A stretch of 64,000 nucleotides of DNA from Candidatus Methylomirabilota bacterium. Lineage in GTDB: Bacteria > Methylomirabilota > Methylomirabilia > Methylomirabilales > Methylomirabilaceae. This document shows, piece after piece, positions 1 to 64,000 of the stretch (the first letter of the stretch is position 1; the number at the start of each line of letters is the position of its first letter). The position numbers and the translations under genes were made by a program. Below the pieces are notes generated by a model. It was not told the origin of the DNA. It saw only the letters and a list, made by a program, of their open reading frames with translations, and did not search any database. The DNA lies in the NCBI GenBank assembly GCA_003104975.1, contig PQAM01000010.1:548577-612576 (forward strand), written 5' to 3'.

Positions 1-1
1 C

Positions 2-1195
2 GGTATCTACGCGGACAATCTCCGGGCAGACTTCGGGGCGGCCGTCAAGCGCAGCCGCGAGAAGGCAGAGCGACTGTCCAAGGGGATTGAATTCCTAACG
101 CGTAAAAATAAGATCGGTGTCTTCCCCGGAGAGGCCCGTCTTGTCGGGGCTAAGCAACTGGAGATTGCGGATCGAGAGGGTAAGACGAGCGGTGCGATCC
201 GCGCCGAGCGGATCCTCCTGGCGACCGGGTCGAGATCCAGGCTGCTGCCGAACGTCACGGTCGATGGGAAGATCGTGCTGACGAGTACCGAGGCGATGCT
301 GCTGGATCACGCCCCGGCATCGATGATTATCATCGGTGCCGGGGCCATCGGCGTCGAGTTTGCGGACATCTATCAGGCGTATGGAACGGCTGTGACACTG
401 GTCGAACTGCTGCCGACGATCCTGCCGTATGAGGATGAAGAGATCACCGCGCTGCTCCGCCGCGCCCTGATCAAGAAAGGGATGACGATTCACACCAGCA
501 CCAGCGTTGAGCAGGTGAGCGTCGAGGCCGGACAGGCCAGGGTCAGGATATCGAGCAATGGGAAGAGCCAAGAGCTTCTTGGCGAGACGGTCCTGGTGGC
601 GGTCGGCAGGATGCCGAACTCCGAGGTGGGCGGCCTGAACGAGCTGGGTGTCGCCACGAAGAACGGATTTGTTGCGATCGATGAGTGGATGGAGTCGAGC
701 GTTGCCGGGATCTACGCCATCGGCGATCTCGCGGGCGCGCCGCTTCTGGCCCATAAGGCCTCCCACGATGGGATCGTTGCGGTCGAAAAGATGGCCAAAC
801 TTGATGATGTGACGCCGGTCGATCCGCGGAGAATCCCGAGCTGCACCTATTGCGACCCGCAGGTCGCCGGCATCGGTCTGACCGAGGCAAAGGCAAAGGC
901 AAACGGGTATACGGTACGTGTCGGACGATTTCCCTTCAGCGCCAGCGGAATGGCGACGACGCTCGGCGAGACCGAGGGGATGGTGAAAATTGTCGCTGAT
1001 GCCGAACATGGCGAGATTCTGGGCGTGCATATCATGGGCGCCCATGCGACTGAATTGATCGCCGAGGCCGGTCTGGCGATTACCATGGAGGCTACCCCAG
1101 AGGAGATCGCCAGATCGATCCATGCCCACCCGACGCTTGGTGAGGCAATGGGGGAAGCCGCGCTTGCCGTTCTCGGCCGGTCCCTTCACATGTAG
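2..1195 (+). CDS. lpdA: Dihydrolipoyl dehydrogenase (E3), 5'-truncated by window edge
   Basis: This FAD/NAD flavoprotein reoxidises dihydrolipoamide for 2-oxoacid dehydrogenase or glycine cleavage complexes. The reading frame is already open at base 2, so the start and the FAD-binding N-terminus with the redox CxxxxC lie upstream. Visible are the NAD-binding GAGAIGVEFADIYQAYG, the second FAD motif YAIGDLAGAPLLAHKAS and the dimer-interface HAHPTLGEA carrying the catalytic His. These fit a lipoamide dehydrogenase better than glutathione or mercuric reductase. Downstream lipB, which makes the lipoyl precursor, supports a lipoate-related role. The gene ends about 107 bases before lipB. Confidence 0.93.
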   Translation, partial: GIYADNLRADFGAAVKRSREKAERLSKGIEFLTRKNKIGVFPGEARLVGAKQLEIADREGKTSGAIRAERILLATGSRSRLLPNVTVDGKIVLTSTEAMLLDHAPASMIIIGAGAIGVEFADIYQAYGTAVTLVELLPTILPYEDEEITALLRRALIKKGMTIHTSTSVEQVSVEAGQARVRISSNGKSQELLGETVLVAVGRMPNSEVGGLNELGVATKNGFVAIDEWMESSVAGIYAIGDLAGAPLLAHKASHDGIVAVEKMAKLDDVTPVDPRRIPSCTYCDPQVAGIGLTEAKAKANGYTVRVGRFPFSASGMATTLGETEGMVKIVADAEHGEILGVHIMGAHATELIAEAGLAITMEATPEEIARSIHAHPTLGEAMGEAALAVLGRSLHM

Positions 1196-1199
1196 TGGC

Positions 1200-1293
1200 A
1201 GGGGATAGGGTATAGGGGTTGGGGATTAGACAATGGGATCGAGAAGCTCTTTTTGTTGTTCCCTAACACCCAATCCCCAATTCCTAACCCCCG
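1200..1293. repeat. G-rich then C-rich degenerate repeat arms between lpdA and lipB
   Basis: A G-rich arm (about 1201-1229, GGGGATAGGG-like) is followed by a spacer with a T-run and then a C-rich arm (about 1261-1292, CCCTAACACCCAATCCCC-like). The arms are roughly complementary and could form a long imperfect hairpin in RNA. The base composition and short period match the arrays seen between the ccm genes. It could act as a terminator or mRNA-stability element, but no function is shown by the sequence. Confidence 0.6.
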
Positions 1294-1302
1294 GTATCGT
1301 CC

Positions 1303-2037
1303 ATGCGTACGTGTAGCCTGATCGACCTCGGACGCGTACCCTATGCTGACGCACTCACGCTGCAGCGACGGTTAGCGACCCTTCGGGCCGAAGGGTCGCT
1401 GGGTGATATCCTGCTGCTTGTCGAACATCCACCGGTTGTTACCCTCGGACGAGCCGGACAGAAAGCGCACCTCCGTTGCCCGGAATCAATCCTCGCCGGG
1501 CTGGGGATTGAGTTTTTTGAGGTCGAGCGCGGGGGCGACATTACCTATCACGGTCCTGGACAGTTAATAGGCTACCCGATCCTCAATCTGACCGATCACG
1601 GCCGCGACGTACATCGATACCTTCGCCGGCTCGAAGAGGTCCTGACCACGACCTTAGGCCGGTTCAAGATTACCGCCGGTCGCTCATCTGGCCGAACGGG
1701 CGTCTGGGTCGGCGAGCGCAAGATCGCCTCGTTGGGCATTCATATCGGTCGTTGGATCACCCGCCACGGCTTTGCCCTGAACGTCGATATGGATCTGACG
1801 CCGTTCGGTCTGATCGTTCCGTGCGGGATCCAGGATGTCGCAATGACCAGTATGGCGCAGGAGCTGAGCCGTCCGATCTCGATGTGTAAGGTGACCGACA
1901 CATTGGTCGAATGTTTTGAGACGGAGTTCGGGGTGTCGGTGCTCCCCATATCGTTGACGGAGCTGATGAGCGCAGAACCCATTCACGGAGAACTCGGTAT
2001 CAGTGAGACGGCAGCCCTCGTTGGGGGTGTACAGTGA
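1303..2037 (+). CDS. lipB: Octanoyl-[acyl-carrier-protein]:protein N-octanoyltransferase
   Basis: LipB transfers octanoate from acyl carrier protein to the lipoyl domains of E2 and H proteins, the first step of endogenous lipoate synthesis. The 244-residue product has the family length. It carries the signature RGGDITYHGPGQ (residues about 76-87), the Lys-containing KIASLGIHIGRWITRHG, and the NVDMDLTPFGLIVPCGI segment with the catalytic Cys. The ATG at 1303 gives the usual N-terminus. The gene follows lpdA and its stop overlaps the start of the HD-GYP gene in a GTGA junction. LipA is not in the window. Confidence 0.95.
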   Translation: MRTCSLIDLGRVPYADALTLQRRLATLRAEGSLGDILLLVEHPPVVTLGRAGQKAHLRCPESILAGLGIEFFEVERGGDITYHGPGQLIGYPILNLTDHGRDVHRYLRRLEEVLTTTLGRFKITAGRSSGRTGVWVGERKIASLGIHIGRWITRHGFALNVDMDLTPFGLIVPCGIQDVAMTSMAQELSRPISMCKVTDTLVECFETEFGVSVLPISLTELMSAEPIHGELGISETAALVGGVQ

Positions 2038-3044
2038 TCAATCCTCTGCCTCCATCCCGTGGGACGATCCTGGTCGTAGACGACCAGGAGGTCAACTCCG
2101 CTCTGATTGAAACGATTCTAGCCCCTCAGGGCTATGAGATCATCTCAGCGACCGATGGGAAACGCGCCCTTGAATTGGTGGCCACCCGGCCGCCCGATCT
2201 GATTCTGCTCGATGTGATCATGCCGGGGATGAGCGGGTTTGAGGTCTGCACCCGGCTGAAGGAGGACGAGCGAACCCGCCTGATTCCCATCGTGATGGTG
2301 ACCTCGCTTAGCGATCTGCCGGACAGAATCCGTGGCATCGAGGTCGGGGCCGACGATTTTTTGAGCAAACCGTTTCATCCGGCGGAGTTGAGCGCGCGGG
2401 TCCGCTCTCTGCTCAGGGTCAAGCAGTTTACTGATGAATTGGAAGATGCGGAGGACGTATTGTGCGCGCTGGCCCTCAGCGTTGAGGCTAAGGATGCGTA
2501 CACCGATGGCCACTGTGAGCGATTAGCGCGCTACTCAGTAGCCCTCGGACGAAGCCTTGGCCTGCCCAAGGACCAACTCAGAGCGCTGCATAGGGGAGGC
2601 TATCTGCACGACGTCGGGAAGATCGCCGTCCCGGAGTCGATCCTGAATAAGACGACGGAATTGACGGAAGAGGAGTCGCGGATCATACGGGAACATCCGA
2701 TCATCGGAGAGCGGATCTGCAAGCCGCTCAAGTCGTTGAAATTTGTCCTCCCCATCATTCGTCACCATCATGAACGGTGGGATGGCCGCGGGTATCCCGA
2801 CGGCTTGGCGCGAGAGAAGATTCCGCTGGCCGCCCGGATCATTCAGACGGTTGACATCTATGATGCGCTGATGACGGCCCGGCCCTACAAGCCGTCCCTT
2901 GATCTGCATCAGGCCGTTATGATCATGCGGCAGGCAGCGCAGGAGGGCTCGTGCGATCGTCGATTAATTGAGCAGTTTATCGGCTTGCTGCAGTCGGGCC
3001 AGAATCTGGTGGGTTTAGAGAAGGCAAGACCCAGATCGCTATAG
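2034..3044 (+). CDS. Response regulator with HD-GYP cyclic-di-GMP phosphodiesterase domain
   Basis: The N-terminal receiver domain (about residues 10-130) has the acidic VDDQE pair, the phosphoacceptor Asp in LLDVIMPGMSG and the conserved Lys in SKPFHPAE. The C-terminal HD-GYP domain has YLHDVGKI, the metal-binding HPIIGERI and IRHHHERWDGRGYPDG, all needed for c-di-GMP hydrolysis. This is the RpfG-like architecture of 336 residues. The GTG start overlaps the lipB stop by four bases, so it is probably translated with lipB, although no link to lipoate is known. No partner histidine kinase is visible. Confidence 0.92.
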   Translation: MINPLPPSRGTILVVDDQEVNSALIETILAPQGYEIISATDGKRALELVATRPPDLILLDVIMPGMSGFEVCTRLKEDERTRLIPIVMVTSLSDLPDRIRGIEVGADDFLSKPFHPAELSARVRSLLRVKQFTDELEDAEDVLCALALSVEAKDAYTDGHCERLARYSVALGRSLGLPKDQLRALHRGGYLHDVGKIAVPESILNKTTELTEEESRIIREHPIIGERICKPLKSLKFVLPIIRHHHERWDGRGYPDGLAREKIPLAARIIQTVDIYDALMTARPYKPSLDLHQAVMIMRQAAQEGSCDRRLIEQFIGLLQSGQNLVGLEKARPRSL

Positions 3045-3071
3045 TTTGACACTCGTTCGGCCCCTTTTAAG

Positions 3072-3100
3072 TTGTCCCTCCACGGACGTTCTGCTACACT
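3072..3100 (+). promoter_or_regulatory. Candidate sigma-70 promoter of the ccm operon
   Basis: TTGTCC (3072-3077) is separated by 17 bases from TACACT (3095-3100). An overlapping TATACT lies at 3100-3105. It sits in the only sizeable gap upstream of ccmA. The assignment rests on motif and position only. Confidence 0.45.
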
Positions 3101-3275
3101 ATACTTGTATTGAAAACCGGGTGTGAATCGCTATCTGACCTCATGTTCGCCATCTGCGTGAATCCGCCGTTTGGCCGCGCCGTCCCGTATGAGACCGCAT
3201 ACGGCGGCGCCGAACCTCCAGGGCTATGGGCTTCCAATGGCGATCGCTGACGGAACGGGGGGACTTCATGGGGTC

Positions 3276-3992
3276 GTGCTGGCCGTCGAGACTACAGGCC
3301 TGATCAAGTGGTACGGCGCACATCCGGCCCTACGCGGCGTAAATCTGCAGATCGGTCAGGGCGAGATCCTCGCGCTGTTTGGCCCGAATGGAGCAGGGAA
3401 GAGCACCCTGCTGAGAATTCTTACCGGGCTGGTCCGACCGACCGCCGGATCAGTACGGGTGACCGGACTGGAGGTCGGCAAGTGTGGCGACGGCGTCAGG
3501 CGGGCGATCGGGGTGCTGACCCACGGTCACCAGCTCTATGAGACCTTGACCGCTCGAGAAAATCTGCAGTTTGCGGCGACCATGCTCGGACTGGATCGGC
3601 CGGCCGAGCGGGTGGCCAAGGTGCTGGCAAAGGTCGGACTGGAGACGGCGGCAGACGGTCGGGTCAAGACCTTTTCCAGTGGGATGAAGCGGCGCCTGGC
3701 CCTCGCGAAGCTGATGCTGCGCGAACCGAAGGTGATGCTCCTGGACGAGCCGTTTACCAATCTCGACCTACAGGCGGCGAAGCTGTTGGAAGAGTTTCTT
3801 CTCGCCTCAAAGGCTGCCGGGGTGACGACCGTATTGGCCACCCATGATCTGACGATGGGGTTTACTATGGCGGATCGTGTGGCGGTGTTGCAACAGGGGC
3901 GGCTGGTCTTTGATGCGAGACGGGACGAGGTGAGTCTGGAGTCGTTGCGTTCGCTCTTTTCGATCCACGGCGAATTATGGGGGGGCGAATGA
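3276..3992 (+). CDS. ccmA: Heme/cytochrome c biogenesis ABC transporter ATP-binding protein CcmA
   Basis: CcmA is the ATPase of the CcmABCD complex that releases heme-loaded CcmE in System I cytochrome c maturation. The sequence shows Walker A GPNGAGKST, the ABC signature FSSGMKRRL, Walker B VMLLDEPF and the switch His in ATHD. The open frame extends upstream to 3171, but homologues normally begin about ten residues before the KWYG segment. The GTG at 3276 fits that, with an ATG at 3237 as an alternative. The stop overlaps ccmB in an ATGA junction. Function is confident, the start is not. Confidence 0.88.
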   Translation: MLAVETTGLIKWYGAHPALRGVNLQIGQGEILALFGPNGAGKSTLLRILTGLVRPTAGSVRVTGLEVGKCGDGVRRAIGVLTHGHQLYETLTARENLQFAATMLGLDRPAERVAKVLAKVGLETAADGRVKTFSSGMKRRLALAKLMLREPKVMLLDEPFTNLDLQAAKLLEEFLLASKAAGVTTVLATHDLTMGFTMADRVAVLQQGRLVFDARRDEVSLESLRSLFSIHGELWGGE

Positions 3993-4666
3993 TCTTCGCT
4001 CGGCGGGTTGCGGCGATCGCGTGGAAGGACCTGATTGCGGAGTGGCGCGATCGAGAGAGCATGACCGCCATGTGTTTTTTTGCGTTTCTGGTGCTGTTCC
4101 TCTTCAACTTTGCGCTCGGAGGGGATCAGACGCTGATCCGTGGCGCCTCATCCGGCCTGTTGTGGCTGGCCTTTACATTCACTGCTGTGCTCGGTCTCGC
4201 TCGATCGGTTCAGGGCGAAATGACGAATGACTGCCTCGACGGCCTGCTGCTGTATCCGGCCGAGCGGGAGGCCATCTTCCTGGGGAAGCTGTGCGGCAGC
4301 TTCATCGTCATCATGCTGGTCGAGCTGATCAGCTTTCCCGTCTTTGCTGTCCTCTACAACATGGATATCTGGTCGCAACTTCCCAAACTGCTGTTGATCG
4401 CCGTGCCGGCGACGTTCGGATTTGCAACGGCGGGAACGTTGTTGTCGACGATGACGGTGGGTCTGAGGGCGCGAGAGGCGATGCTGCCGTTTCTGCTGTT
4501 TCCTCTGACTATCCCCCTGATCCTGGCAGCGGTCAGAGGGACAGAGATCGTCCTGCGAGGCGAGGTATTCGAGCTGGCGATGCCTTGGCTCAAGCTGACC
4601 GGAGCATTCGATGTCTTGTTTCTTGTGGGGTCGCTGCTGACGTTCGAACTGCTGATTGAGGAATGA
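3989..4666 (+). CDS. ccmB: Heme exporter permease CcmB
   Basis: CcmB is the integral-membrane partner of CcmA. The product is about 225 residues with six hydrophobic segments. It starts with the family-typical basic amphipathic stretch containing AWKDLIAEWRDRES, followed by FLVLFLFNFALG. The ATG at 3989 overlaps the ccmA stop (ATGA) and has a G-rich ribosome site just upstream. An in-frame ATG at 3977 is possible. The end is followed by a repeat-filled gap before ccmC. Confidence 0.92.
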   Translation: MIFARRVAAIAWKDLIAEWRDRESMTAMCFFAFLVLFLFNFALGGDQTLIRGASSGLLWLAFTFTAVLGLARSVQGEMTNDCLDGLLLYPAEREAIFLGKLCGSFIVIMLVELISFPVFAVLYNMDIWSQLPKLLLIAVPATFGFATAGTLLSTMTVGLRAREAMLPFLLFPLTIPLILAAVRGTEIVLRGEVFELAMPWLKLTGAFDVLFLVGSLLTFELLIEE

Positions 4667-4705
4667 CAAATTGGTACGAAGTCTAAAGTATATGGTTCAG
4701 CCGTC

Positions 4706-4740
4706 ACCCTATACCCTAAACCCTGGACCCTATACCCTGG
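4706..4740. repeat. Five exact-period ACCCTNN heptamers
   Basis: Thirty-five bases form five consecutive seven-base units, ACCCT followed by AT, AA, GG, AT and GG. The array lies between ccmB and ccmC, leaves no room for a gene and contains no start codon. The same unit occurs in the ccmG-ccmH gap and, reversed, at the end of pdxJ. Confidence 0.9.
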
Positions 4741-4759
4741 TTTTAAGGTGCACGGTTCG

Positions 4760-5443
4760 ATGAGCGGACAGGGGTGGGAGCGTACGCTGGGTATCTTGGC
4801 GGTCTTTGGCGTGGCGGCGGGGCTGTACACCGCATTCGTCTACGCGCCGCCCGATGCGGTGCAGGGAGAGGTACAGCGGCTGATGTACCTGCACGTCCCG
4901 CTGATTCTGGTCGGCTATCTGGCGTTTTTTGTGGTCTTCGTCACAAGTATTCTGTATCTATGGCGTCGTCATCGGGGGTATGACGCAATTGCGCACTCCT
5001 CCGCAGAGATCGGTGTAATTTTTACAGCCTTGTCAATTGCCATCGGTTCTATATGGGGCCGGCCGACGTGGGGAGCCTGGTGGACTTGGGACGCGCGGTT
5101 GACGACGACGGCGATCCTGCTGCTGGTCTTTCTCGGCTATTTGATGCTTCGGACGCTGGTAGAGGATCCGTCGAGAGGCGCAACGTTCAGTGCAGTACTC
5201 GGGATTCTCGGTTTCCTCGACATCCCGATCATTCACATGTCGGTCGTGTGGTGGCGTACGTTGCATCAGCCGGCGTCGATCCTCAAGCCGGGTCTGTCAA
5301 CGGTGGCCCCGGATATGCAGATGGCGCTGTACACGAATCTCGTCGCCTTCGGGTTACTCTACGGGTACCTCCTGGTGAAGCGATTGCGGATCGAGGAGAC
5401 GAGGGAAGAGTTGCTCAGGCTACAAATGGAACGACTCGGGTGA
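4760..5443 (+). CDS. ccmC: Heme handling membrane protein CcmC
   Basis: CcmC presents heme to the chaperone CcmE at the outer face of the inner membrane. The tryptophan-rich WGRPTWGAWWTWDARL signature is present, with flanking His residues in LMYLHVP and DIPIIHMSVVWWRT that serve as heme ligands in the family. Six membrane segments and about 228 residues match the family. I take the ATG at 4760, which has AAGG upstream; a GTG at 4748 is also in frame. The stop overlaps the ccmD start. Confidence 0.94.
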   Translation: MSGQGWERTLGILAVFGVAAGLYTAFVYAPPDAVQGEVQRLMYLHVPLILVGYLAFFVVFVTSILYLWRRHRGYDAIAHSSAEIGVIFTALSIAIGSIWGRPTWGAWWTWDARLTTTAILLLVFLGYLMLRTLVEDPSRGATFSAVLGILGFLDIPIIHMSVVWWRTLHQPASILKPGLSTVAPDMQMALYTNLVAFGLLYGYLLVKRLRIEETREELLRLQMERLG

Positions 5444-5586
5444 ATCCATGGGGTTATGTTCTGGCTGGATATACACTGACAGCCGTCAGTGTACTCCTGT
5501 ATCTCATATCGCTTGGCTGGCGGAAGAGGGCGGTGGACGTGCAGTGTGAGGCCCTCAAACGCCGGCAGAAGGACGCGGCAGGATGA
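5440..5586 (+). CDS. ccmD: Short heme exporter subunit CcmD-like
   Basis: This 48-residue protein has one N-terminal membrane helix (about residues 6-27), the WGYVLAGYTLTAV segment typical of CcmD, and a basic cytoplasmic tail ending RRQKDAAG. CcmD stabilises CcmE binding to CcmABC. The GTG start at 5440 overlaps the ccmC stop (GTGA), and its own stop overlaps the ccmE ATG (ATGA at 5583). Position and size make the call secure even though sequence conservation is low. Confidence 0.85.
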   Translation: MNPWGYVLAGYTLTAVSVLLYLISLGWRKRAVDVQCEALKRRQKDAAG

Positions 5587-6032
5587 CGAAGAGGACGAAA
5601 CTACTGTTGGGGGGAGGTCTCATCATAGTGGCTCTCGCGTACTTGATCAACAGCGGGATCCGTGAGGCGAGCGTGTACTACATCACACCGTCCGAACTGA
5701 AGGCGAAGGGTAAGGCGGTCTCCGATCAATCGTTCCGCCTGGGCGGAATGGTGGTGCCGGGGTCGCTTCACTGGGAGCCGCAGACGCTCAAACTCACGTT
5801 TCGATTAACCGACGGCAAGGAGGAGGTCGCGGTCGAACATATCGGTTCTCCGCCCGATCTTTTTAAGGAGGGCGCCGGCGCCGTGGTCGAGGGAAAGTGC
5901 ACGGCTGATGGTCCCTTTCGATCAAGCATGATCATGGCCAAGCACTCGGAGGAGTATACCCCCCCGAAGGACGGCGAAGGCTCGGCCAAGCATATCCACC
6001 GACCGTTGGCCGCGCCGCAGGGCGTACAATAA
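5583..6032 (+). CDS. ccmE: Heme chaperone CcmE
   Basis: CcmE binds heme covalently in the periplasm and hands it to the CcmF lyase. The sequence has an N-terminal anchor helix (about residues 6-24), an OB-fold body with FRLGGMVVPGSL, and the heme-attachment motif AKHSEEYTPP with the conserved His and Tyr. This is the classical His type rather than the Cys type found in some archaea and delta-proteobacteria. Its 149 residues match the family. The TAA stop shares its last A with the ccmF ATG. Confidence 0.95.
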   Translation: MTKRTKLLLGGGLIIVALAYLINSGIREASVYYITPSELKAKGKAVSDQSFRLGGMVVPGSLHWEPQTLKLTFRLTDGKEEVAVEHIGSPPDLFKEGAGAVVEGKCTADGPFRSSMIMAKHSEEYTPPKDGEGSAKHIHRPLAAPQGVQ

Positions 6033-8032
6033 TGATTGCGACGCTCGGTCGATTCAGTCTCTGGTTGGCCCTCGCCCTTGCGGTCTACGGGGCGGTCGTG
6101 TCGATCCTTGGCGCGCGGCGGCAGCGGGCGTCTTTGATCGAGAGCGGCCAAGGGGCCGTCGTATCGGTGTTCGGCCTGAGTACGTTTGCGGTTCTGCTGA
6201 TGGAGGCCGGGCTGGTCGGGCGCGACTTCAGCCTTGAGTACGTGGCCAGAAACGGCAGCACCGACACGCCGCTGTTCTTTGAGATCATCGCGTTGTGGGG
6301 GGCGCTTGAGGGCTCCATCCTGCTCTGGATCTGGCTATTGGCGCTCATGAGCCTGATCGCGGTGTGGCTTGAGCGAAAGCGGCAGCGTGAATTGATCCCC
6401 TATGTGACGGCGATCCTGTTGTGCATCTCGGCGTTCTTTCTCTTCCTGGCCGCCGTTCCGGCCAGCCCATTTACGACCATCTTCCCGCCGCCGCCGGATG
6501 GACGCGGACCGAATCCGCTCCTGCAAAACCACCCGCTGATGGCCGTTCACCCGCCCGGGTTGTACGCCGGCTATGTCGGCTGGTCGATTCCCTATGCCTT
6601 CGGGATGGCCGCATTGATCACCGGCCGACTCGGCGAGACCTGGATCAGGACCGTGCGTCGCTGGTCGCTGGCATCCTGGGGCTTTCTCACGATCGGCATC
6701 ATCGTCGGCGGACGGTGGTCCTACGCGGTGCTGGGCTGGGGCGGGTATTGGGCCTGGGACCCGGTAGAAAACGCCTCGCTGCTCCCCTGGCTGACCGGGA
6801 CGGCGTTTCTGCATACGGTGATGATCCAAGAGCGACGCAAGATGCTGAAGTTCTGGAATGTCGCATTGGTGATCCTCACCTTCGCGCTGACCATCTTCGG
6901 GACCTTTCTCACGCGAAGCGGCATCCTGTCGTCGGTTCACACCTTTTCCAACTCGTCGGTCGGGCCGTTATTCCTGATCTTTATCGGCGTCATTCTGTTG
7001 ATCTCCTTCGCGCTGCTGGTCTATCGGAGCGACAGGCTGCAGGCGGAGGGTGATCTTGACTCGTTGGTATCCCGCGAGAGCGCGTTTCTGGTGAACAATC
7101 TGCTGTTGCTGGGGTTCGCCTTTTCGGTTCTGCTCGGTACGCTGTTCCCCCTGCTGTCTGAGGCGGTTCGCGGGGTGAAGGTCAGCGTCGGCGAGCCGTT
7201 CTTCAACACCGTAAACATTCCGATCGGTCTGGCGCTGATCTTTTTGATGGCGATCGGACCGCTGATTGCCTGGCGACATGCCTCGCTGGAGAGTCTGCGT
7301 CGGACCTTTGCTGTGCCGTTATACCTGGCGCTCCTCGGTACGGGAATCTCCTGGTTCTTTGGGGTTCGAGGGTTATACCCGCTACTCGCCTTCGCGCTCA
7401 GTCTCTTCACCGTCACCACCGTCTTTCAGGAGTTTGGTCGGGGCGTCATCGCGCGGCGACGAAATACGGGTGAGGGTTATCTCATGGCGCTTTCGAAACT
7501 GACCAGCCGGGGGCGACGGCGCTACGGCGGGTTGATCGTTCATCTGGGGGTAGCGTTCCTGGTGGTCGGCATTACCGCCTCGTCGTTCTTCAAGTTGGAG
7601 CAGGAGGTCACACTGAAGCAGGGCGAGTCGCTTCAACTCGGTCGGTACCAGGTACGGTTTGACGAACTGAGCGCTTGGCAAGAGCCGCACCGCTTTGTGG
7701 TGCAGGGCAATTTTACAATCTTTAACGCGAACCAGAAGGTGGGCGAGATGCGACCCGCCAAGCGGTTCTATCCGTCCGAGCAACAGCCGATCGGGACGGT
7801 CGACATTCGCTCGACCATGCGGGAAGATCTGTATCTGGTCCTGTCGTCGTTTACCCAGGACGGCACGTCGGCGACGGTGAAGGCATTGGTTCGCCCGCTG
7901 GTCATGTGGATCTGGGTCGGGGGGTGGGTGATGGTCCTCGGCTCGCTGATCGCGATCTGGCCGGATCGGCGACGGGCTGTCGTGGCCGAGGCAACCTCGG
8001 AGTACGCGGTATGGCAACCTGGAAGAAGCTGA
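6032..8032 (+). CDS. ccmF: Cytochrome c heme lyase subunit CcmF
   Basis: CcmF is the large membrane protein that reduces heme and ligates it to apocytochrome c. At 666 residues it has many membrane helices and the tryptophan-rich WAWDPVENASLLPWL signature near residue 240. Supporting motifs include ALWGALEGSILLW near residue 90 and HPPGLYAGYVGWSIPYAF near residue 170. A large periplasmic domain lies near the C-terminus (about residues 500-620). The downstream ccmG start lies 22 bases inside the ccmF end. Confidence 0.96.
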   Translation: MIATLGRFSLWLALALAVYGAVVSILGARRQRASLIESGQGAVVSVFGLSTFAVLLMEAGLVGRDFSLEYVARNGSTDTPLFFEIIALWGALEGSILLWIWLLALMSLIAVWLERKRQRELIPYVTAILLCISAFFLFLAAVPASPFTTIFPPPPDGRGPNPLLQNHPLMAVHPPGLYAGYVGWSIPYAFGMAALITGRLGETWIRTVRRWSLASWGFLTIGIIVGGRWSYAVLGWGGYWAWDPVENASLLPWLTGTAFLHTVMIQERRKMLKFWNVALVILTFALTIFGTFLTRSGILSSVHTFSNSSVGPLFLIFIGVILLISFALLVYRSDRLQAEGDLDSLVSRESAFLVNNLLLLGFAFSVLLGTLFPLLSEAVRGVKVSVGEPFFNTVNIPIGLALIFLMAIGPLIAWRHASLESLRRTFAVPLYLALLGTGISWFFGVRGLYPLLAFALSLFTVTTVFQEFGRGVIARRRNTGEGYLMALSKLTSRGRRRYGGLIVHLGVAFLVVGITASSFFKLEQEVTLKQGESLQLGRYQVRFDELSAWQEPHRFVVQGNFTIFNANQKVGEMRPAKRFYPSEQQPIGTVDIRSTMREDLYLVLSSFTQDGTSATVKALVRPLVMWIWVGGWVMVLGSLIAIWPDRRRAVVAEATSEYAVWQPGRS

Positions 8033-8529
8033 GTCTGCTCCTCAGTATCGTCCCGATCCTCCTCTTACTCGCCTACGGCTTCAAAACCAATCCGAGAGAG
8101 GTGCCGTCCCCGCTGGTGGGGCGTCAGGCGCCCCCGTTTGCCATGGCTGCGTTCGATGGGAGTAGCCACACGTTGGAGCAACACCGCGGGAGCCCCGTCG
8201 TACTCAACTTCTGGGCGTCCTGGTGCTTCCCGGCCTGTTACGAGGAGGCGCCTCACCTGGAGGCGGCCTGGCAAAGTTATCGGGATCGAGGGGTGGTGGT
8301 CATCGGTGTGGATATCCAGGATCGGGATGCCGATGCGAAGGTATTCATTGATCGATTCAAGCTCAGCTTTCCAAACGGTCCTGATGTACAGGGTAAGGTA
8401 TCGATCGACTATGGCGTCTACGGGGTTCCGGAGACCTTCTTCATCAATCGCGACGGTACGATTCATTACAAGCACGTCGGCGCCCTCGATGCGAAGATCC
8501 TGAAGGCGAAGATTGAGGAAATGCTATAA
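8011..8529 (+). CDS. ccmG: Membrane-anchored thioredoxin-like protein CcmG/DsbE with CxxxC site
   Basis: This periplasmic thioredoxin-fold protein would keep apocytochrome CXXCH cysteines reduced. It has an N-terminal anchor (about residues 5-23), the thioredoxin core NFWASW and the cis-Pro region YGVYGVPETFFI. The active site reads WCFPACYEEAP. The two cysteines are therefore three residues apart (CFPAC), one more than the usual CxxC, while the residues after the second Cys keep normal spacing. The ATG at 8011 gives 172 residues and overlaps ccmF by 22 bases. Its place in the ccm operon makes the role likely. Confidence 0.9.
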   Translation: MATWKKLSLLLSIVPILLLLAYGFKTNPREVPSPLVGRQAPPFAMAAFDGSSHTLEQHRGSPVVLNFWASWCFPACYEEAPHLEAAWQSYRDRGVVVIGVDIQDRDADAKVFIDRFKLSFPNGPDVQGKVSIDYGVYGVPETFFINRDGTIHYKHVGALDAKILKAKIEEML

Positions 8530-8533
8530 AGAC

Positions 8534-8623
8534 AGGGTGGGAGGGGGTAGGGTGTGGGGTATAGGATACAGGGTGGCAAAGGCGGGGGTTGTCAAACCCT
8601 TTACCCTAAACCCTATACCCTGC
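8534..8623. repeat. Opposed G-rich and C-rich heptamer arrays between ccmG and ccmH
   Basis: AGGGT-type cores start at 8534, 8542, 8549, 8556, 8563 and 8570, a period of seven with one eight. They are followed by four C-rich heptamers from 8596: ACCCTTT, ACCCTAA, ACCCTAT and ACCCTGC. The arms are complementary, so the transcript could fold into a long imperfect hairpin. No gene fits in this gap. Confidence 0.85.
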
Positions 8624-8646
8624 TTTTGAGGGGGGTAGGGTAACAA

Positions 8647-9129
8647 ATGCAGAACGGGAAGCGCGGAAAGCAATCTCTGGTTCCGACCCTGCTGCTGATG
8701 GTGTTCGGGATATGGGTATCTGTTGCGAATGCCGGGAGCGTGGAGGAGCAGACGCTTCGGTTGGCGGCAGAGTTGCGTTGTCCCGTCTGCCAGAATCTCT
8801 CGGTGGCCGACTCGCCGTCGGAGATGGCGACCCAGATGCGAGAGGTGATCCACGAGAAGTTAAAGAACGGCGAGAGTCCGGAGCAGATTCGCGATTATTT
8901 TGTCAGTCGTTACGGGGAGTGGATCCTGTTGTCGCCCGCGCGCCAGGGGTTCAACTGGCTGGCCTGGCTGCTGCCGTTTGTCGCCATCGTCGGCGGGTTT
9001 GGGATCGTTGTGCTGACCATCTCCCGCTCAATCCGGAGAGGCCGTCAGTCGCATGGCGAACCGCCCCCTCCTTCCGATCCGCGATATGCCGGCCGACTCG
9101 AATCGGAACTCAAGGAGTGGGAACGATGA
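8647..9129 (+). CDS. ccmH: Cytochrome c maturation protein CcmH (CycL type)
   Basis: CcmH is a thiol-redox component that delivers apocytochrome c to the CcmF lyase. The product has a signal peptide ending near NAGS, the family motif RCPVCQNLSVADS with the redox CxxC, and a C-terminal membrane helix (about residues 105-125). It is 160 residues, the short single-domain form without the TPR half found in fused CcmH. A separate CcmI-like gene follows after a repeat array. Confidence 0.95.
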   Translation: MQNGKRGKQSLVPTLLLMVFGIWVSVANAGSVEEQTLRLAAELRCPVCQNLSVADSPSEMATQMREVIHEKLKNGESPEQIRDYFVSRYGEWILLSPARQGFNWLAWLLPFVAIVGGFGIVVLTISRSIRRGRQSHGEPPPPSDPRYAGRLESELKEWER

Positions 9130-9135
9130 AAGAAC

Positions 9136-9240
9136 GTTCACCGTTCACCGTTCAAGGTTCAATGTGCAACGTGTACCGTGCAACGTTCAACGTCGAACGG
9201 TCCAATCTTGAACCTTGAACTGTACCACCTTGAGCGTTGA
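9136..9240. repeat. GTTCANN heptamer array of about twelve units between ccmH and ccmI-like gene
   Basis: From 9136 the sequence runs in strict steps of seven: GTTCACC twice, GTTCAAG, GTTCAAT, GTGCAAC, GTGTACC, GTGCAAC, GTTCAAC, GTCGAAC and further diverged units to about 9219. The last part (TTGAACCTTGAAC) is the reverse complement of the unit, so the array ends in an inverted arm. It fills the gap before the next gene. Confidence 0.88.
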
Positions 9241-9249
9241 ACTCCCATT

Positions 9250-9567
9250 ATGGTTATTTTAATTATCATCCTACTGTTCTTACTTGCCCTTTTGCCGGTG
9301 CTTATTCCGTTCTTCAAATCGCGTGCCGTTGCGGTCGAGGTGGAGTCGGCCGATCTGCAGGAACTCCTGGACGAGAAGCAGATGATCTACGCCGCCATCA
9401 AGGAGCTCGATTTCGACCGCCAAGCAGGGAAGCTCAGCCTGGAAGACTATGAGCAGGCGCGTCACAGCTATGAACTGAGAGCGATCGCCATCCTTCAAGC
9501 AATCGACCGAGTGGGTGGCCGACAGGACGATCAAAAGACACAGTCACCCAGGAAACGTCGTCGATGA
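9250..9567 (+). CDS. Short CcmI-like membrane protein
   Basis: The 105-residue product starts with one strongly hydrophobic helix (residues 2-22). A helical, charged segment follows containing LLDEKQMIYAAIKELDFDRQAGKLSLEDYEQ. That segment resembles the N-terminal part of CcmI, the apocytochrome chaperone partner of CcmH, but no TPR domain is present. Position directly after ccmH supports a cytochrome c maturation role. The stop overlaps the mqnE ATG at 9564. The assignment is by pattern and context only. Confidence 0.7.
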   Translation: MVILIIILLFLLALLPVLIPFFKSRAVAVEVESADLQELLDEKQMIYAAIKELDFDRQAGKLSLEDYEQARHSYELRAIAILQAIDRVGGRQDDQKTQSPRKRRR

Positions 9568-10673
9568 GTCGTCTGATGGAGTCCCGGCTGGCGGCCTCCG
9601 ATCTGGACAAGATCTATCTGAAGATCCGGGACGGCGTTCGCCTGGACATCTCTGACGGATTGGCCCTCTATCGGACGCCTGATCTGACCTCGGTGGGATT
9701 TCTGGCCAACCTGGTCCGGGAGCGGCTGAGCGGCAACCTCACCTATTTCGTTCGCAACCTCCATATCAATTATACGAATATCTGTAACAAGGGATGCAAG
9801 TTCTGCTCGTTTTATGCGACAGCCGGCGACCCGCGCGCGTATACGCTGAGCATCGAAGAGATTCGGGATCAGATCCGGAAACACGCGGATGTTGCGATTC
9901 GAGAGATCCACATCGTGGCGGGGATCAACCCGAGGCTTCCGTACCAGTACTATCTCGATCTCGTGAAGGCCGTCAAAGCTGCGAGACCGGGCGTTCAGGT
10001 TAAGGCCTTTACGATGATCGAGCTGGCACAGATCCAGCGTGTGGCCGGTAGGTCGATGACGGAGATGCTGACCGATCTGAAGGAGGCCGGACTCGATTGT
10101 TGTCCGGGCGGCGGGGCAGAGGTATTCAGCGACCGCGTCCACGAAGAGCTGTTCCGGGCCAAGCTGGACAACGAGGGGTGGTTCGACGTCACCAGGGCCG
10201 TACATCGGGCCGGGATTCCATCGAACGTGACGATGCTCTACGGCCACATCGAAACCATCGAGGAAAAGGTGGCGCACCTGCTGCATATTCGCGAGCTGCA
10301 GGATGAAACCGGCGGCTTCATGTGCTTCGTCCCGCTGGCGTTCGATCCGACCGGCACCGAGCTCAGCCATCTGCCGACCACGACCGGGTATGCCAACCTG
10401 CGGGAGATTGCGATCGCTCGGCTGCTTCTGGACAATATCCCTCACGTGAAGGCGTTCTGGATCATGACCACCCCGGCGGTGGCACAGCTCGCGCTCTGGT
10501 ACGGCGCGGACGACCTTGATGGGACGGTGACGCACTATGAGATTACCCATGCGCTGGGGGATAACTCCCACCATCAGGAACTTCGCCATGACCAGTTGCT
10601 CACCATGATCCGTGAAACAGGCCGGCAGCCGGTCGAGCGCGATGCGCTCTACAACCGTGTTTCTATAAGCTAA
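9564..10673 (+). CDS. mqnE: Aminofutalosine synthase, radical SAM
   Basis: MqnE makes aminodeoxyfutalosine from SAM and the product of MqnA in the futalosine route to menaquinone. The radical SAM cluster motif CNKGCKFCSFY (near residue 75) follows the family-typical NLHINYTNI. Further conserved pieces are CPGGGAEVFS and MLYGHIETIEEKV, and the length of 369 fits. MqnE rather than MqnC is chosen because of CNKGCKFC and the RNLHINYTN context; the other homologue at 11194 carries the MqnC pattern. The ATG overlaps the upstream gene by four bases, so it may be co-transcribed with ccm. Confidence 0.9.
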   Translation: MSRLMESRLAASDLDKIYLKIRDGVRLDISDGLALYRTPDLTSVGFLANLVRERLSGNLTYFVRNLHINYTNICNKGCKFCSFYATAGDPRAYTLSIEEIRDQIRKHADVAIREIHIVAGINPRLPYQYYLDLVKAVKAARPGVQVKAFTMIELAQIQRVAGRSMTEMLTDLKEAGLDCCPGGGAEVFSDRVHEELFRAKLDNEGWFDVTRAVHRAGIPSNVTMLYGHIETIEEKVAHLLHIRELQDETGGFMCFVPLAFDPTGTELSHLPTTTGYANLREIAIARLLLDNIPHVKAFWIMTTPAVAQLALWYGADDLDGTVTHYEITHALGDNSHHQELRHDQLLTMIRETGRQPVERDALYNRVSIS

Positions 10674-10676
10674 GAG

Positions 10677-10916
10677 ATGAGTCCGACGATCTTTCGGGAG
10701 AAAGGCTATCGGTTCTTTTTCTTCTCGCGCGAGGAACCACGGATGCATGTGCATGCGATTTGTGCGGATGGTGAGGCGAAGTACTGGCTGGAACCGGAGA
10801 TCGAGTTGGGCAAGAATCATCGCCTCTCTCATGCTCAGTTAAAGGAGATCGAACAGCTAATCGGGGCGCATCACGATGAGATCCAAACCGCTTGGAAAAA
10901 GCACTTCACCCGTTGA
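10677..10916 (+). CDS. DUF4160-family small protein
   Basis: The 79-residue product has the DUF4160 pattern: SPTIFREKGYRFFFFSREEP near the start, then RMHVHAICADGEAKYWLEP and a C-terminal helix with HHDEIQTAWKKHF. Proteins of this family are commonly encoded next to DUF2442 proteins, as here. A toxin-antitoxin-like role is sometimes suggested but not established. The gene lies between the two menaquinone genes, four bases after mqnE, and overlaps the next gene by 41 bases in another frame. Confidence 0.8.
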   Translation: MSPTIFREKGYRFFFFSREEPRMHVHAICADGEAKYWLEPEIELGKNHRLSHAQLKEIEQLIGAHHDEIQTAWKKHFTR

Positions 10917-11136
10917 GGTTACAAACATTTCCAGCCACGGGATATGGCTTCTGACCCCGGAGAGAGAACTGTTTTTATCCTATGAGGACTTCCCGTGGTT
11001 CAAAGATGCCCCTATTGGCAAGGTCCTTACTGTTGAGGAACCGATGCTCGGCCATTTCTACTGGCCGGATCTGGATATCGATCTTACGATCGAGATGATA
11101 GACCACCCGGATCGATTTCCATTGAAGGCGAAGTGA
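10876..11136 (+). CDS. DUF2442-family small protein
   Basis: The 86-residue product contains a DUF2442-like core: VEVTNISSHGIWLLTPERE, LSYEDFPWFKDAP and FYWPDLDIDLTIEMI. It overlaps the DUF4160 gene by 41 bases, which is typical of this pair. An alternative shorter start inside the overlap is possible, so the exact N-terminus is uncertain. No function can be assigned from the sequence. Confidence 0.78.
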   Translation: MRSKPLGKSTSPVEVTNISSHGIWLLTPERELFLSYEDFPWFKDAPIGKVLTVEEPMLGHFYWPDLDIDLTIEMIDHPDRFPLKAK

Positions 11137-11193
11137 CGAAGGACAGACGATTCGGACGGATCTTAGAGACAATGCATGTGAGACGCGTACGGC

Positions 11194-12267
11194 ATGACTG
11201 AGTGGAACAGAAAAATCGAGGCGATCGGGGAGAAGGTTGAGGCGGGGGAGCGGCTGACCTTCGATGAGGGGGTCGAGCTGTTCGAGCGGGCGACACTGCT
11301 CGAGCTATCCGCCATGGCCGATTGCGTGCGCCGGCGCCTGCATCCCGATCCGGTCGTAACCTATGTCATCGGCCGCACCATCAACTATACCAACATCTGC
11401 TGGGTCCAATGTGCGTTCTGCGCGTTCTACCGGCTGCCGACCTCTCCGGAAGGTTATCTCCTGTCTAAGGATGAAATCTTTCAGAAGATTGAGGAACTGA
11501 TCGAACTGGACGGGACAGAGGTCCTGCTTCAAGGGGGGTTGAATCCCAGTCTGAAGATCGACTACTACGAGGATCTGTTCGCCTCCATTAAGGCCCGCTA
11601 TTCGGTCGATCTGCACGCGTTATCAACGGTTGAGATCAGTTATATTTCAAATAGTTCCAAACTATCCATCATGGAGATCTTGAAGCGACTCAAGGCGGCC
11701 GGTCTCGACTCGATCCCTGGAGCCGGCGCCGAGCTGTTAGTTGATGAGGTGAGGCAGCGTGTGTCGCCGCTGAAAGAGAGCGCATCCGATTGGCTGAACG
11801 TGATGCGGACCGCCCACGAACTTGGGATACCCAGCACGGCGACGATGATGTATGGGGTAGGCGAGGCGCTGGCCCAGCGGGTCGAACACCTCATGAAGAT
11901 TCGAGACCTGCAAGATCATACCGGTGGTTTTACGGCCTTTATCCCATGGAGCTACCAACCAAACGGTGATGCATTCGGAGGTTATGCCGGCAGCGGCTAC
12001 GGCTATCTTCGGACCGTCGCCGTTTCGAGGATTGTGCTGGACAATGTCAAGCATATCCAGGCCGCCTGGCTGACGATGGGTCCCAAGGTGGGGCAGCTTT
12101 CGTTACAATATGGGGTCGATGATTTCGGCAGCACCGTCCTCGAGGAGAATGTGGTGAGGACGCATGCAACGCGGCAACTGATGTCTTTCGAAGAGATTCG
12201 ACGCAACGTACGGGATGCCGGCTTTGTGCCAACGCGCCGCACGACACGGTATCAGCTTCTGGAGTAG
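11194..12267 (+). CDS. mqnC: Cyclic dehypoxanthinyl futalosine synthase, radical SAM
   Basis: MqnC cyclises dehypoxanthine futalosine in the futalosine menaquinone pathway. The sequence shows RTINYTNICWVQCAFCAFYR with the radical SAM cysteines in CWVQCAFC, then LLQGGLNPSL, IPGAGAELL and MMYGVGEALAQRVEHL, all typical of MqnC. Its 357 residues match the family. It is paralogous to MqnE at 9564 and separated from it by the DUF4160/DUF2442 pair. MqnA, MqnB and MqnD are not in the window. Confidence 0.92.
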   Translation: MTEWNRKIEAIGEKVEAGERLTFDEGVELFERATLLELSAMADCVRRRLHPDPVVTYVIGRTINYTNICWVQCAFCAFYRLPTSPEGYLLSKDEIFQKIEELIELDGTEVLLQGGLNPSLKIDYYEDLFASIKARYSVDLHALSTVEISYISNSSKLSIMEILKRLKAAGLDSIPGAGAELLVDEVRQRVSPLKESASDWLNVMRTAHELGIPSTATMMYGVGEALAQRVEHLMKIRDLQDHTGGFTAFIPWSYQPNGDAFGGYAGSGYGYLRTVAVSRIVLDNVKHIQAAWLTMGPKVGQLSLQYGVDDFGSTVLEENVVRTHATRQLMSFEEIRRNVRDAGFVPTRRTTRYQLLE

Positions 12268-12323
12268 TTCCTGGTCGTGAGTCTGGTACTTATCTCGCTG
12301 TAACGAATGACCGTTCCGTCGGC

Positions 12324-12968
12324 ATGGTAACTGTAAAGAGCGGCATAGGGATGATCAGTCGAATCGCGCTCGGCCAAGGGCTGAGCTTGAGCGATCTGTG
12401 GCAAAGACTTCGCCAGGTCTTGAAAGGGCGGTACATCGAGATCTGGAGCGATGTCTTCGAGCCGGGGATCTTCTGGATTGCGGCCGAGGCACGGCACGCC
12501 CTGGAAGAGGTCGGAATCACGTTTACGGTTTTGGCCGAGATCTCAAGCGATCGCATTCCAATCTACTACCCCCGCCATCTACAGCCAGGTCTCAAGGACC
12601 TGCCGAGTGAGGATTCGGTCAGGGCGCGCGTACTGGCGGGCCATGGTATTGGCGTGGTACTGTGCTTCATCGGTGATGGGCAGCGGATGCCGCCCGAGGA
12701 ACCGATTGGTGTTCAGGACGCACTCTTTTACCTGAGCAGGCCCGGGGCGGGGTATTATTATCTGTGGAGGCTCTTTCGTTCGAAGGAAGAAGCCGAGCAC
12801 CATGTTGCCCAGACGCTCAAGGATGATGAGGATGCGAGGGAGTGGGCAGCCTCTCTCCCGGTGACGGTGTATAGCGAGTTGCTGCGGCAAACAGAGAAGG
12901 GGAATGAGCCTCACGTCGGACGTGACATCTGGAAGACCGGCGAGACAAAGACAGACCGCAGGGATTGA
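12324..12968 (+). CDS. Hypothetical protein
   Basis: I do not recognise this 214-residue protein. It has no clear signal peptide or membrane segment. Features are GRYIEIWSDVFEPGIFWIAAEA, a GHGIGVVLCFIGDG stretch and a charged, Glu/Lys-rich C-terminal third. It starts about 56 bases after mqnC and ends two bases before the rtcB ATG, so it is probably co-transcribed with both. A later ATG at 12351 is an alternative start. The consistent codon use and tight spacing suggest a real gene. Confidence 0.65.
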   Translation: MVTVKSGIGMISRIALGQGLSLSDLWQRLRQVLKGRYIEIWSDVFEPGIFWIAAEARHALEEVGITFTVLAEISSDRIPIYYPRHLQPGLKDLPSEDSVRARVLAGHGIGVVLCFIGDGQRMPPEEPIGVQDALFYLSRPGAGYYYLWRLFRSKEEAEHHVAQTLKDDEDAREWAASLPVTVYSELLRQTEKGNEPHVGRDIWKTGETKTDRRD

Positions 12969-12970
12969 AT

Positions 12971-14413
12971 ATGGGTACGGTCGTACAGAAACTCGACGAC
13001 TATCGATGGCTGCTCCCGCAGGACTATAAACCCGGGATGCGGGTTCCCGGGATCATCTACGCCGATGAGGCCCTGATGGAGGCCATCATGAAGGACCTCT
13101 CTCTGGAACAGGTGGCGAACGGCGCCTTCCTGCCGGGGATCGTCAAGGCCTCCTTTGCCATGCCCGACATTCACCAGGGGTACGGCCTGCCGGTCGGCGG
13201 TGTAGTGGCGACCAACATCAGGGATGGCGTCCTCTCCCCCGGCGCCGTCGGCTACGACATCAACTGCGGGGTCCGCCTGCTTCGAACCGAGTTGACACAG
13301 GCGGATGTGCAACCGAGGCTGAAGGAACTGGTTGTGGCCCTGTTTCGTGAGATTCCGACAGGGGTCGGCTCGCGGGGCCGGATCCGCTTAAGCCAGAAAG
13401 CGGCGGAGGAGCCGCTGCTGAAAGGTGCGGCGTGGGCCGTGAAGCAGGGGTACGGCGAGTCGGCGGATCTCGCGCACATCGAATCCGGCGGGTGTCTTTC
13501 GGATGCCGATCCGGAGGCGGTGAGCCATAAGGCGTTTGAGCGGGGGAGCAGCCAGCTCGGGACGCTGGGTTCAGGCAATCATTTCCTGGAGGTACAGAGC
13601 GTCGCCGAGATCTACGATCCTCATGCTGCCGGAGTCCTCGGTCTGTTCGAGGGGCAGGTAACGATACTGATCCACACCGGCTCCAGGGGCCTGGGCCATC
13701 AGGTCTGCACCGACTATCTGGTCGAGATGGAGCGGGCCATTGTCAAGTACGGGATCGAACTGCCGGATCGGCAGCTCGCCTGCACCCCATGGAATTCACC
13801 CGAGGCCAAGGCGTATCTGGGCGCGATGCGGGCCGCCGCCAACTTCGCCTGGACGAATCGGCAGTGTCTGGCGCATTGGACGAAGGAGGTGTTGCTGAGG
13901 GTCTTAAACATCTCTCCCAGGACATTGGGGCTCGCAACGGTCTATGACGTGGCCCATAATATCGTCAAGGTCGAGGAGCACGAGGTAGAGGGCAAACGGA
14001 TGAAGCTGGCGGTCCACCGCAAGGGCGCGACCCGGGCCTTCCCGCCCGGACATCCCGAGTTGCCCGCCCACTACCAGGCAATCGGCCAGCCTGTGCTGAT
14101 CCCTGGCGATATGGGTCGCGCCTCATTTGTCCTGGTCGGCACGGGCGCCATGCAGCAGACCTTCGGGAGCACCTGCCACGGTGCCGGACGGGTGATGAGC
14201 CGACATGCGGCGATTCGAGCGGCGAAGGGCAGGGCCATCCATCGCGAGTTGGAGGACCAGGGGATTATCGTGAAGGCATCGGGACGAGAGTCGCTGGCCG
14301 AGGAGATGCCTGAGGCCTATAAGGACGCCATGCAGGTCGTGACGGTTGTGCACCGTGCGGGCCTCTCCAGGATGGTGGCGCGCCTCCGCCCCATGGGCGT
14401 CATCAAGGGATAA
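12971..14413 (+). CDS. rtcB: RNA-splicing/repair ligase RtcB
   Basis: RtcB joins RNA 2',3'-cyclic phosphate (or 3'-phosphate) and 5'-OH ends using GTP and manganese. The 480-residue product carries MPDIHQGYGLPVGGV, the metal-binding VGYDINCGVRLL, LGSGNHFLEVQ, HTGSRGLGHQV and the C-terminal TCHGAGRVMSR with the His that is guanylylated in the family. The ATG at 12971 is preferred over a TTG at 12965. No archease or RNA cyclase gene accompanies it here, and the tRNA gene in the window has no intron. An RNA-repair role is likely. Confidence 0.93.
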   Translation: MGTVVQKLDDYRWLLPQDYKPGMRVPGIIYADEALMEAIMKDLSLEQVANGAFLPGIVKASFAMPDIHQGYGLPVGGVVATNIRDGVLSPGAVGYDINCGVRLLRTELTQADVQPRLKELVVALFREIPTGVGSRGRIRLSQKAAEEPLLKGAAWAVKQGYGESADLAHIESGGCLSDADPEAVSHKAFERGSSQLGTLGSGNHFLEVQSVAEIYDPHAAGVLGLFEGQVTILIHTGSRGLGHQVCTDYLVEMERAIVKYGIELPDRQLACTPWNSPEAKAYLGAMRAAANFAWTNRQCLAHWTKEVLLRVLNISPRTLGLATVYDVAHNIVKVEEHEVEGKRMKLAVHRKGATRAFPPGHPELPAHYQAIGQPVLIPGDMGRASFVLVGTGAMQQTFGSTCHGAGRVMSRHAAIRAAKGRAIHRELEDQGIIVKASGRESLAEEMPEAYKDAMQVVTVVHRAGLSRMVARLRPMGVIKG

Positions 14414-14421
14414 GAGCCCCA

Positions 14422-14489
14422 ACGCAACAGACGCAACGATGCAACCAACGCAACAGACGCTATAGACGCGATCGACACGAAAGACGCAC
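14422..14489. repeat. Period-9 ACGCANNAG array upstream of rmuC
   Basis: ACGCA-like cores begin at 14422, 14431, 14439, 14448, 14457, 14466, 14475 and 14484, steps of nine with one eight. The array fills the gap between rtcB and rmuC and runs up to the rmuC ATG. A second array of the same unit lies at the other end of rmuC. Confidence 0.88.
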
Positions 14490-17253
<2,764 letters not shown>

Positions 17254-17277
17254 CCGTTGGAGGAGGACATCACGCAT

Positions 17278-17550
17278 ATGACCAGCACGAAGTCTAAAGG
17301 GCCGACCTTCTGGGGCGGCTGCTACGGTTTCGCCTGGATGGCGCTGATGCTGGTCCTTTTTGCCTGGATGCTGGTGGGCTACGGCGACGTCTGGGGGGTC
17401 AGGGGCGTGCTTGGGGCGACCGCGTTGCTGCCGCTCTCGACGCTGGCCTATCCGGTAATCGCCTGGTACTGCACCGGCGCGTTCCCATGGGTATGGACGC
17501 TCGGGTTGCTGGCCGCGATTGGAATGGGTAAAGTCATTCTGTCGGATTGA
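17278..17550 (+). CDS. Small three-helix membrane protein
   Basis: The 90-residue product has three hydrophobic segments (about residues 15-34, 42-60 and 66-85) and no recognisable motif. The ATG at 17278 lies after a good GGAGGAGG ribosome site at about 17262-17270. It lies 24 bases after thiC and ends just before the M24 peptidase gene, so it is probably part of the same transcript. No function can be assigned; a thiamine-precursor transporter is not supported because it is too small. Confidence 0.75.
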   Translation: MTSTKSKGPTFWGGCYGFAWMALMLVLFAWMLVGYGDVWGVRGVLGATALLPLSTLAYPVIAWYCTGAFPWVWTLGLLAAIGMGKVILSD

Positions 17551-17560
17551 GCAGGTGTCC

Positions 17561-18712
17561 ATGATGAAACAGCCGGGATATGATGCGATCGTGATGGTCG
17601 CCACCAGCGAAATCGACTCGAACCTCTACTATGCAACTCGGTTCGCCGCACCAGATCCGTTTATCTTTGTCCAGACTGAGACAGAAAAGATCGTTGTGAT
17701 GAGCGATCTGGAGATCGATCGGGCCAGGAGTGAGGCAAGGGTCGAGACGGTTCTTTCGTATAGCGCCTATGAGCAGCGAGCGAGACAGAAGGGTGTCGAG
17801 ATACCGTCTTTGCTGGTTGTGCTGGACCTGGTGCTGCGGGATCGTGGTGTGCGCTCCCTGCTGGTCCCCGGTAATTTGGGTATCGAGTATGCCGACGGTC
17901 TGCGGGCCAGAGGTTACGCAATCGCCGTCAAACGCGAACCGTTTTTCGAGATGCGACTGGTGAAGCGCGACGAAGAGGTCGAGGCGATTACCGCGACCCA
18001 GCGCGCGATCGAACAGGCCGTGCATGCGGCCATCTCGGCGATCGGCGCAGCCAGGGTGGGGAATGACGAGCTGCTGTACCTGGACGGCCGGGTGTTGACG
18101 GCCGAGGCGCTGAAGAAGATCATGCACGCAACGTTAATGGAGCACGAGTGTGTGGCGCAACATACCATCGTGGCGCCCGGTCTGCAGGGGGTCGATCCCC
18201 ATCATCATGGACATGGACCTATCAGGGCGCACGAATCGATCGTCATCGACGTCTTCCCGAGATCCGAACAGAGCCGGTACTTCGCCGACATGAGTCGGAC
18301 CGTCGTCAAGGGGAAGGCATCACCCAAGCTTCGGGCGATGTACAAAGCGGTCCTCAATGCCCAGGAACGCGGGATAGAGCTCATCAGGGACGGAGCCGAC
18401 GGGAGCGCCATTCATAGCCAGGTAAATGCCGTCTTGGAAAAGGACGGATTTTATACCGGGATGACAACCGGTCGTATGCAAGGCTTTTTTCACGGGACGG
18501 GTCACGGGATCGGCCTCGATATTCACGAACCTCCTCGTATCAATAAGACGGGCGCCGTTCTGCGAACCGGCCATGTGGTCACCGTTGAACCCGGGCTCTA
18601 CTACCTTGACGCAGGGGCCATTCGAGTTGAAGACCTCGTGGTTGTTACGACAATGGGGTGTCGAAATCTGACCCGCTTTCCAAAGGGGATCGACATGTTT
18701 GAGATCGACTGA
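17561..18712 (+). CDS. M24-family metallopeptidase, Xaa-Pro aminopeptidase-like
   Basis: This is a creatinase-type N-terminal domain (about residues 1-130) followed by a pita-bread catalytic domain. The dimetal ligands are visible: Asp in IDVFPRSEQSRYFADMSRT, His in GTGHGIGLDIHEPP, Glu in TVEPGLYY and Glu in IRVEDLVVV. Such enzymes cleave N-terminal residues before proline, but the exact substrate is unknown. Two ATGs in tandem (17561 and 17564) give the start. The TGA stop overlaps the ATG of the next gene by one base. Confidence 0.9.
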   Translation: MMKQPGYDAIVMVATSEIDSNLYYATRFAAPDPFIFVQTETEKIVVMSDLEIDRARSEARVETVLSYSAYEQRARQKGVEIPSLLVVLDLVLRDRGVRSLLVPGNLGIEYADGLRARGYAIAVKREPFFEMRLVKRDEEVEAITATQRAIEQAVHAAISAIGAARVGNDELLYLDGRVLTAEALKKIMHATLMEHECVAQHTIVAPGLQGVDPHHHGHGPIRAHESIVIDVFPRSEQSRYFADMSRTVVKGKASPKLRAMYKAVLNAQERGIELIRDGADGSAIHSQVNAVLEKDGFYTGMTTGRMQGFFHGTGHGIGLDIHEPPRINKTGAVLRTGHVVTVEPGLYYLDAGAIRVEDLVVVTTMGCRNLTRFPKGIDMFEID

Positions 18713-19488
18713 TGTCGCCTGTAGCGCTTCCGGTATTTCAGACGATCCAGGAAGCGGTCGTCGGCAGTGTGTTCTGCCTGAGCTTTTTGCATTCGCCACC
18801 CATCCGACGAGGCTTTTTCCAGACCTGCGTGCTGGTTCTGCTGAGCGCGCTCGGTGTCATGATCTGGGTTAAGCCAACACCGATCTCGTTCGTATTGTGC
18901 GGGCTGCTCGTCCTGTATGCCGGGGCCTTCTGGATGCCGAACGAGCGGTGGTCGAGGCGGATACTCTGGTTGAGCCTCGCGGTCGGAGGGGTCGGGGCAC
19001 TGATCCCCGCTCTGCCGTCGACTCAGGAATCGGTCGGTGTCGCCGAAACAGTATTCCATATTGCCGGTACCATGACGTCAGCGCTTCTCTTGGGTTCATC
19101 CCTGACCGGTATGTTGCTCGGCCACTATTACCTGAGAGATCCCCGCCTGCCCGTCGCACTGATCCGTCGGCTGGCCATCCTCTTTCTGGCATCTGCGGCG
19201 CTCCAGGCCCTGTTGCTGATCGTCACGCTTGGGTCGCTCCACCTCTTTGGCGGAGCCGAGGGAACAGCGAGGATCGGACTGCTTTCGACCTCCTTTCTGG
19301 CGGAATTTCTGAGCCGTATAGGGGTTGGAATCCTGGGTTCGTTCATCCTGGCGTGCGTGATCTGGGACACCTTGAGCATTCCGAACGTCCAGTCCGCAAC
19401 CGGTTTTCTGTACATCGCGGTTGTGACCAGCTCTATCGGAGAGTTTCTTGGACGATTTTTGCGGTACTCGACGCTCATCCCGTTGTAA
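18712..19488 (+). CDS. Polytopic membrane protein of unknown function
   Basis: The 258-residue protein has about seven or eight hydrophobic segments. The central GHYYLRDPRLPVALIRR loop and a C-terminal GEFLGRFLRY are the most distinctive parts. It is faintly reminiscent of small NrfD/DmsC-like quinone-handling proteins, but no diagnostic residue supports that. The start overlaps the M24 peptidase stop, so the two are translationally coupled. I do not assign a function. Confidence 0.75.
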   Translation: MSPVALPVFQTIQEAVVGSVFCLSFLHSPPIRRGFFQTCVLVLLSALGVMIWVKPTPISFVLCGLLVLYAGAFWMPNERWSRRILWLSLAVGGVGALIPALPSTQESVGVAETVFHIAGTMTSALLLGSSLTGMLLGHYYLRDPRLPVALIRRLAILFLASAALQALLLIVTLGSLHLFGGAEGTARIGLLSTSFLAEFLSRIGVGILGSFILACVIWDTLSIPNVQSATGFLYIAVVTSSIGEFLGRFLRYSTLIPL

Positions 19489-19528
19489 AGCGGACGACTA
19501 TTTCTTTCCGGATCGTGAGGTTTCTTCC

Positions 19529-19557
19529 TTGTAGAGTCGTTTAGGAGGTGCTATATT
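19529..19557 (+). promoter_or_regulatory. Candidate sigma-70 promoter
   Basis: TTGTAG (19529-19534), a 17-base spacer and TATATT (19552-19557) lie 30 bases upstream of the ATG of the small gene at 19588. The gap is A/T-richer than its surroundings. The match is by motif only. Confidence 0.5.
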
Positions 19558-19587
19558 ACAACTAGAATTGATGATGAAGGCGGCGTC

Positions 19588-19833
19588 ATGCAAAAGTCAT
19601 TGGCTCAGGACATTTTGGATATTCTATTCTGCGATCCGAGCACACGCCGGGCGCATAAGGATGCGCTCAGCGACTGGATCCTCGATAGTCAGCCCCACGA
19701 CTCCCCGCTCGACGGCATTGCAATGATTCAATTCCTCGCCGAACACCACCCGGAAATTCTTGCGCGGCTGAAGATCAACACACACGTCAAGGAAGAAATC
19801 GCCCGCGTCCTGGATGCTATCGGCCACAAGTAG
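19588..19833 (+). CDS. Small acidic hypothetical protein
   Basis: The 81-residue product is helical and soluble, with no Cys pair or known motif. It contains RRAHKDALSDWILDSQPHDS and HVKEEIARVLDAIG. A ribosome site (GAAGG) precedes the ATG, and a candidate promoter lies just upstream, so it may be transcribed separately from its neighbours. It sits about 100 bases before the phosphatase gene. I do not recognise it. Confidence 0.65.
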   Translation: MQKSLAQDILDILFCDPSTRRAHKDALSDWILDSQPHDSPLDGIAMIQFLAEHHPEILARLKINTHVKEEIARVLDAIGHK

Positions 19834-19929
19834 TGTGGTGACCCCAGCCATTGGTCCTCAGCCGCCGCCTGTTCTGTCCACACCCAACAGCAGATCACCG
19901 AGACCCTGCCCCACGCTGGACGATGAGAC

Positions 19930-20547
19930 GTGATCTACGTGATCGGCGACATTCACGGTTGTCTGCACCCTCTGCGTCGTCTTATCGCACAACTTCGTCC
20001 GGGCGATGATGACGACGTCGTGTTTCTTGGCGATTATGTGGATCGAGGACCGAATTCGCGCGGGGTCATCGATTACCTGCTGACCCTCCGCGGACGCTAC
20101 ACCTTCCTCATGGGCAACCATGAACGGATGTTCCTCGACTTTCTTCAGGGCAAAGAGCGGGCGCTGTTTCTGTACAACGGCGGGACCGCGACCCTCGACA
20201 GCTACGGCGGGCTCCGCGGGATTCCCGCAACGCATCTGGCGTTTCTGGAACGGTTACGACCGTACCATGAGAACCAGGAGTATTTTTTCGTCCATGCGGG
20301 GATCAGGCCGGAGGTTCCGTTGCACGAGCAGGACGAGCGCGACCTCCTGTGGATCCGCGACGACTTTTATGCTTACTCGGGCCGGTTTCCCAAGACTGTC
20401 GTATTCGGCCACACCCCGATGCGCGAGGTGCTGATGGAGGAGGACCGAATCGGCATCGACACCGCCTGTGTCTATGGTAACAAGCTGACCTGCCTGATCC
20501 TTCCCTCGCGTGAAGTCATCCAGGTATCGAATCACCTCGACAGGTGA
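19930..20547 (+). CDS. PPP-family serine/threonine phosphatase-like metallophosphoesterase
   Basis: The 205-residue protein has the PPP metal-site motifs in order: GDIHG (residues about 5-9), GDYVDRG (about 35-41) and GNHE (about 61-64), plus the later VFGHTP. This matches bacterial PrpA/lambda-phosphatase-like enzymes, which dephosphorylate protein Ser/Thr/Tyr or Ap4A-like nucleotides. The start is a GTG at 19930. Substrate is unknown; nearby genes give no clear clue apart from the polysaccharide locus that follows. Confidence 0.87.
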   Translation: MIYVIGDIHGCLHPLRRLIAQLRPGDDDDVVFLGDYVDRGPNSRGVIDYLLTLRGRYTFLMGNHERMFLDFLQGKERALFLYNGGTATLDSYGGLRGIPATHLAFLERLRPYHENQEYFFVHAGIRPEVPLHEQDERDLLWIRDDFYAYSGRFPKTVVFGHTPMREVLMEEDRIGIDTACVYGNKLTCLILPSREVIQVSNHLDR

Positions 20548-20669
20548 TTGTGGATTGCCTGACCAATCCCTTATAACTGCGTAATCGAGTCACGCAACCT
20601 TTCAACAGATCGAATAGTCTTATACGTTGTTGCCATTCATCCTTCATTTCCATGGTGTTTAAGATATCT

Positions 20670-20723
20670 CGTATTCTGATACGGAATTATTCTTGACAGT
20701 TATGTGTGAATTGCTAGTATACA
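20670..20723 (+). promoter_or_regulatory. Promoter with upstream palindrome for the polysaccharide locus
   Basis: A perfect -35 TTGACA (20693-20698) is followed by TAGTAT (20715-20720, 16-base spacer) or TATACA (20718-20723, 19-base spacer). Ten bases upstream of the -35 lies the palindrome CGTATTCTGATACG (20670-20683), a plausible activator or repressor site. Transcription would start near 20728, leaving a leader of about 90 bases before the NusG-like gene. Confidence 0.6.
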
Positions 20724-20820
20724 TTAGAGTTTGCGTCAAGCGAGCCGTGGACGATCCATGGGCTCAAATCCAATCCTTGGCGGAGTACCGACTTCCACGA
20801 ATCTTTGTAGGGCGATACGG

Positions 20821-21315
20821 ATGGGAACGCCAAGATGGTACGCGTTGCGTACCCGCTCTCGACACGAGAAGCGGGTGTCGGCCCAGGTGGATAGCCGGGG
20901 TATCGAAGTGTTTCTTCCGCTTATCGGACGGCGGAACCGCTGGAAGGATCGGACGGTGAAGGTTGAACTCCCCCTCTTTCCCGGCTATTGTTTCGCGCAC
21001 TTTGCCTGGAACGATCGATTGCAGGTCCTGACCGCCCCCGGTGTCGTGGAGGTGCTGGGAGTAGGGGGTCAGGGCGTTCCGGTTGCCGAGACCGAAATCG
21101 AGAACGTGCGCCGTCTGGTCACCAGCACCCTGCGGGTCGATCCGTATCCCTTCCTGGAGCCGGGCAGGGCTGTTGAGGTACGGCGCGGCCCCCTCAAGGG
21201 TCTTCGCGGATTCCTGGTCCGAAAGGCCGCCAAGGCTCGTCTCGTCATCGCCGTCAGTCTGATTCGTCAGGGCGCATCGGTCGAGATCGACGCCGATGAC
21301 GTCGTGCCGGTATAA
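20821..21315 (+). CDS. NusG-paralogue transcription antitermination factor (UpxY/LoaP/RfaH-like)
   Basis: The product has an NGN domain (WYALRTRSRHEKRV near the start, then VELPLFPGYCFAHF) and a C-terminal KOW domain (VEVRRGPLKGLRGFLVRK). Specialised NusG paralogues like this load on RNA polymerase at polysaccharide operons and suppress early termination. The ATG at 20821 gives 164 residues. An in-frame ATG at 20731 would add 30 residues with no family similarity. The gene immediately precedes an O-antigen-ligase-like gene, which fits the role. It is distinct from the NusG housekeeping gene, expected near rpl genes. Confidence 0.88.
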   Translation: MGTPRWYALRTRSRHEKRVSAQVDSRGIEVFLPLIGRRNRWKDRTVKVELPLFPGYCFAHFAWNDRLQVLTAPGVVEVLGVGGQGVPVAETEIENVRRLVTSTLRVDPYPFLEPGRAVEVRRGPLKGLRGFLVRKAAKARLVIAVSLIRQGASVEIDADDVVPV

Positions 21316-21327
21316 TACGTTTCGGAT

Positions 21328-22860
21328 ATGCCCCACGATCGTGACGCCTCCACGATCAGGACCTCATCGTCGGCAGACCGCCCCGCGCTCGCACCCTGGA
21401 AGGTCGTTCAGCTTCGATACGCCCTCATGGCCGATCGCATCATTGAGGTCGGTCTGTACGGCCTGATCGTCCTCACACCCCTGGCCTTCGGCGCCGTCGA
21501 GCGTTGGTCGATCGGCCTCGCAGAGTTTGCGATCTTCGCCATCGCACTGGTATGGGGACTCGCCATGGTCAGCGCCGGCGAGATCCGTATCGAGCGTACG
21601 GCACTGAGCCTCTGTTGGCTCATGGTCCTCGCCTATGGGCTGTGGCAGGCCGTCCCGCTTCCGCCCAATTTCATCCGCGTCATCTCACCCAAGGCCGCGG
21701 CCCTCTATCAGCAGGTAGAATTCAACGGCGAACCTGGAGCCTCGTGGCACACCCTGTCGCTGGTGCCCGACGCGACCCGACAGGCGCTTGTGAGGCTTCT
21801 GGCCTTGGCGCTCGTGTTCTGGATCGTCGTCAACCACCTGCAGACCCGCGAGCAGATCGACCGTATCGTTCGGGTCATCATGATGACAGGTTTCGGGCTT
21901 GCGCTTTTCGGGATTCTTCAGCATTTCTCCGGGAACGGCAAACTGTACTGGGTACGCGAGTTGACCCATGGCGGCAGTCTGTTCGGTCCCTACGTCAATC
22001 GTAATCACTTCAGCGGCTACATGGAGATGGTGATCCCGCTCGCAATCGGCTATATCGTGGCGAACCGGCGACCCGGCTTCGATGAGAGGGGAGACTGGCG
22101 AAGCCGGTTGCTCCACTGGGGAACGCCGCAGGCGAGTCGATCGTTACTGGCGTTTTTTAGCGGACTGATCATGGTCGTGGCCCTGCTGCTGACCGGATCA
22201 CGGGCCGGGTTATTCAGCTTCTTCTGTTCTATGCTGTTTATCGCCTTTCTACTCTCGGTTGGGCGCTTACACAGCCGGCGACTGTGGGGGATGCCGGCCT
22301 CGTTTGTGGCGTTGGGGCTGACCTATGCCCTCTGGCTCAACCCGGACCGCGTCCTGAAGACATTCGCGATTCTTTGGGTGGGGACCGACGATGCCTCATT
22401 TCAGGGACGGCTCCTCGTCTGGGAGGATACACTGCGTCTGGGCCACGATTTTCGCTGGAGCGGCACCGGCCTGGACACCTATATCTGGGCCTTTCCGCCG
22501 TACAAGCAACCGCTGATCGGGCAGGCTGTCTATGATTATGCCCACAACGACTATCTGCAGGCGTACGCCGAAGGGGGACTGCCTCTGATGGCGATCCTGG
22601 CCTTGGCACTGCTCTGGGGCGGGACCCAGTTGCTGAACGCCTGGTCTCAACATGAGCGATCGCATACGCGGGGAATCGGACTTGGGCTGTTGGCCGGGCT
22701 TGTGGCGATGTTGATCCACAGTGTCTATGACTTCAACCTCCACATCCTGGCCAATGCCATTCTTTTCGTCCTCCTGTCTGCGGTAGCGTCCCGCGTCCTC
22801 CTGCTCAGCCGTCCGTCCGCCCGTATGTCACACACGGTCGGCCGGCACGGGCCTCGTTAA
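21328..22860 (+). CDS. O-antigen ligase/polymerase-like membrane protein (Wzy_C)
   Basis: The 510-residue protein has about eleven or twelve membrane helices. A large periplasmic loop carries the Wzy_C pattern: LLTGSRAGLFSFF in a helix, then GTGLDTYIWAFPPYK and YDYAHNDYLQAYAEGG. Such proteins ligate or polymerise repeat units of O-antigen or exopolysaccharide. It follows the NusG paralogue by 12 bases. Its stop overlaps by four bases the stop of the convergent J-domain gene, so the two transcripts collide. Exact substrate is unknown. Confidence 0.85.
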   Translation: MPHDRDASTIRTSSSADRPALAPWKVVQLRYALMADRIIEVGLYGLIVLTPLAFGAVERWSIGLAEFAIFAIALVWGLAMVSAGEIRIERTALSLCWLMVLAYGLWQAVPLPPNFIRVISPKAAALYQQVEFNGEPGASWHTLSLVPDATRQALVRLLALALVFWIVVNHLQTREQIDRIVRVIMMTGFGLALFGILQHFSGNGKLYWVRELTHGGSLFGPYVNRNHFSGYMEMVIPLAIGYIVANRRPGFDERGDWRSRLLHWGTPQASRSLLAFFSGLIMVVALLLTGSRAGLFSFFCSMLFIAFLLSVGRLHSRRLWGMPASFVALGLTYALWLNPDRVLKTFAILWVGTDDASFQGRLLVWEDTLRLGHDFRWSGTGLDTYIWAFPPYKQPLIGQAVYDYAHNDYLQAYAEGGLPLMAILALALLWGGTQLLNAWSQHERSHTRGIGLGLLAGLVAMLIHSVYDFNLHILANAILFVLLSAVASRVLLLSRPSARMSHTVGRHGPR

Positions 22861-24194
22861 TAGTTGATGGCTACGATCTTCAGTCGTTCGCTTTCCCGCC
22901 GGATCTTCCATTCGATACGCCCGGATACCGTGGTCGCCTTCGCAGAGTGAGCGCCGTTCCTCGCTGAGATGAGATACTGGGCGGTCACTGTAGCCTGCTC
23001 GTCCTTGATCTCGACCTGCACGTTCTTCAGCCGATAGATGATCTGGTCTCGTCCGGCAAATCCTTTGATGTAGGCGTTACGGATGGCCTGATAATCCAGG
23101 GTTCCCTTTTCGCGCACCCGGGTTGAGAGGACGGCCATGACGCGCTCTACGTCCGCCTTTTCGTAGGCGTCCACATACTCGTCCAGCAGGGCATCGATCT
23201 CCTGCCGATCCAGGGCCTTGGGCTCGGGCGTTATAGGCGGGAGCGCCTGGGCGAGTTGAACGGAATGGTCGAGTGGCTGCGCCGAGATAGTCGGGTCGTC
23301 AGAGGAGCCGGGGCCGCTCGCGTGGGCGTCAAGCGGCAGAGGGTCTTGAGACACACGCGTGGGACGTCGTTCCGATTGATGATCCGAAGGAGTGGTGAGG
23401 GACGAAGGCCGCGAAGCGACTTGGCCGAGGCGCAGCTTCACAGGATGACGTTTCGCCGTGGGGACGACGGGCGGAAGGCCGACTGCGGCGACGGGCGGAA
23501 CGGTTCGGAGATAGAGTTGCGGTCTCGGCGCATCACGATCGGAGAGCGCCAACAGAAGCAGTCCGGCTGCCGCGATTGAGGAGACCGTTACCAGCACCGG
23601 TATGCGACGACCCGTCGGCCGCGAGGGTTGGGGCGATGCGGCAGGGGGCGCAGACGAACCAGGAGGCATCCCGATTGACGTACATTGCTCTCGCGCCAGA
23701 AACTCGCGTCGTCTTCGCTCATCGTAGGCGTGTCGCCGCGCCGGGTCCTTCAAGACGTGGTAGGCTTCGTTCAGACGGGCGGCCTGCCGCGTGAACCACT
23801 CGCTGTTCTCCGGGTGGCGATCAGGATGATACACGGTCAGGCGGCTGAGCCACGCCTCTTTGATCTCGTCGTTCGTTGCAGTCGGGGCGACGCCCAGGAT
23901 GGTATAGGGGTCGTCTGTGCCGGGGGAATCGAGGCAGGCGAGCAGAAAGGCCGCCCGTGAGGCGATTTCGTGCGGCGCAAGTCCCCGACGCTCCGCCACC
24001 TGACGGATCATCAGCCACAGGGCCGATCGCTCGCCTTTGGTGATCTCGGCGAGGAGCGTAATAAGTTGTCGCTTATCCGGACAAATCGTCGATGTGTCGG
24101 GGATCGGATTGCCGCCGGCCAATGCCTCCATCAGTTGACGATTGCCTGCATTGTCCTGGTCGGAATCCCTTGGGCTTTGCTTTGTTGGTGGCAT
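22857..24194 (-). CDS. J-domain protein with membrane helix and NTF2-like C-terminal domain
   Basis: The 445-residue protein has a leading region, then a J-domain (about residues 93-160: DPYTILGVAPTATNDEI, the HPD tripeptide in YHPDRHPEN and LNEAYHVLKDP). A membrane helix follows near residue 200, then a low-complexity linker. The C-terminal domain of about 110 residues (EIDALLDEYVDAYEKADVERVMAV) has an NTF2/SnoaL-like pattern. J-domains recruit Hsp70, so this may be a membrane co-chaperone facing the cytoplasm with a periplasmic sensing domain. It is the last gene of the minus-strand polysaccharide operon. Confidence 0.8.
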   Translation of the reverse strand: MPPTKQSPRDSDQDNAGNRQLMEALAGGNPIPDTSTICPDKRQLITLLAEITKGERSALWLMIRQVAERRGLAPHEIASRAAFLLACLDSPGTDDPYTILGVAPTATNDEIKEAWLSRLTVYHPDRHPENSEWFTRQAARLNEAYHVLKDPARRHAYDERRRREFLAREQCTSIGMPPGSSAPPAASPQPSRPTGRRIPVLVTVSSIAAAGLLLLALSDRDAPRPQLYLRTVPPVAAVGLPPVVPTAKRHPVKLRLGQVASRPSSLTTPSDHQSERRPTRVSQDPLPLDAHASGPGSSDDPTISAQPLDHSVQLAQALPPITPEPKALDRQEIDALLDEYVDAYEKADVERVMAVLSTRVREKGTLDYQAIRNAYIKGFAGRDQIIYRLKNVQVEIKDEQATVTAQYLISARNGAHSAKATTVSGRIEWKIRRESERLKIVAINY

Positions 24195-24235
24195 TTTTAC
24201 CCTGAACTCGAACCTCGAAGGTTGGATGCGAAGCC

Positions 24236-25519
24236 TTAGGGTACCCTCGCCAGCGAAACGTTGTCAATCCATGCCACCCCGGAGATCGGAGGGAGATACG
24301 GGGGAGGAGGGGCCTTACGAACTCTCAGGGTGACAATCTCGATACCGTCGGAGGCGCGAAATTGTGCGGTAACAGCGGTCCAGCCTTTAGTTCCTGTAAT
24401 AGCGTCGGTTGTCACCAACGCGTGGCCATCCGGATCGATGACCTCAACGGCGATCCCTGTAGGGTCGGTCAGGCCGTCGGTCCTGATCTGAGCCTGGAGC
24501 GCGTACGTGGCATCAGGCCGTATCGGAACGAGTTGCGACACGTATGAAAAGTCGGCGCGGCTTTTAGTGAAGATCAGCCGGAGCGAACGCCGTCCTGTGT
24601 AAGCCGTGAAGGGATCGATCGACGCCGCGACCCCGGAGACGCCTCGAATCCGCCAGTCGAAGCCCCTGCCCACAGTCGCGTTCCATTCGAAGCTTCCGTT
24701 GGACACGAGATTCGATTGAGCCTTGGCGTCGGCGAACCCCATCCGCTGCACGGCGGCGGTCCACAGTTGGTGCGCCGAGTCAAGCCGACCGGCCTGCATC
24801 AAGAGATCGACCACCCGGAGTTGGAGGTACGGGTCGATCGGCTCTGCCGTACGAGGCGCCAGGTCGGCGAGCCGTATCCAGACGGCCAGCGCCTGATCGT
24901 TCAGATTGCGGTCGAGTAGGTAATTCGCATAGCGCGTATAGTGGGCGACAGTCGGTAGAATGAAGGTGTCCAGCATCTCTTCTGAGGTCAGCAGTGTGCG
25001 CGCCAGTTCGTACCCTTTTGCAAGGTCTGACGGATTCTCGGAGGCCGACAGCAATCCGGTCAAGGCGTCCAGCGTCCTGGACGGCTGTTCCTGATCAAGA
25101 TAGGCGACGGCGGTTTCCCAAAGAAGCGCGGTGTTGCTCTGGCCGAGTTGTGCGGCGAGGCGGAGGGCGCGGTCGGACTCCGATAGCCGCCCCAGGGCCG
25201 CGTAGAGCTTTCCGAGGTGCAGCCAGACGACGCCATCGAGCGGATTGTCGCGCAGGATTGACTGATAGGCGGCGAGGGCTGCGGGGTAATCCCGAAGCCG
25301 CAGACTATAGTGGTGCAGGGCGGCAATCATGGCGCGGATGCGGTGGTTGGCGGGGTCGAGCGAAAGCGCCCGACTGGCGGTCTCGCGCGTCGGGTCTCGA
25401 CTCAACGACCTTTCAGCGAGCCATGGCCGCAGCGCCGCCCACGAGGCAGCGAGAAAGACGAGCGCAATCGTGCCGGCGACGATAATTTGCGCCGATCGCG
25501 CGTGCAGGCGAATGACCAT
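24236..25519 (-). CDS. Membrane-anchored TPR protein with C-terminal carbohydrate-binding-like domain
   Basis: The 427-residue protein has an N-terminal anchor (about residues 10-30) and TPR-like repeats, for example AALAAYQSILRDNPLDGVVWLHLGKLYAALGR. After about residue 270 a beta-rich domain begins with SNGSFEWNATVGRGFDWRI and includes YTGRRSLRLIFTKS. That pattern resembles carbohydrate-binding CBM4_9 or galactose-binding-like modules. It lies 24 bases downstream of wzc in the export operon. A periplasmic scaffold binding the exported polysaccharide is a reasonable inference, not shown. Confidence 0.78.
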   Translation of the reverse strand: MVIRLHARSAQIIVAGTIALVFLAASWAALRPWLAERSLSRDPTRETASRALSLDPANHRIRAMIAALHHYSLRLRDYPAALAAYQSILRDNPLDGVVWLHLGKLYAALGRLSESDRALRLAAQLGQSNTALLWETAVAYLDQEQPSRTLDALTGLLSASENPSDLAKGYELARTLLTSEEMLDTFILPTVAHYTRYANYLLDRNLNDQALAVWIRLADLAPRTAEPIDPYLQLRVVDLLMQAGRLDSAHQLWTAAVQRMGFADAKAQSNLVSNGSFEWNATVGRGFDWRIRGVSGVAASIDPFTAYTGRRSLRLIFTKSRADFSYVSQLVPIRPDATYALQAQIRTDGLTDPTGIAVEVIDPDGHALVTTDAITGTKGWTAVTAQFRASDGIEIVTLRVRKAPPPPYLPPISGVAWIDNVSLARVP

Positions 25520-25543
25520 TCGGAGGTCGCTCCCGGAGTGGGG

Positions 25544-27958
25544 TTAGACAGGCCGATCGCCGTTTCCCGCGTTCGTCGGCTGCGACTCGACGGGCGCGTG
25601 AGCCTGTACAGTAGATGCCGGATCGGGCACGGTGTCCGGGGCCGCGTATTGGTAGTAGTGGCTGTAATGGTAGCGATAGTAGTACGGATAGCCGTTGCCG
25701 CGAATGTCGATATTATTCAGGACGGCGCCCAAAACCGGCGCGTTCAACTCAATCAGGTTTTTGAAGGACCGTTGAATCATGTCGCGCGGCGTCCGCCCGC
25801 CGTGGACTACCAGGATCACACCCTTGACCACTGTCGAAAGAATCAGCGCGTCGGCGACACTGAAGATCGGAGGCGAGTCTACGACAATGTAGTCAAATCG
25901 TTGGGACAGTAGGTCGATGGTTTCCCTCATCCGTGGAGACGCCAGTAGTTCTGCGGGATTTACGGGAATGGTTCCCGCCGGAATACAATAGAGATTTGAG
26001 ACGGTGGTCCGCTTGATGACCGACACCAGGTCCGCATTCCCGGTCAGGTAATCTGAGAGTCCGGCCTTCAGAGGAATCTCGAGGTGCGAATGGCAACTCG
26101 GTCGACGCATGTCGCCGTCGATGAGGAGCACGCCGCCCCCCAACTGTGCCAGGGTAATAGCCGTATTAATGGACAGTCCGGTCTTGCCTTCTGAGGGTTG
26201 AGCGCTGGTAAACAGGATCGATTTTGGAGGCGAGCCTGGAGATGAAAAGAGGAGCGAGGTGCGAAGCGTGCGGAACGCCTCTGCCAATGCGGAGCGCAGA
26301 TCGCTGTGCGCAACCGTGGCAAAGGCCGGTGCGCCGTTGTGATTCCCGTTATTGCCGTTACGTGACAGCCTGCCCCGTCTTTGTTTGGGCAGGGCTGAGG
26401 CCAGCGACGGGATCAGCGCCAGGCTTGGGATCCCGAGGGTCCGTTCAAGCGCGTCCGGTTGTTTCACGGTATTATCCAAATAGTCAAAGAAAAAGGCCAT
26501 GCCGACGGCCACCGTCAATCCGAGGACGATCCCGAGCACAATATTGCGGGTCTTATTCGGACTGAACGGCGTCGTCGGCGCCTCGGCGGTATCGACGATC
26601 TGGACGTTGCTTGCCGCGAGACCCTGGGAGACCCCCGCCTGCTTCTGGCGCTCGAGAATCCCGCTGTAAATCTGGCGATTCGTGTCGACGTCGCGCTTCA
26701 GGATGTCGTACCGGATCAGTTCCTGGTTCAATCCGATGGCCAGATGTTTCTGCTCGTTGACCGCCGCCTGGAGAAGCTGCTCCTTCTTGACCGCCGCCTC
26801 ATACTCCTGCTTAATGGCGTCGACGATTCGAGCGATTTCCACCTCGATCTGACGCTTGATCTGGTCCATACTTTCGCGAAGCCGGACCATCTTGGGATAG
26901 CCCGGTTTATAGGTCTCGCCCAGCCGACGGTACTCGGAGTCTAACTTATAGTACTCAGTCTTGAGGTTGGAGATCATCGAGTTTTCCAGGACCGCAGGGA
27001 TCGAATCGAACCGCAACTTCTGGCTCTGGCGATACAGGGCCTCCTTGGCGATCCGCTCACCCTGGGCCTTGGTCAGCGCCTCGCTCAAATCGGCCAGCTT
27101 TGTCGTGACGATATCTTTTTTCTCTCCGACGGTCAGAATCTGTTTCTGTTTTACGAATTCGTGCAGGGCGGCCTCCGATTGTTCAAGTTTATCCTGCACG
27201 TCTTGAAGCTGTTTCGACAACCACTCCCCGGCCTGGGCAGTGGCGTTGTATTTCAGGTCGAGACTATGATCGATGAAGCCCTTCGCCCAGGCGTTGGCCA
27301 GGAGTGAGGAGAGCGCGGGAGACGGGGTGGTAAAGGAGATCTTGACCAGGTTCGTGGTCCGCACCGGTTCTATGGTCAGCATCCGGAGCAGTACGTCGAT
27401 CTTACGAACCATGACCTGTTCCTCGGTCGGTCCGACAGGCGGCTCCGGTTGGGAGACCGGATCGGCCGTCGGCAAAGATTTTGAGGTGCGCGATCCAGAG
27501 AGCATGTCGGTGATCCACGCAAGCCAGACGCCTGCAAGCTCGCCGGAATCGGTCGGCCCAGGATCCAAGGCGATCGAATGGCCGTTTGCGGTCAGTGTCT
27601 CGATGACCCGCTTTGCCAGGCTTCGGCTCTGCAGCAGCTTCTGCTGGGTGCCCATGAATTCCGGACCGTAGTTCTGGTGTCCGGGCGACCCGATTTCCTG
27701 GAAGGAGAGGATCTGCGGCCGCTCATAATCGATCTTGAGGGTGGCGGTCGCTCGATAGGTCGGGGTCAGGCTGAAGGTGTAGATCGTTGCGGTCGTGACG
27801 ATAATGGCGAAAAAGGTCAGGACCATCCACCGGTGCTTCAGGATAATTCGCCAGTAATCGCGGAGGTGCGTCTCTTCGTCCTGCTGCAGATAATAGCGTT
27901 GCAGCAAAAGCTCGCGAGGCGTGGGCGGCTTACCCTCTGATTTGACCAGCGCATCCAT
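25544..27958 (-). CDS. Wzc-like polysaccharide co-polymerase fused to BY-type tyrosine autokinase
   Basis: The N-terminal half has two membrane helices flanking a large periplasmic Wzz/GNVR domain with long coiled coil, as in chain-length regulators. The cytoplasmic half is a BY-kinase with Walker A SAQPSEGKT, Walker A' LLIDGDMRRP and Walker B YIVVDSPP. Near the C-terminus lies a tyrosine cluster (YPYYYRYHYSHYYQY), the usual autophosphorylation region. Length is 804. It is placed between the wza-like gene and the TPR gene, consistent with Wzy-dependent or related capsule/exopolysaccharide export. Confidence 0.93.
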   Translation of the reverse strand: MDALVKSEGKPPTPRELLLQRYYLQQDEETHLRDYWRIILKHRWMVLTFFAIIVTTATIYTFSLTPTYRATATLKIDYERPQILSFQEIGSPGHQNYGPEFMGTQQKLLQSRSLAKRVIETLTANGHSIALDPGPTDSGELAGVWLAWITDMLSGSRTSKSLPTADPVSQPEPPVGPTEEQVMVRKIDVLLRMLTIEPVRTTNLVKISFTTPSPALSSLLANAWAKGFIDHSLDLKYNATAQAGEWLSKQLQDVQDKLEQSEAALHEFVKQKQILTVGEKKDIVTTKLADLSEALTKAQGERIAKEALYRQSQKLRFDSIPAVLENSMISNLKTEYYKLDSEYRRLGETYKPGYPKMVRLRESMDQIKRQIEVEIARIVDAIKQEYEAAVKKEQLLQAAVNEQKHLAIGLNQELIRYDILKRDVDTNRQIYSGILERQKQAGVSQGLAASNVQIVDTAEAPTTPFSPNKTRNIVLGIVLGLTVAVGMAFFFDYLDNTVKQPDALERTLGIPSLALIPSLASALPKQRRGRLSRNGNNGNHNGAPAFATVAHSDLRSALAEAFRTLRTSLLFSSPGSPPKSILFTSAQPSEGKTGLSINTAITLAQLGGGVLLIDGDMRRPSCHSHLEIPLKAGLSDYLTGNADLVSVIKRTTVSNLYCIPAGTIPVNPAELLASPRMRETIDLLSQRFDYIVVDSPPIFSVADALILSTVVKGVILVVHGGRTPRDMIQRSFKNLIELNAPVLGAVLNNIDIRGNGYPYYYRYHYSHYYQYAAPDTVPDPASTVQAHAPVESQPTNAGNGDRPV

Positions 27959-28032
27959 GCGCGAGTATTATCCTTTTTCGTGATCGGCGGTCGGCGCGAA
28001 CCGTTCTTTGGCGATCATTGATAGGATCGAGA

Positions 28033-29055
28033 CTAGAAGGCCATCCCGGCATTAAATCCGAAGCGGATGATCGTCTTGACAAAGTCCACGGCGCCATACA
28101 GGACGGCCTTAGGGCCGCTGGTTCCGACAAACACGACATCGTTTTTTTGAACGGCGAGCGCAGGCTTGCCCTCCCGCCTTAACTGTTGAAGGTCGACGTG
28201 AATCACCTCGGTTTGTGGCCCGTTAAACCGTAACACCTCGATATTACTCAGGTCGGCCTCATCCTTCAGCGCCTCCCCGAAATAGATGGCCTGGTCGACG
28301 GTCAGTTTCCCTTTGAGCGGATAGGGACCCGGCTTTTTTACGGCGCCACCGAGCAGGAATTCGCCCGACTTCGGGACGCTGATGACGTCTCCGGAGTCGA
28401 TCCGGATATTCAGGCCGGGGTTGCGTCCGGCCAGCAGTTCATCGAGATCGATTGTCAGCAGATCCCCAGAGCTGCCGGCGTCGGTTCCCGGGCTGCCGTG
28501 TTTTCGCAGAACGTAGACCATGCGGTCGGCCTCTTTGGTGAGGCCGCCGGACTGAGCCAGCATATCGGTGAGCGTCCGTCCGTCGTTCACCTCATAGATG
28601 CCTGCCTTATTGACCTCTCCCAGAACGGCGGCACGCTGACTGCGGTACTCCTCGATGAAGACGCTCACTTGGGGATCGTAAAGATATTCGGCGCCGTACA
28701 GGTCGGCCAATTTACCTTCAAGTTGACGTGCGGTCAGGCCTTTGACCCTGACGATATCGATGAGGGGCAGACGAATGAACCCCTCTGCCCCTACCCGGAT
28801 CTTGATCTTGTCGACTTCGCTCAGGTCCAGGACCGAGATGACGAGGAGATCCCCTGGGCCGATGGTATAGTCTCCGGTCGAGCTATTGTCGTGCGCCGCG
28901 GTGCCGATAATCCTGCTGTTGAGCGCAACGCTGCCTTCCGATTCGGCGGATCGAGAGATAGACGCCATCACCATGAGGGTTTCTTTGGTGGGGCCGGCCG
29001 ATGTGCAGCCGGCGGTCAGAATTCCCAAGCTGATATAGATGTACGCTCGTCTCAT
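28033..29055 (-). CDS. Polysaccharide export outer-membrane lipoprotein (Wza family)
   Basis: The 340-residue product begins MRRAYIYISLGILTAGC, a lipoprotein signal with Cys17. It has a polysaccharide export (PES) domain with YTIGPGDLLVISVLDLSEV and two SLBB-type repeats (for example RAAVLGEVNKAGIYEV and FLLGGAVKKPGPYPL). This is the Wza-like outer-membrane pore subunit. The frame is open upstream to 29166, but only the start at 29055 places the signal peptide at the N-terminus. The wzc partner follows after 74 bases. Confidence 0.92.
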   Translation of the reverse strand: MRRAYIYISLGILTAGCTSAGPTKETLMVMASISRSAESEGSVALNSRIIGTAAHDNSSTGDYTIGPGDLLVISVLDLSEVDKIKIRVGAEGFIRLPLIDIVRVKGLTARQLEGKLADLYGAEYLYDPQVSVFIEEYRSQRAAVLGEVNKAGIYEVNDGRTLTDMLAQSGGLTKEADRMVYVLRKHGSPGTDAGSSGDLLTIDLDELLAGRNPGLNIRIDSGDVISVPKSGEFLLGGAVKKPGPYPLKGKLTVDQAIYFGEALKDEADLSNIEVLRFNGPQTEVIHVDLQQLRREGKPALAVQKNDVVFVGTSGPKAVLYGAVDFVKTIIRFGFNAGMAF

Positions 29056-29137
29056 TATGGACCGTTTAATCTGTGTGGTCTGCCGGATCGTTTCGTCTCC
29101 CGACCGTCCGGATAGCCTAAACGGCCGAACGGACTCA

Positions 29138-30019
29138 CTACGGAGTTGAGGGACTCGCCTTGCCATTATTGCCCGATTCGCTCACCCCAAGCCCTACGCC
29201 CAGCCCAATGGCGCCAAGCCCAACGAGGACCCCAGTAACTGTCTCTGCCCGGGTGCCCGATCCCGTCTCTACAACCGGGGCCTCCTCCGTTTCAGTGTTC
29301 CCGGTGTCGGTACCGGTGGAACCGGTTTCGTCGGCCGCGTCACCTGGAATCGCCTGTGCCAGCAGGACGCCAAAATCGTGATCAGGAGCGCCAACCTGGG
29401 GTATATAGACGCTTTGTCCGGCCTTTACAACGTGGATGCCGGGATCATTCGCGGACCTGGCAAGCATCCCGCCCTGTTCGAGACTCAGGCGGGACCCGCC
29501 GCGCGCGTTGACGACGATGGTCCCTACCGAGTCAGAGGTGGACAACGTTGTCGAGTTCGCCTTGAGAACGGCCGGGCGATTTCCCGCACTGCCGGGTTCG
29601 GTCTGATAGCGGACGCTTGGCGTAATGAAGACTGAACCGGATGAGTTGGGTATCCTGAAGAGAACCTGGCCAACGGCAATTTTCACCACAGGCGCAGTTC
29701 GTGATCCGGCCAACCCGATAAGTGTTTGCGGCCGCAGTTCGAGCTGGGTCCCATCCTTCAGCAGCAACGATGCGGTACCCTTTCCGGACCGCAGCATGGT
29801 CCCGCCATATATCGGGCTGGAGGACGCAGGCAGCGTCGTCCACTGCCGGCCATCGATGGCTACCTGAGCGTCCTGTAATCCGGTTGCCAACCCCAGTGTC
29901 GGCTCCGCCGCCCGTGCGGATGGCGGGATGACTGCGGCCAGATTCCAGGCCAGAAAACTGATGAGAGTTACCTGCGCCGGACGGGTGAGGAAGAGACGGT
30001 TATGGCAGGTCGTGCGCAT
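29138..30019 (-). CDS. Secreted FecR-domain-like protein
   Basis: The 293-residue protein has a signal peptide ending near SARAAEP and a FecR-like beta-rich domain. Recognisable pieces are SPIYGGTMLRSGKGTASLLLKDGTQLELRP and GTIVVNARGGSRLSLEQGG. A Thr/Glu-rich linker follows and then a Gly-rich hydrophobic helix (about residues 257-275). FecR-like proteins outside iron signalling are common in exopolysaccharide loci. A good GAAGGAGGG ribosome site precedes the ATG. It is the first gene of the export operon, behind the promoter at 30153-30181. Confidence 0.78.
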   Translation of the reverse strand: MRTTCHNRLFLTRPAQVTLISFLAWNLAAVIPPSARAAEPTLGLATGLQDAQVAIDGRQWTTLPASSSPIYGGTMLRSGKGTASLLLKDGTQLELRPQTLIGLAGSRTAPVVKIAVGQVLFRIPNSSGSVFITPSVRYQTEPGSAGNRPAVLKANSTTLSTSDSVGTIVVNARGGSRLSLEQGGMLARSANDPGIHVVKAGQSVYIPQVGAPDHDFGVLLAQAIPGDAADETGSTGTDTGNTETEEAPVVETGSGTRAETVTGVLVGLGAIGLGVGLGVSESGNNGKASPSTP

Positions 30020-30152
30020 TATTTGCCCTCCTTCGCCAAGCAGGTTGCCCCGGTAGGACCGTTGATATACATTCGCATTTTACGCCTCTATGCCGGCTAC
30101 TGACGCCGCAGTTTGGATCGTTACTAAAGATGACGTATTCTTCATTTGAAGA

Positions 30153-30181
30153 TATATAAAACTCGATTACACCAATGTCAA
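30153..30181 (-). promoter_or_regulatory. Near-consensus sigma-70 promoter of the polysaccharide export operon
   Basis: Read on the minus strand, TTGACA (30181-30176) is followed by a 17-base spacer and TATATA (30158-30153). It lies in an AT-rich 390-base gap and gives a leader of about 127 bases before the FecR-like gene. The remainder of the gap (30182-30374) is AT-rich and holds no gene that I can see. Confidence 0.7.
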
Positions 30182-30374
30182 GTATATTTTAGCAGCGAAC
30201 CAATAAATCTGATGAGTGTTTATCTGTTAATGTAATTAGAATGATATATATACTGGGTGAATCTATGTTGAGCTGACTAACGATATGTCGATGTTCACAA
30301 GCTGCACAGGGGCGGCCTATCCTTTCCCGTTGCGTGGCCATCATGGGAATACGCTTCGGCGCCCAGGATTTATA

Positions 30375-30403
30375 TTGACAGCGCTCTGAGGGCTCACTAC
30401 AGT
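30375..30403 (+). promoter_or_regulatory. Candidate sigma-70 promoter of tilS
   Basis: TTGACA (30375-30380), a 17-base spacer and TACAGT (30398-30403) lie about 60 bases upstream of the tilS start. It is divergent from the export-operon promoter about 200 bases away. Confidence 0.55.
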
Positions 30404-30461
30404 AGTTCCTGGGGTGATAGGGTGTAAATGGCCGTTACATGCGGGTTTATGGGCTTACGTG

Positions 30462-31871
30462 ATGAAGGACCGGCTGCTGCATAAGGTGCAAGAGACGATC
30501 GACCGGCATCGGATGGTGACGGTCGGGGAGAGGATCGTCATTGCGGTCTCCGGCGGCATTGATTCGATGGTCATGCTCCATCTTCTGATGCGCCTTCGAG
30601 AGCGATATGCCGTCGTACTCCATGTCGCCCATCTCGACCACGATCTTCGCGGGGCAGAATCGGCCGCGGCTGCCGACTTCGTGCGAAACTATTGTGAGAC
30701 CCATCAGATTCCAGCGACGATGACCAGGGCTGACGGCAGGATGTTGCGAGACCGCAGATTCGACTCGCTGCAGGCCGCGGCTCGCACACTTCGCTACCGG
30801 TTTCTCGAGGAGGTGGGGGATAGGCAGCGGGCCGCCAGAATCGCCCTAGGCCATCATCGTGACGATCAGGCGGAGACCGTCCTGATGAACCTGCTTCGAG
30901 GATCGGGCGTGCGAGGGCTTGGCGGAATCCCGCCGGTGAGGGGCCGGATCGTCCGTCCATTGATTGATTGCGAACGGGAGGAGATCGAGCAGTACGCGCG
31001 GAAAGAGCGGATTCCTTATGTCGAGGATTCGTCAAACCGCAGTCTTGCCTATCGTCGGAATCGAATCCGACTGGGACTGTTGCCGGAGTTGGCCAAACGA
31101 TACAATCCGCGCATTATGTACGCCCTGGCAAATGCGGCAACGATCTTCGAGGCCGAAGACGCGTTGTTGAACGAGATGGTGGAAAAAGAGTTTCACGCCT
31201 TGGTGATCTCGCAATCGTCTCAAGAGGTGGCGCTGTCGATTCCCTCCATGGCGGGCCTTCCCAGCGCCCTGAGATGGCGCGTTATCCGTCGATCCGCAGA
31301 AGCGTTGGGTGCAGGCCGTTCGGGGCTGACCTTTCAACAGACTCTGGCTGTCGATCGGCTGCTGGAAGCGCCGGGCGGCGTCGTTCACGCGCCGGGCGGA
31401 TTGCGCGTGAGGCGAGCCGACGAGGGCCTGATCTTCGCGATTGAGAGGGCTCGGGTGCGGGACCGCATCGCCGCCTGTTCCCTGGTCGTGCCCGGATTGA
31501 CGGTCATTCCGACCGCTTCGCTCAGCCTCCACAGTGAGATGCTGGAACAGGGGGCGGTGGTCCGGCCTACTGGCGATACCCGGATTGCCCTGCTTGACGG
31601 CGACCGTACCGGGACTGCCTTGCATGTCAGGGGATGGGAAGCGGGCGACCGATTTGTTCCCTTCGGGATGAGTGGTCGCAAGAAGCTCCAGGACTTTTTT
31701 GTAGACGCCAAGGTGCCGCGCGAAGACCGCGGGCGGATCCCGTTGGTGGTGTCTGGCGGTCAGATCGTCTGGGTTGTGGGTTTTCGCACCGACGAACGTT
31801 TCAGGGTGACCGCTGCGACGCGGCGTATCCTTCGGGTTTGTGCAGTTACTACAGGTGACGACGGACGGTAA
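30462..31871 (+). CDS. tilS: tRNA(Ile)-lysidine synthase
   Basis: TilS attaches lysine to C34 of the CAU anticodon tRNA-Ile, switching it to AUA reading. The PP-loop SGGIDSM (near residue 30), HLDHDLRG, the LGHHRDDQAETVLMNLLRGSGVRGL segment and the C-terminal TilS domain (GWEAGDRFVPFG...KKLQDFFVDAKVPREDR) are all present. The ATG at 30462 gives 469 residues. An upstream extension to 30414 is possible but unsupported by family similarity. The order tilS then ftsH is widespread, but hpt, often between them, is absent here. Confidence 0.95.
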   Translation: MKDRLLHKVQETIDRHRMVTVGERIVIAVSGGIDSMVMLHLLMRLRERYAVVLHVAHLDHDLRGAESAAAADFVRNYCETHQIPATMTRADGRMLRDRRFDSLQAAARTLRYRFLEEVGDRQRAARIALGHHRDDQAETVLMNLLRGSGVRGLGGIPPVRGRIVRPLIDCEREEIEQYARKERIPYVEDSSNRSLAYRRNRIRLGLLPELAKRYNPRIMYALANAATIFEAEDALLNEMVEKEFHALVISQSSQEVALSIPSMAGLPSALRWRVIRRSAEALGAGRSGLTFQQTLAVDRLLEAPGGVVHAPGGLRVRRADEGLIFAIERARVRDRIAACSLVVPGLTVIPTASLSLHSEMLEQGAVVRPTGDTRIALLDGDRTGTALHVRGWEAGDRFVPFGMSGRKKLQDFFVDAKVPREDRGRIPLVVSGGQIVWVVGFRTDERFRVTAATRRILRVCAVTTGDDGR

Positions 31872-31941
31872 TCACATGATCGCACGCCCGTGCTAATCCG
31901 CACATTCGTCCGTCGTTGGTCCGAACGTCCCCGCTCCCGTC

Positions 31942-31993
31942 GTGAAATCCCCCCAACGCCCCTTTTGAAAAGGGGGCGTTGGGGGGATTTCAC
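31942..31993. repeat. 52-base near-perfect palindrome between tilS and ftsH
   Basis: The sequence GTGAAATCCCCCCAACGCCC is followed by a TTTTGAAAA loop and its inverted copy ending GATTTCAC, with a single C/G count difference. It would form a very stable hairpin on either strand. Lacking a trailing T-run, it looks more like a dispersed palindromic repeat than a classical terminator, though it may stop tilS transcription. The rest of the gap (31872-32178) holds this palindrome and a promoter. Confidence 0.88.
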
Positions 31994-32074
31994 TGGGCGT
32001 TACAACTTTCATGCCCACGGGCGCGCCGCCAGCGCATGGAGCAGCGGTTAGACGGACGATCATCGTGTATTGCG

Positions 32075-32103
32075 TTGAAGACGTACAAGCGATTTGATAT
32101 AGT
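32075..32103 (+). promoter_or_regulatory. Candidate sigma-70 promoter of ftsH
   Basis: TTGAAG (32075-32080), a 17-base spacer and TATAGT (32098-32103) would start transcription near 32110. That supports translation from the TTG at 32179 rather than the ATG at 32113, which would be at the very 5' end. Confidence 0.58.
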
Positions 32104-32178
32104 AAGTTACGAATGCCATCCGTCGTACCCACTGACATGTCGCGTGAGGAAGAGAGATCGATGGGAGGAGGTACAAGG

Positions 32179-33990
32179 TTGAGCCCGTTCTTCAAGAATC
32201 TGGCGCTGTGGCTTGTCATCGGACTTATTATGGTACTGGTCTTCAACATTTTCAGCCAGAACCAGCCACAGGAAAAGGAGATGATCTTCAGCGACTTTAT
32301 GACCAAGGCGGCCAAGGGTGAGGTCGTGGAGGTGATCGTGAAGGGTCCGGACATCAAAGGGAAGCTCACCACGGGCGAAAACTTCCGGACGTACGCCGCC
32401 GACGATAAGGATATGATTTCCGAGCTGCGACAGAAAGGGGTTCGGATTATTGCGAAACCGGTCGACGAGAATCCTTGGTACATTACTATCTTGCTCTCAT
32501 GGCTACCGATGCTGCTGTTCATCGGCGTCTGGATCTTCTTTATGCGTCAGATGCAGGGTGGGGGGGTGAAGGCCCTCTCGTTCGGCAAGAGCCGGGCTCG
32601 CCTGCTGTCCGACAAGCAAAACAAGGTGACCTTTGCCGATGTGGCCGGTGCGGACGAGGCCAAGGAGGAACTGCGGGAGATCATTGAGTTTCTGAAGGAC
32701 CCGCCGAAGTTTCAGAAACTGGGCGGGAGGATTCCCAAGGGTGTGTTGCTCATGGGCCCCCCGGGTACGGGGAAGACGCTGTTGGCGCGCGCTATCGCAG
32801 GCGAGGCGAATGCGCCGTTCTTCAGTATCTCGGGTTCGGATTTTGTCGAAATGTTCGTCGGTGTCGGCGCCTCACGCGTACGCGACCTCTTTGATCAGGG
32901 GAAGAAGCATGCCCCGTGTATTATTTTTATGGATGAGATCGACGCGGTAGGGAGGCATCGGGGGGCCGGTCTGGGCGGCGGTCACGACGAGCGGGAGCAG
33001 ACGCTGAATCAACTCCTGGTTGAAATGGACGGCTTCGAATCGAATGACGGGGTGATTCTGGTTGCAGCAACCAACCGCCCCGATGTCCTGGACCCGGCAT
33101 TGCTTCGACCGGGGCGGTTTGATCGCCAGGTCGTGGTGGCGAGACCTGATCTGAAGGGCCGCGAAGGGATCCTGCGCGTTCATACGAAAAAGATCCCGAT
33201 AGACGCCGATGTCGATCTCTCGCTCCTGGCTCGCGGGACCCCCGGTTTTTCCGGAGCCGATTTAGCCAACCTGGTCAATGAGGCGGCCCTGCTGGCCGCC
33301 CGGCAAAATAAGAAAACGGTCTGCATGGTGGACTTCGAGAACGCCAAAGACAAGGTGCTTATGGGCGTAGAGCGCAAGAGCATCGTGATCAGCGAACAGG
33401 AGCGGAAGGTGACCGCCTATCATGAGGCCGGACATACGCTGGTGGCGAAGGTTCTCCCTGGGACCGACCCGATTCACAAGGTGACGATCATCCCGCGTGG
33501 TAGAGCGCTGGGTATGACCCAGCAGTTGCCCGTCGACGAGAAGCACAACTACGCAAAAGAGTACCTCCTCAATGAAATTGCCATCATGATGGGCGGTCGC
33601 GTTGCGGAGGAGTTGGTTATCGGGCAGATTACCACCGGGGCCGGCAACGATATCGAGCGGGCCACCGATCTGGCGAGGAAGATGGTGTGCGAGTGGGGGA
33701 TGAGTGAAAAGCTCGGTCCGCTGACATTCGGTAAGCGCGAAGAGATGATCTTCCTGGGCCGCGAGATTGCCCAACACCAGGACTATAGCGAGCATACGGC
33801 AGTAGAGATCGATCGAGAGGTCAAGCAGATCGTTGTGACCAACTATGAAAAGGCCAAGACGCTGATTATGGAGCGAATCGGCATTCTGCACGCCCTGGCC
33901 AAGGCGCTGCTGGAAACCGAGGTGCTTGATGGTTTTCAGATCGATGCGATCGTGAACGGATCCGCCGCCCCGGCCCAGGCGCGCGTCTGA
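32179..33990 (+). CDS. ftsH: ATP-dependent zinc metalloprotease FtsH
   Basis: FtsH degrades membrane and short-lived cytosolic proteins. It has two N-terminal membrane helices (about residues 6-24 and 105-125), the AAA domain with Walker A GPPGTGKT, Walker [10 protein letters not shown], the second region of homology near RPGRFD, and the zinc site HEAGH. An exact GGAGGAGGT ribosome site at 32164-32172 lies six bases before a TTG at 32179. The resulting [15 protein letters not shown] start matches homologues. ATGs at 32113 and 32161 are less likely. Length is about 603. Confidence 0.95.
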
Positions 33991-34092
33991 TGCCCGGGCG
34001 GGAACGCCTGAACAATCATCGTCTGCAGTGTGTGACCTCAAGTTCTCGCCTGTCCTCTGTGCCGGCTTGTACGTCGAATCACGCACTCAATG

Positions 34093-34140
34093 ATGCGATG
34101 GCGCAATTGACGCCACAGACGCGATGACGCAATCGACGCA
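34093..34140. repeat. Period-9 ACGCANNAG array overlapping the folP start
   Basis: ACGC-like cores begin at 34093, 34101, 34110, 34119, 34127 and 34136. The proposed folP ATG at 34124 lies inside the array, so the first residues of folP (MTQSTQ) are repeat-encoded if that start is used. Confidence 0.82.
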
Positions 34141-34975
34141 GGGAAGTTTTCGCTGCCGGGATCATCTGTTGAATGTGCAAGATAAGACCCGGATCGTGGC
34201 GGTATTGAACATTACTCCCGATTCATTTTCTGATGGCGGGCGTTTTCTCGATGCCGAGACAGCCATCGACCAGGCCATGCGGATGGTGGAGGAGGGCGCC
34301 GATATTCTGGAGTTGGGCGGCGAATCGACCCGTCCGGGCGCCGCCCCTGTCCCAGTGGAAGAAGAGTTGCGTCGGATCGTTCCGGTGCTGCGGGACCTGC
34401 GACCGAAGCTGAGCATTCCGGTATCGGTGGATACCTATAAACCCGAGGTGGCGCGAATCGCCCTGGAAGAAGGGGCGGATATTATTAACGACGTGTACGG
34501 TGTACGGGGTGAGGGGCATCTGGCGGCGGTGGTAGCCGAGCAGCGGGCCGGTCTGGTGATCATGCACATGAAAGGGACCCCTCAGGACATGCAGATCGAG
34601 CCGCGCTATGACGATGTGGTGGGGGAGGTCTCGGACTTCCTGGCGGAGCGTATCACCTTTGCTGAACGGGCGGGCGTTCACCCGCAGTCCATCATTGTCG
34701 ATCCCGGCTTGGGATTCGGAAAGCGGTCGCAGGACAATCTCGCCCTTTTGCGGCATCTGGGGGAGTTGCATCGTTTGGGAAAGCCGATCATGATCGGACC
34801 ATCGCGCAAGTCGCTGGTCGGCGATGTGCTGAAGCTGCCGGTTGAGGAACGCCAGCACGGGACCGCAGCCTGCGTCGCTGCGGCGGTGCTGCAAGGGGCA
34901 GCCTTTGTCCGGGTGCATGAGATCCGGCCCTGCGCGCAGCTTGTCCGGATGTTGGACGCCATCAGGAGGGCGTAG
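34124..34975 (+). CDS. folP: Dihydropteroate synthase
   Basis: FolP condenses p-aminobenzoate with the pterin pyrophosphate in folate synthesis. The signatures VLNITPDSFSDGGRF (near residue 30), GGESTRPGA, INDVYGVRGEG, HMKGTPQDMQ, DPGLGFGK and GPSRKS are all present. The ATG at 34124 lies in a period-9 repeat. A GTG at 34175 or TTG at 34172 would give a start closer to many homologues. It is followed after five bases by cdaA, a common arrangement of folP, cdaA, cdaR and glmM. Confidence 0.94.
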   Translation: MTQSTQGSFRCRDHLLNVQDKTRIVAVLNITPDSFSDGGRFLDAETAIDQAMRMVEEGADILELGGESTRPGAAPVPVEEELRRIVPVLRDLRPKLSIPVSVDTYKPEVARIALEEGADIINDVYGVRGEGHLAAVVAEQRAGLVIMHMKGTPQDMQIEPRYDDVVGEVSDFLAERITFAERAGVHPQSIIVDPGLGFGKRSQDNLALLRHLGELHRLGKPIMIGPSRKSLVGDVLKLPVEERQHGTAACVAAAVLQGAAFVRVHEIRPCAQLVRMLDAIRRA

Positions 34976-34980
34976 TAGTT

Positions 34981-35802
34981 ATGTGGTCCACGATTGCCCA
35001 ATTTGGGTGGATTGACGCCGTCGATGTGCTGATCGTGGCGTTTGTCGCCTATCAGCTTCTCCTGATGTTCAAGGGGACGCGGGCGCTGCAGATGATCCTC
35101 GGTCTCGCGCTTGTCTACCTGGCATCCCGCATTGCGTTGAAAGGCGGTTTGTTGACCGTCAACTGGGTCTTGCAGAACTCGCTGGGTGTCTGGTTCCTCA
35201 TGGTCATCATTCTCTTTCAACCGGAGCTTCGACGGGCACTCGCGACGTTCGGCCTGCGTTCTCGGCTGCTTCGCGCCTTTACCAAACGCGAAGAGGCCTA
35301 CATGATCGACGAGATTGTCCGATCCGCGGCCTCCATGGCGGCGAAAAAGATCGGCGCGATCATTGTCGTAGAGCGGGAGACCAAACTGTCCGACTATATC
35401 GATTCCGGCGTGTCGCTTGACGCGCGTGTGTCGAGGCGATTGTTGGAATCGATCTTTTGCCAGGGTTCGCCGCTGCATGACGGCGCGGTGGTGATCCAGG
35501 GCGGGCGCGTCGCCGCCGCGTCGTGTCTGCTGCCCTTAACGCTGGCCGCCGATGTGAGCAGGGAGTTGGGAACCCGTCATCGCGCGGCCATCGGCCTGAC
35601 GGAGGAAACCGATGCCATCGCCATCGTTGTTTCAGAGGAGATGGGGAGCGTCTCGCTCGTTCACGCGGGGGCCATCAGCCAGGGTCTTGATGCGCAGAGG
35701 CTGCGGCGTCGACTCGTCGAACTGCTGGGACCGCCCGGTGTGGGCGGCCCGGGTGCGAAGTCGAAAAGCGAGGTCGTCGCATCTTCGGTCGTCAGAGGCT
35801 AG
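34981..35802 (+). CDS. cdaA: Diadenylate cyclase CdaA (DacA)
   Basis: CdaA makes c-di-AMP from two ATP. The 273-residue protein has three N-terminal membrane helices and a DAC domain with the catalytic DGAVVI (in SPLHDGAVVIQGGRVAA) and RHRAAIG motifs. Its neighbours cdaR and glmM form the conserved three-gene cassette in which CdaR and GlmM regulate CdaA activity. The ATG at 34981 follows folP by five bases. Confidence 0.95.
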   Translation: MWSTIAQFGWIDAVDVLIVAFVAYQLLLMFKGTRALQMILGLALVYLASRIALKGGLLTVNWVLQNSLGVWFLMVIILFQPELRRALATFGLRSRLLRAFTKREEAYMIDEIVRSAASMAAKKIGAIIVVERETKLSDYIDSGVSLDARVSRRLLESIFCQGSPLHDGAVVIQGGRVAAASCLLPLTLAADVSRELGTRHRAAIGLTEETDAIAIVVSEEMGSVSLVHAGAISQGLDAQRLRRRLVELLGPPGVGGPGAKSKSEVVASSVVRG

Positions 35803-35893
35803 GCGCCGAACGTGGCATATTGACCGCACGGCTTGACCTGTCGGATATACCGGCCCTTGCGTGGGGCGCCGCGCATCCGACGGTCGCGAAAGG

Positions 35894-36559
35894 ATGATGG
35901 CGAAAGGACTCTTCGATAATCTCGGGCTGAAGCTGGCGTCTCTGGCGCTTGCTTTCGCCTTGTGGATGGTCGTCTCCGGAGAACAGAGAGACGAACGAAC
36001 GGTCAATGCCCCGATCTCGCTGACGCGACTGCCGAACAATACGACGCTCGTGAACGGTCCCGGAGAGTTCGTCACCGTCCAGTTGCGGGGCCCGAAAAGT
36101 CTGATCTCCGGACTGTCGCCTGATGAGGTGGACGTCAATCTCGATCTGTCAACCTTGAAGGAAGGCGAGAATCTCGTGGCCGTCAAAACCGACCAGATTG
36201 ATGTTCCGCGCGGCGTTGAGGTCGTCCAGGTCTCGCCGAAGTGGGTCCGGCTGGTGCTGGAATCGATCTCGGAGCGGGTGGTGCGGGTAGCGGCCAGGGT
36301 AGAAGGGAATCCGGCTGCCGGGTACTATCTGAAGCGGGCCTCGGCACATCCCGATCGTGTCCGATTGGTGGGGCCGAAGAGCGAGGTCAATCGTCTGGAC
36401 AGGGTGTATACCTCGACCGTCAGCATTGAAGGCCGATCGCATGACTTCGGCGCCATGACCTCGCTTGAGCCGGTGGGGAAGTCGATCAGGATGCAGGGGC
36501 CGGACCGTGTGCGGGTGTCGGTCGAGATCAGAATGAATCCCAAACCCTCGGCTTCATAA
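35894..36559 (+). CDS. cdaR: YbbR-domain regulator CdaR
   Basis: CdaR is a membrane-anchored protein with extracytoplasmic YbbR domains that modulates CdaA. The product has one N-terminal helix (LKLASLALAFALWMVVSG) and two YbbR-like repeats, a short version with about 221 residues. The start is one of two tandem ATGs at 35894 and 35897, preceded by GAAAGG. The 91-base gap after cdaA contains no gene. Context between cdaA and glmM makes the call strong although YbbR sequences vary. Confidence 0.9.
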   Translation: MMAKGLFDNLGLKLASLALAFALWMVVSGEQRDERTVNAPISLTRLPNNTTLVNGPGEFVTVQLRGPKSLISGLSPDEVDVNLDLSTLKEGENLVAVKTDQIDVPRGVEVVQVSPKWVRLVLESISERVVRVAARVEGNPAAGYYLKRASAHPDRVRLVGPKSEVNRLDRVYTSTVSIEGRSHDFGAMTSLEPVGKSIRMQGPDRVRVSVEIRMNPKPSAS

Positions 36560-36601
36560 GATAACGACTGCGGCTACAGACCAGGAAAAGAAAGAAGGCG
36601 G

Positions 36602-37954
36602 GTGGTGCGAAAACTGTTCGGTACCGATGGGATTCGCGGTGTGGCCAATAAAGAGCCGATGACCCCGGAGACCATGGTGAAGGTTGGGCGGGCGGCCGCT
36701 CATCTGTTAAGGGGATCGACAGAACGACCGACGATCGTCATCGGAAAGGATACGCGGCTGACAGGCTATATGTTGGAGACGGCTTTGACCGCCGGTATCA
36801 CCTCGATGGGGGTCGATGTGTTGCTGGTCGGTCCGCTGCCGACGCCGGGCATCGCGTTCATCACCCGGAGCCTCCGGGCCGATGCCGGGGTGGTAATCTC
36901 GGCCTCTCACAACCCGTACGAGGACAATGGGATCAAGTTTTTCTCCTGCGATGGCCTGAAGTTGCCGGATGCGATGGAGCGGCAGATCGAGGTGTTGGTC
37001 TGCAATGGAGAAATCGACGGGATCAGGGCGGTTCCGAACGAGATCGGCAAGGCTTATCGGATAGAGGATGCCGTCGGCCGCTATATCGAATTTGCCAAGA
37101 ACACCCTCCCCAAGGGTATGACGTTGAAGGGGATGCGGGTCGTGGTTGACTGCGGCAACGGTGCGGCCTACAAGGTGTCGCCGACCATTCTGCGGGAGTT
37201 GAACGCGGAGGTCGTATCGCTGAACGTGCAACCCGACGGTACCAATATCAATAAGGGGTGTGGGTCGTTGCATCCCGAGGGGCTGCGGCGGGCAGTGGTA
37301 CAGCACAAGGCCCATATCGGATTTGCCCATGACGGGGATGCAGACCGGGTCCTGTGTGTGGACGAACAGGGCGAGTTGGCGGATGGGGATCATATTCTCG
37401 CCCTCTGCGCCCTCGATCTGAAGCGGGAGGGTCGCCTGTACGACGATACGATTGTTGCGACGGTAATGAGCAATATCGGCCTGGAACTGGCGATGCAGGA
37501 GGCCGGAATCAAGGTCGTACGAACCGCGGTGGGCGATCGGTATGTGCTGGAAGAGATGCTGGCCAAGCGATACATGTTGGGGGGTGAGCAGTCCGGACAT
37601 ATCATCTTCCTTGAACATCATACGACCGGAGACGGAATCGTCACCGCCCTGCAGGTGCTGGCCACCATGCGGCGTTGTGGAAAGCCGCTTTCGGAGCTGA
37701 AGACATGTATGACGTCGTACCCGCAGGTTTTGATCAACGTGCCTGTCTGGCGTCGGACTGCCGTTGAAGAACTGCCACTGGTCCAGGAGGCGATTCGAGC
37801 GGCAGAGGCGGGGATGAGGGGCAAGGGACGGATCCTGGTTCGGCTGTCCGGTACGGAGCCGGTGGCCCGTGTGATGGTGGAGGGCGAGGAACTCACGAAG
37901 ATCGAGCGCGTGGCGCGAACGATCGCGATGGTCATCGAGAGAGAACTGAGTTGA
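36602..37954 (+). CDS. glmM: Phosphoglucosamine mutase
   Basis: GlmM interconverts glucosamine 6- and 1-phosphate for peptidoglycan and lipopolysaccharide precursors. It has the phosphoserine loop ISASHNPYEDNGIKFF (near residue 100), the metal loop DGDADRVL, the sugar-binding GGEQSGHI and the phosphate-binding RLSGTEP. Its 450 residues are typical. The start is a GTG at 36602. It closes the cdaA-cdaR-glmM cassette. A short repeat junction separates it from pdxJ. Confidence 0.96.
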   Translation: MVRKLFGTDGIRGVANKEPMTPETMVKVGRAAAHLLRGSTERPTIVIGKDTRLTGYMLETALTAGITSMGVDVLLVGPLPTPGIAFITRSLRADAGVVISASHNPYEDNGIKFFSCDGLKLPDAMERQIEVLVCNGEIDGIRAVPNEIGKAYRIEDAVGRYIEFAKNTLPKGMTLKGMRVVVDCGNGAAYKVSPTILRELNAEVVSLNVQPDGTNINKGCGSLHPEGLRRAVVQHKAHIGFAHDGDADRVLCVDEQGELADGDHILALCALDLKREGRLYDDTIVATVMSNIGLELAMQEAGIKVVRTAVGDRYVLEEMLAKRYMLGGEQSGHIIFLEHHTTGDGIVTALQVLATMRRCGKPLSELKTCMTSYPQVLINVPVWRRTAVEELPLVQEAIRAAEAGMRGKGRILVRLSGTEPVARVMVEGEELTKIERVARTIAMVIERELS

Positions 37955-37960
37955 AGGCGA

Positions 37961-37981
37961 GTTCAACGTTCAAGGTTAGGG
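37961..37981. repeat. Two GTTCANN heptamers merging into GTTAGGG
   Basis: GTTCAAC (37961-37967) and GTTCAAG (37968-37974) are followed in register by GTTAGGG (37975-37981), so the two heptamer families meet here in the glmM-pdxJ gap. It is short and could be chance, but it matches the longer arrays. Confidence 0.6.
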
Positions 37982-37997
37982 GCACGAGGGGTGACGG

Positions 37998-38738
37998 ATG
38001 GTTGGATTGTGTGTGAATGTCGATCACATCGCGACGATCAGGCAGGCGAGACGGGGCGAGGAGCCTGATCCGGTGCAGGCGGCGCTGATGGTCGAGTTGG
38101 CCGGCGCATCCGGAATCACCGTGCACCTGCGCGAGGACCGTCGGCATATTCAGGACCGGGATGTCGAGTTGCTTCGGCGAGTGGTGAAGACGAAGCTGAA
38201 TCTGGAGATGGCCGTGACGGAAGAGATGATCCGGATTGCCTCGGCGCTCAAGCCGGAGATGGCGACGCTCGTTCCGGAACGACGTGAAGAGTTGACGACT
38301 GAGGGAGGGTTGGACGTCCACGGGCGCATCGATGAGGTAAGCCAGGCGGTGCGCCGCCTGCGGGAGGGCGGCATCTCCGTCAGCCTTTTCATCGATCCTG
38401 AATCCCATCAGGTCTCGGCTGCAGCGCAGGCCGGCGCCGACTTTGTCGAGCTGCATACCGGATCCTATGCCGAGGCGAAAGACCCGAAGGGTCAACAGGC
38501 CGAGTTGACGCGCCTCATCCGGTCGGCGCATACGGGACGGGAGCTGGGTCTTCGCATTCATGCGGGGCACGGTCTGGACTATCGCAATATCGGATCGGTT
38601 GCGGTCATTCCCGAGGTGGAAGAGCTGAGTATCGGGCACAGTATTATCGCGAGAGCCGTTCTCGTCGGTCTGGAGCGAGCAGTACGCGAGATGCGGGCAG
38701 CCATGGAGATAAGGCAGGGTGTAGGGTGTAGGGTGTAG
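37998..38738 (+). CDS. pdxJ: Pyridoxine 5'-phosphate synthase
   Basis: PdxJ closes the pyridoxine ring in the DXP-dependent vitamin B6 pathway. Signatures are [15 protein letters not shown] at the start, [44 protein letters not shown] and HAGHGLDY. The 246-residue length fits. The last eight residues (RQGVGCRV) are encoded by AGGGT heptamers and the stop codon lies in the array. Confidence 0.96.
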
Positions 38739-38741
38739 GGT
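38714..38741. repeat. Four AGGGT heptamers at the pdxJ 3' end
   Basis: GCAGGGT followed by three GTAGGGT units runs from 38714 to 38741 and contains the pdxJ TAG stop. A short C-rich partner (ACCCTATGTCCTTT) lies near 38775-38788, so the pair has the same G-then-C layout as in the ccmG-ccmH gap. Confidence 0.85.
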
Positions 38742-38812
38742 GTTGGAAAAAGCTAAGGCTCTCCCCTTGTCTAGACCCTATGTCCTTTGCTTGCGCAAGG
38801 CATCGGATTCCA

Positions 38813-38941
38813 GGAATGAACACTGGTGTGCGATGCGTCGTCGATGGCAGGCACAGCACGGACAGCGCAGCCTGCCAGCGCCGATTCGAGCCGGACAGGG
38901 ACGTCCGGCGAGATTAAGCGGAGCATACTAGTGTTCATTCC
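38813..38941 (+). other. 129-base three-helix structured element upstream of acpS
   Basis: The ends pair over 19 base pairs: 38813-38831 (starting GGAATGAACACT) with 38923-38941 (ending AGTGTTCATTCC), with two G-U pairs that only form in a plus-strand transcript. Inside are two further stems: TGGCAGGC (38845-38852) with GCCTGCCA (38870-38877), and GCCGGAC (38890-38896) with GTCCGGC (38903-38909). This makes a three-way junction. It may be a structured leader RNA of acpS or a miniature inverted-repeat element. I do not recognise a known riboswitch class. Confidence 0.7.
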
Positions 38942-38962
38942 ATGGCACTCCAAGGTGCGGGA

Positions 38963-39346
38963 ATGGTGATCGGGATCGGAATTGACCTGGTTCAGATCGA
39001 TCGATTTGAGCGAGCCGTCGCGCGTTACGGCGCCCGTCTGTTGGATCGCCTGTTCACGCCGTCGGAGCGGGCACACATCAGGCGCTACCGGTCGCCGGGT
39101 CGACACCTGGCGGTCCGCTTCGCCGCGAAGGAGGCGGCGTTCAAGGCGCTTCGAACCGGATGGGGGCAGGGGGTCGTCTGGCAGGATGTAGAGGTCGTCG
39201 GGGGTGGAAACGAACCATCCGGTCTGGCCCTTTCGGGCCGCGCAAAAGACGTAGCGGATGGTCTTGGGATCATGCAGATGCTGGTCACGCTGACGCATGA
39301 GGGTGACTACGCGATGGCATGCGTCGTGGCCACGGACGGCCGATAG
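38963..39346 (+). CDS. acpS: Holo-[acyl-carrier-protein] synthase
   Basis: AcpS attaches 4'-phosphopantetheine to acyl carrier protein. The magnesium-binding GIGIDLVQIDRF and the second motif FAAKEAAFKAL are present, and the length of about 127 residues is typical. I choose the ATG at 38963, seven codons after an in-frame ATG at 38942, because GIGIDLV usually lies at the very N-terminus. The gene sits directly downstream of the structured element at 38813-38941. Confidence 0.93.
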   Translation: MVIGIGIDLVQIDRFERAVARYGARLLDRLFTPSERAHIRRYRSPGRHLAVRFAAKEAAFKALRTGWGQGVVWQDVEVVGGGNEPSGLALSGRAKDVADGLGIMQMLVTLTHEGDYAMACVVATDGR

Positions 39347-39370
39347 AGAGCACCTGACGAGGAGGACGCG

Positions 39371-40948
39371 ATGGCCGTGAATGTGGTAACGGCAGAGCAG
39401 ATGCGACAACTCGATCGACGGGCGACGGAGGAGTACGCCATCCCGTCGCTGCTGCTGATGGAAAATGCCGGACTCCAGGCCGTCCTGGAGCTGGAGCGGG
39501 CATTTCCGCATCTGTCGCATCGCCGTATTGCCGTCGTCAGCGGAAAGGGCAATAACGGCGGCGACGGCTTCGTCGTCGCTCGCCACCTCGTGAACCGGGG
39601 ATTCGCGGTCGACGTGGTGCTGCTGGCTCGATCATCCGAGATCAGGGGAGATGCCCGGACGAATCTCGATATCATTCGAACGCTCGACATGCCGATCCAT
39701 GAGGTTACGAGCAGTCAGGAGCTCGAGGCTGGCAGAGGGACGATCGAGCGGGCCGATCTGGTGGTGGACGCCATCCTGGGAACCGGGACGACCGGACCCG
39801 CAAAAGGCATCTTCGGGGAAGCCATCGAGCTGCTCAACCGGTCCGGCAGACCGATCGTGGCCCTCGATATCCCCTCGGGTCTGAACAGCGATGAAGGGGT
39901 CATCCCTGGTCCGAGCATTCATGCGCTCTTGACCGTCACCTTTGGCCTGCCGAAGCGGGCGCTTATCCTCTATCCCGCAGCCGCTTGCGCCGGTCGGGTG
40001 GTGACGGTCAATATCGGTCTGCCTCGGCCGCTGCTCACCGATCCACTGCTTGATGTCTCCCTGGTCCAGGCCGAGGATCTGGTACGCGCGCTTCCACCGC
40101 GCGACCCGAACGCCCATAAGGGGACCTACGGTCATGTCCTGGTCCTGGCCGGCTCGCCGGGCAAGACCGGGGCGGCGGCGATGTGCGCGTTGTCGGCGCT
40201 TCGAATCGGCGCGGGATTGGTTACGTTGGGACTGCCGGAGAGCCTCAACGATGCCATGGAGGCAAAGCTGACCGAGGTGATGACCGAACCGCTGCCTGAG
40301 ACCGGCGAGCGTACGGTGTCGTTCGCTGCACTGGAAAGGGTCCTGGATCTCGCGAAGGGTAAGCGGGTCGTAGCGATCGGTCCCGGCCTGTCCATTCATC
40401 CTGAGACCGCTGAGTTGGTCCGAGCCGTTGTCCAGACCGTCGGGACGCAGGTCGTCGTCGATGCCGACGGCATCACTGCCCTCGGACCGAACCTGGAAAC
40501 GCTGCGCACTGTCTCGCCCCCGCCGATCCTCACCCCCCATCCCGGAGAACTGGCCCGCCTGCTCGGCATTGATCGGGATGAAATCGTTCGAAACCGGATT
40601 CCGATTGCGCAAAAGGTCGCGACGAGTCTCGGCGTCTATCTGGTCTTGAAGGGCGCCCGGACCCTGGTCGCGAATCCGGATGGCCGGGTGGCGATCAACA
40701 TGACGGGAAATGCCGGGATGGCGACGGGCGGGACCGGCGACGTGCTGACCGGGCTGATCGGGGGTCTTCTGGCACAGGGTGTCGATGTCGACTTGGCTGC
40801 GAAGGCTGCTGTGTATCTGCACGGCCTCGCCGGGGATCTGGCGGCTGAGGCGGTCGGTCAGGAGGCGATGGTGGCGTCGGATCTGATGACACAGATTCCG
40901 GAGGCTATCCGCCGACTGAAAGCGGCCGCGCAACCAACGGTGAAATAA
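39371..40948 (+). CDS. nnrD: Bifunctional NAD(P)H-hydrate epimerase/dehydratase
   Basis: This enzyme repairs hydrated NADH/NADPH. The N-terminal YjeF_N epimerase domain has MENAG and GKGNNGGDGFVVARHL. The C-terminal dehydratase domain has KGTYGHVLVLAGSPGKTGAA, TPHPGELARLLG and GNAGMATGGTGDVLTG. The 525-residue fusion is the usual bacterial form (NnrE plus NnrD). The ATG at 39371 is preceded by GACGAGGAGGAC. It sits in a compact block between acpS and tsaE, a frequent arrangement. Confidence 0.95.
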   Translation: MAVNVVTAEQMRQLDRRATEEYAIPSLLLMENAGLQAVLELERAFPHLSHRRIAVVSGKGNNGGDGFVVARHLVNRGFAVDVVLLARSSEIRGDARTNLDIIRTLDMPIHEVTSSQELEAGRGTIERADLVVDAILGTGTTGPAKGIFGEAIELLNRSGRPIVALDIPSGLNSDEGVIPGPSIHALLTVTFGLPKRALILYPAAACAGRVVTVNIGLPRPLLTDPLLDVSLVQAEDLVRALPPRDPNAHKGTYGHVLVLAGSPGKTGAAAMCALSALRIGAGLVTLGLPESLNDAMEAKLTEVMTEPLPETGERTVSFAALERVLDLAKGKRVVAIGPGLSIHPETAELVRAVVQTVGTQVVVDADGITALGPNLETLRTVSPPPILTPHPGELARLLGIDRDEIVRNRIPIAQKVATSLGVYLVLKGARTLVANPDGRVAINMTGNAGMATGGTGDVLTGLIGGLLAQGVDVDLAAKAAVYLHGLAGDLAAEAVGQEAMVASDLMTQIPEAIRRLKAAAQPTVK

Positions 40949-40958
40949 CAGGTCCGGC

Positions 40959-41459
40959 GTGAGCCCATCCCGCACCTCGACGATCGTGTATCGTTCCGCC
41001 TCGCCGGAGCAGACGCGCGCGCTGGGCGAGGCCGTGGGCCGACTTGCGAATGCGGGGGATGTGATCGCCCTTATCGGCGAACTGGGCGCAGGCAAGACCC
41101 TCTTTGTCGGTGGGCTGGCCCGCGGACTGGGCGTCGACGAGGCGACCTGCATCAGCAGTCCGACCTTTACCCTCGTACACCGATACCAGGGCCGGATCCC
41201 CCTCTATCATATCGACCTCTACCGTATTGAGACCCCGGAGGCGATGGCCGGTCTGGGGTTGGATGAATATCTGCGGGGGGAGGGCGTGACGGCGATCGAG
41301 TGGGCCGAGCATGGATGGGCGTACTTGCCGGACGAACTGCTGACGTTCAGATTTCAATACACCGGATCGGACACGCGGACAATAGAGATCGTCGCGGTCG
41401 GCGATCGGTATGTCGGATTGGCCCGGGAGCTGATGGGAAATGCGGCGATGGCCTCATGA
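40959..41459 (+). CDS. tsaE: tRNA t6A modification ATPase TsaE
   Basis: TsaE works with TsaB and TsaD to make threonylcarbamoyladenosine at position 37 of ANN-decoding tRNAs. It has the P-loop GELGAGKT, the SSPTFTLVHRYQG stretch, HIDLYRIE and the tryptophan segment AIEWAEHG. The GTG at 40959 gives 166 residues. The stop overlaps the ATG of the next gene (ATGA). TsaB is encoded two genes downstream. Confidence 0.94.
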   Translation: MSPSRTSTIVYRSASPEQTRALGEAVGRLANAGDVIALIGELGAGKTLFVGGLARGLGVDEATCISSPTFTLVHRYQGRIPLYHIDLYRIETPEAMAGLGLDEYLRGEGVTAIEWAEHGWAYLPDELLTFRFQYTGSDTRTIEIVAVGDRYVGLARELMGNAAMAS

Positions 41460-42715
41460 ATCGCCGTCAGGTCGTGGCCTGGACCCTCTACGATTTCGCC
41501 AACTCATCCTTCGCAGCGGTGATCGCGGCGACCATCTATGCGACCTACTATGCTCAGGTCGTCGTCGGTAACGACCGCGGCGAGGGCGACCTGTGGTGGG
41601 GACGTCTGATCGCCACGTCGATGGCTATCGTGGCGATCACCTCCCCGATAGTGGGGGGTATGGCCGACCGAGCCGGCATTCGCAAGCGCCTCTTCTGTGT
41701 CGTCACCTACCTCAGCGTCGCCGCAACGGCCTTGATGGCGACGGTAGAGCAGGGGATGGTGCTCCGGGGCTTTGTGCTGGGGGTCATCGGCACCGTAGGA
41801 TTTGAGGGTGCGCTGGTCTTCTACAACGCCTATTTGTCGGATATTGCGCCTCCGCAGTGGCAGGGGCGCGTCTCGGCCTACGGCTTTGCGGTCGGCTATG
41901 CCGGCTCGATTGTCGCCCTGCTTGCTGCGCTTCCGTTCGCCAAGGCGGGCGCCCTTCACTGGTGCTTCGTGGTGACCGCTGCGCTCTTTGGACTCTTTGC
42001 TCTGCCGTCCTTTATTGTCCTGCCGGAGGATCGACCCGGCCGGGTCGGCATCGGCGAGGCGGTCCGCGAGAGCGTGTCGGGTACACTTCGGACGGTCCGA
42101 GACGTCCTTACGTTTCGTGAACTGCGGCGGTTTCTCGGAGCCTATCTGTTGTACGAGGATGGCGTCAATACCGTGATCTTTTTTTCCTCGATATTCGCGG
42201 CCAGGACACTCGGCTTCGACATGGCACAGTTGATCGGTCTGTACCTTCTCGTTCAGGCGACGGCCTTGGTCGGGGCGTTCGCATGGGGCAAGCCCACTGA
42301 TCGGCTCGGCCCAAAGGTCGTTGTGGTCTGCATGTTGGTGCTCTGGATCGGCGTGGTGACCGCCGCCTACTTTGTCCAGGCTCAGTGGCAGTTTTACCTG
42401 GTTGCGGCCGTGGCAGGCTCGGGTCTCGGCGCCATCCAGGCCGCGAGTCGGACCTTCATGGCCGGCCTGATCCCAAAGGGACGCGAGGGGGAGTTCTTCG
42501 GCTGTTACGCGCTGTGCGGGAAGAGCGCCTCTATCCTTGGGCCGCTGGTCTTTGGCGCGATCTCGTACGCCTTGGCGGGTAACCAGCGCGCGGCGATTCT
42601 TGCCGTCGGTCTGTTCTTTCTCACGGGCCTGATCCTGCTGCTGCGCGTGCAGGCCGGGGGGCCGACAGGGCGGCCGAGGAAGGCGATCGGCGGCGTCGGG
42701 TGGGCCGACTTGTAA
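41456..42715 (+). CDS. Major facilitator superfamily transporter, UMF1/Atg22-like
   Basis: The 419-residue protein has about twelve membrane helices. It begins with the UMF1-type AWTLYDFANSSFAAVI motif and has a conserved FFMADRAGIRK-like loop (GGMADRAGIRKRLF). Members of this group are poorly characterised exporters. The ATG at 41456 overlaps the tsaE stop by four bases. Its place between tsaE and tsaB is probably coincidental rather than functional. Confidence 0.86.
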   Translation: MNRRQVVAWTLYDFANSSFAAVIAATIYATYYAQVVVGNDRGEGDLWWGRLIATSMAIVAITSPIVGGMADRAGIRKRLFCVVTYLSVAATALMATVEQGMVLRGFVLGVIGTVGFEGALVFYNAYLSDIAPPQWQGRVSAYGFAVGYAGSIVALLAALPFAKAGALHWCFVVTAALFGLFALPSFIVLPEDRPGRVGIGEAVRESVSGTLRTVRDVLTFRELRRFLGAYLLYEDGVNTVIFFSSIFAARTLGFDMAQLIGLYLLVQATALVGAFAWGKPTDRLGPKVVVVCMLVLWIGVVTAAYFVQAQWQFYLVAAVAGSGLGAIQAASRTFMAGLIPKGREGEFFGCYALCGKSASILGPLVFGAISYALAGNQRAAILAVGLFFLTGLILLLRVQAGGPTGRPRKAIGGVGWADL

Positions 42716-42767
42716 TGCTGCGGAGACCCTTGCCGGATGGCCCGGTCTGTAGTATCGTCACACTGCT

Positions 42768-43472
42768 ATGCTGGTAATGGGAATCGAGACCTCGACAATG
42801 CAAGGCGGGGTTGCCCTCGTCTCAGCGGCGGGGGTCATCTGCGAGTACACGCTGAACGTCAAAGCGACCCACAGCGAGCGGTTACTCCCCCTGATCGACC
42901 GGGCCTTACAGGATGCCGGGGTCGGGCTAGGGCAGGTTGAGGGACTCGCCGTGGCCGTTGGACCGGGATCGTTTACCGGGTTACGAATCGGGTTAAGTAC
43001 CGTGAAGGGACTGGCGATAGCCGGGGGCCAACCACTGGTTGGCGTCTCGACGCTTGAGGCCATGGCATGGACCCTTCCGTTTTGCACCTACCAGATCTGT
43101 CCCATCCTCGACGCCAGGAAAGGCGAAATCTATTTCGCACGGTTTCGTCACCAAGGGGATCGACTGATTCGGCTGACCGACGATGCGGCGACGGCGTCGG
43201 ATAGCGTCTGGAGCGGTATCGGCGAGCCGACTGTCTTTGTGGGAGATGGGTTGGCAGTCTATGCAGACCTGCTGCGAGCCCGGTTGAAGGAGCTGGCGCT
43301 CTTCCCGCCCCTTGCGGGCCGAGGGGGTCGCGCCGCCGCAGTGGCAGAGCTCGGACGCCGGCGTCTCCTGGACGGCCATCGGGATGATCCGGCAGGACTG
43401 ATCCCTCAATATTTGCGGCCGTCCGAGGCGGAGTTGAAACGTCTGGGCGGGCTTGCCCCGGCCGCGTCCTAG
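42768..43472 (+). CDS. tsaB: tRNA t6A modification protein TsaB
   Basis: TsaB is the ASKHA-fold partner of TsaD in threonylcarbamoyladenosine synthesis. It has the N-terminal GIETSTMQGGVALV and the family signature VGPGSFTGLRIGLSTVKGL. Its 234 residues match the family. TsaE lies upstream and RimI immediately downstream, the usual bacterial arrangement; TsaD is not in the window. Confidence 0.94.
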   Translation: MLVMGIETSTMQGGVALVSAAGVICEYTLNVKATHSERLLPLIDRALQDAGVGLGQVEGLAVAVGPGSFTGLRIGLSTVKGLAIAGGQPLVGVSTLEAMAWTLPFCTYQICPILDARKGEIYFARFRHQGDRLIRLTDDAATASDSVWSGIGEPTVFVGDGLAVYADLLRARLKELALFPPLAGRGGRAAAVAELGRRRLLDGHRDDPAGLIPQYLRPSEAELKRLGGLAPAAS

Positions 43473-43494
43473 CGTCAAGAGGTTCATTCCCACG

Positions 43495-43974
43495 GTGGCG
43501 ATAAATAAGACCAGACTTACTGTGACGTGCGATGTCATGCGCAAAGAGGACCTGCCTGACGTGCTGGTCATTGAGAGCCTCTCGTTCGCCGAACCGTGGA
43601 CTGACGAGATGTTCGTCCACGAGTTGGATTCCGAAAGGTTCGCCGCATCGCTTGTGGCGAGGGCAGACCAAGGGACAGGGGAGCGGATCGTCGGATTTCT
43701 GTGCGCATGGATTTTCAGCGGAGAATTGCACATCAACAATCTTGCGGTGCACCCGCGCTATCGCGGCCGCGGGGTCGCGTCTCAACTGATGGATGCGATC
43801 CTGACGTGCGCCTACGCCAAACATGTGACGGTAGGCTACCTGGAGGTCAGGGCGTCGAATGAGGCGGCTGCTGCGCTGTATCAGTCGTACGGCTTTCAAC
43901 CGATCGGCCGTCGTCGTAACTACTATGAGCATCCGCGGGAAGACGCGATCGTGATGCGCCGACAGCCGTTCTGA
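43495..43974 (+). CDS. rimI: Ribosomal-protein-alanine acetyltransferase RimI-like
   Basis: This is a GNAT N-acetyltransferase. It has the acetyl-CoA loop VHPRYRGRGVASQLMDA, the EVRASNEAAAALYQSYGF segment typical of RimI, and the C-terminal YYEHPREDAIVM with the catalytic Tyr region. RimI acetylates the N-terminal alanine of ribosomal protein S18. I take the GTG at 43495, preceded by AAGAGG. Longer (43453) and shorter (43537) starts exist. Position after tsaB supports the call. Confidence 0.88.
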   Translation: MAINKTRLTVTCDVMRKEDLPDVLVIESLSFAEPWTDEMFVHELDSERFAASLVARADQGTGERIVGFLCAWIFSGELHINNLAVHPRYRGRGVASQLMDAILTCAYAKHVTVGYLEVRASNEAAAALYQSYGFQPIGRRRNYYEHPREDAIVMRRQPF

Positions 43975-44087
43975 TCCGGTGAGAAGCGGCCGCACAATCC
44001 GCTTCAACCCTCTGCGACAATAGGCTATAGTGGAGAGGATAACGGAATGGCGAGCGTTGAGTGGGAATAGTGGGGAAGGGGGCGCAG

Positions 44088-44267
44088 ATGATCGATAAGG
44101 AATTGCTGGAGATCTTGGCCTGTCCCGCATGTAAGGCCGAGGTGGTGCTGGATGAGCCCGCCTCACGGATTGTGTGTACGGCGTGCGGACGGCGCTATCC
44201 TATACGGGACGGCATCCCCGTGATGCTGATCGACGAGGCGGAGGCCGGGCCTCCGTCGAAGCCGTAA
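44088..44267 (+). CDS. Trm112/YcaR-family small zinc-ribbon-like protein
   Basis: The 59-residue protein has the UPF0434/Trm112 pattern: LLEILACPACKAEV, a second Cys pair in IVCTACGRRYPIRDGIPVML. Homologues are often partners of methyltransferases or of unknown role. The ATG at 44088 follows a G-rich ribosome site (GGGGAAGGGGG). It ends five bases before the gltX start, so they are likely co-transcribed. Confidence 0.88.
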   Translation: MIDKELLEILACPACKAEVVLDEPASRIVCTACGRRYPIRDGIPVMLIDEAEAGPPSKP

Positions 44268-44272
44268 GGCAG

Positions 44273-45724
44273 ATGGCGATGTCCAAGGTCAGGGTCAGAT
44301 TCGCGCCGAGCCCGACGGGTTATCTGCATGTCGGCGGGGCCAGGACGGCGCTCTATAATTGGCTGTTCGCGCGGCATGAGAACGGCGACTTCATCCTGCG
44401 CATTGAGGATACGGATCCGGAGCGGTCGACGGACGAGTCGACGACGACGATACTTGAGTCGCTCCGGTGGCTTGGTCTGGACTGGGATGAGGGACCGGAG
44501 GTGGGTGGGCCGGTCGGACCGTACCGACAGGCCGATCGTCTGAAGCTGTATCACGACTACGCACAGCGCCTGCTGGACGAGGGGAAGGCCTACTACTGTA
44601 CCTGTACGCCGGACGAACTGGAGGCGAGGCGCAAGGCGGCGCTGGCGGCCGGTACTTCCCCGAAATATGACGGGCGCTGTCGCCGGCGAGGCAATGATCG
44701 GTCGGGTGTGGGCGACAATGGTGTGGTCGTCCGGCTGCTGGTCGGAGAGGAGGGGAGCATCGAGATCGCGGATTTCGTTCACGGCCCCATCCGATTCGAG
44801 ACCGGCGATCTGGACGATTTCATCCTCCTGCGCTCCGATGGGATGCCGACCTACAATTTTGCGGTGGTGGTCGATGACGTGTTGATGGGCATCACGCACG
44901 TCGTCAGGGGCGACGACCATATCTCGAATACGCCACGCCAGATCGTCCTGTATGAGGCGCTGGGTCTTCCCATCCCGCACTTTGCCCACATCCCGATGAT
45001 CTTGGGGCCCGATCGCGCCCGTCTCTCGAAACGGCACGGCGCCACCTCGGTGATGATCTACCGGCAGATGGGGTATCTGCCGGAAGCGATGGTGAATTAC
45101 CTCGCGCGGCTTGGCTGGTCGTACGGCGACCAGGAGATCTTCACTCAGGAAGAGTTGATTCGATACTTCAGCCTTGATCGGGTGGGGAAGACCCCCGCGG
45201 TCTTCGATCCGGTCAAACTCGAATGGCTGAACGGCCAGTATATCAAGCGTGCCGATGTGCAGCGACTGACGACGCTGCTCCAACCCTTCTGGGAAGCGGC
45301 CGGCGTCAGTCGGGACGAACTGACGACAATAGATGCAGCGCAACTGCAACGGGTGGTCTCCCTGTTTCAAGAGCGAGCGAGGACCTTGACAGAACTTGCG
45401 TCTTCGTCCAGATTTGTATTTGATGGGAAGATCGAGCGGGACAGGGCGGCGGCGGTGAAGGTGCTGACGGTCGAGGCCAAGGCCAGGGTCCGTGCGCTGT
45501 TGGCGGAGATCGACATGCTGCCGGCCTATACGGCCGGGGCGCTGGAGTCGCTGTTTCGGGCGCGGGCGACGACCCTAGGTCTGAAACTGGTCGACTTGGC
45601 TCAGCCGTTCAGGGTGGCGCTGTCCGGAAAGACCGTCAGTCCCCCCATCTTTCCGATTATGGAGTTGATGGGGTGGGATGCTGTGCGACGTCGAGTCGAG
45701 GAGGCACTGGAGGAGGAAGGATGA
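44273..45724 (+). CDS. gltX: Glutamyl-tRNA synthetase
   Basis: GltX charges tRNA-Glu, and in many bacteria also tRNA-Gln for later amidation. The class I signature region RFAPSPTGYLHVGGARTALYN and the KMSKS-type RLSKRHG are present, with the zinc-less variant of the acceptor domain containing CTCTPDELEARR. The ATG at 44273 gives 483 residues; the next ATG at 44279 is also plausible. The stop overlaps the greA ATG. No glnS is visible, so non-discriminating action is possible but unproven. Confidence 0.95.
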   Translation: MAMSKVRVRFAPSPTGYLHVGGARTALYNWLFARHENGDFILRIEDTDPERSTDESTTTILESLRWLGLDWDEGPEVGGPVGPYRQADRLKLYHDYAQRLLDEGKAYYCTCTPDELEARRKAALAAGTSPKYDGRCRRRGNDRSGVGDNGVVVRLLVGEEGSIEIADFVHGPIRFETGDLDDFILLRSDGMPTYNFAVVVDDVLMGITHVVRGDDHISNTPRQIVLYEALGLPIPHFAHIPMILGPDRARLSKRHGATSVMIYRQMGYLPEAMVNYLARLGWSYGDQEIFTQEELIRYFSLDRVGKTPAVFDPVKLEWLNGQYIKRADVQRLTTLLQPFWEAAGVSRDELTTIDAAQLQRVVSLFQERARTLTELASSSRFVFDGKIERDRAAAVKVLTVEAKARVRALLAEIDMLPAYTAGALESLFRARATTLGLKLVDLAQPFRVALSGKTVSPPIFPIMELMGWDAVRRRVEEALEEEG

Positions 45725-46221
45725 AGATTGAGGCGCTGCTTGATGAGCTTCGACAGGAGTTCAACAAACTCGATCGGGAGTTCAGACAGGAGCTTCCGAA
45801 GAAGATCCAGGCTGCCAGGGAGTTGGGCGATCTGCGGGAGAACGGCGAATATGAAACCATTAAGGATCGGCAAGGGTTTGTGAAGGCCCGGATGGCCTTT
45901 CTGCAGCAGCGGATCGCCGAGATCAGTAAGATCGACCTGAGGGCGATCCCGAAGGATCGCGTCGCTCTGGGCAGCACCGTACATCTGATTGACGAGGAGA
46001 CCGGAGAGGAAACCGTCTACACTCTGGTCTTTCCGGAATTGATGGACAGCACGCGCGGCTGGATCTCGGTGGCCTCACCGATCGGGCGGAGCCTCATCGG
46101 CAAGCAGGAGGGCGATCGGGTCGTGATGACGACCCCCGGGGGCACCAAGGCGTTCGAAATGCTGAAACTGTCGACGTTACACGACAGATCGCAAGCCCAC
46201 GCCAATGGGATGGGTTCGTGA
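45721..46221 (+). CDS. greA: Transcription elongation factor GreA-like
   Basis: Gre factors stimulate cleavage of backtracked RNA by RNA polymerase. The N-terminal coiled coil ends with the acidic-tip motif DLRENGEYETIKDRQ, and the C-terminal FKBP-like domain has SPIGRSLIGKQEGD. Its 166 residues match GreA. Some divergence (LLDELRQEFNKLDREF at the start) is consistent with a GreA/GreB subgroup. The ATG overlaps the gltX stop (ATGA). Confidence 0.92.
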   Translation: MKIEALLDELRQEFNKLDREFRQELPKKIQAARELGDLRENGEYETIKDRQGFVKARMAFLQQRIAEISKIDLRAIPKDRVALGSTVHLIDEETGEETVYTLVFPELMDSTRGWISVASPIGRSLIGKQEGDRVVMTTPGGTKAFEMLKLSTLHDRSQAHANGMGS

Positions 46222-46246
46222 CCCTCACTCGTACCCGTTTTTCACC

Positions 46247-46275
46247 TTGACTTTTCCCTCGTATTTTTAGATAGT
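46247..46275 (+). promoter_or_regulatory. Candidate promoter upstream of tRNA-Gln
   Basis: TTGACT (46247-46252), 17 bases and GATAGT (46270-46275). Transcription would start near 46282, inside the hairpin that precedes the tRNA. The match is moderate. Confidence 0.4.
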
Positions 46276-46277
46276 GT

Positions 46278-46314
46278 GAACGTCCAAAGGCAACCCCTTT
46301 GGACGTTCATTTTT
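46278..46314 (+). terminator. Rho-independent terminator-like hairpin between greA and tRNA-Gln
   Basis: GAACGTCCAAAGG (46278-46290) pairs perfectly with CCTTTGGACGTTC (46296-46308) around a five-base loop and is followed by ATTTTT. It would end the gltX-greA transcript. It lies only two bases upstream of the tRNA gene. Confidence 0.85.
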
Positions 46315-46316
46315 GC

Positions 46317-46390
46317 TGGGGGGTCGTCCAACGGTAGGACGGCAGACTCTGGATCTGCTTATCGAGGTTCGAATCCTTGCCCCCCAGCCA
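46317..46390 (+). tRNA. tRNA-Gln (anticodon CTG)
   Basis: The 74-base gene folds as a standard cloverleaf: acceptor TGGGGGG/CCCCCCA, D-arm with AACGGTAGGAC, anticodon stem GCAGA/TCTGC around loop CTCTGGA (anticodon CTG reading CAG), T-arm with GGTTCGAATCC, discriminator G and an encoded CCA end. The accessory region at 46391-51131 starts right after it. Confidence 0.97.
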
Positions 46391-46409
46391 CTCAGAACCT
46401 GTTGAATCC

Positions 46410-46444
46410 AATGGCTCGCTTGGCGGTTTGCCGAGCGGGCCATT
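46410..46444 (+). terminator. Hairpin downstream of tRNA-Gln
   Basis: AATGGC-CGCTTGGC pairs with GCCGAGCG-GCCATT around a GGTTT loop. There is only a weak T-run after it, so it may be a processing or termination hairpin of the tRNA transcript. Confidence 0.55.
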
Positions 46445-46556
46445 TGCGTTGTCGGGGGGATTGGGCGCGTCCGGGATGCGGAAATAGGCGGCACCCTTCC
46501 CCTCTTCGTCAATGCCAGACGTCACGACACTGCAACGTACGGAATATCCGTCAGCG

Positions 46557-46998
46557 TTAACAGGTTTGAGTGGCCGATTCAATGGTGACGGCCAAGGTAG
46601 CTCGCAGCCAACCGAACTGTGGCTTCATACCATCAAAATCAGGTCCGGACGTGATCAGAGCCGCCTTTCCCCTGATCAGGAAACCGGCGCCGGCCCCGCG
46701 CAAGCCCGCAACCTGTCGACTTGCCGCTGTAATCAGCACATTGGGGTTGTAGGCGATGTTCGCCTCGGCGAGGCGAGGCGGATCGAAGGTAACGATAGGT
46801 AATCAGCACATTGGGGTTGTAGGCGATGTTCGCCTCCGTATGGTGCATGCCGCCGACAGGGATCAATAAGCGACCGTCTGATGAGATACTGACATCACTA
46901 TGCCAGGCGTTGACCATATGCGGGCCATCCTTTCCCAGGGTGGCAATGGCAACAACCCCATCCTGTCTTAAGACTTCCAACAGCTTGTCCGGAATCAT
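46557..46998 (-). pseudogene. Frameshifted FMN-binding pyridoxamine-5'-phosphate-oxidase-like protein
   Basis: From an ATG at 46998, behind a strong GGAGAGGAGGT ribosome site, the frame reads a PNPOx-like start: LLEVLRQDGVVAIATLGKDGPHMVNAWHSD, then IPVGGMHHTEANIAYNPNVLIT. At that point a 37-base segment is repeated 70 bases apart, shifting the frame. The continuation AASRQVAGLRGAGAGFLIRGKAALI is found in another frame and runs to the TAA at 46557. Removing 70 bases would restore one continuous protein of about 122 residues. It is either a recent pseudogene, a phase-variable gene or an assembly error. Confidence 0.75.
46730..46836. repeat. 37-base direct repeat, 70 bases apart
   Basis: The segment beginning TAATCAGCACATTGGGG occurs identically at 46730-46766 and 46800-46836. 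The 33 bases between them contain GGCGAGGCGAGGCGG. The duplication disrupts the FMN-binding protein gene. Confidence 0.93.
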
Positions 46999-47567
46999 CG
47001 TGACGACCTCCTCTCCTGTTGGTAGGTGTATGTGTGTGCCGAAACGTCCTACGGGCGGAGCCGTGATAACGCCAAGCGCCTGCCCGTCGGGGCAAAACCT
47101 GGACCAGTCCAGCGAACAGCAGGACAAGCTCGGGCGACCCGGACGGTCGCCCTTGCAGCGAATTGCAAGGCGGTGGCGCACAAGCTGCGCTCATGTGACC
47201 ATACGCGGATACAACCCCGCAGCAGGAGAACCAGCAGCGTCGTCAGCATCTTGACCATGGTACTCTTCGTCGTGGCTTGTCGACAAGGGATCGTCATCGG
47301 GGAGTGGCTGTTCAGCAGGTCAGCATCGCGCTGCGACCCTCTTGCGGACGGCCCCGGCGGCGAGGCTGGTGATGTGAGGCTGGGCCTGGGCCGTAGACGG
47401 CCGAGCGGTATGACTGATCTGCATCTATTTGCGTCAACATGGACGAAAGGACTGTATGCGAAGTGCATGCGTCAGGCAAGCAAATTACTGGGACCAACAC
47501 CAGGTGAACCTGGCGGATCCCGCGGCGGGCTGGAAGACCCGGCCTGCGGCGGCTACAACACTCAACG
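46999..47567. other. 569-base stretch with no supported gene
   Basis: Open frames on both strands here are short and show no family pattern or good ribosome site. Minus-strand translations in three frames give fragments such as MVKMLTTLLVLLL that could be the signal peptide of a decayed gene, but I cannot reconstruct one. It probably contains the promoter for the frameshifted gene and the end region of the regulator gene. Confidence 0.5.
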
Positions 47568-48374
47568 TTAACTGTTCGCACTGCAGCAATTCTCAGCGCG
47601 TACTCTGTACTTCAGTGAGGCGGGGTGATGAACACCGTTGGAATGGAACAACGCGGAGTGGATGAAGATCGTGAGACCGGATCGGGCAATAAAGAAACGC
47701 CGGCCCTGCTGACTGACCAGACCCATCCGCTTGAAACGGCCGAGCTGGGTCGTGACGGTTTCTCTTGTGGTGCCGATCAGGTTGGCCAGGTCCTCGTGGG
47801 TGAGTGGAAGCTGGATCATGGTGCCGGCGGGACCGTCTGCCCCGTGTCTGTCCGCTAACTCGAGCAGGACTTTCGCCAACCGGTGGTAAGACCAGGAGTG
47901 CCCGGATTGCGCCAGACGCTGCTGGGTTTCGATCAGGCGCTTCGCGATCAGCGCAAGAAGGTTCAGGGCAAGGGAGGGGATGGAGTGGAGGAGTTCGGTA
48001 ATATGCGGTTTGGGGATAGCCCTGACGATGGTATCCTCGATGGCGATCGCAGTAAACGGCCGTACCTCTCCTCCGAGGAGGAGTTCTCCGAAGACCTGTC
48101 CAGGAGCAAAAATATGCAGTATCGTCTCCGTCCCAGTCTCTGAAAGGGATACCAGCTTCACCAGACCACTCATCACGATGTAGATGGCGTCGCTCGTATC
48201 GCCTTCGGCATAAATGGCCGCGCATCGAGGGTAGCGTCTTTCGAAAGACAAGTCCGCTATCTTTGTACGATCGACCGTTGCGAACCCCCGGAACAGCTCC
48301 TGTTCCTCCGGATGTTTCCCGATGTATTCCGCCTTCTTCAGGACAACCTTTGGCGCGATCCGTGATACACGCAT
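47568..48374 (-). CDS. Crp/Fnr-family transcriptional regulator
   Basis: The 268-residue protein has a cyclic-nucleotide-binding-like beta-roll (about residues 25-140: IYAEGDTSDAIYIVMSGLVKLV and FGELLLGG) and a C-terminal helix-turn-helix with LTHEDLANLIGTTRETVTTQLGRFKRMGLV. It lacks the N-terminal Cys cluster of oxygen-sensing FNR, so it is of the Crp or another ligand type. The ATG at 48374 has a good AAGGAGGG site. The target genes are unknown; the adjacent flavoprotein gene is transcribed in the same direction and is a candidate. Confidence 0.9.
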   Translation of the reverse strand: MRVSRIAPKVVLKKAEYIGKHPEEQELFRGFATVDRTKIADLSFERRYPRCAAIYAEGDTSDAIYIVMSGLVKLVSLSETGTETILHIFAPGQVFGELLLGGEVRPFTAIAIEDTIVRAIPKPHITELLHSIPSLALNLLALIAKRLIETQQRLAQSGHSWSYHRLAKVLLELADRHGADGPAGTMIQLPLTHEDLANLIGTTRETVTTQLGRFKRMGLVSQQGRRFFIARSGLTIFIHSALFHSNGVHHPASLKYRVRAENCCSANS

Positions 48375-48442
48375 GACGATGCCCTCCTTCTTGCCTTGTT
48401 GTGTTTGCATCGTTGCTTGCCCAGCCGTATGGATGGACTGTA

Positions 48443-49183
48443 TCAGTAACCCGCGAACTCTTCTATTCGGATGTCGTCATCGTTGATCCCGGCGCTGTTC
48501 AGCATCGCGTGTAGGCCGCTGACCATGGCGGGCGGTCCGGCGATGTAATAGATGGCGTCGCGCACGCCGTCCAGATGCCTCCCCAGCATCTGCTTGTCGA
48601 TGCGCCCCGTCTCTCCGCTCCAGGAGTGCTTCGAATGCGCCATTTGCGTCATCGTCGGAATACAGTGGAAATTCGAATTGTCACGTTCGAGCGCCCGCAA
48701 CTCATCGAGAAACGGCGCATCTTCGGGCCGGCGGTTGGAATAGAAGAGGACAATCCGGTGCGGCAGTCTCTCTGTCGCCGCGCGCACGGCGATGCTGCGA
48801 AACGGCGTGATGCCGATGCCGCCGGCTAGAAACACCGCCGGACGCGCAGCGTTGTTGTGCAGCGTGAGATTTCCAAATGGGCCTTCAAACTTTGCTTCCG
48901 CGCCCAGCGGCATGCTGTGCAACACGCGTTTGAACGCAGAATCGCGCAGCCTCGTCGTCACCATGATATGCGGGTCATGCGGCGCGCTGGCGATGGAAAA
49001 CCCGCGTGTGTTCCCTTTGGCATCGGTCTGCGGCGGATCGATGATCGTAATGTCGATGAACTGGCCCGCTTTGAACGTCCAATTCTGAGGCCTTTCGAAA
49101 AAGAACGCCATCGTGCGTTCCGCGACCTCTTCACGTGTCTTCAGTTTCGCCATAAAAATCGGCCAACCTTCGGCGGCAGTCAT
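48443..49183 (-). CDS. Ferredoxin-NADP reductase-like FAD oxidoreductase
   Basis: The 246-residue protein has the FAD-binding RGFSIASAPHDP motif, the NAD(P)-binding LAGGIGITPFRSI and the C-terminal YYIAGPPAMVSGLHAML. It contains no 2Fe-2S domain, so it would need a partner ferredoxin or act as a flavin reductase. A strong ribosome site (AAGGAGG) supports the ATG at 49183. It lies just upstream of the Crp-like gene on the same strand. Confidence 0.9.
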   Translation of the reverse strand: MTAAEGWPIFMAKLKTREEVAERTMAFFFERPQNWTFKAGQFIDITIIDPPQTDAKGNTRGFSIASAPHDPHIMVTTRLRDSAFKRVLHSMPLGAEAKFEGPFGNLTLHNNAARPAVFLAGGIGITPFRSIAVRAATERLPHRIVLFYSNRRPEDAPFLDELRALERDNSNFHCIPTMTQMAHSKHSWSGETGRIDKQMLGRHLDGVRDAIYYIAGPPAMVSGLHAMLNSAGINDDDIRIEEFAGY

Positions 49184-49319
49184 CGCTCGTTCCTCCTTGG
49201 TTGCTCAGGACAATCCATTGCGCCATGCAATCGGCCGTAGTTTCCCAAACCACCGCTCTATCGATCAAGAGACGACAACGGCGTATGGCCGTATGCCCCC
49301 CAGGCGCCAACAGCCGGGG

Positions 49320-49679
49320 CTACCGCCTCCTCAGTCGCGCCTCAAGGTAGGCTTTCAGCGCGATAGCGTTATTGTGTTCGGTGTCGTGGGCGCTGTACAA
49401 CAACGTCGCGTCGCCCTCGCGCGCTGCGTCAAGGAGCGGCTGCCACGCGGTCGGATTCGCGTCCAGTTCCTCAGCGTAGCGGCGTTGGAACTCCGGCCAC
49501 TTCTTCGGATCGTGCGCGAACCACTTACGCAGCGCGTCACTCGGCGCCACGTTCTTGAGCCATGCCTCCTTCCGCAGCGCTTCCTTCTTTACCCCGCGCG
49601 GCCAAAGCCGCTCAACCAGAAACCGTACGCCGTCGGTCTTGGCCGATTGTTCATACACGCGCTTTACTTGAATGCTCAT
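49320..49679 (-). CDS. DUF488 (YeaO-like) protein
   Basis: The 119-residue protein has the DUF488 pattern: VKRVYEQSAKTDGVRFLVERLWPRG, then KEAWLKNVAPSDALRKWF, FQRRYAEEL and LLYSAHDTEHNNAIALKAYL. The function of this family is unknown. The frame is open upstream to 49802, but only the ATG at 49679 gives the family N-terminus. It lies 86 bases downstream of the small secreted-protein gene. Confidence 0.88.
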   Translation of the reverse strand: MSIQVKRVYEQSAKTDGVRFLVERLWPRGVKKEALRKEAWLKNVAPSDALRKWFAHDPKKWPEFQRRYAEELDANPTAWQPLLDAAREGDATLLYSAHDTEHNNAIALKAYLEARLRRR

Positions 49680-49765
49680 CTGACGTCCGATCGGATGCCC
49701 TTCATTTAATTCCTTTGTGACGAACTGAACGGTCAGTGTCTCATCGGCCCCGCTGTCACTGATTG

Positions 49766-50053
49766 TTACCCTCCAGTCGGCACGGGGAATACATGGTGGC
49801 ACAAAGGTCGGCCCTTTTTACTTTCGGTATAAATGATCCCTATCTTGTCGCCTGGTTTAAGGTCGGCCAGGGTATGGGCCCTCTCCACGACGTTGCAGGT
49901 CCACTGCAGCCCCTGAATATCGACTGTCAGAGTCCTGGTGGAGGCGTTGACCGAGACGACCTCGGCATAAAGAATGTGCTTAGCAAACGCTACTCCAGCT
50001 ACGGAGAGCGCTGCCAGGATGGCGATACACGCGACTGCTACTTTTCCCCGCAT
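49766..50053 (-). CDS. Small secreted protein, OB-fold-like
   Basis: The 95-residue protein has a clear signal peptide (cleavage after AFA near residue 24). The mature part has the pattern AEVVSVNASTRTLTVDI, then LKPGDKIGIIYTE. That layout resembles small periplasmic OB-fold proteins that handle metals (DUF5666 or CusF-like), but no metal-binding residue set is evident. An AAAGGAGGTGA ribosome site precedes the ATG at 50053. It lies in a group of small stress-related genes. Confidence 0.8.
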   Translation of the reverse strand: MRGKVAVACIAILAALSVAGVAFAKHILYAEVVSVNASTRTLTVDIQGLQWTCNVVERAHTLADLKPGDKIGIIYTESKKGRPLCHHVFPVPTGG

Positions 50054-50187
50054 GGAATATCACCTCCTTTTATTGGGTCTGGATCATGCACTCCATAGGC
50101 CACGCACATAAATATATAAAAAGGAATCGATGGGCGGATGCCGCGCGCCGGTCCAGTGGGGACGACGCGTTCGCGCGTGCATCGCGT

Positions 50188-50325
50188 TCATTGCTCCCCG
50201 GCGACGCGCAGTACGATCGCGCCGCGGACGTGGCCGGGCCTGGCGGAGTCGCTGGGCCTCGCGAGCCTGCGCCAGCGGCAGGACCGTCTCGACGATCGGA
50301 ACCACTTTACTCATCAAGGTCGTGT
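50188..50325 (-). pseudogene. C-terminal remnant of a zinc-type alcohol dehydrogenase/quinone oxidoreductase
   Basis: On the minus strand, the text MSKVVPIVETVLPLAQAREA and then QRL matches the C-terminal part of medium-chain dehydrogenases/quinone reductases (compare the common VFPLEEAAEAHRL). One frame over, the reading continues HVRGAIVLRVAGEQ followed by a stop, matching the usual HVGKIVL ending. A frameshift therefore separates the two pieces, and nothing of the preceding 250-300 residues is present because dps begins upstream. This is a gene fossil of about 45 codons. Confidence 0.65.
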
Positions 50326-50348
50326 GCAAGGAGGTTGTGATCGACCGA

Positions 50349-50873
50349 TTACTTCGACGCGTGGGAATGCGCTTCGACCATCCACAGCCATTTATCAATC
50401 CCGCGGGAAATCTCGATGAAGATGTCCGACGTATCGGTGTCGCCCAGTTCATCGGCCTCGTTGGCCGTACTCCGGGCGTCACATCCGAAGATGGAGAGCG
50501 CCTGCGCTACCGCCTCGACGTGGGCCGAGCCGTCGGCAATGTCAAGCGGATACTCTTTGAGCCTGGAGCAGCCCGCGGCCGAGCGCGCCGTGCCTGCCGC
50601 AATGCCGCCCAATTGCACAATGCGCTCGGCGATCACGTCCACGTACTTGCCGATGTCTTCATGGATGTTATCGAACAGTTCATGCAAGCTGATGAAGTGC
50701 GGACCTTTCACATTCCAATGCGCTTGTTTTATCTGCGTGTGGAGATCCACCGCGTCAGCGAGGCGCTGGTTCAGCAGTATGATCAGTTCGCCGCGCCGTT
50801 GTTGGGGGATATCATTTTTCGTTTCGTACATTACGGGAAATTCTTTCAACGTCTGATTTGATGTCTTCATCAT
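50349..50873 (-). CDS. dps: Dps-family DNA-protecting ferritin-like protein
   Basis: Dps oxidises and stores iron and shields DNA under stress. The 174-residue protein has the ferroxidase-site motifs QIKQAHWNVKGPHFISLHELFD and the helix HEDIGKYVDVIAERIVQLGG. The later segment WLWMVEAHSH completes the four-helix bundle. Tandem ATGs lie at 50873 behind an AGGAAAGGATGG ribosome site. The 258 bases upstream (50874-51131) hold no gene I can support. Confidence 0.93.
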   Translation of the reverse strand: MMKTSNQTLKEFPVMYETKNDIPQQRRGELIILLNQRLADAVDLHTQIKQAHWNVKGPHFISLHELFDNIHEDIGKYVDVIAERIVQLGGIAAGTARSAAGCSRLKEYPLDIADGSAHVEAVAQALSIFGCDARSTANEADELGDTDTSDIFIEISRGIDKWLWMVEAHSHASK

Positions 50874-51131
50874 TCAACCATCCTTTCCTGGTAGTTGGAA
50901 TCGTCGTAGTTAACCTCAGATACTGTGAAGCAGTGTGCCAATGGAGTGTTGTTGGTTCACCGTGCGGGTTACAGTACAAGCGCGATTGTGCCACACGCGC
51001 CTCGCTCCATCACCCGTCGATGCACGTACCACCCCTTGTGGGTGTAACAGCTTAACCCTGCGCATCCGGCGACCGCTATCGAGTGAATACCTGAAAAGGC
51101 GGCGGAAAATCCCTGAGAGAGAAGCAGAGGC

Positions 51132-51461
51132 TCACCGGCGATTCTTCGAGGCTGTGGCGCTCCAGGGTGCAGGGACGGGAAGCCAGTCGCGAGTGAGGGC
51201 GTCGCTCAAGGTCAAGCCTATCAGGACCGTCAACCAGAGAAGTCCCGCGCAGAGAAAGACCCAAGTCAGTCGAACGCTGTAGCGGACATGCATGAAGAAG
51301 AGGACCACCAGCGATGCCTTGCAGACGGCGATCGTGATAGCTGCGACAGGATTGAGGAACCGGAGATCAAGGTACGCGATCCCCGTAGTCGCGAGGGTGA
51401 GCAGGATCAGCACGACGAACACCCGATAATAGACCTTTGGGGGAACGATGCGCGGCGCCAT
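51132..51461 (-). CDS. ctaF: Cytochrome c oxidase subunit IV-like protein
   Basis: The 109-residue protein has three membrane helices and the pattern LKASLVVLFFMHVRYS-like (CKASLVVLFFMHVRYSVRLTW) typical of prokaryotic oxidase subunit IV (CtaF/CoxD). It is the last gene of the oxidase operon. The TAATG junction with coxC shows a one-base overlap with its stop. It probably aids assembly of the oxidase. Confidence 0.88.
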   Translation of the reverse strand: MAPRIVPPKVYYRVFVVLILLTLATTGIAYLDLRFLNPVAAITIAVCKASLVVLFFMHVRYSVRLTWVFLCAGLLWLTVLIGLTLSDALTRDWLPVPAPWSATASKNRR

Positions 51462-52105
51462 TAGTGACGGTCGATCAGATAGAGTAAGGGGAAGAGAAAG
51501 ATCCAGATGATATCGACAAAGTGCCAGTACAGTCCGATGAGTTCGACCGGCGTGTAGTAGGCGGATGAGAACCGGTTCCTCAGAGACTTGGCGACAAGCG
51601 CAGCCAACAGACAGACCCCGATCACCATATGGAGGGCGTGCATCCCCGTCATGACGAAATAGAATGAGAAGAAGAGCTGCGCCTGCGGGCCAAATCGGTC
51701 AGTGTAGATGAAGGCGCTGCCCGGGACCAGATGGTGCTCGAACTTATGGGCGTATTCGATCCCTTTAATCGCCAGAAACGCCAGTCCCAACCCTATCGTT
51801 GCCAGAAGGAAGCCGGTCAACGCCTTGCGCCTGCCCACTTGAGCGGCGTGGACGGCCATGGCCATCGTGAGGCTGCTGCCGATCAGCACCATCGTGTTGG
51901 TGGCCCCGAGTACGATCTCGAGTGTTCGGCTGGCATCGGCGAAGGCCGCCGGATACAGCGAGCGGTACAAGGCGTAGCCGGTGAACATCCCCCCGAAGAA
52001 CAGGATCTCTGTGGCCAGAAAGATCCACATCCCCAGCCGCGACGCTTCGTGTTGCTGGTCTACATCCTCGAACTGGTGCGCCGGGAGGTCCGTGCGCTCA
52101 CGCAT
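51461..52105 (-). CDS. ctaE: Cytochrome c oxidase subunit III
   Basis: Subunit III stabilises the oxidase core. The protein has about seven membrane segments and the subunit III motifs [47 protein letters not shown] and [18 protein letters not shown] choose the ATG at 52105 because GGGAGG lies six bases upstream, rather than the GTG at 52111. It overlaps the end of the subunit I gene by eight bases. Confidence 0.95.
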
Positions 52106-53714
52106 CTTCACCCTCCCAGGTTGGATAGGCGTACGGTTCTTCTGTCACCACCGGCGGGTGCTCGAAGTTTTCGGTGGGGGGCGGCGAGGGCGTCTGCCAT
52201 TCGAGCCCCGTCGCGTCCCATGGATTGGCGTCCGCGATTGCGCCATACCGGAGCGACCAGATCAAATAGATGAGGGGCAGCACGTATCCGACTCCGAGAA
52301 TAGATGCGCCGGCCGTGGAGAGGACATTCAGGGCCTGAAACTCCGGCGGGTACATGTGATAGCGCCGCGGCATCCCCAGGTAGCCCAGGATGAACTGCGG
52401 AAAAAATGTCAGGTTGAACCCGACGAACACGATCAACGCCGCCAATCTGGCCCACGCCTCCGGGTACATCCGTCCGGTTATCTTCGGCCACCAGAAATGG
52501 ATGCCGCCCAGGTAGGCCATGACAGCGCCGCCCACCATGATGTAATGGAAGTGGGCGATCACGAAGTAGGTGTCATGCACATGGATGTCCACCCCCATCG
52601 TGGCCAGAAAGAGCCCCGTCAGCCCCCCGATAGTAAACAGGCCGATGAAGCCCAAGGCATAGAGCATCGGCGTCTCGTGAGAGATCGACCCCTTGTAGAG
52701 GGTTGCGGTCCAGTTGAACACTTTGATGGCTGAGGGAACCGCCACGAGGAAGCTCAGGGCCGAGAACGCCATGCCGGCGTACACCGACTGGCCGCTGACG
52801 AACATGTGGTGGCCCCAGACGAAAAACCCGATGACGGCAATGGCCAGACTGGAGAAGGCCACGTAGTGGTAGCCGAAGATCCGCTTCTTGGAGAAACAGG
52901 GGATCAGCTCGCTGACGACGCCCATTCCGGGCAGAATCATGACATACACGGCCGGATGCGAATAGAACCAGAAGAGGTGCTGAAACAGCAGGGGATCGCC
53001 TCCCAGCGCTGGGTCGAAGATGCCGATCCTGAACAGCCGTTCGACGGCAACCAGTACCAACGAAATAGCCAGGACCGGCGTCCCGAGAACGAAGATGACG
53101 CTCGACGCATAGAGCGACCAGATAAAGAGCGGCAGGCGGAACCACGTCAGGCCGGGGGCGCGCATCTTGTGGATGGTCACCATGAAGTTCAGCCCGGTCA
53201 GGATCGAGGAAAAGCCCACGACGAAGATCCCGATGACCGTCAGCACGACGTTCGTCATGGAGTAGGTGGTGCTGTAGGGTGTGTAGAAGGTCCAACCGGT
53301 GTCGACGCCGCCGACCGCCGCCGCGGTGACGGTAAATAGCGCGCCCAGCGTGAAGATGTACCAGCTCGCCAGGTTCAGGCGCGGGAAGGCCACATCTCGC
53401 GCGCCGATCATCATGGGGATGAGGAAGTTTCCCAGGACGGCCGGGATCGATGGGATCAGGAAAAAGAAGATCATGATCAGGCCGTGCATGGTAAACATCT
53501 TGTTGTAGGTCTCCGCCTGGATCAGATCGCCTTGCGGCGTTAACAGATTGAGCCGGATCGCGACGGCAAACGCCGCGCCCACGAAGAACAGCGTGGTGAT
53601 CGACGCGAGATATAGCCACGCAATCCTCTTGTGATCGGTGGTGAAGAGCCACGACCTGATTCTGTAGTCGATGTTGAGGTAATGCGCTCGTTGCTGAAGT
53701 GGGGGTACGTTCAT
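52098..53714 (-). CDS. ctaD: Cytochrome c oxidase subunit I
   Basis: This is the catalytic subunit of a heme-copper oxidase: oxygen reduction at heme a3-CuB with proton pumping. It has the heme a ligand in [10 protein letters not shown], the CuB histidines in FWGHHMF-like [10 protein letters not shown], and the heme a and a3 histidines in HFHYIMVGG. The helix VI motif reads [14 protein letters not shown] instead of the Glu-bearing GHPEVY, the hallmark of A2-type oxidases. The ATG at 53714 gives 538 residues and overlaps the subunit II stop (ATGA). Confidence 0.96.
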
Positions 53715-54667
53715 GGTTTGGCCTCGCCCTTTTCTTCCCGCTTCAGGGATTTGATATACGCGATGATCTGCAACAGCCCTTCCTCGCCGATCTGGCCTTT
53801 GAATGACGGCATGACGGGGGGGTAGCCGGCCACGATCTTGGCCTGTGGTAGCAGCACCGACTCCCGGATATAACTCTCGTCGGCCTTGACTATCCTGCCA
53901 TCCTGTAGATGTACCGGCTGTCCAAACACCCCCAGCAACGACGGCCCAAGACCCTTCCCGTCGGGGCGATGGCACGTGATACAGCCGCGTTGCTGAAACA
54001 GCAGGCGGCCGGCCTCGGCCATCGGGACGGCGGGGACCGCTGGGCCACCGAGCCACTGTTGGTATGCGACCGGGTTCATGACCGTCACACGGCCGATCAT
54101 GTGCGCGTGCAACGCCCCGCAGTACTGGGTGCAGAAGAGGTGATAGTCGCCGGTCCTGGTCGCCTCGAACCATGCCACTGTGTAGCGGCCTGGCACCGCA
54201 TCCTTCTTGATCCGGAAGGCCGGGACGAAAAGACTGTGAATGGCATCCTGCGATGTCATCGTCAATTTGATCGGGCGGCCTTCCGGCACGTGCAGCTCGT
54301 TGATCTCGCTCCGCCCTTCCGGATGCTGAAACTTCCACATCCACTGTTTTCCCACTACAGCGATCTCTATCGAGGCTGCCGGCGGGCGCGCCGCGAAGAA
54401 AAAAAGCTGCGCTCCCCAGACAAACGCAATAACGTTTATCCCGAGCGGAATGAGGGTCCAGGCCAGCTCGAGCGCGAGCGGCTCCCGGATCACGCGGGCC
54501 CGCTCTGTCGGCGAGCGCCTCCGATACCTCACGGCAAAAAAGATCACCAGGAAGAAGATGAGCGCGGCGAAGAATGCGCTGACCAGCAGAAGGAAAAAAA
54601 AGAGGGCATCCTCGCGTGCCGCATACGTCGATGCCTGTGGGGGAAACAGGGGAAGCTCGGGCACCAT
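53711..54667 (-). CDS. ctaC: Cytochrome c oxidase subunit II with fused cytochrome c domain (caa3 type)
   Basis: The protein has two N-terminal membrane helices and a periplasmic CuA domain with [13 protein letters not shown] (the Cys, Cys, His and Met ligands). A C-terminal cytochrome c domain follows with the heme site GCITCH and a Met ligand near PVMPSFKG. The fused heme makes it a caa3-type subunit. The ATG at 54667 gives 318 residues; the frame is open upstream to 54751 but the added part is unlike the family. It needs Ccm and Sco, both encoded in the window. Confidence 0.95.
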
Positions 54668-54671
54668 CGTG

Positions 54672-55598
54672 TTATACCCTCGGATCGTGCCCGCTCGACT
54701 CGTGACGGTCGCGGCGCCACATCGCCGCGATGAACGCGCCCAAGGCGCCAACCGTCATGAGACCGGCCAGCCGGATGACATTCATCACCAGAACAGTGTA
54801 TTTCCCTGTTGTCGGGTCGTAGGAGTAGCAGAAGAGCAGGACCTGATCGAGAGGCGTTCCGACCCTGTTGCCCGAGGCCTCGATCAGACTGAGCCTGAGA
54901 TCCCGGGAGGAATACTCAATCCCGTACAGATAGCGGTAGAGTTTGCCCTGCGGCGTCAGGACAACGATCCCTGTCGCATGACGATATTGGTCCATCGCAA
55001 TGTCGTATGTGGCGCGAAAGCCGACCGATCGGGTCAGCCGCTGGATGATGGTCTCCTCGCCCGTCAGGAAATGCCAACCCTCTGCCGTCCCTGGTCGGCC
55101 ATACTGCTGAACAGCCTTCGTCTTCTCCGCCGCCGCGACCCCAGGGAGATCACGCGAATCAAAGCTTACGACGACCACATCGAATTGCTTCCCGACATCG
55201 AACGTGATGGCGCGCAGCGATCTCACGAGGCCTTCCAGCACCACCGGGCAGAGGTTCCGGCAGCGGTAATAGACCAGGGCCAGGACGATCGGTTTCTTGC
55301 CAAAATAGCGCCCGAGGGAAACGGGCCGGCCCTCTTCGTCGCGAAGCACAAGGTCAAGCGGCACCTGCTCGTTCACCCGTTGATCGAAGGCCACCTCGCG
55401 GAGGACGACCGGCCGCGAATCCACCTGTGAATCGTGCGTCCATCCAGCGGCAGGCCAAGCGAGGATAGCAGAGCAAACGAATAGAAGAGCGATGACGCGA
55501 GGTCGGATGGCGCGGCGCCGGCCCCAGGAGCGAGTGGCGCAAAGCCGGCTTTCCCGGACTGACAAATGCCACGGGCGATGGTGCGCTTGTGCGGTCAT
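54672..55598 (-). CDS. Sco1/SenC-family copper chaperone
   Basis: Sco proteins deliver copper to the CuA site of oxidase subunit II. The thioredoxin-like domain has the copper motif YYRCRNLCPVV (CxxxCP) and the third ligand His in QYRHATGIVVL. The protein has an N-terminal signal or anchor segment and a C-terminal membrane helix (about residues 275-292), giving 308 residues. It lies directly upstream of coxB, with its start overlapping the small gene before it (ATGA). Confidence 0.93.
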   Translation of the reverse strand: MTAQAHHRPWHLSVRESRLCATRSWGRRRAIRPRVIALLFVCSAILAWPAAGWTHDSQVDSRPVVLREVAFDQRVNEQVPLDLVLRDEEGRPVSLGRYFGKKPIVLALVYYRCRNLCPVVLEGLVRSLRAITFDVGKQFDVVVVSFDSRDLPGVAAAEKTKAVQQYGRPGTAEGWHFLTGEETIIQRLTRSVGFRATYDIAMDQYRHATGIVVLTPQGKLYRYLYGIEYSSRDLRLSLIEASGNRVGTPLDQVLLFCYSYDPTTGKYTVLVMNVIRLAGLMTVGALGAFIAAMWRRDRHESSGHDPRV

Positions 55599-55990
55599 CG
55601 GATCCGCTCTTTCTCGACCTTCACCGGCAGCCTCCTCTCCGCCAGCAGCGTGATCGCGCGATCGATGGGAATTCGCACAACCCCGGCGCCGCGGTCCACC
55701 CAGCCGTAGCTGTTCAGGATGACATCTTCTTGTGCTTGTTTCTCCTGGAGTTCCCTTCCAGGGGTGACCTGCAAACGAGGTTCGGGAGGCAGCGGCGCCG
55801 CTGCCAGCGGCGAGGGACGCACATCCCTTTTGGCTTGCTGGGCGACGAAGACCTTAAACAGCAGCCACATCACGAGAAGCACGATACCGGTCACAGCGAG
55901 CAACCCCAGCAAGAACGTCCCGATAACGCGGATGCTCATGTCCCGGGATTCGTAGCCGGCGCCCCCTCGCGTGGCGTCGTCTTTTTTCAT
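55595..55990 (-). CDS. Small membrane protein of the ACIII-oxidase operon
   Basis: The 131-residue protein has one membrane helix (about residues 23-47), a Pro/Ala-rich linker and a C-terminal part LNSYGWVDRGAGVVRIPIDRAITLLAERRLP. That tail pattern (WVDR...VRIPIDRAMELLAERG) is familiar from small proteins linked to Alternative Complex III/oxidase clusters, but I cannot name its function. Both ends overlap neighbours by four bases, so it is firmly part of the operon. Confidence 0.82.
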   Translation of the reverse strand: MKKDDATRGGAGYESRDMSIRVIGTFLLGLLAVTGIVLLVMWLLFKVFVAQQAKRDVRPSPLAAAPLPPEPRLQVTPGRELQEKQAQEDVILNSYGWVDRGAGVVRIPIDRAITLLAERRLPVKVEKERIR

Positions 55991-57174
55991 GTCTGGCCCT
56001 CCCCAGCCTGCTCGCGGGCTGCTTCCATCATGGGGTCATGCAGAGGGATGAGCGGCCGGGTTTTGAGGTGCCACACAAAGATGCTGATCCAGATCCCACC
56101 CATGCCGATCGGGGTCAGGAGATCTAACCAGTGAATAAACAGGCCTGTTGGATGGAAGGCGGGGGCGACGAGCCAGACCAGATCCACCATCCGCATGAAA
56201 AGGATTACGATTGCTATCAGTGATAATAGCTGTGAACGCTGTTTCAGGCCGCGAGACAGGAGTAGTACGAACGGCAGACCGAACTGAAGTACGATGAGCG
56301 TCACAGCCATTCCCTGCCAGCCGCCGATTGTTCGATGAAGATACCAGGGGATTTCGTCGGTGAGATTCTCGGCCCACACGATGAGGAATTGCGAGAAGGC
56401 GGTATAGGCCCAGAGCATGAGAAAGGTCAGTGTCAGATTGCCCAGGTCGTGAAATCGTTGCGAAGGTGCCATATCCGCCAGCGCGCCCCAACGGGTCAGC
56501 AGATGCGCAACAATAATGACAAACGCTGTCCCTTCGAGACCTTGGCCGGCGACGAAGACCATGCCATAGATGGTCGAGTGCCAGTGAGGTTCGAGCGACA
56601 TCACCCAATCAACAGCCGAGAAGGTCACGGTGAGCCCGTAAAGAACAAGCCCGGGCCCACTGAGGTCCTTGAAGCGCTTCGCGATCAACCGGTTACCGGT
56701 CCGATCCTGCTCACCTGACCATCTGTTCAGGACGTGCGCAACACTGATCCAGATCGCAAAATAGACGATAGCGCGGCCTGTGAAGGCAGGAACATTCAGG
56801 TACAGGCTCTTATGTCGGAGCAACTCGTCTGCTGCCACCTCCTCAGCGCGCGCCCAGCTATACAGCAGGCGCGACCATAGGAGAATCGGCACAAACAGAA
56901 CAGCCATCAGGGAAAGCGTCCTGCATCCGGCCTCGAGCGGCCGCCGAATCGGTAAGCCCCACCACCCGCCAACAAGATGGTGAAGCATCAAAACGGCGAG
57001 ACAGCCAAGACTGATCCCGATCCAGAAGAGATACGCCTGCAGATACGATTGGAAAAACTGACCCGGGTTGAAGATTGCTCCTCCGATACAAAGCGTCACG
57101 GCGACCAGACCAACCAGGAAGGCGCGCTGTTGGAGACGATCTATTCGTAGGCGAAAGGATTCATGCTCGTTCAT
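55987..57174 (-). CDS. actF: Alternative Complex III subunit ActF
   Basis: ActF is one of the two polytopic, NrfD-related-fold membrane subunits of the quinol:electron-acceptor oxidoreductase. The 395-residue protein has about ten membrane helices, with MLHHLVGGWWGLPIRR and DWVMSLEPHWHSTIYG as family marks. It lies between actE and the small membrane gene with an ATGA overlap at both sides. Confidence 0.92.
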   Translation of the reverse strand: MNEHESFRLRIDRLQQRAFLVGLVAVTLCIGGAIFNPGQFFQSYLQAYLFWIGISLGCLAVLMLHHLVGGWWGLPIRRPLEAGCRTLSLMAVLFVPILLWSRLLYSWARAEEVAADELLRHKSLYLNVPAFTGRAIVYFAIWISVAHVLNRWSGEQDRTGNRLIAKRFKDLSGPGLVLYGLTVTFSAVDWVMSLEPHWHSTIYGMVFVAGQGLEGTAFVIIVAHLLTRWGALADMAPSQRFHDLGNLTLTFLMLWAYTAFSQFLIVWAENLTDEIPWYLHRTIGGWQGMAVTLIVLQFGLPFVLLLSRGLKQRSQLLSLIAIVILFMRMVDLVWLVAPAFHPTGLFIHWLDLLTPIGMGGIWISIFVWHLKTRPLIPLHDPMMEAAREQAGEGQT

Positions 57175-57779
57175 TTGACCTGCTTCTGGAGCCGGTGACG
57201 CTCTGCTGTCGGCACATCTGCGAGCGTTGCGTGCTGGCTCAATTGGAGGGCGCGGATGTAGGCGATGATCGCCCAGCGGTCGCGCGGCTGGATCTGGGCG
57301 GCATAATCCGGCATCGTTCCGAAGCCGTTAGTAATGACCTCGAAGAAATGGCCGATGGGGGCCTGCCGCAGGCGATCAGTGTGGTACGAAGGCGGTTGAC
57401 GGAACCCGCGTCGCACCACCATCCCCAGGCCGCTTCCCACCCGATCGTGGCAGAGCGCGCAAAAAATGTTGAAACGCTCCTGTCCACGAACGAGGAGGGC
57501 CGGCGTTACCGGGAATGGGAAGGTATCCACTAATCTCCCCGCTGACCTGCCGGTGTAGAGCTGCTCATCCGCCAGAAGCCGGCCCCGCGCTACCGTGCCG
57601 GGCACGAGGGGTCGCGCCGATCGCTCGTCTCCGAAGAAACTGCTCCTGGCCAGCGGCTTGTACCGCGGCTGGTCGGCCATCTGTTGCTGGCAGGCTGCCA
57701 GCAAGCAGCCTACGAACACGACATGCGCCCATCGGAACGGACGGTCGAGTTCGACGCCCATCCGCTTAATGTTCCACAT
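57171..57779 (-). CDS. actE: Alternative Complex III monoheme cytochrome c lipoprotein ActE
   Basis: ActE is a mono-heme cytochrome c of the complex. The 202-residue protein has a lipoprotein signal (VGCLLAACQQQ), the heme site FCALCHDRVG and a Met ligand near FGTMPDYAAQI. The ATG at 57779 overlaps the end of actD by 14 bases. A later ATG at 57761 is possible. The heme would be attached by the Ccm system encoded at 3276-9129. Confidence 0.92.
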   Translation of the reverse strand: MWNIKRMGVELDRPFRWAHVVFVGCLLAACQQQMADQPRYKPLARSSFFGDERSARPLVPGTVARGRLLADEQLYTGRSAGRLVDTFPFPVTPALLVRGQERFNIFCALCHDRVGSGLGMVVRRGFRQPPSYHTDRLRQAPIGHFFEVITNGFGTMPDYAAQIQPRDRWAIIAYIRALQLSQHATLADVPTAERHRLQKQVK

Positions 57780-58305
57780 CGTAGACCCCGCGGGGACAGG
57801 TGCTCTCTAAGAACTGCCAGGTTCGCTGGCGGTCGAAGAGCGGATCTCGCGCCTCGATACACAGAAAGAACCGACTCCGGCTGGCCAACTCGAACCGCCG
57901 GACGTTAAAGACGGGATGATAGGGCATCGGGAGGCCGCATAGCGCGAGGAGCCCGAAGACCGCGAATAGGGCTGCCACCAGGACAGTCAGCTCAAAGGTG
58001 ACAGGGATGAAGGACGGCCAACTGTTCAACGGGCGTCCTCCGACATTGATGGGATAATCGAGTACCGCAACCCAGTACTGCAGGTAGAACCCGCCAAGAC
58101 ACCCGATGAGGCCGCCGATCAACACGATGAGTGGAACCCAGGTACGCCGGCGGCCGAGAGCCTCGGCCAGCCCTTCAACCGGCAGAGGGGTGTACGCATC
58201 CATGTACCGATAGCCCTCCTCATAGGCGCGGCGAGCCGCCGCCAGCAGGACGTCAGGATTCTCAAATTCGGCCATCAGGCCGAAGAGGGGGAGTCCGGTT
58301 TTCAT
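57766..58305 (-). CDS. actD: Alternative Complex III subunit ActD
   Basis: ActD (DUF3341) is a small membrane subunit of the complex. The 179-residue protein has two membrane helices (about residues 56-78 and 103-125), with AAARRAYEEGYRYMDAYTPLPVEGL before them and LPMPYHPVFNVRRFE after, all typical of the family. It lies between actC and actE. Confidence 0.93.
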   Translation of the reverse strand: MKTGLPLFGLMAEFENPDVLLAAARRAYEEGYRYMDAYTPLPVEGLAEALGRRRTWVPLIVLIGGLIGCLGGFYLQYWVAVLDYPINVGGRPLNSWPSFIPVTFELTVLVAALFAVFGLLALCGLPMPYHPVFNVRRFELASRSRFFLCIEARDPLFDRQRTWQFLESTCPRGVYDVEH

Positions 58306-58343
58306 GCTTCAGTCCTTGTGCTGTTGCTTCCAAACACACCGCG

Positions 58344-59729
58344 TCACCGGGGACTCATATTGTCCGGTTTCGGGAGGATCGCTCGCATCTCGAAGATGGA
58401 GATCATCGGTAGAAACCGGATAAACAGGAACATCAGCGTAAGGAACAGCCCGATCGAACCGGCCAGGGTCGCATAGTCCCAGATCGTGCCTGCATACTGG
58501 CCCCAAGCGGTCGGCAGAAAGTCGCGGCTCAGGCTCACCACGATGATGACGTATCGTTCGAGCCACATCCCGAAGAGCACGCTCAGTGAGATCGCAAAGA
58601 GAGCCGGCACGTTCGTCCGGATCCTGGGAATCCAGATCGTCTGCGGCACCAGGACATTGAAGAGCATCAAAAGCCAATACATGTAGCCGTACGAACCAAA
58701 CATCCGGTTGAGCATCATGGACCATTCGTAGAGATTCCCGCTATACCAGGCCATGAAGGTCTCCATCAGGTAACCGTAGGCTACGATCAAGCCCGTTGCC
58801 AGCATGATCTCGCCCATGTTCCGCAGGTGGCGGAGGGTGATGAAGTCTTCCAGCCCATAGAGCGCTCGAATGGGGATGGCGAGGACCAACACCATGGCGA
58901 AGCCGGAATAGATCGCGCCCGCGACGAAATATGGCGGGAAAATCGTGGAGTGCCAGCCCGGGACGAGGGCGATGGAAAAGTCGAAGCTCACGACCGTGTG
59001 GACCGACACCACCAGCGGCGTGGCCAGTCCGGCGAGCAGGAGGTAGGCCATCTCGTAGCGATGCCAGTGAATGGCGGAGCCCCGCCAGCCCATGGCCAGG
59101 ATGCCGTAGACGAACCTTGGTAATCGCTTCCGCGCCCGGTCGCGTAGCGTGGCGAGGTCGGGAATCAGGCCGAGATACCAGAATAGGAGCGACACTGTAA
59201 AATAGGTAGACACGGCAAAGACGTCCCACACCAGTGGGCTGCGGAACTGCGGCTGGATCCCCATGGTGCTTGGATAGGGGAACAGCCAATAGAAGAACCA
59301 CGGCCTCCCCAGATGCAGGAGTGGAAACATCCCCGCGCAGGCTACAGCAAACAGCGTCATGGCTTCAGCGAAGCGATTGATGGAATTTCGCCACTTTTGG
59401 CGCATCAGCAACAGGATGGCTGAGATCAAGGTGCCCGCATGGCCGATCCCGATCCACCAGACGAAGTTGACGATGGCGAATCCCCAAGCCACCGGGATAT
59501 TGATGCCCCAGACGCCGACCCCGACACTGAACAGGTAGGCAACTGCATACAGCAGGATCAGAACCAGGACGAAGGAGATGCCGAAGCCGATGTACCACAC
59601 GCGGGGCGTCGGCTGCGTGAGCACGATAGAACTGATCTTGTCGGTGACTGCCACATAATCATATCCCGGCCCGATGAGCGGCAGCGGCGACTCGGTCTCC
59701 GACGTGACTTCCGGCTCGTCGGGTGGCAT
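58344..59729 (-). CDS. actC: Alternative Complex III NrfD-like membrane subunit ActC
   Basis: ActC is a polytopic NrfD/PsrC-type subunit proposed to carry the quinol site. The protein has about ten membrane helices, with VWWIGIGHAGTLISAILLL, HLGRPWFFYWLFPYP, SVHTVVSFDFSIALVPGWHSTIFPPYF and ETFMAWYSGN. I choose the ATG at 59729, which has GGAG just upstream, giving 461 residues. An upstream ATG at 59756 would lie inside actB. It overlaps actB slightly or abuts it depending on the start. Confidence 0.94.
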   Translation of the reverse strand: MPPDEPEVTSETESPLPLIGPGYDYVAVTDKISSIVLTQPTPRVWYIGFGISFVLVLILLYAVAYLFSVGVGVWGINIPVAWGFAIVNFVWWIGIGHAGTLISAILLLMRQKWRNSINRFAEAMTLFAVACAGMFPLLHLGRPWFFYWLFPYPSTMGIQPQFRSPLVWDVFAVSTYFTVSLLFWYLGLIPDLATLRDRARKRLPRFVYGILAMGWRGSAIHWHRYEMAYLLLAGLATPLVVSVHTVVSFDFSIALVPGWHSTIFPPYFVAGAIYSGFAMVLVLAIPIRALYGLEDFITLRHLRNMGEIMLATGLIVAYGYLMETFMAWYSGNLYEWSMMLNRMFGSYGYMYWLLMLFNVLVPQTIWIPRIRTNVPALFAISLSVLFGMWLERYVIIVVSLSRDFLPTAWGQYAGTIWDYATLAGSIGLFLTLMFLFIRFLPMISIFEMRAILPKPDNMSPR

Positions 59730-59733
59730 CTCG

Positions 59734-62700
59734 CTACTCCGATTCGATCTCTGCATTGGGGTTTCGCAACTTGGCCAGATAGGTGGTGCGTGGTCTGGTA
59801 TTCAACCCTGTGAGCAGACCGTAGTTGAGCGACTCGGCTTTCAGCGTGGAGACGCGGCTATCCGGATCGTTGATGTTGCCGAAGACGATCGCCTGCGATG
59901 GGCAGGCTGCCTGACAGGCCGTCGCGATCTCCCCATCCCGGATCTGTCGATCGTCCTTCTCGGCAGCGATCCTGGCGGCATTGATCCGCTGCATGCAGTA
60001 GGTGCACTTCTCCATTACGCCGCGGCTTCGCACTGTGACATTCGGATTACGAAGCAGCTTCAGGCTGGGTGCGGTGAAATCCGAGTACTGGAGAAAGTTG
60101 AAGCGCCGGACCTTGTAGGGACAGTTGTTCGAACAGTAGCGCGTGCCCACGCAGCGATTATAGACCATGTCGTTCAGCCCCTCGGCGCTATGGTTTGTTG
60201 CGCCGACGGGGCAGACCAACTCGCATGGGGCATTCTCACAGTGCATGCACAACACCGGCTGATGAACGGTCTGCGGATTATCCGGGCCGCCCTGATAGTA
60301 GCGGTCGATGCGAAGCCAGTGCATCTCGCGGCCGCGACGCACCTCTGCTTTCCCAACAATAGGGCTGTTGTTCTCGGCTTGGCAGGCGACGACGCAGACG
60401 CCGCACCCTGTGCAGGCGTTCAGATCGATCGCCATCCCCCAGGCATAGCCGTCATACTGAAAGCCCGGATAGAGGCTCAGCTGTTGCGGCGGCTCCGGCT
60501 CGACCTCTTGAGCGAACGCGGGATGCTTCAGGTATTGTTCGATTGTCCCGGCTCGCGCGAGATGCCGGCCCTCGATGGAGTGATGAAACTGTGTGCAGGC
60601 GAGGGGGTATTGTTCGCCTGTCTTGTTGATTGCGAGGCCGGGGGCGCCTAGCGGGGCGTCTGACGTCATGATGGCGTAGACGTTGAACCCGGCGCCTGAT
60701 CCCACCTTGCCCGCTTTCGTGCGACCATAGCCGTAGTGGATCGTGACGCAATCGTCGGCATGCCCGGGTACGATCCAGGCCGGGGCGCGCATCATACGCC
60801 CCCGATAGTGGAGTTCGATCAGGTCCGCATAGACCGTGCCGTGCTCGCCGCCGGTCCAGCCGATGCGGTAGGAGAGGCCCAATCGCTCGGCGGTGGCAGG
60901 GCTCATCAGGGCGGCATTGTCCCACGCCAGCTTGGTGAGCGGTTTTGGTAACTCCTGAAGCCAGCCGTTGTTGGCGAAACGGCCGTCGAAGATGGTCGGA
61001 TCGGGGCGAAAGATAATCTCGAGGCTTTTGGCCTCGTGGGATCGGGGGACAGGCGGTACGGCGCGCTGCGCCGTATTCGACGGCGCTTGGGTTCCGCTCC
61101 CCTGCTTGAGTGCGACCGACTTGGGGGGACACGCTGTTCCGGCAATCAGCCCATCATGGAGCGCCGTTTGCCAGAAGAGTTCAAAATCTTTGACATTGGT
61201 CCGGCTTTTCCAGTAGTCGCGCACGATGTCGTATGCTGACGTGTCGGGACCTTCCATAAGGGCGGCGATCACCTCGTGCGCTGTCTTGCCACCGTAGAGT
61301 GGGGCAATCAACGGCTGGATGATCGAGACGGTCCCGTCGTAGGCCCTGCCGTCGCTCCAGGCCTCCAGGTAATGCGCTTCGGGGATCTGCCAGTGGCAGA
61401 GGGCCGAGGTCTCATCCTCGTACAGACTCAGATGAACCCGCAACGCCACCTTCGAGAGGCTGTCAGCGAAGCGGAGATCCGCTGGTGCGGTAAACGCCGG
61501 GTTGCCGCCGATGATGACGAGGATGGCGACCCGTCCGGCCTCTATGTCGCGCACAAGCTCGCGCAGCGACTCGACCTGATCAACCGGATCGGCTTCGACC
61601 GGATCGGTATAGATCACGGTCTGACCGGCATTGCCCAGCGCACGATTCATGGCGTGAGCCAACGCATGGACGGCAGGCGGCTGCTGGTCGCCCGGAACGA
61701 CCAGGCTTGATCCGCGGTGATGTATCAGATCACGGGCGAGCGCCGCGACCCATCGGGCTTGGGACGCGTTGAGCGTGACCGGGGCCGCCGGCTGAACGGG
61801 CACGCCCAATTCCTGTGCGATGGCCCGGGTCACGCTGTCGATGTCGCTGGGACGCACGGCCAGGCGGTGGTCTGCCATCGCCCCGGTGACGGAGGGCGTA
61901 CTCTCGATCGCATAGAGGCGGTTCATCTCTGCATGCCCTGTCCTGACGCGACGCCCGCCCGCGAAGTCGCGAGCGTACCGGACGCTTCCGGGACCGGAGG
62001 CGAGGAACTCTGCGTCGAGCGCAAGAATGACATCGGCCTTGTCGACGCGATAGTAGGTGTGAATCGCTTCGCCGAACGCAAGACGGGCCCCGGCTCGAGC
62101 GGCGTCGCGCCCCGCCGGCTCGTATTGGTGCCATCGGGCCGAGGGGAACCTGGCGAGCAGCGCCTGGAGTTGATGGGCCAGGGTGGGTGAGGTGACCGTC
62201 TCGGTGAGGATCCGCAATCCGGCGCCTCGGCCGGCCTGTTGGGCCTGCAGCGCGAGGTCAACCTCGTTAAAAAAGGCGCTCCAGGTGCTGATACGTCCTG
62301 CGCGAGCGACGACCTGCGAGCGATCAGGATCATACATCGTCAGGATAGAGGCCTGCGCGAAGGCATCGGTAGCGCCGAGGCTGGCGGGGTGATCAGGATT
62401 GCCTTCGATCTTCGTGGGGCGTCCTTCGTGGCTCTCGACCAGCACGCCGCTCACGAATCCGGCCAGGGGCATAGCAGTTGCGAAGAAGAGCGGTTTCCCC
62501 GGGATGATCTCCTCGGGTTGCTTGACATAGGGAACGATCTTCTCATTGGTGGGCGCCGGGGCGGCGCTGCCACACCCGCCGAGGCCGGCCAACGCAAGCG
62601 AGGCGCCCATGAGCTGGAGAAACCGGCGGCGACTTACGCCATCCATCCAGTCGAACGCAAACGTTGCCAATTCATGGTCCAGGAACTCCTGCCATTCCTC

Positions 62701-62814
62701 GCTGCCGGCCAACTCCTCGAGGCTCCGCCAGTACCCCTTTCCCCTTGCCCCACCCAGTCGAGCCCGGATCGCAGCCAGGTCAAGCCGAGTTCTTTTCGAA
62801 TATGAAGTGGTCAT
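59734..62814 (-). CDS. actB: Alternative Complex III iron-sulfur subunit ActB
   Basis: ActB combines a molybdopterin-oxidoreductase-like domain that lacks the usual cofactor role with a ferredoxin domain. The 1026-residue protein has a twin-arginine signal SRRRFLQLMGASLALAGLGGC (with a lipobox Cys). Near the C-terminus are four cluster motifs: CTGCGVCVVAC, CMHCENAPCELVCP, CVGTRYCSNNCPYK and CTYCMQRINAAR with CQAACP. The ATG at 62814 overlaps the actA stop (ATGA). An upstream in-frame extension to 63195 lies inside actA and is unlikely. Confidence 0.95.
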   Translation of the reverse strand: MTTSYSKRTRLDLAAIRARLGGARGKGYWRSLEELAGSEEWQEFLDHELATFAFDWMDGVSRRRFLQLMGASLALAGLGGCGSAAPAPTNEKIVPYVKQPEEIIPGKPLFFATAMPLAGFVSGVLVESHEGRPTKIEGNPDHPASLGATDAFAQASILTMYDPDRSQVVARAGRISTWSAFFNEVDLALQAQQAGRGAGLRILTETVTSPTLAHQLQALLARFPSARWHQYEPAGRDAARAGARLAFGEAIHTYYRVDKADVILALDAEFLASGPGSVRYARDFAGGRRVRTGHAEMNRLYAIESTPSVTGAMADHRLAVRPSDIDSVTRAIAQELGVPVQPAAPVTLNASQARWVAALARDLIHHRGSSLVVPGDQQPPAVHALAHAMNRALGNAGQTVIYTDPVEADPVDQVESLRELVRDIEAGRVAILVIIGGNPAFTAPADLRFADSLSKVALRVHLSLYEDETSALCHWQIPEAHYLEAWSDGRAYDGTVSIIQPLIAPLYGGKTAHEVIAALMEGPDTSAYDIVRDYWKSRTNVKDFELFWQTALHDGLIAGTACPPKSVALKQGSGTQAPSNTAQRAVPPVPRSHEAKSLEIIFRPDPTIFDGRFANNGWLQELPKPLTKLAWDNAALMSPATAERLGLSYRIGWTGGEHGTVYADLIELHYRGRMMRAPAWIVPGHADDCVTIHYGYGRTKAGKVGSGAGFNVYAIMTSDAPLGAPGLAINKTGEQYPLACTQFHHSIEGRHLARAGTIEQYLKHPAFAQEVEPEPPQQLSLYPGFQYDGYAWGMAIDLNACTGCGVCVVACQAENNSPIVGKAEVRRGREMHWLRIDRYYQGGPDNPQTVHQPVLCMHCENAPCELVCPVGATNHSAEGLNDMVYNRCVGTRYCSNNCPYKVRRFNFLQYSDFTAPSLKLLRNPNVTVRSRGVMEKCTYCMQRINAARIAAEKDDRQIRDGEIATACQAACPSQAIVFGNINDPDSRVSTLKAESLNYGLLTGLNTRPRTTYLAKLRNPNAEIESE

Positions 62815-63461
62815 CGGTGGCAGATGGAGCAGCTCGTCAGTTTCCGGATGTGATACGCCTGTACCAGCTTCCGCCCACGCGCCAGTTGATCCGCAGGCGG
62901 CTCCCAGTCCATGCTGAAGACATATTCGCGTGGCCTCACGAAGCGCTCGGGCGCGCGATGGCACTCCAGACACCACTCCATGTAGAGTGTGTTTGCCCGC
63001 CACATGATCGGCATCTGATCGACCGGTCCGTGGCAGGTGGAACACCCGATCCCCTTTCGCACGTGGATGCTGTGATCGAAATAGACGAACCCGGGCAGGT
63101 TGTAGACCCGTGTCCATTCGATCGACTTCCCTGTGCGCAGACTCTCCCGAACCGGTTCCAGTATGGGACTGTCGGCCCAGATAAGCGAGTGGCAATTCAT
63201 GCAGGTCTTTGTCGGGGGGATGCCGGCGAATGGCCCCTCCTCGACCGAGGTGTGACAGTAGCGGCAGTCGATCCCGTCATCGGTGACGTGGTGCTTGTGA
63301 CTGAACGCCACAGGCTGATTGCGGATGACCCCGACCTCTGTCACGTAGTCCGAGCGGTTGACCATTGCAGTGGCTGTAACCACGACCGCCAGGAGGACGA
63401 GGCCGCCGACTACACTCGCCCTTGCGATCGTATTGGTGCTCGGATGAAAGAGCTGAGCCAT
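62811..63461 (-). CDS. actA: Alternative Complex III pentaheme cytochrome c subunit ActA
   Basis: ActA carries five hemes and an N-terminal membrane anchor. Five CXXCH sites are visible: CRYCH, CMNCH, CSTCH, CLECH and CSICH. An anchor helix lies near residues 15-33. I take the ATG at 63461 (MAQLFHPSTNTIARA), giving 216 residues. The stop overlaps actB by four bases. The protein would require the Ccm system for heme attachment. Confidence 0.94.
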   Translation of the reverse strand: MAQLFHPSTNTIARASVVGGLVLLAVVVTATAMVNRSDYVTEVGVIRNQPVAFSHKHHVTDDGIDCRYCHTSVEEGPFAGIPPTKTCMNCHSLIWADSPILEPVRESLRTGKSIEWTRVYNLPGFVYFDHSIHVRKGIGCSTCHGPVDQMPIMWRANTLYMEWCLECHRAPERFVRPREYVFSMDWEPPADQLARGRKLVQAYHIRKLTSCSICHR

Positions 63462-63544
63462 AGGCTCCTGGGACGACGGCTCCGTGGAGGGGAAGCCGCG
63501 CGTCACGCCGTTCGTACGTCTCTTCCCTGGTTGAGTGGCTCGCG

Positions 63545-63958
63545 TCAGCGCAAGCTGTGCAGCCGTTGTCGCAACTCGGAAATCTCCTGGCGGAGTTCGT
63601 CAGCAAGCTGGCTCGATTCTTTCCCGCTCCGCCTTAAGGCGTCCAGGCGCTGCTCGAGGTGTATGAGGTGACTGTCGTACAGGCGGACCTGAGCCTCGAG
63701 TGTGGCATTCGTGGCGTGGAGATGCGCCAGGTGCGATTCCCGCTCCGTGACAAGCGCGGCGGTGACCAGCGCCGTCGCAACCAGGATGCCGCCGATTCCG
63801 ACAAGGAGCAGCATCGCGATCTGCGGGCCTTCGGGGATCGAACCCTCAGCGGCGGCACGCGGACGCAGGGCACGCACTGTCAGGATCGCCGCGGTCGTGA
63901 CGAGTGCGGCCGCCCAAATGACCACCGCTACGGTCACGACGATCGGCAGGATAGTCAA
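63545..63958 (-). CDS. Small membrane protein with C-terminal coiled coil
   Basis: The 137-residue protein has two membrane helices (about residues 5-29 and 48-68) and a strongly helical C-terminal coiled coil with Leu heptads (HLIHLEQRLDALRRSGKESSQLADELRQEISELRQRL). The start is a TTG at 63958 with GGTGGAG upstream; a stop in this frame lies 40 bases further upstream. It lies 83 bases before actA. I do not recognise a family; it may be an assembly factor. Confidence 0.7.
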   Translation of the reverse strand: MTILPIVVTVAVVIWAAALVTTAAILTVRALRPRAAAEGSIPEGPQIAMLLLVGIGGILVATALVTAALVTERESHLAHLHATNATLEAQVRLYDSHLIHLEQRLDALRRSGKESSQLADELRQEISELRQRLHSLR

Positions 63959-64000
63959 TGCCCGTTCTCCACCTTTGGCCCGCTCGTTCCTGTCTCTTCA

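Follow-up and report, generated by a model that had tools for sequence, protein, structure and literature searches.

A dispersed palindromic repeat with a branched fold occupies the pdxJ–acpS gap and other operon junctions in a genus of Candidatus Methylomirabilota

The window, by which we mean the whole stretch of 64,000 nucleotides that was analysed, carries on its plus strand the genes pdxJ and acpS of one operon and, in the gap between them, a strongly structured element of about 130 nt. The features of this locus are as follows.

37998–38738, + strand: pdxJ, the upstream gene of the same operon (PF03740, 339 bits)
38811–38944, + strand: whole element as delimited by cmsearch with the covariance model (147.5 bits), equal to 38813–38941 plus edge bases
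38813–38831, + strand: 5' arm of the outer helix, from the fold; the family consensus includes 18 of the 19 pairs, with pairing kept though the sequence varies
38832–38922, + strand: conserved interior, from the alignment and pairwise identities; about 90% mean identity between copies
38837–38885, + strand: first inner arm, from the consensus fold and pair counts; 14 consensus pairs, interrupted, including the 8-pair stem
38886–38913, + strand: second inner arm, from the consensus fold and pair counts; 9 consensus pairs, including the 7-pair stem
38923–38941, + strand: 3' arm of the outer helix, from the fold and family pair counts, as for the 5' arm
38963–39346, + strand: acpS from the start conserved in relatives (PF01648; gap sequences of relatives)

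The outer stem, 38813–38831 with 38923–38941, consists of 19 consecutive pairs, including two G-U pairs on the plus strand, and closes a junction with both inner arms; an earlier note on this DNA had described it correctly, together with the internal stems of eight and seven pairs, both of which are present. The folding energy of positions 38800–38955 was -82.9 kcal/mol, compared with -51.5 ± 3.8 kcal/mol in dinucleotide shuffles (z = -8.2), and none of 200 shuffles was as good. The two arms are the sole matches to their pattern in the window at up to three mismatches, with 0.07 expected by chance. The potential start codon that had been noticed right after the element does exist, as an ATG at 38942, but this is probably not the start of acpS, judging from the gap sequences of relatives. 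The start shared with them (MVIG...) lies at 38963, 21 nt beyond the element, with AAGGTG directly upstream, and the element covers neither this start nor the acpS ribosome-binding site. At the other side of the gap, the 3' end of pdxJ (38716–38738) enters a short GGGTGTA tandem repeat, which apparently extends the pdxJ reading frame. Some 8 kb upstream of the start of the window, the contig encodes a 404-aa reverse transcriptase (G000:C10:540330-540902, L241), the best match of which is the PADLOC retron type XIII model (318 bits); no copy of the element was found within this 3.6-kb retron-type locus.

The genome containing the window harbours 14 copies of the element by sequence search and 15 by covariance model, spread over many contigs. 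Within the genus the element is patchily distributed, being present in 8 of 15 genomes at about 25 independent sites. No match was obtained in a covariance-model search of 80 other genomes of the phylum or in a sequence search of 85 genomes outside the genus. Rfam likewise gave no match at the gathering threshold, the best sub-threshold matches being far below the cut-off, and a search of the available literature found no paper describing such a repeat in Methylomirabilis/NC10. Scanning all genome contigs with the pattern of one stem arm returned 41 scattered matches in unrelated taxa, taken as chance, and viral contigs yielded one match to the arm pattern and none to the core pattern. Pairwise comparison revealed no two near-identical copies, and so no indication that the element has moved recently. 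The window copy is among the most diverged of the family, with its nearest relative being 81.5% identical.

The copies outside the window occupy unrelated operons; hosts of the family include his, pan, suc, acpS and others. In every other genome of the genus where the pdxJ–acpS gap is readable, it lacks the element; the empty hisB–hisH gaps measure 1–7 bp in seven genomes, and the empty panB–panC gaps 2–3 bp in two. In the preceding gap of this operon, between glmM and pdxJ, genome G006 carries an antisense copy (G006:C1:1321335-1321468, L119) that is missing from the 93%-identical genome G010, and the pdxJ–acpS gap of G006 is empty. Gene order is unchanged at the insertion sites, where the element alone was inserted, and in three cases (hisC, a maf-like gene and one more) the reading frame upstream now terminates within the element or at its boundary. 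These sequence comparisons, through the empty sites in relatives, show that the element was inserted at gene junctions that had previously lacked it. Another palindromic repeat, AAATCCCC...CCCCTTT...AAAGGGG...GGGGATTT, is located at 31945–31990 of the window, and this second repeat fills the pdxJ–acpS, hisC–hisB and panB–panC gaps of relatives, the first of these being the gap that holds the three-helix element in the window.

Among the options raised earlier, a miniature mobile element with inverted ends comes closest to these results, given the 15 dispersed copies and the empty sites; its target-duplication part is not demonstrable, as the flanks at the sites compared are too diverged for any duplication to be defined. 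A search for a transposase or an autonomous partner identified no mobiliser. Mobilisation by an IS200/IS605 or RAYT enzyme was considered and rejected, as the genome containing the window has no Y1 transposase (PF01797), the Y1-rich genome G013 lacks the element, and the two do not co-occur in the genus.

Conservation is distributed unevenly along the element. The inner part of about 95 nt has a mean identity of about 90% between copies, versus an average of 65% in the outer 18-bp helix. Conservation is lowest at the termini, which sets the element apart from the inverted repeats that transposases typically recognise. Pairing is nevertheless retained: 95.7% of cells in the family alignment are paired, compared with 29–51% in slid controls. 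Double changes occur at 21 pairs, 15 of which belong to the outer helix (15 of its 18 pairs), and amount to 79 cells versus 22 in shuffles, with none of 500 shuffles as good; the check for compensatory changes with a covariance model, proposed in the earlier note, came out positive. The alignment shows that the folded shape is preserved by evolution even where the sequence differs. Unpaired bases of the interior are conserved as well. Upstream (5') of the outer helix, no sequence is conserved across copies, including anything that could serve as a promoter, while a weak conserved tail, ATGAACC, follows the helix on its 3' side. In genome G008 (L110), about 20 nt of the outer stem have been deleted, apparently between two short direct repeats, whereas the near-identical G014 (L108) retains them.

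The two strands of the element are not equivalent. Its own strand contains 118 G-U versus 23 A-C oppositions, the corresponding shuffle values being 144 and 51; A-C is therefore depleted about twofold beyond composition, and composition accounts for part of the raw G-U excess. In 29 of 30 copies the element strand has the more stable computed fold, the mean difference from the complement being 12.4 kcal/mol. Together, covariation and tolerance of G-U pairs show one folded strand to be under constraint. In a DNA cruciform the two strands would be equivalent; what is constrained is therefore more likely single-stranded, as either RNA or DNA.

Nearly all of the approximately 25 independent sites lie between co-directional genes, mostly 6–45 nt past the upstream stop codon; the gene calls at these loci come from a codon-usage script and are approximate. 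Among the 24 sites counted (two further ones were omitted as ambiguous), 20 carry the folded strand in antisense to the upstream gene and 4 carry it in sense (p = 0.0015). The sense sites are pdxJ–acpS in the window, panB–panC, an SCO1-like gene (read by eye) and one more. Replication strand was rejected as the cause of this bias, since G006 has two antisense copies that are separated by 20 kb and lie on opposite strands. Orientation tracks transcription rather than replication.

At least five sites are common to different species. Copies at these shared sites are 86–94% identical in the core and 81–89% in the outer helices, with several stem pairs altered on both sides. By comparison, identity at fourfold-degenerate positions in the neighbouring genes is only 53–72%. 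Neighbouring intergenic bases also align at several shared sites, which supports vertical descent. The hisB–hisH copies of G000 (the genome containing the window) and G004 may, by contrast, represent independent insertions, as the gap is empty in G009, a sister of G004. Gene conversion was rejected as the reason for the conserved cores, the identity of copies within genomes (79–82%) being not above that between genomes (80%). Mobile debris should decay, yet the shared-site copies are conserved, and mobility alone therefore does not explain the family.

The serious alternative to a once-mobile repeat is a dispersed family of structured non-coding RNAs, produced from the element strand mostly antisense at operon junctions, copied around the genome and retained for their RNA function. 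The earlier note had also raised an RNA, and part of that idea stands: compensatory changes and G-U tolerance fall on one strand whatever the direction of the operon, unpaired interior bases are conserved, and conservation continues at shared sites after insertion. At 20 of 24 sites, however, this strand runs antisense to the gene upstream, no conserved candidate promoter precedes the element, Rfam offers no match, and many genomes of the genus live without it, so that we regard a non-coding RNA family as unlikely.

Rather improbable is a role like that reported for ERIC and REP, in which selection would act on the transcripts of the host operons and the hairpin would govern mRNA processing or stability. 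The element's position, shortly after a stop codon and ahead of the next co-transcribed gene, would suit this role, for which ERIC in Yersinia provides a precedent (PMC2229807), but at 20 of 24 sites the mRNA carries the complement, which folds less well and would have A-C mismatches in place of G-U pairs, and most relatives do not share the sites. A conserved cis-acting leader or riboswitch for acpS and the downstream genes, one of the options in the earlier note and suggested by the sense orientation directly before acpS, is very hard to reconcile with the empty gap in all readable relatives, the same element in unrelated operons, the uncovered start region and the absence of an Rfam family. 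Hardly any credence can be given to an attC-like integron recombination site left singly behind genes: the folded antisense strand right after stop codons, with structure in part conserved more than sequence, recalls attC, and the genome containing the window has an integron-integrase gene, but the edge consensus contains no RYYYAAC (R'') or GTTRRRY (R') boxes, cassette arrays are lacking, the conserved interior and variable ends are the reverse of attC, the genome's own attC-like site has boxes and looks quite different, and the element alone was inserted without a change of gene order. The integrase gene is split over two frames (G000:C10:180-1123, in L238; 224 and 209 bits to TIGR02249), with further fragments on the same contig, which also carries the canonical attC-like site, GCCTAAC...GTTAGAC, at C10:513222-513309 (L240:7223-7310).

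Our best reading places the family with ERIC, REP and CIR, as a palindromic repeat that was once mobile and non-autonomous, with a fold that is unusually large, branched and maintained after insertion. The window element is one copy of these genus-specific repeats of about 130 nt, which were probably inserted non-autonomously where neighbouring genes of an operon are separated by very short gaps. What counted in the spread of this repeat, and probably also in its maintenance, would be the element's own strand in a single-stranded state (RNA or single-stranded DNA), folded as a three-way junction, the conserved interior of which could be recognised by a trans-acting protein. Inside an operon, the element may act as a structured spacer. 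Antisense copies could prevail because the mRNA then receives the fold that is weaker by about 12 kcal/mol. The window copy is a lineage-specific sense insertion; the mRNA would carry its strong fold in the stretch from pdxJ to acpS, with the acpS ribosome-binding site left uncovered. A more far-reaching and less likely reading is that these copies constitute a mobile structured RNA (or single-stranded DNA) family which, after antisense insertion at operon junctions, has persisted because selection acts on the folded strand of the element itself, forming a dispersed, mostly antisense-encoded class with a three-way-junction core.

Among known repeats, ERIC (IRU/RU-1) of enterobacteria is a palindromic, non-autonomous repeat of about 127 bp that is intergenic and co-transcribed, has conserved terminal repeats and a TA target duplication as hallmarks, and in Yersinia affects the stability of the upstream transcript, with orientation being important (PMC2229807). 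The three-helix element resembles it in length, palindromic and non-autonomous nature, and intergenic co-transcribed positions, but differs in sequence and host, its ends vary while still pairing, and a TA duplication was not observed. REP elements, including GTAG- and CGTC-tagged palindromes, occur mostly between unidirectional genes near the 3' end of the upstream gene, and GTAG REPs are recognised as single strands by RAYT (PMC3733652). The three-helix element shares this location; however, REPs are simple hairpins of 20–40 bp, while it comprises about 130 nt, is branched and has no GTAG or CGTC tag at its edge. Hairpins of the form GTAG-GGGCGC...GCGCCC, like GTAG-tagged REPs, do adjoin stop codons in the genomes studied (L095, L108, L109), some of them supplying the TAG stop, and one GTAG-type hairpin is nested in a diverged three-helix copy (L099, G000:C10:343621-343771). 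In CIR, an intergenic repeat of Caulobacter and Brucella, the 5' and 3' ends pair into a stem (PMC2229807); that lineage is unrelated, and the outer stem of the three-helix element covaries strongly.

The small repeats of bacteria are commonly regarded as mobile debris. In this family, individual copies can be traced across species, with empty sites serving as controls, and the strand-specific compensatory upkeep of a large branched fold and the antisense bias in core operons open two questions to test: whether repeats of this type have been retained for a function, and which strand carries it. What sets this family apart from ERIC, REP and CIR is its large branched fold, its variable ends with kept pairing, its strand specificity, its antisense bias and its conservation after insertion.
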